From contig VEPM01000039.1 in the NCBI GenBank assembly GCA_012026795.1, positions 1-36,634 of the forward strand: DNA of 36,634 nucleotides, written 5' to 3'. The notes under the pieces were generated by a model. The model was not told the origin of the DNA. It did no database searches and saw nothing but the letters and a program-made list of their open reading frames with translations. This document shows positions 1-36,634 of this stretch, in pieces. Positions within the stretch are counted from its first letter, which is position 1, and every line of letters starts with the position of its first letter. This DNA comes from Candidatus Methanoperedens sp. (lineage in GTDB: Archaea > Halobacteriota > Methanosarcinia > Methanosarcinales > Methanoperedenaceae). Made by a program: the position numbers and the translations under genes.

Positions 1-264
1 TATACATTGTTTTTATCCTATTTATAGCTATGTATAAACTGAATATATGTTATAAAATATAAGTTAAATTAAAAATACCATTATTAGTTAGTTACCGTAC
101 TTAACCAAAAAAAGAATTACCGTTTTTTTAAAGCATAAACCATTAGCTTCCTCTTGCAGGAAAATTTAATTTCATTGCCTCTAATTGATTTTTATCTTCA
201 AGAAATACTTTCAAACTTAAGATATTACAGTATGAGATTGTGGGAAAAATCCCATTTTGAAGCT
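1..264. other. AT-rich intergenic stretch
   Basis: No convincing coding frame is visible on either strand. The DNA is very AT-rich and lies downstream of the minus-strand gene that ends at 265. I see no strong hairpin terminator. Confidence 0.4.
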
Positions 265-642
265 TCACTGTTCTACAGTGGAAATCTTTTTTGAAAGGGG
301 GTACTTACGTGGGAATGCCTCTGGCAACATTTCGATGCAGCCTATCAGCTGATAGTAAATCTCATGCATCGGGCTCACAATTATCACATGAGCTGGAGGA
401 TGAATTCTCCTCAGTCTGTTGATGGCCGAACTGGCTGAATCCATTAACGGCACAATAGCAGCAGCCGTGCTCCAGCTTTTTAATGGAGCCTTCATTATAT
501 TTACAAGTATGTTATCTGCAAAACCTGGTTCAAGCTTTCTCGGTACGCTGGAGTATGAAATATGACCATACTTCACAAGGTCGTGAAGTGCTGTTCTTAA
601 TTTAGAATTGTCATTCGCTCTAATTACTGCCAGTGAATTCAT
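265..642 (-). CDS. hypothetical protein, 125 aa
   Basis: I do not recognise the family. The start has an AGGAAAA ribosome-binding-like sequence just upstream of ATG. The gene follows the 77-residue gene ending at 663 by 20 nt on the same strand, so the two probably form a small operon. The protein is basic, has no signal peptide and no obvious membrane segment. Its middle (around residues 55-85) is rich in Ala, Ser, Arg and Ile and could be helical. Its function is unknown, and it could be a remnant or part of a mobile gene pair. Confidence 0.5.
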   Translation of the reverse strand: MNSLAVIRANDNSKLRTALHDLVKYGHISYSSVPRKLEPGFADNILVNIMKAPLKSWSTAAAIVPLMDSASSAINRLRRIHPPAHVIIVSPMHEIYYQLIGCIEMLPEAFPRKYPLSKKISTVEQ

Positions 643-662
643 TTTTCCTATCTCGATTGATT

Positions 663-896
663 TTACCTTGCTTGTGGCGTCAATGTATACGCTGTACTTT
701 TTAATTTGAATTTTTGCATTGTTATTTCGAAAGATCGCTTACCTTGTGACAATTTGTTTATTGATTCAAAGCTTATATGATACTCTTTCGCTATTACAAG
801 CTCTGATTTTGTTAAGGCACTCCGTACATTCATTCCTTTTGCGACAAAATCATCTCTTTTTTTACAAATATATGTTAGTATATCAACTGTGTCCAT
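663..896 (-). CDS. hypothetical protein, 77 aa
   Basis: This is a small basic protein of unknown family. A strong GAGGTGA ribosome binding site lies 4 nt before the ATG, which makes it a likely real gene. Charged and amphipathic helices cover residues 1-60 (DILTYICKKRDDF..., KSELVIAKEYHISFESI). That would fit a small DNA-binding or antitoxin-like protein, but no defined motif supports this. It is the promoter-proximal gene of a pair with the 125-residue gene downstream. Confidence 0.55.
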   Translation of the reverse strand: MDTVDILTYICKKRDDFVAKGMNVRSALTKSELVIAKEYHISFESINKLSQGKRSFEITMQKFKLKSTAYTLTPQAR

Positions 897-1095
897 AACT
901 TCACCTCTTAATTCTTGACATGTTACTATCTACGCTATTCCTTAACCGATTTTTGCTTTAAAAAGTTAAACAATATTTACTGATTTTTTCCTTTTTATAG
1001 CAAAAGTAGCGGATTATTTTCAAACACAGTAAAATGAGACAATTAGCTCCAGTATGAATTTATAAAAATTCAGGGAATGCATCAAGAAATCCCAT

Positions 1096-1989
1096 TTAGA
1101 ACTCCATCTTGCGCTCCATATCCTCAAGTGCGCGTATGCGTGCCCCTACCGTTGGATGCGTGGAGAAGAGATTCATTATCAAATCCCCTGAGATCGCGGG
1201 AATGATAAAAAATGCATTCATACCCTCCACTTCTCTTAAGTCGCGAGACGGTACACGTTCCATGACACCGCTTATGGTCATGAGAGCCGAGGCAAGATGT
1301 TTTGGCTGACCTGTGATTACCGCAGAGCCTCTGTCAGCCGCAAACTCGCGGTATCTTGAAAGAGCACGTATGAGCAGGAAACTTATGATCCATACCGCCA
1401 GCGATATCACAAAAACGATTATCGCGGCGCCTGCGCCCCTGTCGCGGTCACGATTTCCGCCACCCATGCCGAAAAACAGCATATTCCTCGCAAGGAAAAA
1501 GGCAACGGTGGACAGGAAGCTTGCAATTGTGATAACCAGCATATCACGATTCTTGACGTGGCTCAACTCATGGGCCAACACTGCTTCAAGCTCTGGCTGG
1601 CTTAATTTCTGTTTCAAAGAAGTCGTAACTGCTACAACTGCGCTGTCTTTGCTCCTTCCTGTTGCAAAGGCGTTAGGGATATTGCTATCCACAATAGCGA
1701 TTTTCGGCTTAGGTAGATCGGCTATTGCGCAGAGTCTTGATACTGTTTCATGAAGACGCGGTTCCTCCTGCTCGCTGACAATACGCCCGCCCATGCTCCA
1801 GAGGGCAAACTTATCTGAAAAGAAAAACTGAATGAGCAGGAAAAAACCTGCAAACACCATCAAACCGTATGTCCCTATCCCTCCGTACTCTGATAGAACA
1901 ACAAGGAAGATAAGATACAGCCCAGCAAGCAAGAGCATAGTTAGGACCATGCGTGCCTGAAGTCCATAATCACGGTACCACTTTTTCAT
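1096..1989 (-). CDS. htpX: HtpX-like membrane zinc metalloprotease (peptidase M48)
   Basis: This membrane-bound zinc endopeptidase probably degrades misfolded membrane proteins. The zinc motif HELSH lies at residues 140-144 and the third ligand is the Glu of REFAADR near residue 215. There are two N-terminal membrane segments (about 15-35 and 42-58) and two more between HELSH and the third ligand, the usual HtpX layout. I start at the ATG at 1989 because AGGTGATT lies 3 nt upstream. A start 24 nt earlier has no such site. The length (297 aa) is typical of the family. It is the third gene after pspA and pspAA, which links it to envelope stress in which PspA guards the membrane and HtpX clears damaged protein. 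Confidence 0.93.
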   Translation of the reverse strand: MKKWYRDYGLQARMVLTMLLLAGLYLIFLVVLSEYGGIGTYGLMVFAGFFLLIQFFFSDKFALWSMGGRIVSEQEEPRLHETVSRLCAIADLPKPKIAIVDSNIPNAFATGRSKDSAVVAVTTSLKQKLSQPELEAVLAHELSHVKNRDMLVITIASFLSTVAFFLARNMLFFGMGGGNRDRDRGAGAAIIVFVISLAVWIISFLLIRALSRYREFAADRGSAVITGQPKHLASALMTISGVMERVPSRDLREVEGMNAFFIIPAISGDLIMNLFSTHPTVGARIRALEDMERKMEF

Positions 1990-2043
1990 CTTAATCACCT
2001 GTTTTAGCACCAATCACTTCATTGAAAACTGGCTTCATTGTAC

Positions 2044-2334
2044 TCAATCTTTTATCAGTCCATCTCCTTTGAAAATCTTTCTTACCTCCTTAAGCGAAAT
2101 GTCAGCAGGCGGTATGATTAAGTCGCTAGGTTTTATGATATCATCCGGGATCTTTTTCCCATTTTTTCGTACATGGTCATTGAGCTTCTTGAATTCTGAC
2201 TTGAAGATTATTCTGATAGCTTTTTCGTCTCCTCTGCTAATAATTCTCACTATGTTGTTGTCGATTTTATTGAGCTCATCCACATGTTTTTCATCAAGCT
2301 CGTACTGTCCTTCTCCCATTAACCGCACTATCAT
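2044..2334 (-). CDS. pspAA: PspA-associated protein PspAA
   Basis: This 96-residue soluble protein matches the PspAA type. It has the conserved N-terminal MIVRLMGEGQYELDE stretch, followed by LDDxxVDELNxLDN-like residues and a Lys-rich C-terminal half. PspAA proteins are encoded next to PspA in many archaea, actinobacteria and cyanobacteria and are thought to partner it; the biochemical role is not established. Its ATG overlaps the pspA stop codon (ATGA), so translation is coupled. htpX follows 54 nt after its stop. Confidence 0.8.
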   Translation of the reverse strand: MIVRLMGEGQYELDEKHVDELNKIDNNIVRIISRGDEKAIRIIFKSEFKKLNDHVRKNGKKIPDDIIKPSDLIIPPADISLKEVRKIFKGDGLIKD

Positions 2335-3032
2335 TTTCCCATCTCCTTCTTCAACGATTCAAGCTGCTCATCCACTTCACCCTTTGACTTTATCTTAGAA
2401 AGTTCCCGTTCAATGTCATCCTTCGTTCCCCCGGTCACATCTTCAAGAGTGCCTGAATCTACAAGTTCATCAAGCGCAGATGCACGCGCCTTCATATCCT
2501 CTGTTTTATCCTGTGCGCGCTGGACTGCAAGCCCCACATCGCTCATCTCTTCGCTGATACCGCTAACAGATTCTGTAATCTTGACCTGCGCTTCAGCCGC
2601 GCTGTACTGGGCTTTGATGGTTTCCTTTGTTGAGCGGAAGGACTCTACCTTAACTGACAGGCGCTTTTCCGTTGCCATGAGTTTTTCCTGCTCTTTATAA
2701 ATATCTGCTATCTGCTTCGTAAGGCTCTCTATTTCAGTCTGTGATGTGCCCTTTCGCTCAAGCGCAATCCTTGCGAGGTCTTCCCGTCCAGCTTTCAGGG
2801 CACCTCGCGCCTGTTCGTCTAATTTTGTTATATTCTGCTCGAGTTTCATCTTTTGCAATTCAAGCCGCTTCTTGGCAGTTGTTACCTCAGCTACGCCGCG
2901 CTTGACATTTTGTAAGAGTTCAAGCTGCTTCTCATAAGAGTAATCGAGAGTCTCTCTCGGATCTTCGAATTTATTTAGAATCTTATTCACTTTTGCTTTG
3001 ATGACTGTGCTCATCCTGTCTATAAGTCCCAT
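2331..3032 (-). CDS. pspA: PspA/IM30 (ESCRT-III-like) membrane-protection protein
   Basis: The 233-residue protein starts with the typical MGLIDRMSTVIKAKVNKILN amphipathic helix. Long charged coiled-coil helices follow (about residues 25-190), as in PspA/IM30/Vipp1. These proteins bind anionic or damaged membranes and form rods or rings that limit proton leakage. Its length matches the family. GAGG lies 5 nt before the ATG. It is the first gene of the pspA-pspAA-htpX operon. No pspF-like or pspC-like regulator is nearby. Confidence 0.93.
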   Translation of the reverse strand: MGLIDRMSTVIKAKVNKILNKFEDPRETLDYSYEKQLELLQNVKRGVAEVTTAKKRLELQKMKLEQNITKLDEQARGALKAGREDLARIALERKGTSQTEIESLTKQIADIYKEQEKLMATEKRLSVKVESFRSTKETIKAQYSAAEAQVKITESVSGISEEMSDVGLAVQRAQDKTEDMKARASALDELVDSGTLEDVTGGTKDDIERELSKIKSKGEVDEQLESLKKEMGK

Positions 3033-3505
3033 TTTTTCCTCGTTATTTTAATTAAATTGTACTGATGAATTATTTCGATTTTCACTTCTTTCTTTTTTAG
3101 AATCTAAAGGTTCTTCTTTTATTAAGCTGGTTTTGGTTTAAATTCATAAAAATTATATTGAGTTTGATTTTTATTTTGTAAACCAGGCTATCCCTGCTTC
3201 TAAGAAGTTATCAAAAGTTTTCAAAGGAACATGCAAATGCCACTCTTCTTATGTTTAATCCAGAAAAAAATACTTTGGTAAGAAGAACTGAAAGAGACAT
3301 AGGAAGTTTTAGTTAAAAGGAAATTGCCTGCAATTCAGGAATATAATCATTCATTATTTATCTATACATCCATAAATATTCACTATAGTATCAGGAATGC
3401 GAAAGTTAAGGAACTGCTTGAGGTCAGCGATATAGTGCTTTCCGAGGTCTACAAGGAAATCTTTGAATGTACGCGTTATGAGGAATAGCATCGTAGCATT
3501 ATAGT
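3033..3505. other. Intergenic region with a possible gene remnant
   Basis: This stretch between divergent genes holds no intact gene. On the plus strand a frame without a start codon is open from 3304 to 3488 (about 60 codons). It ends in a plausible helical, charged tail (VKELLEVSDIVLSEVYKEIF...). That looks like the 3' end of a decayed gene, but no family is recognisable. GGTTTTGGTTTAAATT occurs near 3131 and a very similar string occurs near 20670. Confidence 0.3.
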
Positions 3506-3760
3506 ATGGCAGAAAAAAACACGACAGAAGGGCCTGAAAAAGAAGGATTCGGAGGGCTTATCAAATTTACTGCTGTAGGGTTTGCCGGAGGTCTTATCCT
3601 TGGCGCTGTTCTGGATTCTTACGGCTTTCAGAGAAGCGGTGTGGGACAATGGCTCGTTCGTACCTTCTATGGAGAGGGCGAGAGAATCTTTGAAGGAGCA
3701 TATTCCATCAGGCAGCGCCTGCACAAGGCTGAGAGCTCAATGTCTGAAGCCTATGGATGA
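3506..3760 (+). CDS. hypothetical membrane protein, N-terminal part before an in-frame TGA
   Basis: The family is unknown. An N-terminal acidic, polar stretch (residues 1-18) is followed by one Gly-rich membrane segment (about 20-42, FTAVGFAGGLILGAVLDSYGF) and then an amphipathic helix. The frame ends with TGA at 3758-3760, and exactly the same frame stays open for another 126 codons to 4138. The downstream part has no start codon near the TGA. The two pieces therefore probably came from one gene of about 210 residues, now split by a nonsense mutation or a sequence error. It may still be a free-standing small protein. Confidence 0.5.
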   Translation: MAEKNTTEGPEKEGFGGLIKFTAVGFAGGLILGAVLDSYGFQRSGVGQWLVRTFYGEGERIFEGAYSIRQRLHKAESSMSEAYG

Positions 3761-3820
3761 GGAAAATTCCTGCTCATACCTATACCTTGGTTCATTGATC
3801 TTGTAAGCCGTCTCCTCGGT

Positions 3821-4138
3821 ATGAATATGTATGGAGTCGAGACTTTTTACATCCCTTATTTTTACGCTCTGAGCGATCAGATAGGAGCAAACATCTCAGG
3901 CTTGGTTTTCCTCAGGAAAAAAGAAGAATCATGGTTAAAAGCCATCAAACATTATATTTGCCATCCTGTGATGCTGGCAAGCCTGCTTGTCATTCTTATT
4001 GCTCCTATAGGATTGCTTGCAGCCCGCTTGCTGGGTTTCAGTCCAACAACCCAGATATATACGGCACTTGAAACTATCGCTGTAAATCTCTGCTGGGTGC
4101 CGCCGCTTGTGGGATGGTGGAGGGAGAGAAACGGCTAA
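3821..4138 (+). CDS. hypothetical membrane protein, C-terminal part after the in-frame TGA
   Basis: This 105-residue piece has two membrane segments (about residues 48-70 and 80-97). It is in the same reading frame as the gene at 3506-3760. Between the TGA and the first ATG at 3821 the frame reads 20 sense codons of protein-like sequence ([18 protein letters not shown]). That suggests the ATG is internal and the natural protein began upstream. If it is expressed on its own, a start at 3821 has no clear ribosome binding site. The function is unknown. Confidence 0.45.
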
Positions 4139-4303
4139 ACATAATCAGGGCTTTTTGAGATATTATTAATCCTCTCTTTGTTTTTATCAGATATATACAA
4201 TATAATTGTGAGAAAATTTTATGGTATCGGTGAAAAGAATATTACTTATTGAAGAATGGGTCAGAAGGGAGTTAAAAATGAGAATTACTGTGGAGTGTTT
4301 GAG
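4139..4303. other. Intergenic, nothing clear
   Basis: This is AT-rich sequence with a possible promoter (TATATACAATATAAT, about 4191-4205) ahead of the broken gene at 4304. No other feature is seen. Confidence 0.25.
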
Positions 4304-4563
4304 ATGAGAGATTTGGCAAGATTTTTTAGTGAAGTACTGATATTGGTTATCTGATTCTGTATAATGTTGGGAAAATCGAGCTTCCTATTGATGATTTAAG
4401 CCAGACGGTGGAGAAGTCAAATTATCTTAAGAGAAAAGCCAGGGTTATAGAAGGAGGCATCACCAGAGTTGAAAAGAACGAAGCAAACATACTTTTAAAA
4501 TCATCTTTGTCAACAAACACAAAACTGGCAGGGGAAGAGGACTTGATTCGTAAGTATTTGTAA
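4304..4563 (+). pseudogene. Frameshifted small gene of unknown family
   Basis: An ATG at 4304 opens MRDLARFFSEV and then hits a stop. One base earlier in phase, from 4339, a frame runs 74 codons (DIGYLILYNVGKIELPIDDL..., ending EEDLIRKYL) to a TAA at 4561-4563. A one-base deletion near 4335-4339 would join the two into a soluble protein of about 86 residues. I do not recognise the family. The region from 4564 to 4740 after it shows nothing further. Confidence 0.4.
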
Positions 4564-4740
4564 AAAGACCTCCCCTCAGACAACCATTGATAAGCTTTTA
4601 AATGTCCATCGACTCACCGTTATAAATTACATTATTACCAGAAAATTGATTCCTTCTTGATGGCACATTTTCCCTGTTTGTGTAACAACACCCTATTACA
4701 TGTATTTGTCGCAATATAGAAATGATGCAATGATAGATTT

Positions 4741-6987
4741 CTATATTTTCGCTCTCTTCATTAGAAGAGCGTTGATAACCACGCTTATGGAGCTTGCAGA
4801 CATTGTTATGGCGGCAAACTCGGGTCTCAAAACTATTCCGAAGGGAACAAGTATGCCAGCAGCTATTGGGATTGCCACAACATTGTAGCCTGTTGCCCAG
4901 ACCAGATTTTCATTCATTTTACGCATGGTCTTATTACTGAGCCTGATGAGCTTGGAAACATCCCTGGGGTCGTTTCTGATTAAAACAACATCCGCCGATT
5001 CCACTGCAACATCCGTGCCAGCGCCGATCGCTATTCCAACATTTGCCTGAACGAGCGCAGGTGCATCATTTATGCCGTCTCCAACCATCGCAGTTCTCTT
5101 TCCCTGGTCCTGCAATCCTTTTATTGTACTTGCTTTCTGCTCTGGAAGGACCTCGGCAAAGAACGTGGTCAATCCAAGCTCATTAGCCACGTAGGATGCT
5201 GTCTGCCTGTTATCCCCGGTGAGCATGGCTACTTCCAAGCCCATCTCTTTCAGGGCCCGAACAGCCTCTCTAGACTCCTCTCTTATCAAATCCGCCATGG
5301 CGATTAAGCCCTGGATTTTTTTATCTGCTGAAACGTAAACAACTGTCTTACCCTGAGACGAAAGTTTTGAGACCACATCCTGATATTCTTCAGGATTTAT
5401 CCCTAAGTCCTTCACCAGGTTTGCATTTCCTATATAAACCTCGCTGTTACCGATAATAGCCCTGGCGCCTTTTCCCGGAATAGCTGTAAACTTTTCAGCT
5501 TTTATGCTTTGAAAGCCATCTTCCTGTGCTTTTTTAACTATTCCTTTTGCTATAACGTGCTCCGAATTAACCTCTACGGCAACGGCATTTTCCAGAATCT
5601 CTTTATCTCTCCAGTTCCCCAGCTTAATGATATCTGTAACTCCGAACTCCCCTTTTGTTAAGGTTCCTGTTTTATCGAACACTACAATGTCGATATTCTT
5701 CGCGATTTCAAGCGCTTCTGCGTTCTTTATGAGCATCCCTCTATTGGCAGCCATGGTTGTGGATATCGATGTTACGGCTGGAATTGCTAAACCCAGAGCA
5801 TGAGGGCAGGCAATAACTATGACCGTGATAGCAAGGGTTAGAGCAAAAAGACTACCTGCCCCGACCCCAAACCAGAAAATGAATGTACCTCCGCCTACAA
5901 AGACTGCTATAATAGTCAGGTAACTGGCTGCTCTATCTGCAAGCTTCTGAACCCGGGGCTTAGAAGTCATGGCTTGTTCAACAAGGTTTATAATTTGAGC
6001 GATAGCTGTATCTTCCCCTGTTTTTGTCACCCGGACCTGGATTGCACCTTCAATATTTATCGTTCCGCCAATAACTTCGCTTTCTTTCCTCTTTTCTACA
6101 GGCTTTGACTCTCCCGTAACCATGGATTCATTGATTGAAGTTTCGCCCTCTACCACCGCTCCATCTACTGGAACTTTTTCCCCGGGTCTGATAAGAACGA
6201 TGTCTCCAACTTTAAGCTCAGAAGTAGGAATCTCGACTATCTCACCGTTCCTTATTAGATTAGCTGTAGGCGGAATCAGTTTCACAAGCTCTTTCAATGC
6301 TCCAGATGCGCTTCTCTCTGCTTTCATTTCCATCCAGTGACCAAAAAGAATAAATGTTGCCAAGGTGCTAATCTCCCAGTAAAAGTCCGGCGCTGTGAAA
6401 ATGAAAGTAGAGCCTAAACTATATAAATACCCTGACAGAAGAGCAATGCTCACGAGAACATTCATATCAAGAGTATGCAGCTTAAAAGCTTTAACTGAGC
6501 CTCTGTAGAAAATGAAACCTCCATACAAAATCACAACAGAAGCTGTAAGAACAAGCAGGTATCTCCAGATTGGAGATGGCGGCAGGGTATAGCCGGCCCA
6601 TGACTGTATCGACGGCGAGAGTATCAGAACAGGAATCGTGAAGATTGCAGCAACAATAAAATGCCTCTTCATCTCAGCCTCCATCATTGCATGGTGGTCA
6701 TGCGGTGCAGGTTTCTTCATTTTCGCTGCTTCATGCTCCATGTGGGCTTTGCCATAGACCGTTTTTTCTTCCTCACAGCGTATTCCGCATTTCTTTAACT
6801 CTTCGATTATATCCCCTGCACTGACCATGCCCTTATGGACTCTAACAGTCAGTAAGTTGTTCACAGGGTCGAATGTAGAATTAACGACATGCTCAATTGA
6901 ATTTACCATGTCTTCTACTTTACAGGAACATTCCGGGCGTATGTAATCGCGAATCTCAAACCTCAGTGTTTCTAACTGATCCTCCAT
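4741..6987 (-). CDS. copB: CopB-type copper-translocating P-type ATPase
   Basis: This P1B-type ATPase exports copper across the membrane at the cost of ATP. The sixth-helix metal motif is CPH (residues 394-396), which defines the CopB (P1B-3) group rather than the CPC of CopA. The TGES (291-294), DKTGT (438-442) and GDGIND motifs are present. The last helix has the MSxSS...NALLM signature. The N-terminus holds a divergent HMA-like domain with CSC (20-22) and a His/Met-rich stretch (PHDHHAMM), common in CopB. I use the ATG at 6987 (748 aa) because GGGGATC lies just upstream and the TATA box at 7021-7031 would otherwise fall inside the gene. It stands alone, divergent from phaC. Confidence 0.93.
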   Translation of the reverse strand: MEDQLETLRFEIRDYIRPECSCKVEDMVNSIEHVVNSTFDPVNNLLTVRVHKGMVSAGDIIEELKKCGIRCEEEKTVYGKAHMEHEAAKMKKPAPHDHHAMMEAEMKRHFIVAAIFTIPVLILSPSIQSWAGYTLPPSPIWRYLLVLTASVVILYGGFIFYRGSVKAFKLHTLDMNVLVSIALLSGYLYSLGSTFIFTAPDFYWEISTLATFILFGHWMEMKAERSASGALKELVKLIPPTANLIRNGEIVEIPTSELKVGDIVLIRPGEKVPVDGAVVEGETSINESMVTGESKPVEKRKESEVIGGTINIEGAIQVRVTKTGEDTAIAQIINLVEQAMTSKPRVQKLADRAASYLTIIAVFVGGGTFIFWFGVGAGSLFALTLAITVIVIACPHALGLAIPAVTSISTTMAANRGMLIKNAEALEIAKNIDIVVFDKTGTLTKGEFGVTDIIKLGNWRDKEILENAVAVEVNSEHVIAKGIVKKAQEDGFQSIKAEKFTAIPGKGARAIIGNSEVYIGNANLVKDLGINPEEYQDVVSKLSSQGKTVVYVSADKKIQGLIAMADLIREESREAVRALKEMGLEVAMLTGDNRQTASYVANELGLTTFFAEVLPEQKASTIKGLQDQGKRTAMVGDGINDAPALVQANVGIAIGAGTDVAVESADVVLIRNDPRDVSKLIRLSNKTMRKMNENLVWATGYNVVAIPIAAGILVPFGIVLRPEFAAITMSASSISVVINALLMKRAKI

Positions 6988-7020
6988 TGTGATCCCCTTG
7001 CAGAAAATATCTACATTACT

Positions 7021-7031
7021 ATATATATATA
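7021..7031 (-). promoter_or_regulatory. TATA box of copB
   Basis: A run of alternating T and A (CTATATATATATAG on the minus strand) ends about 33 nt before the ATG at 6987. That fits a TATA box with a short leader. Confidence 0.5.
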
Positions 7032-7155
7032 GAACCCCTCTCCACATATACTTTCCCCTGGTTTTATCTTGTGTTCTTTCTGCGAGGAGCCGGAGATAGT
7101 AAGATATTAATGGTTTCTCATAGATATAGTAATATAGAATCTAGAGGTGATTGGA

Positions 7156-7230
7156 GTGGCAGCAAGATTAGATGAATTAGCACCGGGATATACAGCTCTC
7201 GTTTCTACAATGAAATATGGAGCGAGTTGA
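7156..7230 (+). CDS. Candidate 24-aa leader peptide upstream of phaC
   Basis: A GTG at 7156 is preceded by a perfect GAGGTGAT ribosome binding site with 4-nt spacing. It opens a 24-codon frame (MAARLDELAPGYTALVSTMK...) that ends at TGA 7228-7230. The next ATG for the PhaC-like gene is one base after that stop, so the two would be translationally coupled. It may be a regulatory leader peptide or the head of a truncated gene. No family is recognised. Confidence 0.45.
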   Translation: MAARLDELAPGYTALVSTMKYGAS

Positions 7231-7231
7231 T

Positions 7232-8392
7232 ATGGTTAAGGAAAGTTACGAGAAAAAAGCCAAGGATCCGTTTAAATCCGATGGTACGAATCCTCTACTG
7301 TGGCCTTTTGCATTCATTAATGATTATATGAAGGAAAATGCGGAAGCAGTAAAGGAAAATATGGAAACTTTCAGGGATTACATTGAGTTTTTAAAAGTGT
7401 ATGAGGAAACGCAGGTTGAAAAGCCTGAGCCGATGTGGGCAACAAAAAACCATGTCATAATGGACTTGCATACGTTGAAACTGAGGGATTTTTCCCGGAG
7501 AGAGGAAGGAATCTATACGTTAATCATACCTCCCTATGCAGGTCATACCTCAACAATAGTCGATTTTAACGCTAAACAGAGCCTTATTGAGGTGCTCCTG
7601 GAGAATAGGATCGAAAAGGTAAGTTCGATAGACTGGAAGAGCGCAACCCAGGAGATGAAATACTGCAACATAGATACCTATCTGAGCGAACTGGATATAT
7701 GCGTAGACGAATTGGGCGGACGGGTCAATCTCGCCGGGATGTGTCAAGGCGGCTGGCTGGGAGCCATGTATGCTGCAAGGTTTCCGGATAAGGTAAATAC
7801 CCTCGTTCTCGGAGGAACTCCTATAGACACTGATGTCGGGGATGGTACTATTATGAAATATGCGCACAAGTTACCTCTGGAATTCTTTGAGGGACTTGTA
7901 TCGATTGGAGGAGGTATTCTGAAAGGCGATTTCATGCTTGGTGGCTTTAAAAGCCTTCACTCTGATGAGCAATACTTCGGCAAGTATGTGGCGCTCTACA
8001 AGCGCATCAATAACCCGGAATATGTTAAGAGGTTTGAACTCTTTGAAAGGTGGTATGAATATACAATTGACCTTCCAGGAAAATGGTACCTTCAGGTTGT
8101 AAAAGAACTCTTCAAGGAAAACAGGTTTTTTAAAGGAGAATTTGTCGGGCTCGGAAAGAAACTGGATCTGGGCAATATAAAGTGCCCCGTATACCTGTTA
8201 GCCGGGGAGAAGGATGATATAACCCCTAAAGAACAGGTATTCAATGCTGAGGAGCGGCTTGGAACCGATAAGAGCGAGATTGTAAAGGATATAGCCAATG
8301 GTGGTCACATCGGACTGTTTATGGGCTCAATACCTCTCAGGGATAACTGGCCGAAGATTATTGAATGGATAAAGGTGCATTCAGCCGGGTAA
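7232..8392 (+). CDS. phaC: PhaC-like polyhydroxyalkanoate synthase / alpha-beta hydrolase
   Basis: The protein (386 aa from this start) has the alpha/beta-hydrolase layout of class III PHA synthases. The lipase-like box is GMCQGG with Cys as nucleophile (about residue 171), as in PhaC where Cys replaces Ser. The Asp of AGEKDDITP and the His of NGGHIGLF complete a Cys-Asp-His triad. Such enzymes polymerise hydroxyacyl-CoA into storage polyester at granules. I chose the ATG at 7232 because GGAG lies 9 nt upstream and the ATG is coupled to the leader stop; an in-frame ATG at 7217 lacks a site. No PhaE subunit is seen nearby. Related depolymerase or acyltransferase roles remain possible. The acyl-CoA synthetase gene starts 3 nt after its stop, which suggests that it supplies the CoA thioester. 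Confidence 0.8.
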   Translation: MVKESYEKKAKDPFKSDGTNPLLWPFAFINDYMKENAEAVKENMETFRDYIEFLKVYEETQVEKPEPMWATKNHVIMDLHTLKLRDFSRREEGIYTLIIPPYAGHTSTIVDFNAKQSLIEVLLENRIEKVSSIDWKSATQEMKYCNIDTYLSELDICVDELGGRVNLAGMCQGGWLGAMYAARFPDKVNTLVLGGTPIDTDVGDGTIMKYAHKLPLEFFEGLVSIGGGILKGDFMLGGFKSLHSDEQYFGKYVALYKRINNPEYVKRFELFERWYEYTIDLPGKWYLQVVKELFKENRFFKGEFVGLGKKLDLGNIKCPVYLLAGEKDDITPKEQVFNAEERLGTDKSEIVKDIANGGHIGLFMGSIPLRDNWPKIIEWIKVHSAG

Positions 8393-8395
8393 GTT

Positions 8396-10441
8396 ATGTC
8401 AAGAAGGATGTTAAGCGAGGCTGAAGGATACGACCTGCTAACGAGATATGGAATTCCTGTTCCTGAGTATAAAATTGTAAATAATGCTGATGAGGCTATA
8501 AGGATTGCAGAGAAGATCGGCTATCCTGTTGTGGCAAAAATAGTCTCTCCGCAGGTAGTTCATAAAAGCGATATAGGCGGGGTTATAACCGGAATAAAAA
8601 ATAAGGAGGAAGTGGAAAACGCATTTGAAACCATAATACAGAGTGTGAGAAAAAAAGCTCCCGACACTGATATAAGCGGTATAATTATTGAAAAGGAGAT
8701 GCCTTCTGGACTGGAACTGATAATAGGAGGAAAAACAGACCCTTCTTTCGGAAAGGTCATTACTTTTGGGCTTGGCGGAAAACTGGTCGAAGTTTTGAAG
8801 GATGTTTCATTGAGGGTGCTTCCGATTGAGATGGATGAGATAGAAAAAATGATACAGGAGATAAAGGGATACGTTTTAATAAAGGGTTATAGAGGTGAAC
8901 CGCCTCGAGACGAAAAGGTGCTGGCTGAAACTATTGATAAAGTTTCTAAACTGTTTTACGAAAGCAATAAATTGATTGAATTTGACATCAATCCACTGAT
9001 GCTGTATGAAAAAGGGGCATGCGCTGTTGATGCAAGAATTTATGAAAGCAATGAAGTGATTCTGCCCTGGGAAAAGGTAGAAAAGGAAATCTCTTCCGGG
9101 ATTTTTTACCCCAGATCTATTGCCGTTATTGGTGCCTCATCCGACCCTAATAAAGTCGGCTATGCAGTTTTTAGAAATCTACTGGATTTTCCCGGTGAAT
9201 TATATGCTGTAAACCCAAAAAGAAAAGAGATACTCGGGCGCGAAGCTTATCCATCCCTGGCATCCATTCCTGGCGGAGTTGACCTTGCGGTTATAACTAT
9301 TCCGGCATCAATCGTTCCTGAAGTTATGGATGAAGCCGGTAAAAAGGGCGTCAAATTGGCTGTTGTTATATCCGCGGGTTTTAAAGAAACAGGGGAAGAG
9401 GGAAGAATTCTTGAAAATAAGGTTTTACAGATTGCACAAAGATACGGTATCCGGATGATAGGTCCGAACTGTCTCGGAATCATTCTGCCGCATAAAAAGA
9501 TTAACGCCACATTTGATCCGGTATCTCCAAAACCCGGCCACATAGCGTTCATTTCGCAGAGCGGGGCTACTATCACCACAGTAGTGGACTGGAGCCTGCA
9601 GGAAGATTTTGGTTTTTCTGTAATCATAAGTGTGGGCAATCAGGTAGATATGGGTTTTGATGATTTCCTGAAATTTGTGTCAGATGATGTGAATACTAAA
9701 AGTATAATTCTTTATATCGAGGAAATAAAAAACGGCAGGGCGTTTATGAAGGTTATCGGTGAGGTTGCTGAGAAAAAACCTGTTATAGCATTAAAATCCG
9801 GGGCATCAAAGATAGGTCAACAGGCAGCATCATCCCATACTGGTGCACTTGCCGGGAGCTATGAGGTGTATATGGCTGCATTCAAGCAGGCAAAAGTCAT
9901 TACTGCAAATTCCCTGGAAGAGGCTTTCCGGGTAGGTGAACTGTTGGCTTCGGAAGGTCATCTTAAGGGAAATAGAGCAATTATTATAACTAATGCTGGA
10001 GGCTTTTCAGTTCTCGCTTCAGATTACGCCGAGAGGTACGGCATTGAAGTTATAGACCTTCCTAAAAAACTGGTTGAAGAGCTCAGCTCCTTTCTGACAC
10101 CGGAATGGAGTCATGGGAATCCAATGGATCTTGTTGGAGATGCCCGGGCAGACAGATATGCACGTGTTTTTGACTTGATGATTCGCAACCAGGATATGTG
10201 GGATGTCGCATTCGTCGTTGCAGTGCCTTCGGCTGTTTTAGATCCAAGGCATCTCGCTAAAGAGGTTGTAAGATTTTCAAACCATACACAAAAAATGATA
10301 GTCGGGTGCTTACTTGGAGGTAGTAGTATGAAGAGTGGTGTACTTGTCCTGAGAGAGGCTTCTATACCAAATTTCCCCGAGCTAGAAGAAGCTTTTAAGA
10401 CTGTAGGGATGCACTGGAGCTGTAAAAAAGTTTACGATTAG
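8396..10441 (+). CDS. acdAB: ADP-forming acyl-CoA (acetyl-CoA) synthetase, fused beta-alpha subunits
   Basis: The enzyme interconverts acyl-CoA + ADP + Pi and acid + CoA + ATP. Residues 1 to about 225 form the ATP-grasp (beta) part with VVHKSDIGGV (His56). From about 235 comes the CoA-binding Rossmann domain (SIAVIGASSDPNKVGYAVFRN), followed by the ligase domains with the phospho-His motif SSHTGALAGS (His481). The beta-alpha order in one 681-residue chain is one of the known fused forms. Both phosphate-carrying histidines are present, so it should be active. The substrate cannot be read from sequence. It sits 3 nt behind phaC, so a shared role in hydroxyacyl- or acetyl-CoA supply, or in recovering ATP from polymer breakdown, is inferred. 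Confidence 0.9.
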   Translation: MSRRMLSEAEGYDLLTRYGIPVPEYKIVNNADEAIRIAEKIGYPVVAKIVSPQVVHKSDIGGVITGIKNKEEVENAFETIIQSVRKKAPDTDISGIIIEKEMPSGLELIIGGKTDPSFGKVITFGLGGKLVEVLKDVSLRVLPIEMDEIEKMIQEIKGYVLIKGYRGEPPRDEKVLAETIDKVSKLFYESNKLIEFDINPLMLYEKGACAVDARIYESNEVILPWEKVEKEISSGIFYPRSIAVIGASSDPNKVGYAVFRNLLDFPGELYAVNPKRKEILGREAYPSLASIPGGVDLAVITIPASIVPEVMDEAGKKGVKLAVVISAGFKETGEEGRILENKVLQIAQRYGIRMIGPNCLGIILPHKKINATFDPVSPKPGHIAFISQSGATITTVVDWSLQEDFGFSVIISVGNQVDMGFDDFLKFVSDDVNTKSIILYIEEIKNGRAFMKVIGEVAEKKPVIALKSGASKIGQQAASSHTGALAGSYEVYMAAFKQAKVITANSLEEAFRVGELLASEGHLKGNRAIIITNAGGFSVLASDYAERYGIEVIDLPKKLVEELSSFLTPEWSHGNPMDLVGDARADRYARVFDLMIRNQDMWDVAFVVAVPSAVLDPRHLAKEVVRFSNHTQKMIVGCLLGGSSMKSGVLVLREASIPNFPELEEAFKTVGMHWSCKKVYD

Positions 10442-10503
10442 CAAACTTAAGATTAAGCTTTCAATGATATTCAACCAATTCAACCAATAAATCTGTCCTA
10501 TAT

Positions 10504-10662
10504 CTATATTTTTTTAAACATATCTTTTCCACAAACCCTGCACGAAGGACATATCCAATCAGCCGGTATATCTTCAAAAGCAGTTCCGGGCTTGATCTCT
10601 GGAGGCTCCCCTTTATCTGTATTGTAGATATAGTTGCAGATACTGCATTGATATTTTGCCAT
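10504..10662 (-). CDS. Rubredoxin (52 aa)
   Basis: This small iron protein carries single electrons on a Cys4-bound iron. The sequence begins MAKYQCSICNYIYNTDKGEP, with the first CxxC at residues 6 and 9. The second pair, CPSC, is at 38 and 41, followed by the typical GKDMF end. An extra Cys (44) gives CPSCRVC, one residue longer than the usual loop. GGGGTGAG lies 4 nt before the ATG. It is convergent with the acyl-CoA synthetase gene and stands alone. In anaerobic archaea such proteins often serve oxygen- or superoxide-detoxifying enzymes, but none is next to it. Confidence 0.93.
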   Translation of the reverse strand: MAKYQCSICNYIYNTDKGEPPEIKPGTAFEDIPADWICPSCRVCGKDMFKKI

Positions 10663-10756
10663 TTACTCACCCCTTTTAAGGAAGCGCTTAATTAATAACA
10701 GAACTCCCTATTGCTAATTGTTTTTAATAGATCAAAAAGCTATCGTATAAGATTAA

Positions 10757-11165
10757 ACGAATGCCACTATTTACCCAGCTACAACCAGACCACCGGGGGC
10801 TAAACTAAGATATGAAGAACTCATTGATGGCCGCTTTACTACGAGGGATCATGTAGAGGAGCATAGTGTTAATCTTGTAGATAATCCGGATGACGCTCAC
10901 CTTGATGTTCATGTGAAAGTATTCAGTAGTGGCAAACTAAGCTTCCATGGTCAGGCAGGACAATTCAAGGCGGCATATATACTATGGTGGGATACTCCTA
11001 AAGAACCTACTCCTGAAGAACCTACTCCTGAAGAACCTACTCCTAAAGAACCTACTCCTAAAAAAACCCACTCCTAAATCATGCAGGACTGATCAAAAAT
11101 GCTGCGAACCCAATCCAGATGAGGGGTGTGATCTGTGTGTGCCAATCAAGTCCGAATGCCCATAA
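10757..11165 (+). pseudogene. Frameshifted Pro/Thr-repeat protein with Cys-rich tail
   Basis: A frame open from 10757 (no start codon found) encodes a soluble domain (LRYEELIDGRFTTRDHVEEH..., KVFSSGKLSFHGQAG...), then five copies of a TPKEP/TPEEP repeat, and stops at 11077. A run of seven A residues at 11060-11066 shifts the frame. With six, the frame continues PTPKS and then a tail with six cysteines (SCRTDQKCCEPNPDEGC..., ending KSECP) to the TAA at 11163-11165. This is most likely a decayed surface protein with a Pro/Thr stalk and a disulfide- or metal-binding tail. The N-terminus is missing as well. The family is unknown. Confidence 0.6.
10994..11068 (+). repeat. Five tandem 15-bp repeats (Thr-Pro-Lys/Glu-Glu-Pro)
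   Basis: The unit ACTCCT(A/G)AAGAACCT is repeated in frame, encoding a Pro/Thr stalk. The last unit is disturbed by the A7 run that breaks the frame. Confidence 0.8.
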
Positions 11166-11185
11166 CATAAGTAAGCATTACTGGG

Positions 11186-11208
11186 GGGTAGAGCGCTGGA
11201 CTCTACCC
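11186..11208 (+). other. Perfect 8-bp stem-loop
   Basis: GGGTAGAG and CTCTACCC flank a 7-base loop. The left arm plus loop (GGTAGAGCGCTGGACTCT) also looks like the D-arm to anticodon-stem part of an archaeal tRNA. It may be a terminator hairpin of the broken gene or a tRNA-derived fragment. Confidence 0.4.
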
Positions 11209-11244
11209 TATTAAGGGTATCGCCGAGATTTGTCCGTAAACGCT

Positions 11245-11288
11245 CATGAGTCTTCGACTCATGCATGAAGCATGAAAAACTTTTTTTG
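11245..11288 (+). terminator. Hairpin followed by a T7 run
   Basis: CATGAGTC-TTC-GACTCATG forms an 8-bp stem with a 3-base loop, and a run of seven T follows about 18 nt later. It lies downstream of the broken Pro/Thr gene and ahead of the IS. It could end read-through transcription. Confidence 0.4.
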
Positions 11289-11377
11289 TTCGTTCTGATT
11301 TATATATATTGATATGGGCGGTGAAGGCTGTGTATTTTTTGGGACTCAGATCCCGTTCCGTAAACTAGCCATTATCA

Positions 11378-11399
11378 CCTGACTTTCAGGGTTATGTAG
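11378..11399 (+). repeat. Isolated copy of the MITE terminal repeat
   Basis: These 22 bases differ at one position from the left end of the MITE at 14055-14076 (CCTGACTTTCAGGGTT followed by A or G, then TGTAG). No matching inverted end is seen nearby, so this is a solo or truncated end. Confidence 0.6.
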
Positions 11400-11469
11400 A
11401 CCTTTATACAGGTTGTACCGATATACCTTTCGCTCATGTACAGTACATCCGCAGGTAAAAAGTTATTAT

Positions 11470-11527
11470 ATGTCCGTCCTTACTGGAATATTTTGTAATC
11501 ACCCAAAAAACCAGAAAGGACAGACAT
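11470..11527 (+). promoter_or_regulatory. Inverted repeat that covers the transposase ribosome binding site
   Basis: The 17-base arms at 11470-11486 and 11511-11527 pair with two mismatches around a 24-base loop. The right arm contains AAGGA, the likely ribosome binding site, and ends just before the TTG start at 11528. In RNA the hairpin would hide the site. That is a known way for insertion sequences to keep transposase low when transcribed from outside. Confidence 0.5.
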
Positions 11528-12235
11528 TTGAATTATTTAGTCACCCATTTACTTAAAGATACGCTTAAAACTCTGAATAGACAAATAGACCTTAAAATTA
11601 GAACCAACTCAAGATATCACCAGGAAGATATTTTCAATCTAATCCTGACAGCATCGATAAATACTACTTCTGTTGAGAGTACTGTTATTGAGTTGGAAAA
11701 TATTAAGAATAAAAAGAGTATTCCCTCAGCAGATACTGTTCTGTACCACATTGAGAGACAAAACCTAAAAGAGATCGAATATCAATTGGAGAAAGCCATT
11801 AATTCATCTCACCAGATGGCAGAAAAAAGAAGACTTTTTGGAAAATACGCTGCAATAGCCATAGATATTCATGAGATTCCTTATTATGGGGAAGTGAATA
11901 ATCCTTTCATAATGGGCTGTAAACATAAAAATGGGACTTCTTATTGCTATAAATATGCAACCATTGACATAGTAGAGAAAAACCACAGGTTCACATTGAA
12001 AGCAATACCTCTAACACCGCTTTCAAATGATAATGCAACCATAGTGAGTGATTTACTACGACATGCCATGAAATATGTACATGTAAAGTATGTACTGCTT
12101 GATCGTGGTTTCTTCTCAGTAGATGTTATAAAAGCTCTTGAGAACTTGAAACTCAAGTACATTATGCCTGCCATTAAAAACGATAAGATAAAGCAGGTTT
12201 TAAAGAATAACCCGATAAAACGAGCTTTTTTCTAA
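11528..12235 (+). CDS. ISH3-family transposase, N-terminal part
   Basis: This is a DDE transposase of the IS4-like/ISH3 type. The first catalytic Asp is in KYAAIAIDIHEIPYYG (about residue 113) and the second in YVLLDRGFFS (about 192). The chain ends at NNPIKRAFF with TAA at 12233-12235. The remaining part with the catalytic Glu continues in the -1 frame from the same T run. A full enzyme therefore needs a -1 frameshift at T TTT TTC (12226-12232), or else the gene is broken. It starts with TTG, with AAGGA 7 nt upstream. Confidence 0.8.
   Translation: MNYLVTHLLKDTLKTLNRQIDLKIRTNSRYHQEDIFNLILTASINTTSVESTVIELENIKNKKSIPSADTVLYHIERQNLKEIEYQLEKAINSSHQMAEKRRLFGKYAAIAIDIHEIPYYGEVNNPFIMGCKHKNGTSYCYKYATIDIVEKNHRFTLKAIPLTPLSNDNATIVSDLLRHAMKYVHVKYVLLDRGFFSVDVIKALENLKLKYIMPAIKNDKIKQVLKNNPIKRAFF
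12226..12232 (+). other. Slippery heptamer T TTT TTC
   Basis: In the zero frame the codons are GCT TTT TTC TAA, which fits the X XXY YYZ rule. Slipping back one base reads through into KYTMRSGKKDTMF of the second transposase frame. No downstream pseudoknot was worked out. Confidence 0.45.
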
Positions 12236-12243
12236 AATATACC

Positions 12244-12687
12244 ATGCGATCAGGAAAGAAGGACACTATGTTCAATCTAATGGCAAAATATGATGAAAAA
12301 GATAAGGAATATTATACATTTGCAACAAACTTTCAAATTGTATATAAAGAGGATATAAAATCCATTGCAGAAATGTATAGAAAAAGGTGGGGAATAGAAA
12401 CTGGATACCGTGTAAAAAAAGATTTTCTGGCAATTACTACGACAGAATGCTATATCGTACGGATGCTATACTTCATGATTTCAGTAATCTTGTATAACTT
12501 TTGGCTGCTATGCAATCTGTTATACTGCCGTGAACATGGAATTGAACTGGGAACCCAAAAGATAACAACACGAATTATGAAACTCCATATTGGTTTGTAT
12601 CTTAACAATGTTAATAAAGAAGCAATTGCAGACCCGGCTGAAAACCAGAATAGCGTCAGCTATCGATTTTTTATGAAAATTCCCTAA
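12244..12687 (+). CDS. ISH3-family transposase, C-terminal part
   Basis: This frame supplies the third catalytic residue, the Glu of YRKRWGIETGYR, and the helical C-terminal YFMISVILYNFWLL region typical of IS4-type enzymes. The annotated ATG at 12244 is probably internal. The coding sense extends back to the T run at 12226, where it joins the first frame by a -1 shift. On its own the piece lacks both catalytic Asp residues and would be inactive. Confidence 0.75.
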   Translation: MRSGKKDTMFNLMAKYDEKDKEYYTFATNFQIVYKEDIKSIAEMYRKRWGIETGYRVKKDFLAITTTECYIVRMLYFMISVILYNFWLLCNLLYCREHGIELGTQKITTRIMKLHIGLYLNNVNKEAIADPAENQNSVSYRFFMKIP

Positions 12688-12717
12688 AATATAGGCCAGA
12701 TTATCTCTGAACCAAGC

Positions 12718-12737
12718 CATATTTTCCAGAAAATATG
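12718..12737. repeat. 20-bp palindrome after the transposase
   Basis: CATATTTTC and GAAAATATG flank a CA centre. It lies 31 nt after the transposase stop and may be a transcription terminator or part of the IS end. Confidence 0.4.
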
Positions 12738-12878
12738 AACAAGTAACAAATTTTACAATAATAACTTTAAATACGCCATCTAATTGATATATGCATCATT
12801 TATTTTAGGGTGCAAACAGCTTTAGCATGCACATGTGCCCCTCAAATTAGTGAGACAATGTTCTGTTGGATACCATAT

Positions 12879-13931
12879 TTAAACTGAAGGGTTACTTGCG
12901 GAAGTACTGCATGTAAATGAAAACGTTGCTGTATGATTATCGTGATTCATAGTGTTAAAATTATATAAATCTGTATGAGGTTGTATATGTCCTTGCTTGA
13001 TTCTATATTGCAAACTGATCCAGACTAAAAAATTTATTTTATCCAGTAAATTGAGCCAGCCATCCCGCTTATTATTTTCTACAAACTCAAAAAAAGAGGT
13101 ATACTCAGGAAGGTATTTTTTCGAAACTCCTCTATAGGTATTCATCCAGGGGCGATAGACAGACCAGTAGCCTTCCATCGTATTATTATGCACCTCTCCA
13201 CGTGCATATTCTCCAGCACTATGGTTTACTGATTCGTACTTTACCCAGGTTTTTCTCAGAAACATATATGCTGTGAAATCATCAGTAAAAATTTTCAGCA
13301 TATTTGAGAGGATAGCAACTACTGTAAGTAAAAATGTAAAAACAGAATCAGAATCGACATGATCCAGAACTGCAAGTCGAATATTACCCTTTCTATCACA
13401 ACCACCTATAACGGGCGGTTTATCCTTGTCCATCGTTCCTCTTCCACGTAATTTTAATCCTCTTTTCCTTGGTGGGCGAGTTAACCTTAATTCACTGTTC
13501 CCTTTTTCATCCACGCTAAGGTAGAGTTCATCGAATTCTATAATCTCACTGAGTTTGATGCCATCACAAGTCCCTTTTAAGCATTTTTGTATTTTTCTCA
13601 CCATGCCCAGAGCTGTTGGATAACTTATTCCTAACACCTGGCTAAGCTGATTGGCAGAATGGTTTTGCAGATAGTAGAAAATGAAGTAGTACCAATAATT
13701 GAGAGGTATCTTCGATCTATAGAATATTGTACCCGTAGTATCGCTGAAAGTACCATCATGCCCATAACAGTAGTACCTCTGACTACCGTTTTCAGTCCCA
13801 TTCTTCTTCATTTCTTTGGAACCACATTTCGGGCAAACCACACCATTATACCATCGAGTTCGCTGAAGATGTTCAAAACATTTCTCTTCAGAAGGCATAA
13901 AATCTGAAATTGATAACTCCCCTTTAATCAT
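12879..13931 (-). CDS. IS1595-family (ISXO2-like) transposase
   Basis: A zinc-ribbon head (CPKCGSKEMKKNG at about 34-46, then YYCYGHDG) is followed by a helix-turn-helix-like segment (SANQLSQVLGISYPTALGMVRKIQ). The DDE-type ISXO2-like domain has catalytic candidates in EFDELYLSVD, FTDDFTAY and HNNTMEGYWSVYRPW. In this family the third position is often Asn followed by a Glu. The length (350 aa) is in the normal range and the frame is intact, so the element could be active. I could not find matching inverted ends. Confidence 0.88.
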   Translation of the reverse strand: MIKGELSISDFMPSEEKCFEHLQRTRWYNGVVCPKCGSKEMKKNGTENGSQRYYCYGHDGTFSDTTGTIFYRSKIPLNYWYYFIFYYLQNHSANQLSQVLGISYPTALGMVRKIQKCLKGTCDGIKLSEIIEFDELYLSVDEKGNSELRLTRPPRKRGLKLRGRGTMDKDKPPVIGGCDRKGNIRLAVLDHVDSDSVFTFLLTVVAILSNMLKIFTDDFTAYMFLRKTWVKYESVNHSAGEYARGEVHNNTMEGYWSVYRPWMNTYRGVSKKYLPEYTSFFEFVENNKRDGWLNLLDKINFLVWISLQYRIKQGHIQPHTDLYNFNTMNHDNHTATFSFTCSTSASNPSV

Positions 13932-14054
13932 ATATGTTATATATTTATTGAATCTGGTTCTAATAACTTATGTAGCAACGATTTACTTTAGATGAGCGGT
14001 TTCTCTTATCTTTAAAAAAGAAACTTTCGCTTCCCTGTCCTTACAGCTATATAA

Positions 14055-14241
14055 CCTGACTTTCAGGGTTGTGTAGGCTACATTTTGCAAAAATTAGCCG
14101 ATTGTACTTGATTTTGCAAAAATGCATATAGCCCATATATAGACTAACTGAATCTGTTGCCAAAATTTTATATTCAGCGATAACGTATGTGTTTTTTCTA
14201 AGAATTGAAAATCTGTAGCCCACAAAACCCTGAATCTCAGG
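14055..14241. mobile_element. 187-bp MITE with target duplication
   Basis: The left end (CCTGACTTTCAGGGTTGTGT then AGGCTACATTTT) matches the reverse complement of the right end (CCTGAGATTCAGGGTTTTGT then GGGCTACAGATTTT) over about 33 bases. ATATAA stands directly outside both ends (14049-14054 and 14242-14247), a 6-bp target duplication. The inside is non-coding. Elements of this build are moved by a transposase from a full-length relative, not present here. A second copy of the end lies at 11378. Confidence 0.8.
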
Positions 14242-14336
14242 ATATAAGTCTGAAAAGTGGGATAATAATTGCATAGCTCAAATGGCGAACCTCATCATTA
14301 CCGCCCCAGATAAAAAAATAAAAAATGCTTCGAAAA

Positions 14337-14537
14337 TCAAGCATTTTCTTCCCGCCATTTACTACGTTCTCGAAGCTTCTTCAACTCCTTTGTTCTCTCC
14401 TCCGTGGCGATCTTTGTTATCGCTGACTGGATAGCCTGTATATCATCTGTAAATATCTTGTGCTCTATGAGGTAATCCAAATCCTTTATTACGGCTTGAC
14501 ATAGTAAGATACGAATACCAGAATATTGTCCTTCCAT
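14337..14537 (-). CDS. Small helical protein of the integrated element, 66 aa
   Basis: The family is unknown. GGAG lies 5 nt before the ATG, and the ATG directly follows the stop of the 32-codon gene (TGAATG), so the pair is coupled. The protein has two long amphipathic helices with a Lys/Arg/Glu-rich C-terminus (ERTKELKKLRERSKWREEN). It resembles the short accessory proteins of archaeal plasmids and viruses. Confidence 0.55.
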   Translation of the reverse strand: MEGQYSGIRILLCQAVIKDLDYLIEHKIFTDDIQAIQSAITKIATEERTKELKKLRERSKWREENA

Positions 14538-14636
14538 TCAGGCTCCGGATTTTAACTCAAATATTTCCGGGATTTTTCCAGAAACAAAATTATTCCCTGG
14601 TCTCATTTCGCTATTTGTGTATTCTTTTTTGATCAT
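14538..14636 (-). CDS. Small protein, 32 aa, coupled to the 66-aa gene
   Basis: GGAGG lies 11 nt before the ATG at 14636. The frame (MIKKEYTNSEMRPGNNFVSG...) ends with TGA touching the next ATG. No family is known. The tight joining to the downstream gene is the main sign that it is real. Confidence 0.45.
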   Translation of the reverse strand: MIKKEYTNSEMRPGNNFVSGKIPEIFELKSGA

Positions 14637-14826
14637 ATTTTTGAAAACCTCCTTTTCATGCTGACAAAACGACAATATGTCCTCAAGGACATATAATATT
14701 TTCGATAATATAAATATTATTAATTATAATTAAAGCTATCACTTAGATTTGAGGATAATATAAATAATTCAATTAACAAAAATCAAAATCAAAAATCAAG
14801 ATTAACTTCACATATCAAAATAGAAG
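14637..14826. promoter_or_regulatory. AT-rich promoter region of the two small genes
   Basis: Between 14690 and 14790 the DNA is almost wholly A and T, with several TATA-like strings (GATAATATAAATATTATTAAT). The promoter of the small genes that read leftwards is probably here, but I cannot fix which box is used. Confidence 0.35.
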
Positions 14827-15180
14827 TCATTCCTCTTTCCCGCAATAAAGTGAGATCATTTCAACAGGAATGTAAACCCATGCGTTACCAATTTTGTATT
14901 CGTAAAATTCTGGATTTACTACGTCTGTGTCTTTTTCTCCTATTGAATAAGTGTGAGGTTTCATAATCGCCCACAGATCAGATCCAGGACGCCTTGAATT
15001 TCCAATTATTTTGCCTGCATTATCTTCAAGCAATTTCCAGGATACCCATGGTAGATTTGTTTCTTTAATGGTACTCTTCATAAAAATTATTATCTTTTTT
15101 AGTTTATCATCTTCTTTCGAGAGAAGTTTATTCAACTTATCATCTGAAAACTGTTTTGAGATATCTCTTTTTTTTGTCAT
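14827..15180 (-). CDS. Hypothetical protein of the integrated element, 117 aa
   Basis: The first half is Lys-rich and charged. The second half (RRPGSDLWAIMKPHTYSIGE..., FYEYKIGNAWVYIPVEMISL) looks like a small beta-rich domain. It follows the primase gene by 105 nt on the same strand. The ATG has only a weak ribosome binding site (GGGATTTT). No family is recognised. Confidence 0.5.
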   Translation of the reverse strand: MTKKRDISKQFSDDKLNKLLSKEDDKLKKIIIFMKSTIKETNLPWVSWKLLEDNAGKIIGNSRRPGSDLWAIMKPHTYSIGEKDTDVVNPEFYEYKIGNAWVYIPVEMISLYCGKEE

Positions 15181-15285
15181 GATTAAAATCCCTTGTTAAC
15201 TCTGAATGTTATCTTTTAGTTTTAACAGATGATATCATAAGGATATTTAAAAATTTCTACGGCCTTTTCAAATTTCATTTACTGT

Positions 15286-16368
15286 TCACTCCTCTTTTTT
15301 AATATTTGAATTGAGTTCCTCTTCGTTAATATTTATAACCAGATGATCGCTTACAACTATACTTTTGCATACTGGACAGCATAACAAAATATAACCAGAT
15401 GGCCTATCTAATGAATGGAATTTGTTCCGGATATTGAGTATACAGCCGAGTGAATCACCCGAGGTCAATATATCTATCGCATTTTTCATCTTCTCGATAT
15501 CTATATTGTCCTCATTCGGGATATTTTTATGACAGGTCTTGCACATCTCCAATACTTCAGAGAAGTTTTCCTTGATCGTATCGCATCTCCACGTTTTCCT
15601 TTCATCAACATTCCTCCACTCATCAGCAGTTCGCTTTGAATCGTAGTCTTCCCTATAAACTTTCTTTGCGTACAACCTGAACTCTTCAAGAGTCACTTGC
15701 TGGGCTTTCAGCTCAGTTGCAGTTGCAAGCATCAGCCTTCGCCCCTCTTTGCCGTGCATCGTATCCCTTGATTGATTTATGACCCACTTGAAGCATGTAC
15801 GACAGCCCCTCATTTTGGCTTCAAGCGACTTCAACATGGCGAATCTCTCAATGACCGCTTCCGGTAATTCCGGAAACTCGAAGGTTTCAAGGTCTGCCCC
15901 TTCCGGTAAAATCCATTTATATTGCTGACCTTCCCTGTGTATTGATGGAGGTACAACCACCTGATTGCCGGAAGTAAGTATTTCAATCCCGAACTCCCGG
16001 AGCTTCTGAGCGCCCACTTTGTCCATAAACCTGAAATAAGCGTGACCTCTACCTGTAACTCTTCCTGCCCTTAGTGTCCTTTCAAGAATCTTCTGCTCTG
16101 GAGGGAAAAGGACATCTACCCAGTCAAGCTTATCAAAATCAATTACCAATATGCTGCTCTCTTTTCCCAGGACAAGACCTAAATTATTATTAGTTTTCTC
16201 AAACCATTCTTTTAACTCGGTTGTTGTAGCCTTCTTGCGTTTCTGCCAGCTATTTAGTAGAGGTCTCTTCCCGGGACTATTTCCTGTATCCCCCGGACCT
16301 GTTAGGGGATGGATCACCCAGCCTTTTCTGGTGAGTTTAATGGCCTCGTTCAGCTGTTCTATTCCCAA
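15286..16368 (-). CDS. Bifunctional DNA primase/polymerase (prim-pol)
   Basis: This 360-residue protein has the prim-pol N-terminal domain typical of plasmid and virus replication proteins. It makes primers and extends DNA. Features are GWVIHPLTGP near the start, NNLGLVLG (61-68), the metal-binding pair in LVIDFDKLD (D77, D79), GRGHAYFRF with His109, and the conserved ILTSGNQVVVPPSIHREGQQ segment (130-149). A Cys-rich part follows (GCRTCFKW, CKTCHKNI, CCPVCKS), which may bind zinc. There is no helicase domain. It starts with TTG, with GGTGAT 3 nt upstream, and follows the ERCC4-like gene by 12 nt. It is the core replication gene of the integrated element. Confidence 0.88.
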   Translation of the reverse strand: MGIEQLNEAIKLTRKGWVIHPLTGPGDTGNSPGKRPLLNSWQKRKKATTTELKEWFEKTNNNLGLVLGKESSILVIDFDKLDWVDVLFPPEQKILERTLRAGRVTGRGHAYFRFMDKVGAQKLREFGIEILTSGNQVVVPPSIHREGQQYKWILPEGADLETFEFPELPEAVIERFAMLKSLEAKMRGCRTCFKWVINQSRDTMHGKEGRRLMLATATELKAQQVTLEEFRLYAKKVYREDYDSKRTADEWRNVDERKTWRCDTIKENFSEVLEMCKTCHKNIPNEDNIDIEKMKNAIDILTSGDSLGCILNIRNKFHSLDRPSGYILLCCPVCKSIVVSDHLVININEEELNSNIKKEE

Positions 16369-16380
16369 ACTATCACCATT

Positions 16381-16827
16381 TTATTGTATCTTCTGAATTC
16401 TGCTGGGTCCAGGTTTGTTCAAATGCTCAGCTCTGGCAATGCTGGATATTACCTCAGCTGTCTGCGCTTCGTTCAAAGTGAAAAGTGTCGAAACTCCGAA
16501 AGAAACAGCTATAGTCTTAAGGAAGCTCTGAATGAAAGAAAGATTAACCGGTCTACCTGGAAAGAAGGGGTCTTCTCCTTCAATAATCAGGATTCGGCAT
16601 TCATAGACCTTTGTCATGTTCCCCATTGCGCTGAATAGTTTCTCGCCCTTGAAAATTGATTTAAGGATATCATTAACTGTCAGGCGCTTGAAAGCAATCC
16701 TGCGGTTTACTATATAATCCCCGGATTCAAGTGTTGCGATCTCGATTTCAAGGTCCTGGTTTTCAAGTGCCTTTACTACACCTGAATCCTTCTCCTTTGA
16801 ATTAATAACAACTCTGTAATGCTTCAA
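16381..16827 (-). CDS. ERCC4-like nuclease domain protein with altered active site
   Basis: The fold elements of the XPF/Mus81 nuclease domain are present: YRVVINSKEKDSGVVKAL, LEIEIATLESGDYIV (GDY near 36-38), DILKSIFKGEKLFSAMGNM, and YECRILIIEGEDPFF. The catalytic ERKxxxD is replaced by KRLTVND (residues 47-53): Asp53 and the Arg remain, but Glu and Lys are lost. It may be a structural or DNA-binding relative rather than a working nuclease. I choose TTG at 16827 (148 aa), with GGAG 9 nt upstream, close to where the family domain begins. A TTG at 16872 is also open. Primase follows by 12 nt. Confidence 0.7.
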   Translation of the reverse strand: MKHYRVVINSKEKDSGVVKALENQDLEIEIATLESGDYIVNRRIAFKRLTVNDILKSIFKGEKLFSAMGNMTKVYECRILIIEGEDPFFPGRPVNLSFIQSFLKTIAVSFGVSTLFTLNEAQTAEVISSIARAEHLNKPGPSRIQKIQ

Positions 16828-17098
16828 GTCTTTTCTCCATGAATACAAGAGGCAAGGGAGAGATTGACACAATCCTCCCGGACAGATTTTTGTAGGGTTG
16901 CTGTAGCTGTGCTATTCCAGTTATGGACGCTCTAAGATGTGCGGCACAGCCTGCCAATGGATAAAAGGAATTGTATGAGATATTTCTATATTCACTCAAT
17001 TTGTTTTTTCTGAACCATGAAATCCGGTGTCGTAAGTTCAATTCGGTTATTAGGACATCTTCAAAGTCATTCTTCAATTGTTCTTTCATTTTCCTCAT
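16802..17098 (-). CDS. Hypothetical protein, 98 aa, overlapping the ERCC4-like gene
   Basis: This is the first frame after a well-formed promoter (TATA at 17141-17148). It is basic and helical at the start (MRKMKEQLKNDFEDVLITEL). It overlaps the ERCC4-like start by 26 nt in another frame, so it might serve to couple translation. No family is recognised, and the ribosome binding site is weak (GAAAG). It may instead be part of a long leader. Confidence 0.4.
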   Translation of the reverse strand: MRKMKEQLKNDFEDVLITELNLRHRISWFRKNKLSEYRNISYNSFYPLAGCAAHLRASITGIAQLQQPYKNLSGRIVSISPLPLVFMEKRLEALQSCY

Positions 17099-17104
17099 CT
17101 TTCG

Positions 17105-17174
17105 TAATATAATACGTACTTATTATTATATGTTTTATATCTATAAATACTTTTATGTAACATGATACGTACGT
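17105..17174. promoter_or_regulatory. Promoter with two 17-bp operator-like repeats
   Basis: TAATATAATACGTACTT (17105-17121) and TAACATGATACGTACGT (17158-17174) match at 14 of 17 bases, 53 bp apart and in the same direction. A TATA box (TTTATAGA on the minus strand, 17141-17148) lies between them. One copy sits at the expected start of transcription, the other on the upstream side. A third copy is at 18320-18334. Confidence 0.6.
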
Positions 17175-17209
17175 TTTGATAACATGGTTTTTTTCTTTTA
17201 TTCTGATAA

Positions 17210-17875
17210 CTAACAGAATTTTAATCTCTCAACAAAACCAACTTTAAGACCGATCTTCCACCCGAATTCATCTTTTCTTGTGTAAATGCACCCTTCTTCT
17301 TTTAACCGGGCTATGGCTGTCGGGGCATCTATTGCACTTACCCCAGTTTCATCACAGAAATGATATAAATCACGAAAATAGCGATACTTCTCTCCTGTCC
17401 TCTCATAGTGTTGCACCAGTACCTCTACTACTACTCGTTCAGGATCGGCGATGTCTGACCGGGATGTAAAAATTGATAGGTTCAGCTGATGCGATTCTTT
17501 GGGACTGTCTAAAGTTCGTGTTGTATTCGTGTTGTATTTGTGTTGTACATGTGTTGTATTCGTGTTGTAATTATTATTATTAATGCTTAATATTAAAAAA
17601 CCATAAGGCGTGGCCTGCCAGCCCCATCGTTCTTTTCTTTCAAGAATACCATTTTTTTCTCCTCTTGGAAGAATAACAGTTAAAGCCTTGATTGATATTC
17701 CTGTCCTATCAGAAATTTCCCTTGTAGTCATTCCACCGCTATTGGAAAGAATACTGAGGATCTCTATGGTTTTTCCTCTGAACTTGCAGGGATTTGAAAT
17801 AAGATTAGTAGGAGTAGGAGTGCTGCTGGTAATTTTGAAAAGGTTCTTTTCTTGATATTTCTTTTTTTCAGGCAC
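17210..17875 (-). CDS. Protein with two winged-helix domains; candidate replication initiator
   Basis: The first winged helix spans about 33-95 (MTTREISDRTGISIKALTVI, wing ERKERWGWQATPYG). The second spans about 140-212 (TGVSAIDAPTAIARLKEEGC, wing TRKDEFGWKIGLKVG). Both wings end in a similar charged-x-GW pattern, which suggests duplication. Between them lies a low-complexity Asn/Thr linker (about 97-125), encoded by five 11-bp direct repeats and an AT-only stretch. Two winged helices are the build of many iteron-binding plasmid initiators, but I see no family-level match. A transcription regulator is the alternative. It starts with GTG, with GGAG 7 nt upstream. The gene lies two small genes downstream of the element's promoter. 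Confidence 0.65.
   Translation of the reverse strand: MPEKKKYQEKNLFKITSSTPTPTNLISNPCKFRGKTIEILSILSNSGGMTTREISDRTGISIKALTVILPRGEKNGILERKERWGWQATPYGFLILSINNNNYNTNTTHVQHKYNTNTTRTLDSPKESHQLNLSIFTSRSDIADPERVVVEVLVQHYERTGEKYRYFRDLYHFCDETGVSAIDAPTAIARLKEEGCIYTRKDEFGWKIGLKVGFVERLKFC
17517..17600. repeat. Five 11-bp direct repeats plus AT-rich stretch (candidate origin)
   Basis: Five units with the core GTGTTGTA start at 17517, 17528, 17539, 17550 and 17561, exactly 11 bp apart. The units are CGTGTTGTATT twice, TGTGTTGTACA, TGTGTTGTATT and CGTGTTGTAAT. Immediately after comes about 30 bp of nearly pure A/T (17569-17597). Direct repeats in helical phase beside an easily melted stretch are the hallmarks of an iteron origin. 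Because 11 is not a multiple of 3, the repeat was kept at the DNA level and not merely as a protein repeat. Confidence 0.6.
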
Positions 17876-17974
17876 TATCGACTCCGATCTTGAAAAAGGA
17901 TGTCTTCTATTTCAGTTCTCATCAAAAGGTTTCTCATAGCTGTTTGATATGCGACCCAAAATTTTTGACTCCAC

Positions 17975-18142
17975 TCACTGGATATCATTTGAAGTCACTA
18001 TTGCCTTTGCCCACTCGATCGCTTTCCTCAGCATCGGATTCGTATTCTTTGCAAGTTGATAGATCTCATCCGGGGCATTGGCATACATCTGAACCAGCGG
18101 GTCATTACGGAGTTTTTCAAGGTCAGATTTTGTCGCTATCAT
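17975..18142 (-). CDS. Small protein, 55 aa
   Basis: GGAAGGA lies 3 nt before the ATG, and the ATG overlaps the previous stop (ATGA). The protein (MIATKSDLEKLRNDPLVQMY..., ending EWAKAIVTSNDIQ) is helical, acidic and soluble. The family is unknown. It is the second gene of the operon that leads to the winged-helix protein. Between its stop and the winged-helix start lie 99 nt with very short overlapping frames only. Confidence 0.6.
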   Translation of the reverse strand: MIATKSDLEKLRNDPLVQMYANAPDEIYQLAKNTNPMLRKAIEWAKAIVTSNDIQ

Positions 18143-18315
18143 GATTCCTTCCTTTTATTTGTTTGAGTGACTACGATGCGCTTGTTCTCCAAATCATAAT
18201 CAATGTCTAACGGCTCTCCCTTCTTCCATCTAAAGCCTATTTCAATCAGGAGTTTATCAAAATAAACATAGGGATATTGCCTATCAGATGTTTTTTGTAG
18301 CTTTGTTTTTGTCAT
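18139..18315 (-). CDS. Small basic protein, 58 aa, possibly AbrB-like
   Basis: This is the first gene after a good BRE/TATA promoter, with a very short leader. The C-terminal half (IEIGFRWKKGEPLDIDYDLE then NKRIVV) recalls the swapped-hairpin beta strands of AbrB/SpoVT-type DNA-binding proteins (K-G-x-P-L-x-I...xIxI). That likeness is weak. If correct, it could be the element's repressor. It is coupled to the 55-residue gene by an ATGA overlap. Confidence 0.6.
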   Translation of the reverse strand: MTKTKLQKTSDRQYPYVYFDKLLIEIGFRWKKGEPLDIDYDLENKRIVVTQTNKRKES

Positions 18316-18319
18316 ATAC

Positions 18320-18360
18320 GTGCGTGTTATATTATGTATAAATTAATTTATAACTTTCGG
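18320..18360 (-). promoter_or_regulatory. BRE/TATA promoter with operator copy
   Basis: On the minus strand CCGAAAG (18354-18360) and TTATAAAT (18346-18353) form a BRE and TATA box. About 25 bp downstream, over the expected start, lies TAATATAACACGCAC (18320-18334). This matches the motif at 17105 in 13 of 15 bases. It drives the 58-aa, 55-aa and winged-helix genes. Confidence 0.65.
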
Positions 18361-18374
18361 TTACAACAAAATAA

Positions 18375-18469
18375 AATTTCATCTCACTTCAGAACAACTA
18401 TCTTATAATTCAAAAAATGATTTTGAATTATGATATGAGATCGAGAAGAAGTATATGTGATATGAAATT
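18375..18469. repeat. Nested inverted repeats
   Basis: The outer arms AATTTCATCTCAC (18375-18387) and GTGATATGAAATT (18457-18469) pair with one mismatch. Inside them ATAATTCAAAA (18405-18415) and TTTTGAATTAT (18421-18431) pair perfectly around a 5-base loop. The region (18361-18606) is non-coding and lies between the element operon and the integrase gene. It could be a site for recombination or replication. Confidence 0.6.
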
Positions 18470-18606
18470 AATAACTGATTTACGGATTAAAGAAAATCCT
18501 GCATAAAGCTGTTGATATTGTAAAAACTGATACTTTTTAAATAAATTACTGATTACAACTCTCACAGATAGCAAATATTTCTGGAGGCGAAAAAGGCTTA
18601 AGGGGA

Positions 18607-19785
18607 TTATTTCGTAATCCCTGCTAACAATTTCTTTGCTTCGTCGTTCTTAAGCAGCAGTTCTATGAGTTGAGGTATTTGTTTTTCGTAATTCTGAATT
18701 TCTTTCGCTGCTTTAGTATCCAACACTAGAGAACATTGTGGACAGAATCTTGAACCTGGAGGGAGAGTTGTATTACACCTTGGACAGTTCGTCAGTTTTA
18801 TTTCTGTGATCTGAGACTGCTTAATTCCGTAATGTTCCAGGATATTTGAATTAATGTCCTCTGATGTGAAATGGCCATATACTTTCATCATTCTGCTGTC
18901 GAGTGACCATGTTGCACGATGTTTTATTTCCTGATCTGAAAATCTTTCAAGTATCCATTTAGAAACTGCACGATGTTTAAATATATGAGGATTAATTTTT
19001 TTCTTGATACCTGCACGCTCCCCAGTTGTCTTTATCATTGCTCGTATATTTTTATAGCTCATCGCCTGACCGAAAGGCCAATCCAGATTGATCCACAACG
19101 GACTATTTGTATCTTCACGAGTGGGATGGACTGATAACCACTGTCCAATATAGCCACATGACCAGGTGATAGGAACCGGTTTGGAGAAGGTTTTGTTGCT
19201 TTTACTATTTCTGTTTGGCCGAACAATCCCAGAGTTTGTACCGAGCTCGATATTCCCGATCAGGAGAGATCCCACAGCACCCACCCTGAGACCGCTATCG
19301 AGAAGAATTGCAATAAGTGCACGATCTCGAGCATTTTTACATGAATTCAGAAGTTTCTCAGCTTCTGAATCAGTCAGCAAATCCTTTGGTTCGACCTGGT
19401 TCTCAATTGCACTGAGTTTCATATCTCGAATAAACTTTGGCATCTCCCCATCCGTCAACCAATCGTACAATTTTTTGAGTGTTTTTTTAAAATTATAGAT
19501 ATACCCTGGCTTGTACCCTTCACTTTCCAAGGAAAGGAGCAACAAATCTAAGTCACTTTCAGTTAAAGCATCAAGGTCTTTATTAAGTCTTTTAGCGATC
19601 CGAACCAGAATATTCAAATAATTTGTATAAGTGCATTGCGTGATATTTTCTTTCATGCAGAGGGCTACAAACCTTTTAGTCAGATCTTTATTGTGATCGC
19701 TTATAGGCGCTGTCTCTAATCGCTTCATAGCTTGCTGGAATCCTATCTTGAATCCATGAATATCATTAACATCGTGACCTGTCAT
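18607..19785 (-). CDS. Tyrosine recombinase/integrase with C-terminal zinc ribbon
   Basis: This 392-residue integrase has a SAM-like core-binding domain (about 35-125) and a catalytic domain. Arg167 (LLDSGLRVGAV), His267 in PHIFKH, and the nucleophile Tyr303 in MMKVYGHFTSED are visible. The second conserved Arg of the HxxR box is Lys270 here. A zinc ribbon follows (CPRC 334-337, CPQC 348-351), seen in integrases of methanogen and haloarchaeal elements. It should integrate or excise the neighbouring replicon. The ATG has no ribosome binding site, so a leaderless message is possible. Confidence 0.9.
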   Translation of the reverse strand: MTGHDVNDIHGFKIGFQQAMKRLETAPISDHNKDLTKRFVALCMKENITQCTYTNYLNILVRIAKRLNKDLDALTESDLDLLLLSLESEGYKPGYIYNFKKTLKKLYDWLTDGEMPKFIRDMKLSAIENQVEPKDLLTDSEAEKLLNSCKNARDRALIAILLDSGLRVGAVGSLLIGNIELGTNSGIVRPNRNSKSNKTFSKPVPITWSCGYIGQWLSVHPTREDTNSPLWINLDWPFGQAMSYKNIRAMIKTTGERAGIKKKINPHIFKHRAVSKWILERFSDQEIKHRATWSLDSRMMKVYGHFTSEDINSNILEHYGIKQSQITEIKLTNCPRCNTTLPPGSRFCPQCSLVLDTKAAKEIQNYEKQIPQLIELLLKNDEAKKLLAGITK

Positions 19786-19804
19786 ACTACTAAAAAAGAC
19801 GTTC

Positions 19805-19832
19805 GGACTATTAACCCTATGTATGATAGTCC
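19805..19832. repeat. Inverted repeat upstream of the integrase
   Basis: GGACTAT (19805-19811) and ATAGTCC (19826-19832) are separated by 14 bases and lie 20 nt before the integrase start. This could be an operator or a recombinase core site. No second copy of the site was found in the window. Confidence 0.35.
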
Positions 19833-19840
19833 TTGCCGGG

Positions 19841-20074
19841 CTACTTTCCCCAACTTTCTTCAGACAAGAAATTAGACTTTACCCAAACCCAACAACAAAA
19901 ATTATCGATGATCCCACGGGTGATTATCTCTATGCCTTTCTCTGCGCAATTTAGGCCGGATGTGCATATGAACAGCTGGGTATAGCATCCTGGAGGATAT
20001 AAAATGCCTATTTCAGTAAATTCTCGCCTGTATATGTTCATTTTTTTGCTGATCGCCTCATGCTGCTCCAGCAT
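19841..20074 (-). CDS. Hypothetical frame after Rieske, 77 aa
   Basis: The frame overlaps the Rieske stop by 17 nt and runs to the edge of the integrase region. It has four Cys but no motif, membrane segment or known family. It may be the broken start of the gene that once followed the Rieske gene, or chance. A second ATG at codon 12 (MNIYRREF) is possible. Confidence 0.3.
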   Translation of the reverse strand: MLEQHEAISKKMNIYRREFTEIGILYPPGCYTQLFICTSGLNCAEKGIEIITRGIIDNFCCWVWVKSNFLSEESWGK

Positions 20075-20549
20075 AGAATGAGATGGACCTCACATATTCC
20101 GGGTCTTTCCACTTGAGAGCATACACTTCCCCCTCTTTTACAATAATATCAATAGCAGGCAAAGGGGATGGAGGTGGTCCTGAGATTACCGCCCCAGTAT
20201 TGGGATCAAACCTGCCTAAATGGCAAGGACAAAAGATATCATTCTCATCGGGTTTCCAATAAGCGATGCACCCAAGATGTGTACATACGGCTCCGAATGC
20301 CCTGAAACCAGCAGGCATTTTTAAAAGAACTGCCGCTTTGCCGTTAAACATGAATTTTTTTGCAGTTCCGGTTGGAACTTCATCAACAGTGGCGATTTTT
20401 ACTTCACTGAGAGTAGCTTTTGCAGTTTGCGGCCATAAATATTTTAATATTGTAGCTATAGCTCCTGAAGCAAAAAATAATGAGACCAGACCCATTAGAA
20501 TCACAGTGAGTCTTCTTCGAGTAGTAGTAAAAGTGATTTTATCGTTCAT
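20058..20549 (-). CDS. Rieske [2Fe-2S] protein
   Basis: This membrane-anchored electron carrier is of the cytochrome bc/b6f type. An N-terminal Arg-rich stretch (TTRRRLTVILMG) and one membrane helix (about 14-36) form a Tat-like signal anchor. The cluster ligands are C89 and H91 in CTHLGC and C107 and H110 in CPCHLGRFDPNTG; C94 and C109 would form the usual disulfide. The Pro-rich GPPPSPLP loop is present. Its usual partner cytochrome b is not next to it: downstream are a doubtful frame and the integrase, and upstream are IS and gene fragments. It would work on the outer face of the membrane. Confidence 0.93.
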   Translation of the reverse strand: MNDKITFTTTRRRLTVILMGLVSLFFASGAIATILKYLWPQTAKATLSEVKIATVDEVPTGTAKKFMFNGKAAVLLKMPAGFRAFGAVCTHLGCIAYWKPDENDIFCPCHLGRFDPNTGAVISGPPPSPLPAIDIIVKEGEVYALKWKDPEYVRSISFYAGAA

Positions 20550-20730
20550 ACTTTTCCTCTATTAAAGCTCGCACTCTTCTTGCTATGTTCCCTTTAGATG
20601 CAAATATGAAATAGCGATCTGATTCTACCCACATTGTTTAAGTAAAATAACGCTCTATTTCTTCAAGGGAGTTTTGGTTTAAATTTACAAAAAATAGGGC
20701 TTCCTTTTATTTAAACAAGCTCTAAAGGGA

Positions 20731-20877
20731 AATTTCCCCGTCTGCAATTGATCTGGGCAGATGGCGGCTATGCCGGAAAGCTGATTAATTGGGTAAAGCA
20801 GTTCTGTGGCTGGATGATGGAAATAGTCAGGCGTAACGATGATGTCAAAGGTTGCCGGAAACAAGTGAAGCTATAAT
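20731..20877 (+). pseudogene. IS5-family transposase C-terminal fragment
   Basis: The frame (FPRLQLIWADGGYAGKLINW then VKQFCGWMMEIVRRNDDVKG) contains the DGGY catalytic Asp region of IS5-type transposases. It then ends at a stop where the Glu-containing ERTFGWL part should come. The N-terminal half is missing here. A matching N-terminal fragment lies near 30.7 kb. Confidence 0.75.
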
Positions 20878-21071
20878 TTATGCTTCCATGGCCCATTTAA
20901 TGACCAGGAGTTTGTCACAACAAGATTACGGTTTGTAATGCTGCCTTTGATACAAATAAATGTTCCTTTGAGAAATATTTGATGTTTAAAATCATCATTT
21001 ATATCTTTCAGAGTCCTATGAAGCAAAAGTATTGCTTCTGAATCAGAAATTATTGCTCTTTCGATGATCAT
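20871..21071 (-). pseudogene. Possible GNAT-like N-terminal fragment
   Basis: The start, MIIERAIISDSEAILLLHRT, resembles the first strand and helix of GNAT acetyltransferases. The rest (66 aa in all) lacks the acetyl-CoA loop. The frame ends beside the IS5 fragment, so it is probably a truncated gene. Confidence 0.35.
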
Positions 21072-21073
21072 AT

Positions 21074-21172
21074 CTAATCTTCTTTTAACGCTTTATCGAC
21101 CTGATCCCCTCTTCCTGAGATGTTTATTACCACAAGCTCACCCAGTTCTTCCGACCCTGCCGCTTTTGTCAT
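21074..21172 (-). pseudogene. TrpB-like C-terminal fragment
   Basis: A 32-codon frame (MTKAAGSEELGELVVINISG then RGDQVDKALKED) matches the end of tryptophan synthase beta chains, where VVNxSGRGDKD is near the C-terminus. A stop lies right before its ATG, so the bulk of the gene is gone. Confidence 0.45.
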
Positions 21173-21202
21173 TTATAATTTAATCGTAGGCTTCGTAATA
21201 AT

Positions 21203-21844
21203 TTAATACTTTACTTCACCGTGTGATATTTGTATTATTTTGTCTCCTATTTCGCCTATCTCCGGGTTATGGGTTACTATTACTATAGTTCTTCCTTCGC
21301 TGTGGAGTTCCCTGAATATATCAAGAATAGCTTCCTCATTCTGTTTATCAAGATTTCCTGTGGGTTCATCTGCTAATATTATCTGAGGCTGGTTTATCAA
21401 TGCTCTCGCTATACACACGCGCTGCTGTTCTCCGCCAGAAAGCTGTGAGGGCAGGTGATGCAACCTCTGCTCAATGCCAACACGCACAAGCGCTTCTATT
21501 GCTTCTTTCTCGTCCTCAATACTGTGGAAGTACTGTGCTATCATTACGTTCTCAAGCGCAGTAAGATGAGGAATCATGTGGAACTGCTGGAAAACGAGGC
21601 CAATATTCTCGCGCCGGAAACGTGTTCGCTCCTTCTGGCTGAGCTTCGTTGTCTCAATTCCATTCACCAGCAAAGAGCCGCTTGTTGGGGAATCAAGGCA
21701 TCCAATCAGGTTCAAAAGCGTGGTTTTTCCGCTCCCCGAAGGACCCATTATATTAACCCATTTTCCTTTTTCAATAGTGAAACTGGCATCTTTCAGTGCA
21801 CATATAGTATCGTATTTTTTAACAAGATTTTTTGCAACAATCAT
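21203..21844 (-). CDS. ABC transporter ATPase, MacB/LolD type
   Basis: The 213-residue ATPase has Walker A GPSGSGKTT (about 34-42), the signature LSGGEQQR, Walker B IILADEPTGNLD and the H-loop VTHNP. It powers the two FtsX-like permeases just upstream on the same strand. With DUF2318 first, then two permeases and the ATPase, the order equals that of the Campylobacter jejuni genes Cj1660-Cj1663. Those genes accompany the P19/Ftr1 iron-uptake system. Iron handling is inferred from this order. The thioredoxin-like genes that follow in Campylobacter are absent. Confidence 0.92.
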   Translation of the reverse strand: MIVAKNLVKKYDTICALKDASFTIEKGKWVNIMGPSGSGKTTLLNLIGCLDSPTSGSLLVNGIETTKLSQKERTRFRRENIGLVFQQFHMIPHLTALENVMIAQYFHSIEDEKEAIEALVRVGIEQRLHHLPSQLSGGEQQRVCIARALINQPQIILADEPTGNLDKQNEEAILDIFRELHSEGRTIVIVTHNPEIGEIGDKIIQISHGEVKY

Positions 21845-21876
21845 TTATATCAGTCCCCGTATTTAAATACGGGATC

Positions 21877-22935
21877 TTATTCACCTCTTAGTATTATAAC
21901 CGGGTCGATTGAAACTGCACGCTGTATAGGCAGAAGGCTTGCGGTACAAGCTACCAATATTGAGATTAAAATGGTGAGAATGAACACTTCTGGTTTTATC
22001 GACACCTGCATATCAAATATCTCGGTTCCTATGACTTGAGACAGTGAAAGCCCTGCAAAATATCCAAGGATTCCGCCTGCTGCGCCCATCACCCCTGCCT
22101 CGGCAAGGAATATAGCAGCAAGCCTGCCATTTCCGCAGCCAAGTGCTTTCATGAGCCCTATCTCCCGGCTTCGTTCAAGCACGCTTGTTATCATTGTGCT
22201 CAAGAGGCCGAGGCTCGCAGCCGAAAGGACAAAAAGAGTTACAAGAGCTATTAAGAGCTGGGTTTTATCAAGAAGAGCTTTCTCGCTCTCAGCCACCTGC
22301 CGAATCTTCTTTACTTTATAGCCTTCGTTCTCAAGATATTTGATAACTTCATCGATATCTCCAAGAACACTTACCTGTACCAGTGTTGCTCCACTTTCAC
22401 CTGAAATCTGCTCCGCAGTTGCCATGGGGATGAAAATCCTTTTGTCATCAGATGTGCCAGTATCCAGGATACCTGAGACTTTAAAGGATTTCTCCTCTAT
22501 GCTCAGAGTATCGCCTGCTTTAAGTCCCAGTTTATTTGCAGCATTAATGCCCAGGAGTACCTCTTGCTGTTTAGGAAGTATGCCTTCAACATGCCACCAC
22601 GGATTCATTTTTCTGGCTGCTTCAAGATCAGTCCCTGCAAATTCAATCTTTTTTGCGTTGACCTCAGCTTTGAAATAAAGAAAAGGGACTGAACCAATGA
22701 TGGAACTATGCGTGGTATTGAACTGGTTGATATATTCTCCTTCGCCTGGAAGGACAACTATATTGGCTCCATAGCTTCTAAGTTCCTGTCCCATCCTCTC
22801 CCTTATGTCCAGAGAAACGGTTAGCAGAGAAGTTACCATGGCAGCGCCAAGCATTACTGCAATTATAGATATCAACAACCGTTCTCTTCTTACCCAGAGT
22901 GATTTTGTTACAAGACGGGTGAACAATTTAATCAC
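21877..22935 (-). CDS. FtsX-like ABC permease (second)
   Basis: The 352-residue protein has one N-terminal membrane helix (about 18-38), an external MacB_PCD domain (about 40-225) and three C-terminal helices with the REIGLMKALGCGNGRL motif that contacts the ATPase. Its start overlaps the end of the upstream permease by 8 nt. It pairs with that paralogue to form a MacB-type mechanotransmission complex with the ATPase. Such complexes do not move substrate through the membrane like classic importers; they drive work outside. Confidence 0.9.
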   Translation of the reverse strand: MIKLFTRLVTKSLWVRRERLLISIIAVMLGAAMVTSLLTVSLDIRERMGQELRSYGANIVVLPGEGEYINQFNTTHSSIIGSVPFLYFKAEVNAKKIEFAGTDLEAARKMNPWWHVEGILPKQQEVLLGINAANKLGLKAGDTLSIEEKSFKVSGILDTGTSDDKRIFIPMATAEQISGESGATLVQVSVLGDIDEVIKYLENEGYKVKKIRQVAESEKALLDKTQLLIALVTLFVLSAASLGLLSTMITSVLERSREIGLMKALGCGNGRLAAIFLAEAGVMGAAGGILGYFAGLSLSQVIGTEIFDMQVSIKPEVFILTILISILVACTASLLPIQRAVSIDPVIILRGE

Positions 22936-24178
22936 CCCTGAGTATGACGGATGGTTCTATTTCAACAGCCTTTTTCACCGGCAGCATGCTGCCAAGAAGA
23001 GCTACTCCCAAAGATAGTATCCCTGAAATCAATACGGAGAAAAGGGAGGGATTTATGACAGCGCCAAATACCCAAAGACCTACTATTCTGGCCAGTACAA
23101 TACCAATAAGAATTCCAATCGCTCCGCCTATAATACCCGTAACAACCGCCTCGGCAATGAATAGATGTGCGATTTGATTTTCATCAGCACCTATCGCTTT
23201 CATCAATCCGATTTCTTTTTTCCTCTCAAAAATCGAGGTATTCATGGTTGCTGTGACCCCCAGCGAGGCTGTGGTCATAGCTATACCTGTAATTAGAAAC
23301 ATAAGCCATTCAAATTTGCCAAGCAGCTTTCCTTCGTTGTCCGCCACCTGCCGAATTGGCTTGGCAGTTGCATTGGGTACTACCTCTTCAACCTGGAGCA
23401 TTATGGAGGAAATATACGGTGTGCAGTACCAAATTTCATATTTTTCAGGTGAAAGCTTGGATGGGTCTATCTTCTCTTGCGGCTCGGGCTTGGTTAGTGC
23501 ACTAACTACTACTCGATCGACCATACCTTGCTTCTTGAAAAGCATCTGGGCATCCTTAAGAGGTACTATTACCTGACCATCCTCATCCCCGCCTGTGGAG
23601 AGAATGCCTGACACTTTGAAGGTTGCATTATTACTGCTGAACTCTGCCCTGAAAATATCTCCTTGTCTTAGCCCTGACTTTTCAGCAGCGTTGATACCAA
23701 CCAGTGCTTCCCCCGGTGCAGGCCATTCTCCATTCACCTTCCACCAGGAAGCTATTGTCTTTATCCCTGTCCTGATAGTTGCCTCTTTCTCGTCCGCTTT
23801 TCTGGTTCCGAACCACGTCTTTTTGATTCCCGGTATCTTAATTTCCTCACTGAAATAGGTGCCGCTTAATACAATTTCCTTATCTTTTATCTTCACCGTA
23901 TCGCTGAGATAGGGAGAATATCCTATTATGTTGTGCCTCCAGAAGATGGTCTTCATTTTATAGAGTTCGCTCTCGTTTATGAATGTGCCCTCTGATGATG
24001 GCAATAAAAGAATATTGGCACCGTAGCTTTTTAGCTCCCTTCCCATTTTATCATTGATATCAAATGATACTGTAAGAAGGGTTGAGGCTATGGATGCACC
24101 CATTACTACAGCCAATACTGCCAGAGCTATCCTGAGCTTTCTTCGTTGAATAGCTGAAAAGAGCAGGCGAGGGAACAT
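22928..24178 (-). CDS. FtsX-like ABC permease (first)
   Basis: The 416-residue paralogue has the same plan: a helix at about 12-32, a larger external domain (to about 290) and three C-terminal helices, with KEIGLMKAIGADENQI at the ATPase contact. It lies between the DUF2318 gene (11 nt upstream) and the second permease. The N-termini of both permeases share SYGANI(L/V)(L/V)LP, a sign of a duplication. Confidence 0.9.
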   Translation of the reverse strand: MFPRLLFSAIQRRKLRIALAVLAVVMGASIASTLLTVSFDINDKMGRELKSYGANILLLPSSEGTFINESELYKMKTIFWRHNIIGYSPYLSDTVKIKDKEIVLSGTYFSEEIKIPGIKKTWFGTRKADEKEATIRTGIKTIASWWKVNGEWPAPGEALVGINAAEKSGLRQGDIFRAEFSSNNATFKVSGILSTGGDEDGQVIVPLKDAQMLFKKQGMVDRVVVSALTKPEPQEKIDPSKLSPEKYEIWYCTPYISSIMLQVEEVVPNATAKPIRQVADNEGKLLGKFEWLMFLITGIAMTTASLGVTATMNTSIFERKKEIGLMKAIGADENQIAHLFIAEAVVTGIIGGAIGILIGIVLARIVGLWVFGAVINPSLFSVLISGILSLGVALLGSMLPVKKAVEIEPSVILRGD

Positions 24179-24189
24179 AGATATACTCT

Positions 24190-24471
24190 TTATTTGAACA
24201 GGTCGGCCTTTTCACCAACATCATTCGTTCTTATTACGATCTCATCGCCTATGGTATCAGGGTTAATAGGTGCTCCGCACCTCTTGCATATTAGCTGCTC
24301 ACCCTCCTGTACATATCCTGCAGCGCCGCACAGGGCACAGACATCATAAGCTACCGCGATACTTCCATCGCTTCTTTTAATCGCAAGAATTCTGGCATTG
24401 GCTTTACTATCGCTTCCGTGCATGGGGCAGTTTGCTGGCATGTTCTGCATATCAGTTAGTGTTTCAAACAT
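24190..24471 (-). CDS. DUF2318-type cysteine protein
   Basis: The protein (93 aa from this start) carries the DUF2318 pattern: VAYDVCALCGAAGYVQEGEQ followed by LICKRCGAPINPDTIG, with two CxxC pairs for a metal or iron-sulfur centre. Full-length DUF2318 proteins often have membrane helices before this domain; here only the soluble part exists. In bacteria DUF2318 goes with Ftr1 iron permeases and P19, neither of which is seen here. I use ATG at 24471, since GAGGC lies upstream and the earlier GTG at 24495 falls inside the operator. Confidence 0.8.
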   Translation of the reverse strand: MFETLTDMQNMPANCPMHGSDSKANARILAIKRSDGSIAVAYDVCALCGAAGYVQEGEQLICKRCGAPINPDTIGDEIVIRTNDVGEKADLFK

Positions 24472-24485
24472 TATTTTGCCTCTTG

Positions 24486-24499
24486 TTAGGTTCACCTAA
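24486..24499. promoter_or_regulatory. DtxR/IdeR-like iron-box palindrome
   Basis: TTAGGTTCACCTAA is a perfect palindrome with arms TTAGGT and ACCTAA, the half-sites of DtxR/IdeR/MDR1 iron repressors. It sits about 25 bp downstream of the BRE/TATA at 24523-24536, at the predicted start of transcription, where a bound repressor would block the polymerase. Confidence 0.65.
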
Positions 24500-24522
24500 T
24501 ATCTTATGATACAACAATAGAT

Positions 24523-24536
24523 ATTAAATATTTCGG
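24523..24536 (-). promoter_or_regulatory. BRE/TATA promoter of the DUF2318-ABC operon
   Basis: On the minus strand CCGAAA directly precedes TATTTAAT, the same BRE wording as the promoter at 18346. The first ATG is about 52 nt downstream. Confidence 0.55.
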
Positions 24537-24674
24537 TTATCCTAATATTATAATTCTAATAACCGTAGTTTTAGGAAAATTTTAAAAAACATAATAAATA
24601 GAACGCTATGTAGAGAGCTATTCAAATTGGGTATGGTAATAAGCGAAGACTTAAATGTATAGCTTGCGGAAAAA

Positions 24675-24682
24675 TTATAAGG
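24675..24682 (+). promoter_or_regulatory. TATA box of the YHS-FrhB gene
   Basis: AAAATTATAAGG preceded by GCGGA ends about 23 nt before the ATG at 24704. The transcript would start at or next to the start codon. Confidence 0.5.
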
Positions 24683-24703
24683 TTTCAAATAATATAGATC
24701 CTG

Positions 24704-25897
24704 ATGCCTGTTGACCCGATATGCAAAATGGCGGTTGATGAGAAAACCGCGTTAAAATCAGTTTACAAAAACAAAGATTACTATTTTTGCTCCGAGGCTT
24801 GCAAGAATAAATTCGACGAGCTTGATAAAAGCGTAATCCGTGTGCGGCGCTTCTTAAAGGACAGGGAAAAGATATCGTTTGGCAAACTTAAGCGCGAAAT
24901 CATCGAACCCGGTATTTGCACGCTCTGCGGGGCATGCGCTGCAAGCTGTGAAGTATTATCCATCATGGCAGGAAAACCTGCCCTTAAAGGAAGGTGCACT
25001 GCATGCGGAGTATGTTATAACCAGTGCCCCCGCACCATAACTACCGAGTCAAGCCTTATCGGGAAAGTGCGTGATGTCTTCACTGCGAAATCCCTGCTCT
25101 CAGAGGTGAAAGGGCAAGATGGCGGGGTTGTGACTTCAATGCTGCTGTACGCACTGGAGGATGGACTGATAGATAGCGCAGTTATGACTGTAAAAAGTGA
25201 GGAAGAACCCTGGAAACCGGTCTCCATAGTAGCACAGACAAGAGAGGACATACTGCGCTGTGCAGGCTCTATATATGTGCATTCACTGACAATGGAGTCA
25301 TTAATGAGTTCAATAAAAAGAGGCTCTCGCTCTATAGGCTTTGTGGGTCCGTCCTGCAATATTGATGCTGTACATAAAATGCAGAATTCCCCGTATGGAT
25401 TGTTACATTTGTCCATGAGAGCGAATATATTGAAGATGGGTCTTTTTTGCATGGATACGTTTGATTACGAAGGCTTGAAAACATTCATCGAACAGAAGGG
25501 AATTCCGCTTTCTTCTGTGAAGGAAATGAGGATACGTAAAGGGAAATTCAGAATTATAGCTGAATCTGAGCATACCTATCCCCTGAGCGAACTTGATACA
25601 ATTCGAAGCAGCTCATGCATGTTCTGTACAGATTTGACTGCTGAGAAATCTGATCTTTCTTTCGGGAGCGTGGGATCAAAGGAAGGTTACACTACCGTAC
25701 TTGCCAGAACAGGGCTTGGTCTTGAGCTTTTCCAGGATGCGGCAGATAGAGGATATATCAGGATAGAACCTCTTGAAAAGGCGGGTCTTGAAAATATTTT
25801 GAGCCTGGCGAAAGCTAAGAAAGTGCAAATGTATATGATAAAGAAGAGAATTGAGAAGATGCCCGATAGCACAGATCCACGTGCGGTTTCTGGATGA
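24704..25897 (+). CDS. YHS domain fused to FrhB-like F420/iron-sulfur flavoprotein
   Basis: Residues 1-45 form a YHS domain (DPICKM with C7; YYFCSEACKNKF with C29 and C33), a small metal-binding unit. Next come two CxxCxxCxxxC motifs (C72-C82 and C98-C108) for two [4Fe-4S] clusters. A domain like FrhB/FpoF, which uses FAD and coenzyme F420, follows (residues 130-380, with GQDGGVVTSMLLYAL and GPSCNIDAVHKM). An F420H2-dependent reductase that acts on a bound metal or redox partner is a reasonable inference. The usual GTPCQ motif is changed to GPSCN. A TATA box 24 nt before the ATG suggests a leaderless message. It is divergent from the DUF2318 operon. Confidence 0.85.
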   Translation: MPVDPICKMAVDEKTALKSVYKNKDYYFCSEACKNKFDELDKSVIRVRRFLKDREKISFGKLKREIIEPGICTLCGACAASCEVLSIMAGKPALKGRCTACGVCYNQCPRTITTESSLIGKVRDVFTAKSLLSEVKGQDGGVVTSMLLYALEDGLIDSAVMTVKSEEEPWKPVSIVAQTREDILRCAGSIYVHSLTMESLMSSIKRGSRSIGFVGPSCNIDAVHKMQNSPYGLLHLSMRANILKMGLFCMDTFDYEGLKTFIEQKGIPLSSVKEMRIRKGKFRIIAESEHTYPLSELDTIRSSSCMFCTDLTAEKSDLSFGSVGSKEGYTTVLARTGLGLELFQDAADRGYIRIEPLEKAGLENILSLAKAKKVQMYMIKKRIEKMPDSTDPRAVSG

Positions 25898-25906
25898 ATC
25901 CTCCAT

Positions 25907-26575
25907 TCAGTCCTCCACTACTTTCCCATCCCTGAAATGTATAATCCTGTCCGCCTGCGCTCCGAGCTCAGGGTTGTGAGTCACCATGATTATGGTCTGG
26001 CGCTGCTCTTTGTTCAGCCTGATGAATAATTCCATGATCTCTTTTGTCGTTCTGGTATCAAGGTTTGCTGTCGGCTCATCTGTCAGTAACAGTTTTGGCT
26101 GGTTCGCAAGCGCTCTTGCTATGGTCACACGCTGCTGCTCTCCTCCTGAAAGCTCTGACGGTAAGTGGTTTATTCTCGCTTTCAGTCCTACGAGCTCGAG
26201 GAGTTCTTCCGCCCTTTCTCTGTAAAAAGGATGGCGTGAGAGCATCATGGGGAACATTACGTTCTCCAGAGCAGATAATTCCATGAATAGATTGAAGAAC
26301 TGGAATACGAAACCTATGTGTTTCAACCTGTATTCAGCCCTCATGCTACTATCCATTTTTGTTACTTCATTGCTATTTATATGTATTTCACCTGAGGTTG
26401 GAGTATCAAGCATGCCGACCATGTTGAGAAAAGTCGACTTGCCGCTTCCGGAGGGACCCATGATGGCGATGAACTCACCATCCTCTACTGCGGCATTAAC
26501 GCCATTGAGAGCATTTACTTCAATCTTTCCAAGTCTGTATATTTTCTTAAGATCCTTTGTCTCTATTATTTTCAT
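25907..26575 (-). CDS. ABC transporter ATPase, MacB/LolD type
   Basis: The 222-residue ATPase has Walker A GPSGSGKST, signature LSGGEQQR, Walker B LLLTDEPTANLD and H-loop VTHNP. It is the last gene of the second ABC operon: its ATG directly follows the stop of the upstream permease. It converges with the YHS-FrhB gene, 9 nt apart. It is a paralogue of the ATPase at 21203-21844, but the permeases belong to another FtsX subtype. Confidence 0.92.
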   Translation of the reverse strand: MKIIETKDLKKIYRLGKIEVNALNGVNAAVEDGEFIAIMGPSGSGKSTFLNMVGMLDTPTSGEIHINSNEVTKMDSSMRAEYRLKHIGFVFQFFNLFMELSALENVMFPMMLSRHPFYRERAEELLELVGLKARINHLPSELSGGEQQRVTIARALANQPKLLLTDEPTANLDTRTTKEIMELFIRLNKEQRQTIIMVTHNPELGAQADRIIHFRDGKVVED

Positions 26576-27733
26576 TTAATTACCCCAGATCGCCTTTATT
26601 ATGTTCATCCTTCCTGCCACAAGCGCAGGATACATCGAAGCCAGGATTACAGCGAACATAGTGACCAGTGAAGCATCGTAGAGAAGATACGGATAGAATC
26701 TCGGAGACATAGAACCCAGGATTGGGTCAGTAAAGGGATGGTTTTCAAGGTATTTTGTACCTGCATACCCAAGCGTATCACCCATCATAATACCCACTGT
26801 TCCGATAATTATAGCCTCGATGACGTATATCGAAAGTATCTGGAGATCCTTCATTCCGATTGCTTTCATTATACCCGTCTGCCTTCGTTTATGCAGGACG
26901 TTGATATACAGTATCACACCTACAGCTACCGCTGATGCAAATAGTCCCACTGCATTTATTAAACCACTTATCTGTTTCATGGTTTCAGCCGTACTCAAGA
27001 TGGATTCAACCTCTTGTTTCCACTCTTTGACTTTCCGCATTCCAAGCTCTAAAGATATCTTATTTTTATATTGTTCTGAAAGAGCTATATCAGAGAGTTT
27101 AACTATAATTATGGAAGCTTTATTATTCAGGGCAAGCTGCTCCTCAGCTACCTGGAAATTTATTACAACTGTATTCGTATCCATCGTTGTGCCTGTGCGA
27201 AGTATTCCCTTGATCTTGAAAATTTTGGTGTTCCCATTTTCAAATACTATAGTAGTTTCATCTCCGTTTTTTATTTTTAAATCTTCAGCTACTCGATATG
27301 AAACCAGAATATTGTCCCTGTCACTGAGCTTGAGAGTTTCGCCCGAATCAATTTTGCTTAAAATGGTCGTGACTTTGTTTTCTTTTGAAGGATCAAGAGC
27401 TAATACTTTTACGGATTTGGATTTTTCTTTATAAGATATGGTGCCTCCAGCCGTAATTCTTGGGGAATAAGCAACTACCTCTTTTATTTTCTCAAGTTTT
27501 TGTTCCTTTACGCCCAGCCCTTCTATGTATCTGTCCTGCTCATTTGGATATATATTAAGATGCCCTGACGAACTCTCCAGTGTTCTTTCTATTAAATCAT
27601 CAGTTATACCGTCCATGAAACCATTTATGATAATGATATTTGCAGTTGACAGGGCAATTGCAATGGTAATAAAAATAAATGCCCGCCTGTTTTTTCCCAC
27701 ATCCTTCATTGCATAGAAGAGCACTGCTGACAT
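26576..27733 (-). CDS. FtsX-like ABC permease (second of second system)
   Basis: The 385-residue permease has an N-terminal helix (about 18-38), an external domain and three C-terminal helices, with KRRQTGIMKAIGMKDLQI at the ATPase contact. Its ATG shares a base with the stop of the upstream paralogue (TAATG). The two permeases share IIINGFMDG-type and ESSSGHLNIYP strings, so they arose by duplication. This subtype resembles LolE/LolC-like lipoprotein or surface-protein release systems. The substrate is unknown. Confidence 0.9.
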   Translation of the reverse strand: MSAVLFYAMKDVGKNRRAFIFITIAIALSTANIIIINGFMDGITDDLIERTLESSSGHLNIYPNEQDRYIEGLGVKEQKLEKIKEVVAYSPRITAGGTISYKEKSKSVKVLALDPSKENKVTTILSKIDSGETLKLSDRDNILVSYRVAEDLKIKNGDETTIVFENGNTKIFKIKGILRTGTTMDTNTVVINFQVAEEQLALNNKASIIIVKLSDIALSEQYKNKISLELGMRKVKEWKQEVESILSTAETMKQISGLINAVGLFASAVAVGVILYINVLHKRRQTGIMKAIGMKDLQILSIYVIEAIIIGTVGIMMGDTLGYAGTKYLENHPFTDPILGSMSPRFYPYLLYDASLVTMFAVILASMYPALVAGRMNIIKAIWGN

Positions 27734-28911
27734 TATTCACCCCATATAGCCTTAATAATATCCACCTTGCTTGCTTTGATAGCAGGATATATTCCTGCCA
27801 GTACAGTTACTGTAAAAGAAACGATAGTAGCATTATAGATGAGATAATTGCTGAACCTTGCTCTTGTCATTGCCTGCATAACAGCATCATAAAAAGGATG
27901 TGCTTCCGAGTACTTGACTGCAAGGAATCCAAGAACATCTCCGATAGAAACGCCTATGAGACCGAAAATCACAGCTTCCATTATGAATACCTTAAAAATG
28001 AAGGAGTCTTTTGCTCCCAGGGCCTTCATTATCCCTATCTGTCTCTTTTTATGAATTACATTTATATATATTATGATTCCTACCGAAATTGCTGCTGCGA
28101 TTAACCCGACTACAGATATAATGCTTGAAAAACTTCTCCATGCTGCAGAAAAACGAAATATATATTCTATCTCTTCCTTCCATGTTTTTACATTATTTGC
28201 CTGGAGATTCTGCATTAATACTGGCTTGTAGGAATCTGCAAGCTCCTTATCCGAGAATCTGACTAGAATAACCGACGCCTTATTATCAATACCAAGCTGT
28301 CTATTTGCTTCATTCAGGGGCATGATGATAGTAGAACTATCAAAATCCTGGTTACCAGTGCGAATAGTTCCTTTTACTTTGTATACCCTGACCTCCCCGC
28401 TTTCGAAGGCGAGACTTGCTTCATCTCCCACATCCAGTTTTAGATCTTCTGCAAGGCGGTAGGATATCAGGATTGCATTTCTATCATCAGGATTTAAAGT
28501 AGTACCCCTGTCAAGCTTCTCAAGTATTTTAGTTACTCTGTTTTCTTTTGAAGGATTCAGGGCCAGTATTACGATGGGTTCGGATAGCCCCTTATAAGAT
28601 AAGACACCGCTTGCAGAGATTCTGGGAGAATATGCCACTATTTCTTTTATCGCTTCAAGCTTCTGTTCCTTTATCCCCAGTCCATCTATAAATCGTTCAT
28701 CATCCTTCGGGTAAATATTTAAATGACCTGAAGAAGACTCAACAGTATTGTCTACCAAATCCAGTATCATCCCGTCCATAAATGCATTAATGAAGATGAT
28801 ATTCGCAGTTGCAAAAATTATAGATAATGTTATAAATATGAAAACCTTTTTATTTTTAAAGATATCCTTTTTTGAATAAAATATTGCAGGGCGAATATCA
28901 TCAAATGACAC
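27733..28911 (-). CDS. FtsX-like ABC permease (first of second system)
   Basis: This 392-residue paralogue of the next gene has the same layout (N-terminal helix at about 23-43 and three helices from about 270 to 390). KKRQIGIMKALGAKDSFI marks the coupling helix. It follows the PGF-tailed surface protein by 3 nt, so all are cotranscribed. Confidence 0.9.
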   Translation of the reverse strand: MSFDDIRPAIFYSKKDIFKNKKVFIFITLSIIFATANIIFINAFMDGMILDLVDNTVESSSGHLNIYPKDDERFIDGLGIKEQKLEAIKEIVAYSPRISASGVLSYKGLSEPIVILALNPSKENRVTKILEKLDRGTTLNPDDRNAILISYRLAEDLKLDVGDEASLAFESGEVRVYKVKGTIRTGNQDFDSSTIIMPLNEANRQLGIDNKASVILVRFSDKELADSYKPVLMQNLQANNVKTWKEEIEYIFRFSAAWRSFSSIISVVGLIAAAISVGIIIYINVIHKKRQIGIMKALGAKDSFIFKVFIMEAVIFGLIGVSIGDVLGFLAVKYSEAHPFYDAVMQAMTRARFSNYLIYNATIVSFTVTVLAGIYPAIKASKVDIIKAIWGE

Positions 28912-28914
28912 TTT

Positions 28915-29820
28915 CTATCTTCTCCTTTTTATTAAAAGAATAAGTATTATCAGGATTGCCATGATCGAAGTAAATCCCGGAGCGCTGCGAACACTGTTCA
29001 CAGGCTGGTTCGTAGAATTAGTTGTGGCCGTTGTTCTTTTATCAACTGTGAACATCTTGTCGTGGTTATCAATTATTTCTTTTCCCTCTAAAAGTACTGA
29101 GACCCTGTATGTTCCTTCGTTTAAACTTTCAGTCCACAGGATATTGACGGTTTTTTCCTTGTCGTTGGACATAATGGAAGGAGCTGCAATATCCCTGGTT
29201 TCTATAATTTTATCACCCTGTTTGAGCGTGAAGATAATTTTTGAATTCAGCGGGACCATGGACTTGCTCTTAAGGGTTGCACTTGCGCCTATGCCATCCC
29301 CAAAAACCTCTGTTATTTCAGCATCGTTTTTTGCAGTAAAAACCGAACTTGCACTGAGGTAGTATTCGGGAATCCCGTCTCTATATAAATAAACCCTCGC
29401 TATGCCCGTGTAATTTCTTCCTTCTTCCAGAGCTATATGCGCATGATGGCTGAGCGTGGTTATGCCCTCGTTTTCCTGGGGCAATTGGATCTGTTCGACC
29501 CTTTTTGAGTAAACAACCTCCTCCCGCGTAATTAAAACATATTCGATATCTGCAAGAAAGGGTTTGAAACGGCTGCCCTGAAGCCTCTCGTAAGTTCTTA
29601 AAATAAGCTTAAAGCCGTCGGAATTTACACCAAACCCATCAATGTATATTTTTGAAAATCCTGTATCAACGTAGCTTTCATTGAATATTTTCTCTTCTTT
29701 TAAGAAATTATCTGCGGATGCATCTGCGAAGGATGCGGTTAATAAGATCAAGGCAAAAATCATCAGGTATTTGATCATATCAGGATACGACCTTTTTTGA
29801 GTTACCACAACTTCCACCAT
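28915..29820 (-). CDS. Secreted surface protein with PGF-CTERM-type tail
   Basis: A signal-like hydrophobic stretch (about 16-33, KYLMIFALILLTASFADA) precedes an extracellular beta-rich part. A Thr/Ser/Asn-rich stretch follows, then PGF (281-283), a hydrophobic helix and KRRR at the end. This is the PGF-CTERM tail that archaeosortase A cleaves to attach a lipid. The ectodomain reads like repeated Ig-type folds (EGRNYTGIARVYLYRDG, EGTYRVSVLLEGKEI). It lies in the ABC operon, so it may be the external partner of the FtsX pair. The start overlaps the YHS gene; GGTGA lies 4 nt upstream. Confidence 0.75.
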   Translation of the reverse strand: MVEVVVTQKRSYPDMIKYLMIFALILLTASFADASADNFLKEEKIFNESYVDTGFSKIYIDGFGVNSDGFKLILRTYERLQGSRFKPFLADIEYVLITREEVVYSKRVEQIQLPQENEGITTLSHHAHIALEEGRNYTGIARVYLYRDGIPEYYLSASSVFTAKNDAEITEVFGDGIGASATLKSKSMVPLNSKIIFTLKQGDKIIETRDIAAPSIMSNDKEKTVNILWTESLNEGTYRVSVLLEGKEIIDNHDKMFTVDKRTTATTNSTNQPVNSVRSAPGFTSIMAILIILILLIKRRR

Positions 29821-29969
29821 GGTTTCACCTTCAGATATTTATCCGGGTTAGTCTCAAAAGCATTCTTGCATGCTGCGGAACAGAAGTAATATATTTTCGC
29901 TTGATATGTGGTCTTGTGCTGCGCTCCTGCCTCTTCGATTGTCATTTTACAAACCGGGTCTATAGACAT
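29802..29969 (-). CDS. YHS-domain protein, 55 aa
   Basis: The protein (MSIDPVCKMTIEEAG..., YYFCSAACKNAFETNPDKY) is a stand-alone YHS domain with Cys in DPVCKM and a CxxxC pair. It is thought to bind a metal such as copper or iron. GGAGTGATT lies right before the ATG at 29969; an upstream start at 30083 would overlap the regulator gene and lacks a site. Its end overlaps the surface-protein start by 19 nt. It is close kin to the N-terminal domain of the YHS-FrhB fusion. Confidence 0.85.
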   Translation of the reverse strand: MSIDPVCKMTIEEAGAQHKTTYQAKIYYFCSAACKNAFETNPDKYLKVKPWWKLW

Positions 29970-29985
29970 AATCACTCCTCTCTTT

Positions 29986-30518
29986 TCATGTTCTCTGTAT
30001 TTCAATACCTTTTGCAAATATGTCAATGAATACCTCAAATTCCTCTTTACCGATGCCCAGAGCATTGTCACCGTATACCCCATTCAATAAATTTATATAA
30101 TAAGGGTAGCTAAGGAATGCAAGTGCAGCCGCCCGGGTATTGATATCGCGCATTCTTCCGTTTTTTATCTGTATCCCAAAATATTCACTTAAATGCTCGA
30201 TAGCCATTTGCGGAACAGAGATTGACATCTGTGCAATATCAGGCTTTCTTCGCCCTTCTTCTATTGCTATAAATAGCAGACCGGCATTATCTCTGACAGT
30301 TTTCATGATGTATTGATTCAAGCTGCGAAGGCCCTTTTGAAGATCATCAACTTCTTTATCCATAAGGAAGAGCGAATCAAATACTGGAATTTTCGGAACA
30401 AAGTCATTTCACTTACACCTGCCTCTTCTGCGATTCTTCGGGTGGTTGCCCCATCGTATCCTTCTCTGGCAAACATTCTCAAAGCTGCCTCCAGGATTTT
30501 TTGTTCAGTTTTACCCAT
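29986..30518 (-). pseudogene. TetR-family regulator, split by a frameshift
   Basis: The first frame (30518-30318) encodes the TetR DNA-binding head: [20 protein letters not shown], then [17 protein letters not shown]. After RKFQ it leaves the family pattern. Another frame, continuing with [20 protein letters not shown]... and ending at 29986, supplies the ligand-binding domain. One base added or lost near 30370-30390 would restore a regulator of about 175 residues. Either the gene is recently inactivated or the read has an error. It is the first gene of the YHS-surface protein-FtsX-FtsX-ATPase operon and carries an operator just upstream. Confidence 0.75.
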
Positions 30519-30521
30519 GTT

Positions 30522-30551
30522 TGTTAGTTACCACTAACTAACACTTAAAAA
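30522..30551 (-). promoter_or_regulatory. TetR operator next to a TATA box
   Basis: TGTTAGTTA and TAACTAACA (30522-30530 and 30535-30543) form a perfect 9-bp inverted repeat around CCAC, ending 4 nt before the TetR start codon. TTTTTAAG, a TATA candidate on the minus strand, touches it at 30544-30551. This fits self-repression. Confidence 0.7.
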
Positions 30552-30683
30552 TTATGCTTTAAGAATGGTAAATGCAGCTACAAATTTTTTTGAATATTTA
30601 AAGAGGATTTCGGAAAAACCAATCATACCGGAATATTTAATACATAATAACTATATTTAGTATATCATGGCATCATTTATATA

Positions 30684-30945
30684 TCTGCATTTAGAGAAGA
30701 GTATGAGCGAGTAAGGATTTTAGGAGATAAGTTATCAGAGATTGACTCCTTGATCAATTGGGAAGCCTTTCGACCGATAGTGGAAGATATGTACGATAAT
30801 AAAACAGAGAAAGGTGGACGCCCAAACATCCGAACTTGAAAGACATATCACTGACATGATATCCTTTCGCAAGTTTTTGGGCTTTTCCGATACCATACCG
30901 GATTACTCAACCGTATGGATTTTTAGACTTTTCTTACGATTTTTA
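30684..30945 (+). pseudogene. IS5-family transposase N-terminal fragment
   Basis: A frame without a start (FREEYERVRILGDKLSEIDS then LINWEAFRPIVEDMYD... to KGGRPN) stops. The next phase continues ELERHITDMISFRKFLGFSD then TIPDYSTVWIF. This is the head of an IS5-type transposase with an internal deletion of roughly 20 codons and a loss of frame. The C-terminal half is absent here. Confidence 0.75.
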
Positions 30946-31054
30946 ATCAGACCATTTTGGTTTTGTAGTTTAAGAAAATCTTTTATGGGTTAGATGTGTA
31001 GATAATTGTCATAGAAAATATTTGTAGTGTTGCAAAAAAACACCAGAGGGAATT
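30946..31054. other. Short intergenic stretch
   Basis: This AT-rich stretch holds the promoter region of the broken gene at 31055. Only a weak GAGGG ribosome-binding-like string near 31047 is seen. Confidence 0.25.
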
Positions 31055-31525
31055 ATGAATAAACTCACCGCATATGTTCTTCTTGGGATATTTGCTCTTA
31101 CTTTATTTTCAAATGCGGCTGTCTCTACAATCTGGGCACCCGAGGCTTTTGAAATACAGTATCAGGTAAATCACTCGGACAGGATTATCATAGGCACAGT
31201 AAAGGAACAGCGCGCAGGCTTTGAGTCCACAGATGTAACTATAAGTGTGGATGAATGGCTAAAGAATCCCCTGCCAAGAAATGAAATAATCGTGATAACT
31301 GAGCGGGGTACAAATGCTATTTGGCTTTTATGGAACTGGGAAAGCATCCAGTTTCAGACAGAGATGAAGTTATTGTAATAATTAAAGCCGAAACATGTGT
31401 TCCCACACCCACGGTGCAGGCGAGTCCGAAGGTGCCTGGATTTGAGATGGTTGTTGGGATAAGCGCAGCCAAAACCAGACTATAGAATAGGAGTTCTGGC
31501 TGTGCGGCGGAGATTAAAAAAGTAA
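31055..31525 (+). pseudogene. Broken secreted protein with PGF-type tail
   Basis: A signal peptide (MNKLTAYVLLGIFALTLFSN) and a domain (NHSDRIIIGTVKEQRAGFES then TDVTISVDEWLKNP) are in the first frame, which stops at 31376-31378. The next phase continues LGKHPVSDRDEVIVIIKAET..., then SPKVPGFEMVVGI. The original phase resumes with GVLAVRRRLKK and TAA at 31523-31525. Two frameshifts therefore separate the parts of a protein of about 155 residues whose end is a PGF sorting tail. GAGGG lies upstream of the ATG. Confidence 0.65.
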
Positions 31526-31538
31526 GAGGAATAAAAAT

Positions 31539-32138
31539 ATGATGAAAGTCAAACAAATGTATAAACATATTTCTCGAGTTGTCCTTTTATTAGTTTTGAT
31601 ACTGCTGGGAGTTGTTGTGGTTGTGAATGCTCAAGAGCAGAATAGCGATGGAAAACCTGTGCTGGATGATAAGGACCCACTGTTGTATGAAGCACAAGGA
31701 TATGCATCAAATAATAATATCAGTACTGAGGAAGCTCTCCGCCGGTTCCAGCTTCAAGATATTGCAGGGAAATTAGGTGCCGAACTGAACAAGAATGAGA
31801 CTGGAACCTTTGCTGGACTCTGGATTGAACACACCCCAAAATTTCGCGTCATTGTGCAGTTTACTCGCGATAGTGAGGAGATGATCAAACCGTACTTGAA
31901 GAAGTACTCAGAGTTAGCCGATATAGTTGAGGTGCGTACTGCAAATGTGTCATTGGCTAACCTCCAGAGGGATCAGGCAGATGCATCATCCTCAGACAGT
32001 GCTTCAGGTATACGCGCACAATCAGACATCAACGTATACAATAACAGTGTTGAGTTGTATATCACTAAATCTGATAGGAGCCGGTTTGATGATGCTTTGC
32101 AAAGAGGAGAGACACGATTACCTGATCAGTCAGGGTGA
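31539..32138 (+). CDS. Secreted protein resembling a serine-protease propeptide, C-terminus lost
   Basis: The 199-residue protein has a signal anchor (about 11-31) and a soluble part (YEAQGYASNNNISTEEALRR, FAGLWIEHTPKFRVIVQFTR, VNVYNNSVELY-like). This recalls the propeptide region of alpha-lytic/streptogrisin-type S1 proteases. The frame stops at LPDQSG. One base on, the reading VITVEGCNLENEIINGY carries on for a few codons into the next gene's start. The catalytic domain that should follow is absent. The product may be an inhibitor-like leftover or a dead gene. The family call is tentative. Confidence 0.5.
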   Translation: MMKVKQMYKHISRVVLLLVLILLGVVVVVNAQEQNSDGKPVLDDKDPLLYEAQGYASNNNISTEEALRRFQLQDIAGKLGAELNKNETGTFAGLWIEHTPKFRVIVQFTRDSEEMIKPYLKKYSELADIVEVRTANVSLANLQRDQADASSSDSASGIRAQSDINVYNNSVELYITKSDRSRFDDALQRGETRLPDQSG

Positions 32139-32177
32139 TTACAGTTGAAGGTTGCAACCTGGAGAATGAGATAATAA

Positions 32178-34196
32178 ATGGCTACTAAGATTTATGGAAA
32201 GTATGATCTAAATAAAGCGGTAGGACTAGCAGTTCTGGCAATAGCACTGCAAATAGGTAGTGCTGGTTCAGCAACACAAATTAATTCCTGTACAACGATT
32301 TCTTCGCCTGGCGAATACATTCTCGCTCAAAATATTATAAATAGCACAGCAGGTACCTGTATTAAAATCACCTCGGATAACGTTGTTTTTGATGGTAGAA
32401 ACCATACAATTGATGGTGTAGATACATTTACCTCAGCAGTTCCAAGTTATGGAATTTATGTAAATAATCCTGCTGAGACACTCATAAATGTAACTGTAAA
32501 AAATCTTAAAGTAACAGACTGGGACAGTGGTATCTTATACGAGGGTGCAGCAGGTGGAGTTATTACCGGCAACCTTGCATACTCTAACAATATTGGGGTA
32601 TACCTTCTCTCTTCAGGCAACATAACCTTAGCTAATAATACTGCAAACTCTAATATCATTGGAGTTTCTCTTTATTCTTCCAGTTATAACACCCTTGCTG
32701 GCAATACCGGAAATCTGAACGATAAGAATGGGTTTTTCATCACTACCTCTGGCTACAACACTTTAGCCGACAGCATTGCGGACTCAAATTGCAGGAATGG
32801 AATCTACCTGGAATCTTCCGGAGAAAACACCCTGATAAACAACAAAGCCGATTCAAACAAAGAAAACGGTATTCAGCTCGATTCTTCAGTCAAAAACACT
32901 CTTAGTAATAACACCGCAAATTCAAACCTCTATGGGATTATCCTGGGAGATTCTCATAACAATGTTATAACCAATAACAATGCATTGTATAACAGCTACG
33001 GCGGAATCTATCTGGGCGCTTCCGGCGATAACACCCTGATTAACAACACTGAAAGTTCTAACGGCAGTGAAATCGGCCGCCCTTCAAATTATGATGGCTT
33101 AAGCAATGCGTGTTCTGACAATATTTATCCTTCAGGCAAAAATATCCCGGCTGAGAGGATTCAGATTACAATCAATGGATCAAGGATCGAATCATTATTT
33201 GATTCTAAAATTCGTAAAGTACCGAACCCCCAGTACATATCAACTGAAGACTACTCCAAAACCTTGACTGACGAAGAGCTTCTCCGGATGGCATTTAACG
33301 ACGCCCAGATTAAACAGTTACTGGAGCACATTTCGAAAAATTATAGTGTTCCACTTGAGCGGCTGAGCATATTGAAGGCAAACATGTTTTCTTATCGTTA
33401 CTTTGGGCAGAAAGCTACAAAAAACACTGATAGCTTTGTAGAGCGCAGCTTTTGGGCAGTGGAAATAAAGGATGAAAAATCTAAAATTATTTATGAATTA
33501 TATGTTAGAGACGGCACAATCATGAACAATGAACAGTCGCAGGAGCTTTCAGAATATTTCAAGAAATACGGCAAGATGGAATGGGACCTTTATAACGCAC
33601 TATCCAATATGAAAGGTGAGGATAAAATCAATATAATAGTATGGCCTGTCATAGTTTATCCGCCGGGTTTCAATCCTGACGACTATGTACCCGAAACCAC
33701 GATTGAATATTTCATACAGACAAAGGGCCCCTATGATTTCGTGATTCTGGAGCCTTTAGTTTATAGTGCAGATTTGCCTGAGGATATTATCCGCGAATTG
33801 GGGCAAAGAAGGGATATAGAGAATATTACCACTGTTCGAAAGATAGGAAACAACACCCGGATTATCGTAAGAATTAAGCCCACGATTGTTGACAAGGAAA
33901 TTGAATCTCTGGAAAGATTTATACTTAACAGGACAAAGGGCATCACATTTATGAAGCCAGTTTTCTTCGCGAACGGATTAACAAAAGATACGGTTCTTGA
34001 ACTGAATAACAGGACAGATGTCGGAAATTTGGCGATGCAGCATACATTCCACGAGAGTGCAAAGGAAGAAAACGAAGCACTGGAAGAAAATATATTGAGA
34101 AATGTTAGCAATACAACCGGCCCAGAGGTGTCTGGATTTGAGATGTTATTCGGGATTCTATTGGTTCTGGCTGTGTGGAAGAAATTAAAAAAGTAA
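32178..34196 (+). CDS. Surface protein with right-handed parallel beta-helix and membrane tail
   Basis: A signal helix (about 13-32) is followed by a CASH/NosD-type beta-helix (about 35-290) with many NTL(x)NNxADSNxxNGIxL repeats. A unique domain (about 300-640) comes next, with charged helices (LTDEELLRMAFNDAQIKQLL) and two similar halves around YDFVILEPLVYSADLPEDII and KGITFMKPVFFANGLTKDTV. The end, SGFEMLFGILLVLAVWKKLKK, is like a PGF-CTERM tail with Ser for Pro. Beta-helices of this kind bind or cut polysaccharides or act in surface layers. The role here is unknown. There are many N-x-S/T sites for glycosylation. Confidence 0.75.
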   Translation: MATKIYGKYDLNKAVGLAVLAIALQIGSAGSATQINSCTTISSPGEYILAQNIINSTAGTCIKITSDNVVFDGRNHTIDGVDTFTSAVPSYGIYVNNPAETLINVTVKNLKVTDWDSGILYEGAAGGVITGNLAYSNNIGVYLLSSGNITLANNTANSNIIGVSLYSSSYNTLAGNTGNLNDKNGFFITTSGYNTLADSIADSNCRNGIYLESSGENTLINNKADSNKENGIQLDSSVKNTLSNNTANSNLYGIILGDSHNNVITNNNALYNSYGGIYLGASGDNTLINNTESSNGSEIGRPSNYDGLSNACSDNIYPSGKNIPAERIQITINGSRIESLFDSKIRKVPNPQYISTEDYSKTLTDEELLRMAFNDAQIKQLLEHISKNYSVPLERLSILKANMFSYRYFGQKATKNTDSFVERSFWAVEIKDEKSKIIYELYVRDGTIMNNEQSQELSEYFKKYGKMEWDLYNALSNMKGEDKINIIVWPVIVYPPGFNPDDYVPETTIEYFIQTKGPYDFVILEPLVYSADLPEDIIRELGQRRDIENITTVRKIGNNTRIIVRIKPTIVDKEIESLERFILNRTKGITFMKPVFFANGLTKDTVLELNNRTDVGNLAMQHTFHESAKEENEALEENILRNVSNTTGPEVSGFEMLFGILLVLAVWKKLKK

Positions 34197-34209
34197 GGAG
34201 GAGTTAAAT

Positions 34210-34830
34210 ATGGAAAGCCTTAGGAAATATTTTTTACACGGGGCAGCTGGATTAATATTCGGTCAAGCGATTGGATTTTTTATTCCGGTTCTGATAATTA
34301 TTTCAATTCCGTTGATTTATCTTTCTACACTGGGAGATAAATTTACTGGAGTCATACCTCCTTTAATAGGATTTTTCCCTTTTTTAACTTCTACGATAAT
34401 TCTTAGCGGGCTGATTTGCATCGGATTGTATTACATTCTGGGCAGCAGTGATGCAAATAAAAGCAGCTTTAAAAATATTTTTACAAAACTTGGCAAAATC
34501 GTATCGGTTATCTGGATATTATTTATGTTTGTTTTTGCACTGGGAGCCAGCCACGATGCAGGGTACTTTATCAAAAAAGTTAATGAGCCTGATTTCTTCG
34601 TAGTCGTTGATGCCGGGGAAATTAACAGGTTTACATATTTTTCAAGAGCTATCGACGATATCGAAAATGGCAGGATGACAGAATATTCAGGTGCGGTTCC
34701 GAGAGAAGAATGGAACGCAGTTAGAGGTTTAATTGATGACCAGAAGAAATGCCACTCAAAAGGAACAAGCGGAGATTGTTTTGTTAAAATAAATGATTCG
34801 TTCTATCAAATCAGTTTCTGGACAGCGTGA
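34210..34830 (+). CDS. Membrane protein of unknown family, 206 aa
   Basis: Three hydrophobic helices (about 15-40, 55-78, 95-115) are followed by a soluble domain (about 120-206) with two Cys (KKCHSKGTSGDC) that could pair outside the cell. AAGGAGGAG lies 6 nt before the ATG, the strongest site in this part. It follows the beta-helix gene by 13 nt and its stop overlaps the start of the next gene (GTGATAG), so the three are cotranscribed. Confidence 0.7.
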   Translation: MESLRKYFLHGAAGLIFGQAIGFFIPVLIIISIPLIYLSTLGDKFTGVIPPLIGFFPFLTSTIILSGLICIGLYYILGSSDANKSSFKNIFTKLGKIVSVIWILFMFVFALGASHDAGYFIKKVNEPDFFVVVDAGEINRFTYFSRAIDDIENGRMTEYSGAVPREEWNAVRGLIDDQKKCHSKGTSGDCFVKINDSFYQISFWTA

Positions 34831-35774
34831 TAGAAGTGAACAAGAAAGCCAAACTTATAATTTTAACAATTATAATATTAATTGCAATAAGCGTATATTT
34901 TATTTCCCAGAGAGACATAGAGCCGCCACCTGCGATTCTTAGTATATATGGGAAAAACCAGATTTCGGGAATAGGCAGCTATTGCTGGAAAGAAACTTTG
35001 AGAGCTCTCTGTGTAGACATGATAGGCATCCCGACAGCGCAGGAACCACTGATTGCAAGTTCGCCTTTTACAGCATCTCTACGCTTGCCTCTTCAGGAGC
35101 CTCCTTCTGAGTTGCAGCTAAGCATCATTCAGGTTACAGAGCAAGATGAACTTAATTTGAGTGCGCATGGCTGGCGCTGGTGGAGCACTTGGAACTTGCA
35201 AGGAAAGCGCTTAACTCTACCTCTTGAACGTGAGCAAGATATAGGGCTCTCACTTGAGCCCGGGCTTTACGTTCTGAATATTGAGGCATGGTTAGACAAA
35301 GGTTCTGCAAGCTACGGCTTCCTGGTGGAAGTGCGAGCTAATGGCACGGGTGCAGTTCCTACAACACCTGTATCGCCAGTTAATCAAACAACGCTATCGA
35401 ATGCGACCACAACTCCAGCTATCACTGCAATTCAACCTCATACCGGGACTATCGGAACAAAAGTAGTCATCACCGGCACAGGCTTTACCGCCAGAGATAA
35501 TAATATCGCTTTCAGACTGGCGCCTGAGGATGCCCCTGCTGCGGGCTATAAAGTTGGCTACATTAACAACCTTGTCTCCCGTGACGGCAGGACTATTGAA
35601 TTCGTAATACCTGAATTATTAGGTGCATGTGCATTTCCTCTGCCTCAAACAACCCCGGTCACGGTGTGTCCTGCAATAGGTATTCTCTTTAAACCCGGGA
35701 CTCAAACATATCCTGTCTTCGTGGTCAATCAAAATGGCACAAGCAATAGCGTTAATTTTACTGTATTGCGGTGA
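34827..35774 (+). CDS. Membrane-anchored protein with IPT/TIG domain
   Basis: It starts at GTG 34827, overlapping the preceding stop. One helix (about 8-26) anchors it. A beta-rich region (about 30-170) and a Thr/Pro/Ser linker (about 173-200) follow, then an IPT/TIG Ig-like domain (about 200-315: ITAIQPHTGTIGTKVVITGT, then GFTARDNNIAF). Such domains sit in cell-surface adhesins and enzymes. No catalytic domain is seen. Confidence 0.75.
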   Translation: MIEVNKKAKLIILTIIILIAISVYFISQRDIEPPPAILSIYGKNQISGIGSYCWKETLRALCVDMIGIPTAQEPLIASSPFTASLRLPLQEPPSELQLSIIQVTEQDELNLSAHGWRWWSTWNLQGKRLTLPLEREQDIGLSLEPGLYVLNIEAWLDKGSASYGFLVEVRANGTGAVPTTPVSPVNQTTLSNATTTPAITAIQPHTGTIGTKVVITGTGFTARDNNIAFRLAPEDAPAAGYKVGYINNLVSRDGRTIEFVIPELLGACAFPLPQTTPVTVCPAIGILFKPGTQTYPVFVVNQNGTSNSVNFTVLR

Positions 35775-35876
35775 AGATAATGGAAAATAAAACTATAGTT
35801 ATTGGTTTAATGAAACGCCTCTAAGAATGTAGGAAATTGCAAAAAACTGTGGAAACGCTGAAGAAGAGATGTAAAT

Positions 35877-36185
35877 ATGAACAGGATCGTGAAGATCGCC
35901 ACCGCAGTGGCTTTAGTAATTGCTCTGGCAGTCGCCTTTTATGGGCTTTTTCTGGCACTCGTCGGCATGCCAGCGACGTTAGTTAAGGCATACAATCCCT
36001 TTGAGGGAACTGGTGGAGAGAAGATTACAATTCGATATCCAACTCCCCATGCTCTTCTTGGCACACTGGCAGCAGCTATAATCATAGTTGGGCTTCTTAT
36101 GCAGAAGCTGAAGGTTGCCTGGATTGGTCTTGCCAGCCTCTTTGCATATAGCGGGGTATTTTTGTTCAGTACAGGATTGGGATAA
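35877..36185 (+). CDS. Small membrane protein, 102 aa
   Basis: Three membrane helices (about 6-28, 56-75, 79-98) flank a short outside loop. The family is unknown. The ATG is preceded by GAAGAGATG, a weak site. It probably continues the same operon, 102 nt after the IPT/TIG gene. Confidence 0.55.
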   Translation: MNRIVKIATAVALVIALAVAFYGLFLALVGMPATLVKAYNPFEGTGGEKITIRYPTPHALLGTLAAAIIIVGLLMQKLKVAWIGLASLFAYSGVFLFSTGLG

Positions 36186-36255
36186 GAAATATGATGGGGA
36201 TAGATATCCAGGAAATTCCGCTTACTTTAGAAACCAGAATATCAAAGAAAGGGAA

Positions 36256-36510
36256 ATGGTACCAGAAGCGCAACGAACAATTATTTTAAATGATTTAAAG
36301 GAAGGAGAATACAGAGAAATCAGGGTGACCGCTGAGTTAGCAAAGCCTTCAGAAAATGAAACTTTACATGAAGCGGTCATCCTGACCACACCTTTAGAAA
36401 TCAAAGCATTAAATGGAAGTTGGATCAGACAAAATACTCTTCTACCAGCTTCAGGAAGTGCCAGTTTCTATATCAAACCTTATAAGCAGGATAAAGAAGG
36501 AGCGAGATAA
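36256..36510 (+). CDS. Beta-rich hypothetical protein, probably frameshifted at its start
   Basis: From 36256 the frame reads ILNDLKEGEYREIRVTAELA and LHEAVILTTPLEIKALNGSW, like a small beta-sandwich. An ATG at 36191 opens another phase, MMGIDIQEIPLTLETRISKK to EQLF, which stops at about 36289. A one-base change in the TTATTTTA run near 36286 would join them into a protein of about 106 residues. The gene is likely the broken end of the surface operon. Confidence 0.45.
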   Translation: MVPEAQRTIILNDLKEGEYREIRVTAELAKPSENETLHEAVILTTPLEIKALNGSWIRQNTLLPASGSASFYIKPYKQDKEGAR

Positions 36511-36634
36511 AATTGAGAAAGATTTACCAGGGCATGGGAGTGTAACATAATTTGCTGAAACTTCCTATAACAATTTACATTTTTCATATTTATATATATG
36601 CATCCATTCGTTCACCGAAATACACCTGAAGTTG
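36511..36634. other. Window edge, non-coding as far as seen
   Basis: This is AT-rich, with a TATATATATG string near 36592. No gene start can be placed before the window ends. Confidence 0.25.

Follow-up and report, generated by a model that had tools for sequence, protein, structure and literature searches.

A candidate replication origin of 11-bp repeats within the linker codons of a predicted two-winged-helix protein gene in Methanoperedens

Origins of replication situated inside initiator genes have been described in bacterial phages and plasmids. In plasmid pSK41, the N-terminal winged helix of Rep binds Rep boxes located mid-way along the gene that encodes it, the linker specified by the origin serves as a spacer that can be dispensed with, and the C-terminal domain is host-group specific; in pPR9, the N-terminal domain and the origin have been exchanged together (PMC5703833). 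The iterons and the A/T-rich region of phage lambda lie in the O gene, at the linker that joins the DNA-binding N-terminal part of the protein to its recruiting C-terminal part (PMC6022878; PMC7466680). The minimal replicon of the archaeal plasmid pRN1 includes essential DNA up- and downstream of the replication operon (PMC4234260). The HMp plasmids of Methanoperedens have a predicted Orc1/Cdc6-type origin by a long AT-rich intergenic region (PMC9674854), and the origin reported for a Methanosarcina plasmid is of the rolling-circle type (PMC9569500). An archaeal origin made of iterons inside an initiator gene, of the build described here, was not found in the open-access literature searched, in agreement with the earlier note on this DNA, which knew of none.

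The stretch analyzed, referred to as the window, is 36,634 bp long and constitutes contig 39 of a 3.59-Mb genome of Candidatus Methanoperedens sp. It contains an operon-like run of genes in the order 58-aa ORF, 55-aa ORF, 221-aa ORF, 98-aa ORF, ERCC4 nuclease, primase-polymerase (Prim-Pol) and 117-aa ORF, with a tyrosine integrase upstream. The features are as follows, with the evidence in parentheses.

18607-19785, minus strand: tyrosine integrase of the element (PF00589, 4.8e-17; homologues beside the module in three relatives)
18313-18335, minus strand: conserved ACGCACGT motif at the operon promoter, not varying with the recognition helix (comparison of relatives)
18139-18315, minus strand: 58-aa ORF, operon start (DNA-level conservation in relatives)
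17975-18142, minus strand: 55-aa ORF, operon member (comparison with relatives)
17210-17875, minus strand: 221-aa candidate initiator, GTG start (ORF call; homologues)
17573-17776, minus strand: N-terminal winged helix, residues 34-101 (Pfam HTH_24, 5.2e-7; AlphaFold2)
17651-17695, minus strand: recognition helix codons, residues 61-75, co-varying with the repeat unit (alignment of relatives)
17570-17603, unstranded: A/T-rich tract next to the array, a candidate DNA-unwinding element (base composition)
17515-17569, unstranded: five 11-bp direct repeats, putative iterons, coding-strand unit TACAACACGAA (Tandem Repeats Finder, core positions, significance tests)
17495-17572, minus strand: array-encoded disordered linker, residues 102-127 (pLDDT <50)
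17213-17479, minus strand: C-terminal winged helix, residues 133-221, conserved domain (AlphaFold2; 0.89 amino acid identity)
16802-17098, minus strand: 98-aa ORF common to the window and two relatives (homologues)
16381-16872, minus strand: protein with ERCC4/Hef-type nuclease domain (PF02732, 8e-15; Hef model NF010337, 5.9e-31, below its cut-off)
15286-16368, minus strand: primase-polymerase, C-terminal ATPase part deleted relative to 589-aa homologues (PF09250, 3.1e-23; alignment gap; lengths)
14827-15180, minus strand: 117-aa conserved operon member (homologues)
14337-14537, minus strand: 66-aa ORF common to the window and two relatives, where the shared segment ends on the left (homologues, alignment)

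The earlier note had drawn a parallel with lambda O. The layout does match, with iterons and an A/T-rich region inside the initiator gene, but that of the RepA_N family (N-terminal winged helix, origin in the linker codons, conserved C-terminal domain) is equally close. In the RepA_N plasmids pSK41 and pTZ2162 of Gram-positive bacteria the repeats are likewise situated in the rep gene between two folded domains, and the C-terminal domain is the one conserved within a host group. In RepA_N this domain is DnaD-like; here AlphaFold2 predicts a second winged helix, which may set it apart, the fold search having given generic winged-helix matches only. The present locus does differ in its simple 11-bp direct repeats, its archaeal host, and the Prim-Pol and nuclease genes of its operon; the RepA_N N-terminal domain PF06970 gave no Pfam match at E<=0.1. 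The lambda iterons contain an 18-bp hyphenated palindrome bound by dimers, in contrast to the 11-bp units of the window. The 221-aa protein has no match to the phage replication O N-terminal family in Pfam or PHROGs; one weak fold match is labelled GpO (E=4.8e-3). The best reading is that the layout would work like those of staphylococcal RepA_N and lambda O, without detectable relation to either. Tandem direct repeats at helical spacing beside an AT-rich element are shared with iteron-type origins generally. With pRN1-type plasmids, which pair the Prim-Pol RepA with the small winged-helix protein ORF80, the locus shares a Prim-Pol replication protein and a weak similarity of the first winged helix to the ORF80/pRN regulators. 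ORF80 is a one-domain regulator, and the essential DNA described for the pRN1 minimal replicon is not located in a winged-helix gene. The HMp plasmids share the host genus but have the different, Orc1/Cdc6 type of origin.

Tandem Repeats Finder places the array at 17515-17569 (period 11, 5.0 copies, score 82); only one tandem array of the window is stronger. This bears out the five units at 11-bp spacing noticed earlier. The starts given at that time were one base low, as the exact core GTGTTGTA begins at 17518, 17529, 17540, 17551 and 17562. This core does not recur on the same strand of the window, and its complement has only two single occurrences. The lag-11 identity of the array is 0.86, the best other lag reaching 0.54; none of 5000 within-array base shuffles and none of 2000 synonymous recodings of the window gene (p=0.0005) attained 0.86. 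The adjoining stretch of about 30 bp, described previously as nearly pure A/T, is indeed 28/30 A/T (17571-17600), and only 7 places in the window are equally A/T-rich. GC skew is uninformative for an integrated copy. A separate 15-bp repeat of 5.7 copies at 10993-11078, with the unit TACTCCTAAAGAACC, lies within a 72-aa ORF and is an ordinary coding repeat, its period being a multiple of 3.

The array encodes residues 102-120 on the minus strand and is therefore contained in the inter-domain linker, as had been proposed. The proposal of two winged-helix domains likewise stands, the first being recognized by Pfam HTH_24 and both by AlphaFold2, which predicts a helix-helix-helix-wing arrangement twice, at residues 35-101 and 134-219 (pLDDT about 70-90), separated by a linker at 102-127 whose pLDDT of <50 indicates disorder. 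The overall confidence of the model is modest (68.6), and the relative placement of the two domains carries no meaning. The first domain resembles MarR/HTH_24 regulators in Pfam. PDB sequence and fold searches with the 221-aa protein returned generic winged helices only, with no hit at E<=0.001 in the PDB fold search. In the codons of the N-terminal tail (17783-17875, minus strand), identical residues use the same codon at a frequency of 0.93, whereas the folded domains reach about 0.70, which may point to a further cis element.

A homologue search of 890 genomes and a set of genome contigs yielded 13 copies that retain the linker. Eight are close copies from Methanoperedens, a paralogue in the window's own genome among them; G007 and G009, also from the window's genus, are divergent; two come from a different family of the order (one titled Methanosarcinaceae); and G337, truncated at a contig end, belongs to another family of the phylum. 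A further copy, G046, is a C-terminal scrap and stands outside the 13. No detectable homologue of the 221-aa protein was present in the viral contigs, plasmids and phages searched. Relatives without repeats in the linker had been named beforehand as evidence that would speak against an origin; an 11-bp period was found within the linker-coding stretch, at the same place, in 13/13 copies, while the encoded peptides differ. The spacing and position are constant and the unit sequences differ between types, the units being, besides that of the window (W), GGATAAACGAA in C16, GTACAAACGAA in RBG, GATAAATCGAA/TATTAATCAAA in METP1, BLZ2 and Ig, GTAAACACTTG/TACAACACAAA in E14 and FeB1, GATAACAGAAA in MS161, GTAACAGAAGA in G100, CCTCAAATAAT in G007, GTAAAACAAAA in G009 and GGAAGAAAAAA in G337. 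In 12/12 homologues checked, the A/T-richest 34 bp of the gene adjoin the array, and asparagine codons in the A/T run are AAT in 44/44 cases, versus 45/71 elsewhere in these genes. Outside the array, repeat units occur within the elements at chance level only. Among the loci scanned, strong arrays of period 8-15 have period 11 only, save the one 15-bp coding array in the window, and all but one of the period-11 arrays lie inside the candidate initiator gene. N-terminal-only winged-helix matches in other genomes lack period 8-15 arrays at the threshold used, which also misses the weakest true arrays. In the G009 element (L053, G009:C123) a second 11-bp array with TTGTATTCAA units is located at 5118-5172, just before the integrase gene, and its sequence bears no relation to the array in that element's linker.

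Eight close copies are alignable, and their recognition helices fall into five types that match the iteron types: {METP1, BLZ2, Ig}, {E14, FeB1}, W, RBG and C16. W and C16 are paralogues of different type within one genome, the C16 paralogue (L049 9394-10050, G000:C16) carrying an in-frame TAA formed by an iteron unit itself. Averaged over the eight, amino acid identity is 83-89% for domain two (about 89%) and for the helices that open domain one, but falls to 55% for the recognition helix and to 30% for the linker. Between copies with the same helix, the array DNA is more conserved than the rest of the gene: BLZ2 and Ig agree at 53/54 array bases (0.98, versus 0.90 for the rest) and E14 and FeB1 at 48/54 (0.89 versus 0.83). 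Between copies with different helices, array identity drops to 0.44-0.70 although the rest of the gene is 0.81-0.91 identical; the W-RBG and RBG-Ig pairs have dissimilar arrays within this range, yet are 0.90-0.91 identical elsewhere. The linker DNA is thus most conserved within a type and least between types, as expected of a site bound by the variable helix. The rank correlation of helix and iteron identity over all pairs is not significant (rho 0.15) because the divergent pairs are all near saturation and the match is all-or-none. Since the grouping partly follows descent, the co-variation is given without a p-value; it is a handful of co-change events among five types rather than a large statistical sample. 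This co-variation makes DNA binding by the 221-aa protein the most likely use of the array, which is predicted with high confidence to consist of iterons bound by their own gene product.

The alternative that the array is a low-complexity protein linker grown by slippage, with no function as DNA, might be suggested by the asparagine-rich linker and the tandem units. However, 11 bp does not divide into whole codons, the peptides vary while period and place hold in 13 homologues, the recoding test gives p values of 0.0005-0.02, and the array DNA hardly changes within a type but differs between types. The arrays also survive a broken reading frame at the array of G009 and the in-frame TAA of C16. 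Growth of a protein repeat is accordingly rejected on the period, the recoding test and the within-type conservation, and has next to no chance of being correct; the earlier preference for selection at the DNA level holds. Placing the commonest unit in all five positions creates an in-frame stop in most of 11 genes tested, and the actual arrays escape it through a variant unit; in G100, unit 3 reads GGAACAG and the others GTAACAG. Reverting the deviant bases produced stops in 9/62 cases versus 79/1650 for random substitutions (p=0.004), which gives modest support as related copies are not independent.

The primase-polymerase that had been placed downstream in the same run is confirmed by PF09250, but the window copy is truncated and the element probably defective. 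It is about 750 bp shorter than that of BLZ2, and transposases lie to the left of the window copy, which has probably decayed; with the in-frame TAA of C16, the two copies of this genome may both be relics. For the 589-aa Prim-Pol the AlphaFold model is unusable (pLDDT 34.5), and the ATPase part rests on a Walker A-like GDSGGGKS read by eye. The ERCC4 nuclease and Prim-Pol share the operon at six loci. Prim-Pol is absent within the stretch read in E14, C16, MS161, G100 and G007, so the tie to a replicase is not universal, and the integrase is as frequent a neighbour as Prim-Pol; both observations count against an origin. The ACGTACGT/ACGCACGT motifs recur at the operon promoter (window 18313-18335) and downstream of the initiator gene (about 17108-17177), and are probably the site of a shared regulator.

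The G100 relative provides the clearest picture of mobility. The gene and an integrase lie inside an 8,690-bp element (L050 8467-17179, G100:C1), between rnhB-like and purQ-like genes, with exact 23-bp direct (att) repeats at its flanks, and the joined flanks are uninterrupted in five sister genomes; integrase, att repeats and empty sites thus mark it as an integrative element. About ten of its genes have no Pfam match, and the homologue of one is weakly like a minor tail protein; the element is possibly a small provirus. No primase match was found among the scanned genes of this complete element, which leaves the two-winged-helix protein as the best initiator candidate there. For the window copy no att sites were identified, its best direct repeats of 13 bp being no longer than expected by chance. 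In Ig and E14, a tRNA-Gln(TTG) directly upstream of the module (L018 7431-7507, L019 9445-9517) is a likely integration site. In METP1 and BLZ2, weak matches to a VirB4/FtsK-like ATPase and a T4SS-pilin-like protein beside the operon suggest conjugative integrative elements. A conserved block that includes genes for two such proteins and lies beside the module (L054 7738-13759, L016 14498-20517, L049 10698-16742) is a possible archaeal conjugation system.

Taken from sequence comparison and structure prediction, the locus probably forms the core replicon of an integrative mobile element, with the 221-aa protein as an initiator that binds iterons in its own gene, the candidate origin. The N-terminal winged helix would read the 11-bp iterons, with monomers spaced one helical turn apart on a single face of the DNA. 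The resulting nucleoprotein array would strain the adjoining A/T tract and lead to its melting. The conserved C-terminal winged helix would recruit replication proteins of the host or the element, probably including the Prim-Pol/ATPase of the operon. The disordered linker presumably tolerates nearly any peptide, so that its codons can house the iterons, and with the iterons inside the initiator gene, origin and initiator would travel together. Iteron changes matched by changes of the recognition helix would generate separate specificity types, possibly incompatibility groups.

Three other functions for a protein bound to these repeats were weighed. TubR is a winged-helix protein that binds tandem repeats, and co-diversification of repeat and binding helix would suit partition incompatibility as well, so the array might be a centromere and the protein its TubR-like binding partner. 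This is unlikely, as the genes scanned in the window operon and across the complete 8.7-kb element of G100 gave no match to a ParA, ParM or TubZ-like motor, an A/T tract adjoins the array, and Prim-Pol occupies the same operon at six loci. Still less probable is a recombination directionality factor with the array as its arm sites. Excisionases can be winged helices on direct repeats, and an integrase is located beside or near the gene at eight loci, immediately downstream in MS161 and G100; however, in G100 the left and right att repeats lie about 1.5 kb and 7 kb, respectively, from the array, and the array is kept in Ig, E14 and RBG, which have no integrase in the stretch read.

An autoregulatory operator, acting by repression through repeats in the protein's own coding region or in superinfection immunity, would agree with the MarR/HTH_24 resemblance of the first domain, and repressor-operator pairs co-diversify too. 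Yet the array lies some 300 bp into the gene, away from the promoter, and the units are absent elsewhere in the elements. The promoters bear a different, ACGYACGT-like motif that is much alike whatever the recognition helix; variation of the helix is accordingly not tied to the promoters. An operator is about as improbable as arm sites.

Returning to the initiator and its in-gene origin, the matched changes of helix and iteron suggest a new family of archaeal plasmid initiators. On balance, though with considerable reservation, we favor a family with two winged helices and the origin in the linker codons, whose types arose by matched helix and iteron replacement, letting the elements escape mutual incompatibility, and whose arrays were shaped by recognition together with stop avoidance in three frames. 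If this is right, the same layout would have evolved independently in another domain of life. The matched helix/site pairs would form a natural series for working out the initiator's DNA-recognition code, and the gene would supply a portable candidate origin-plus-initiator of about 670 bp for Methanosarcinales, where vectors are few.
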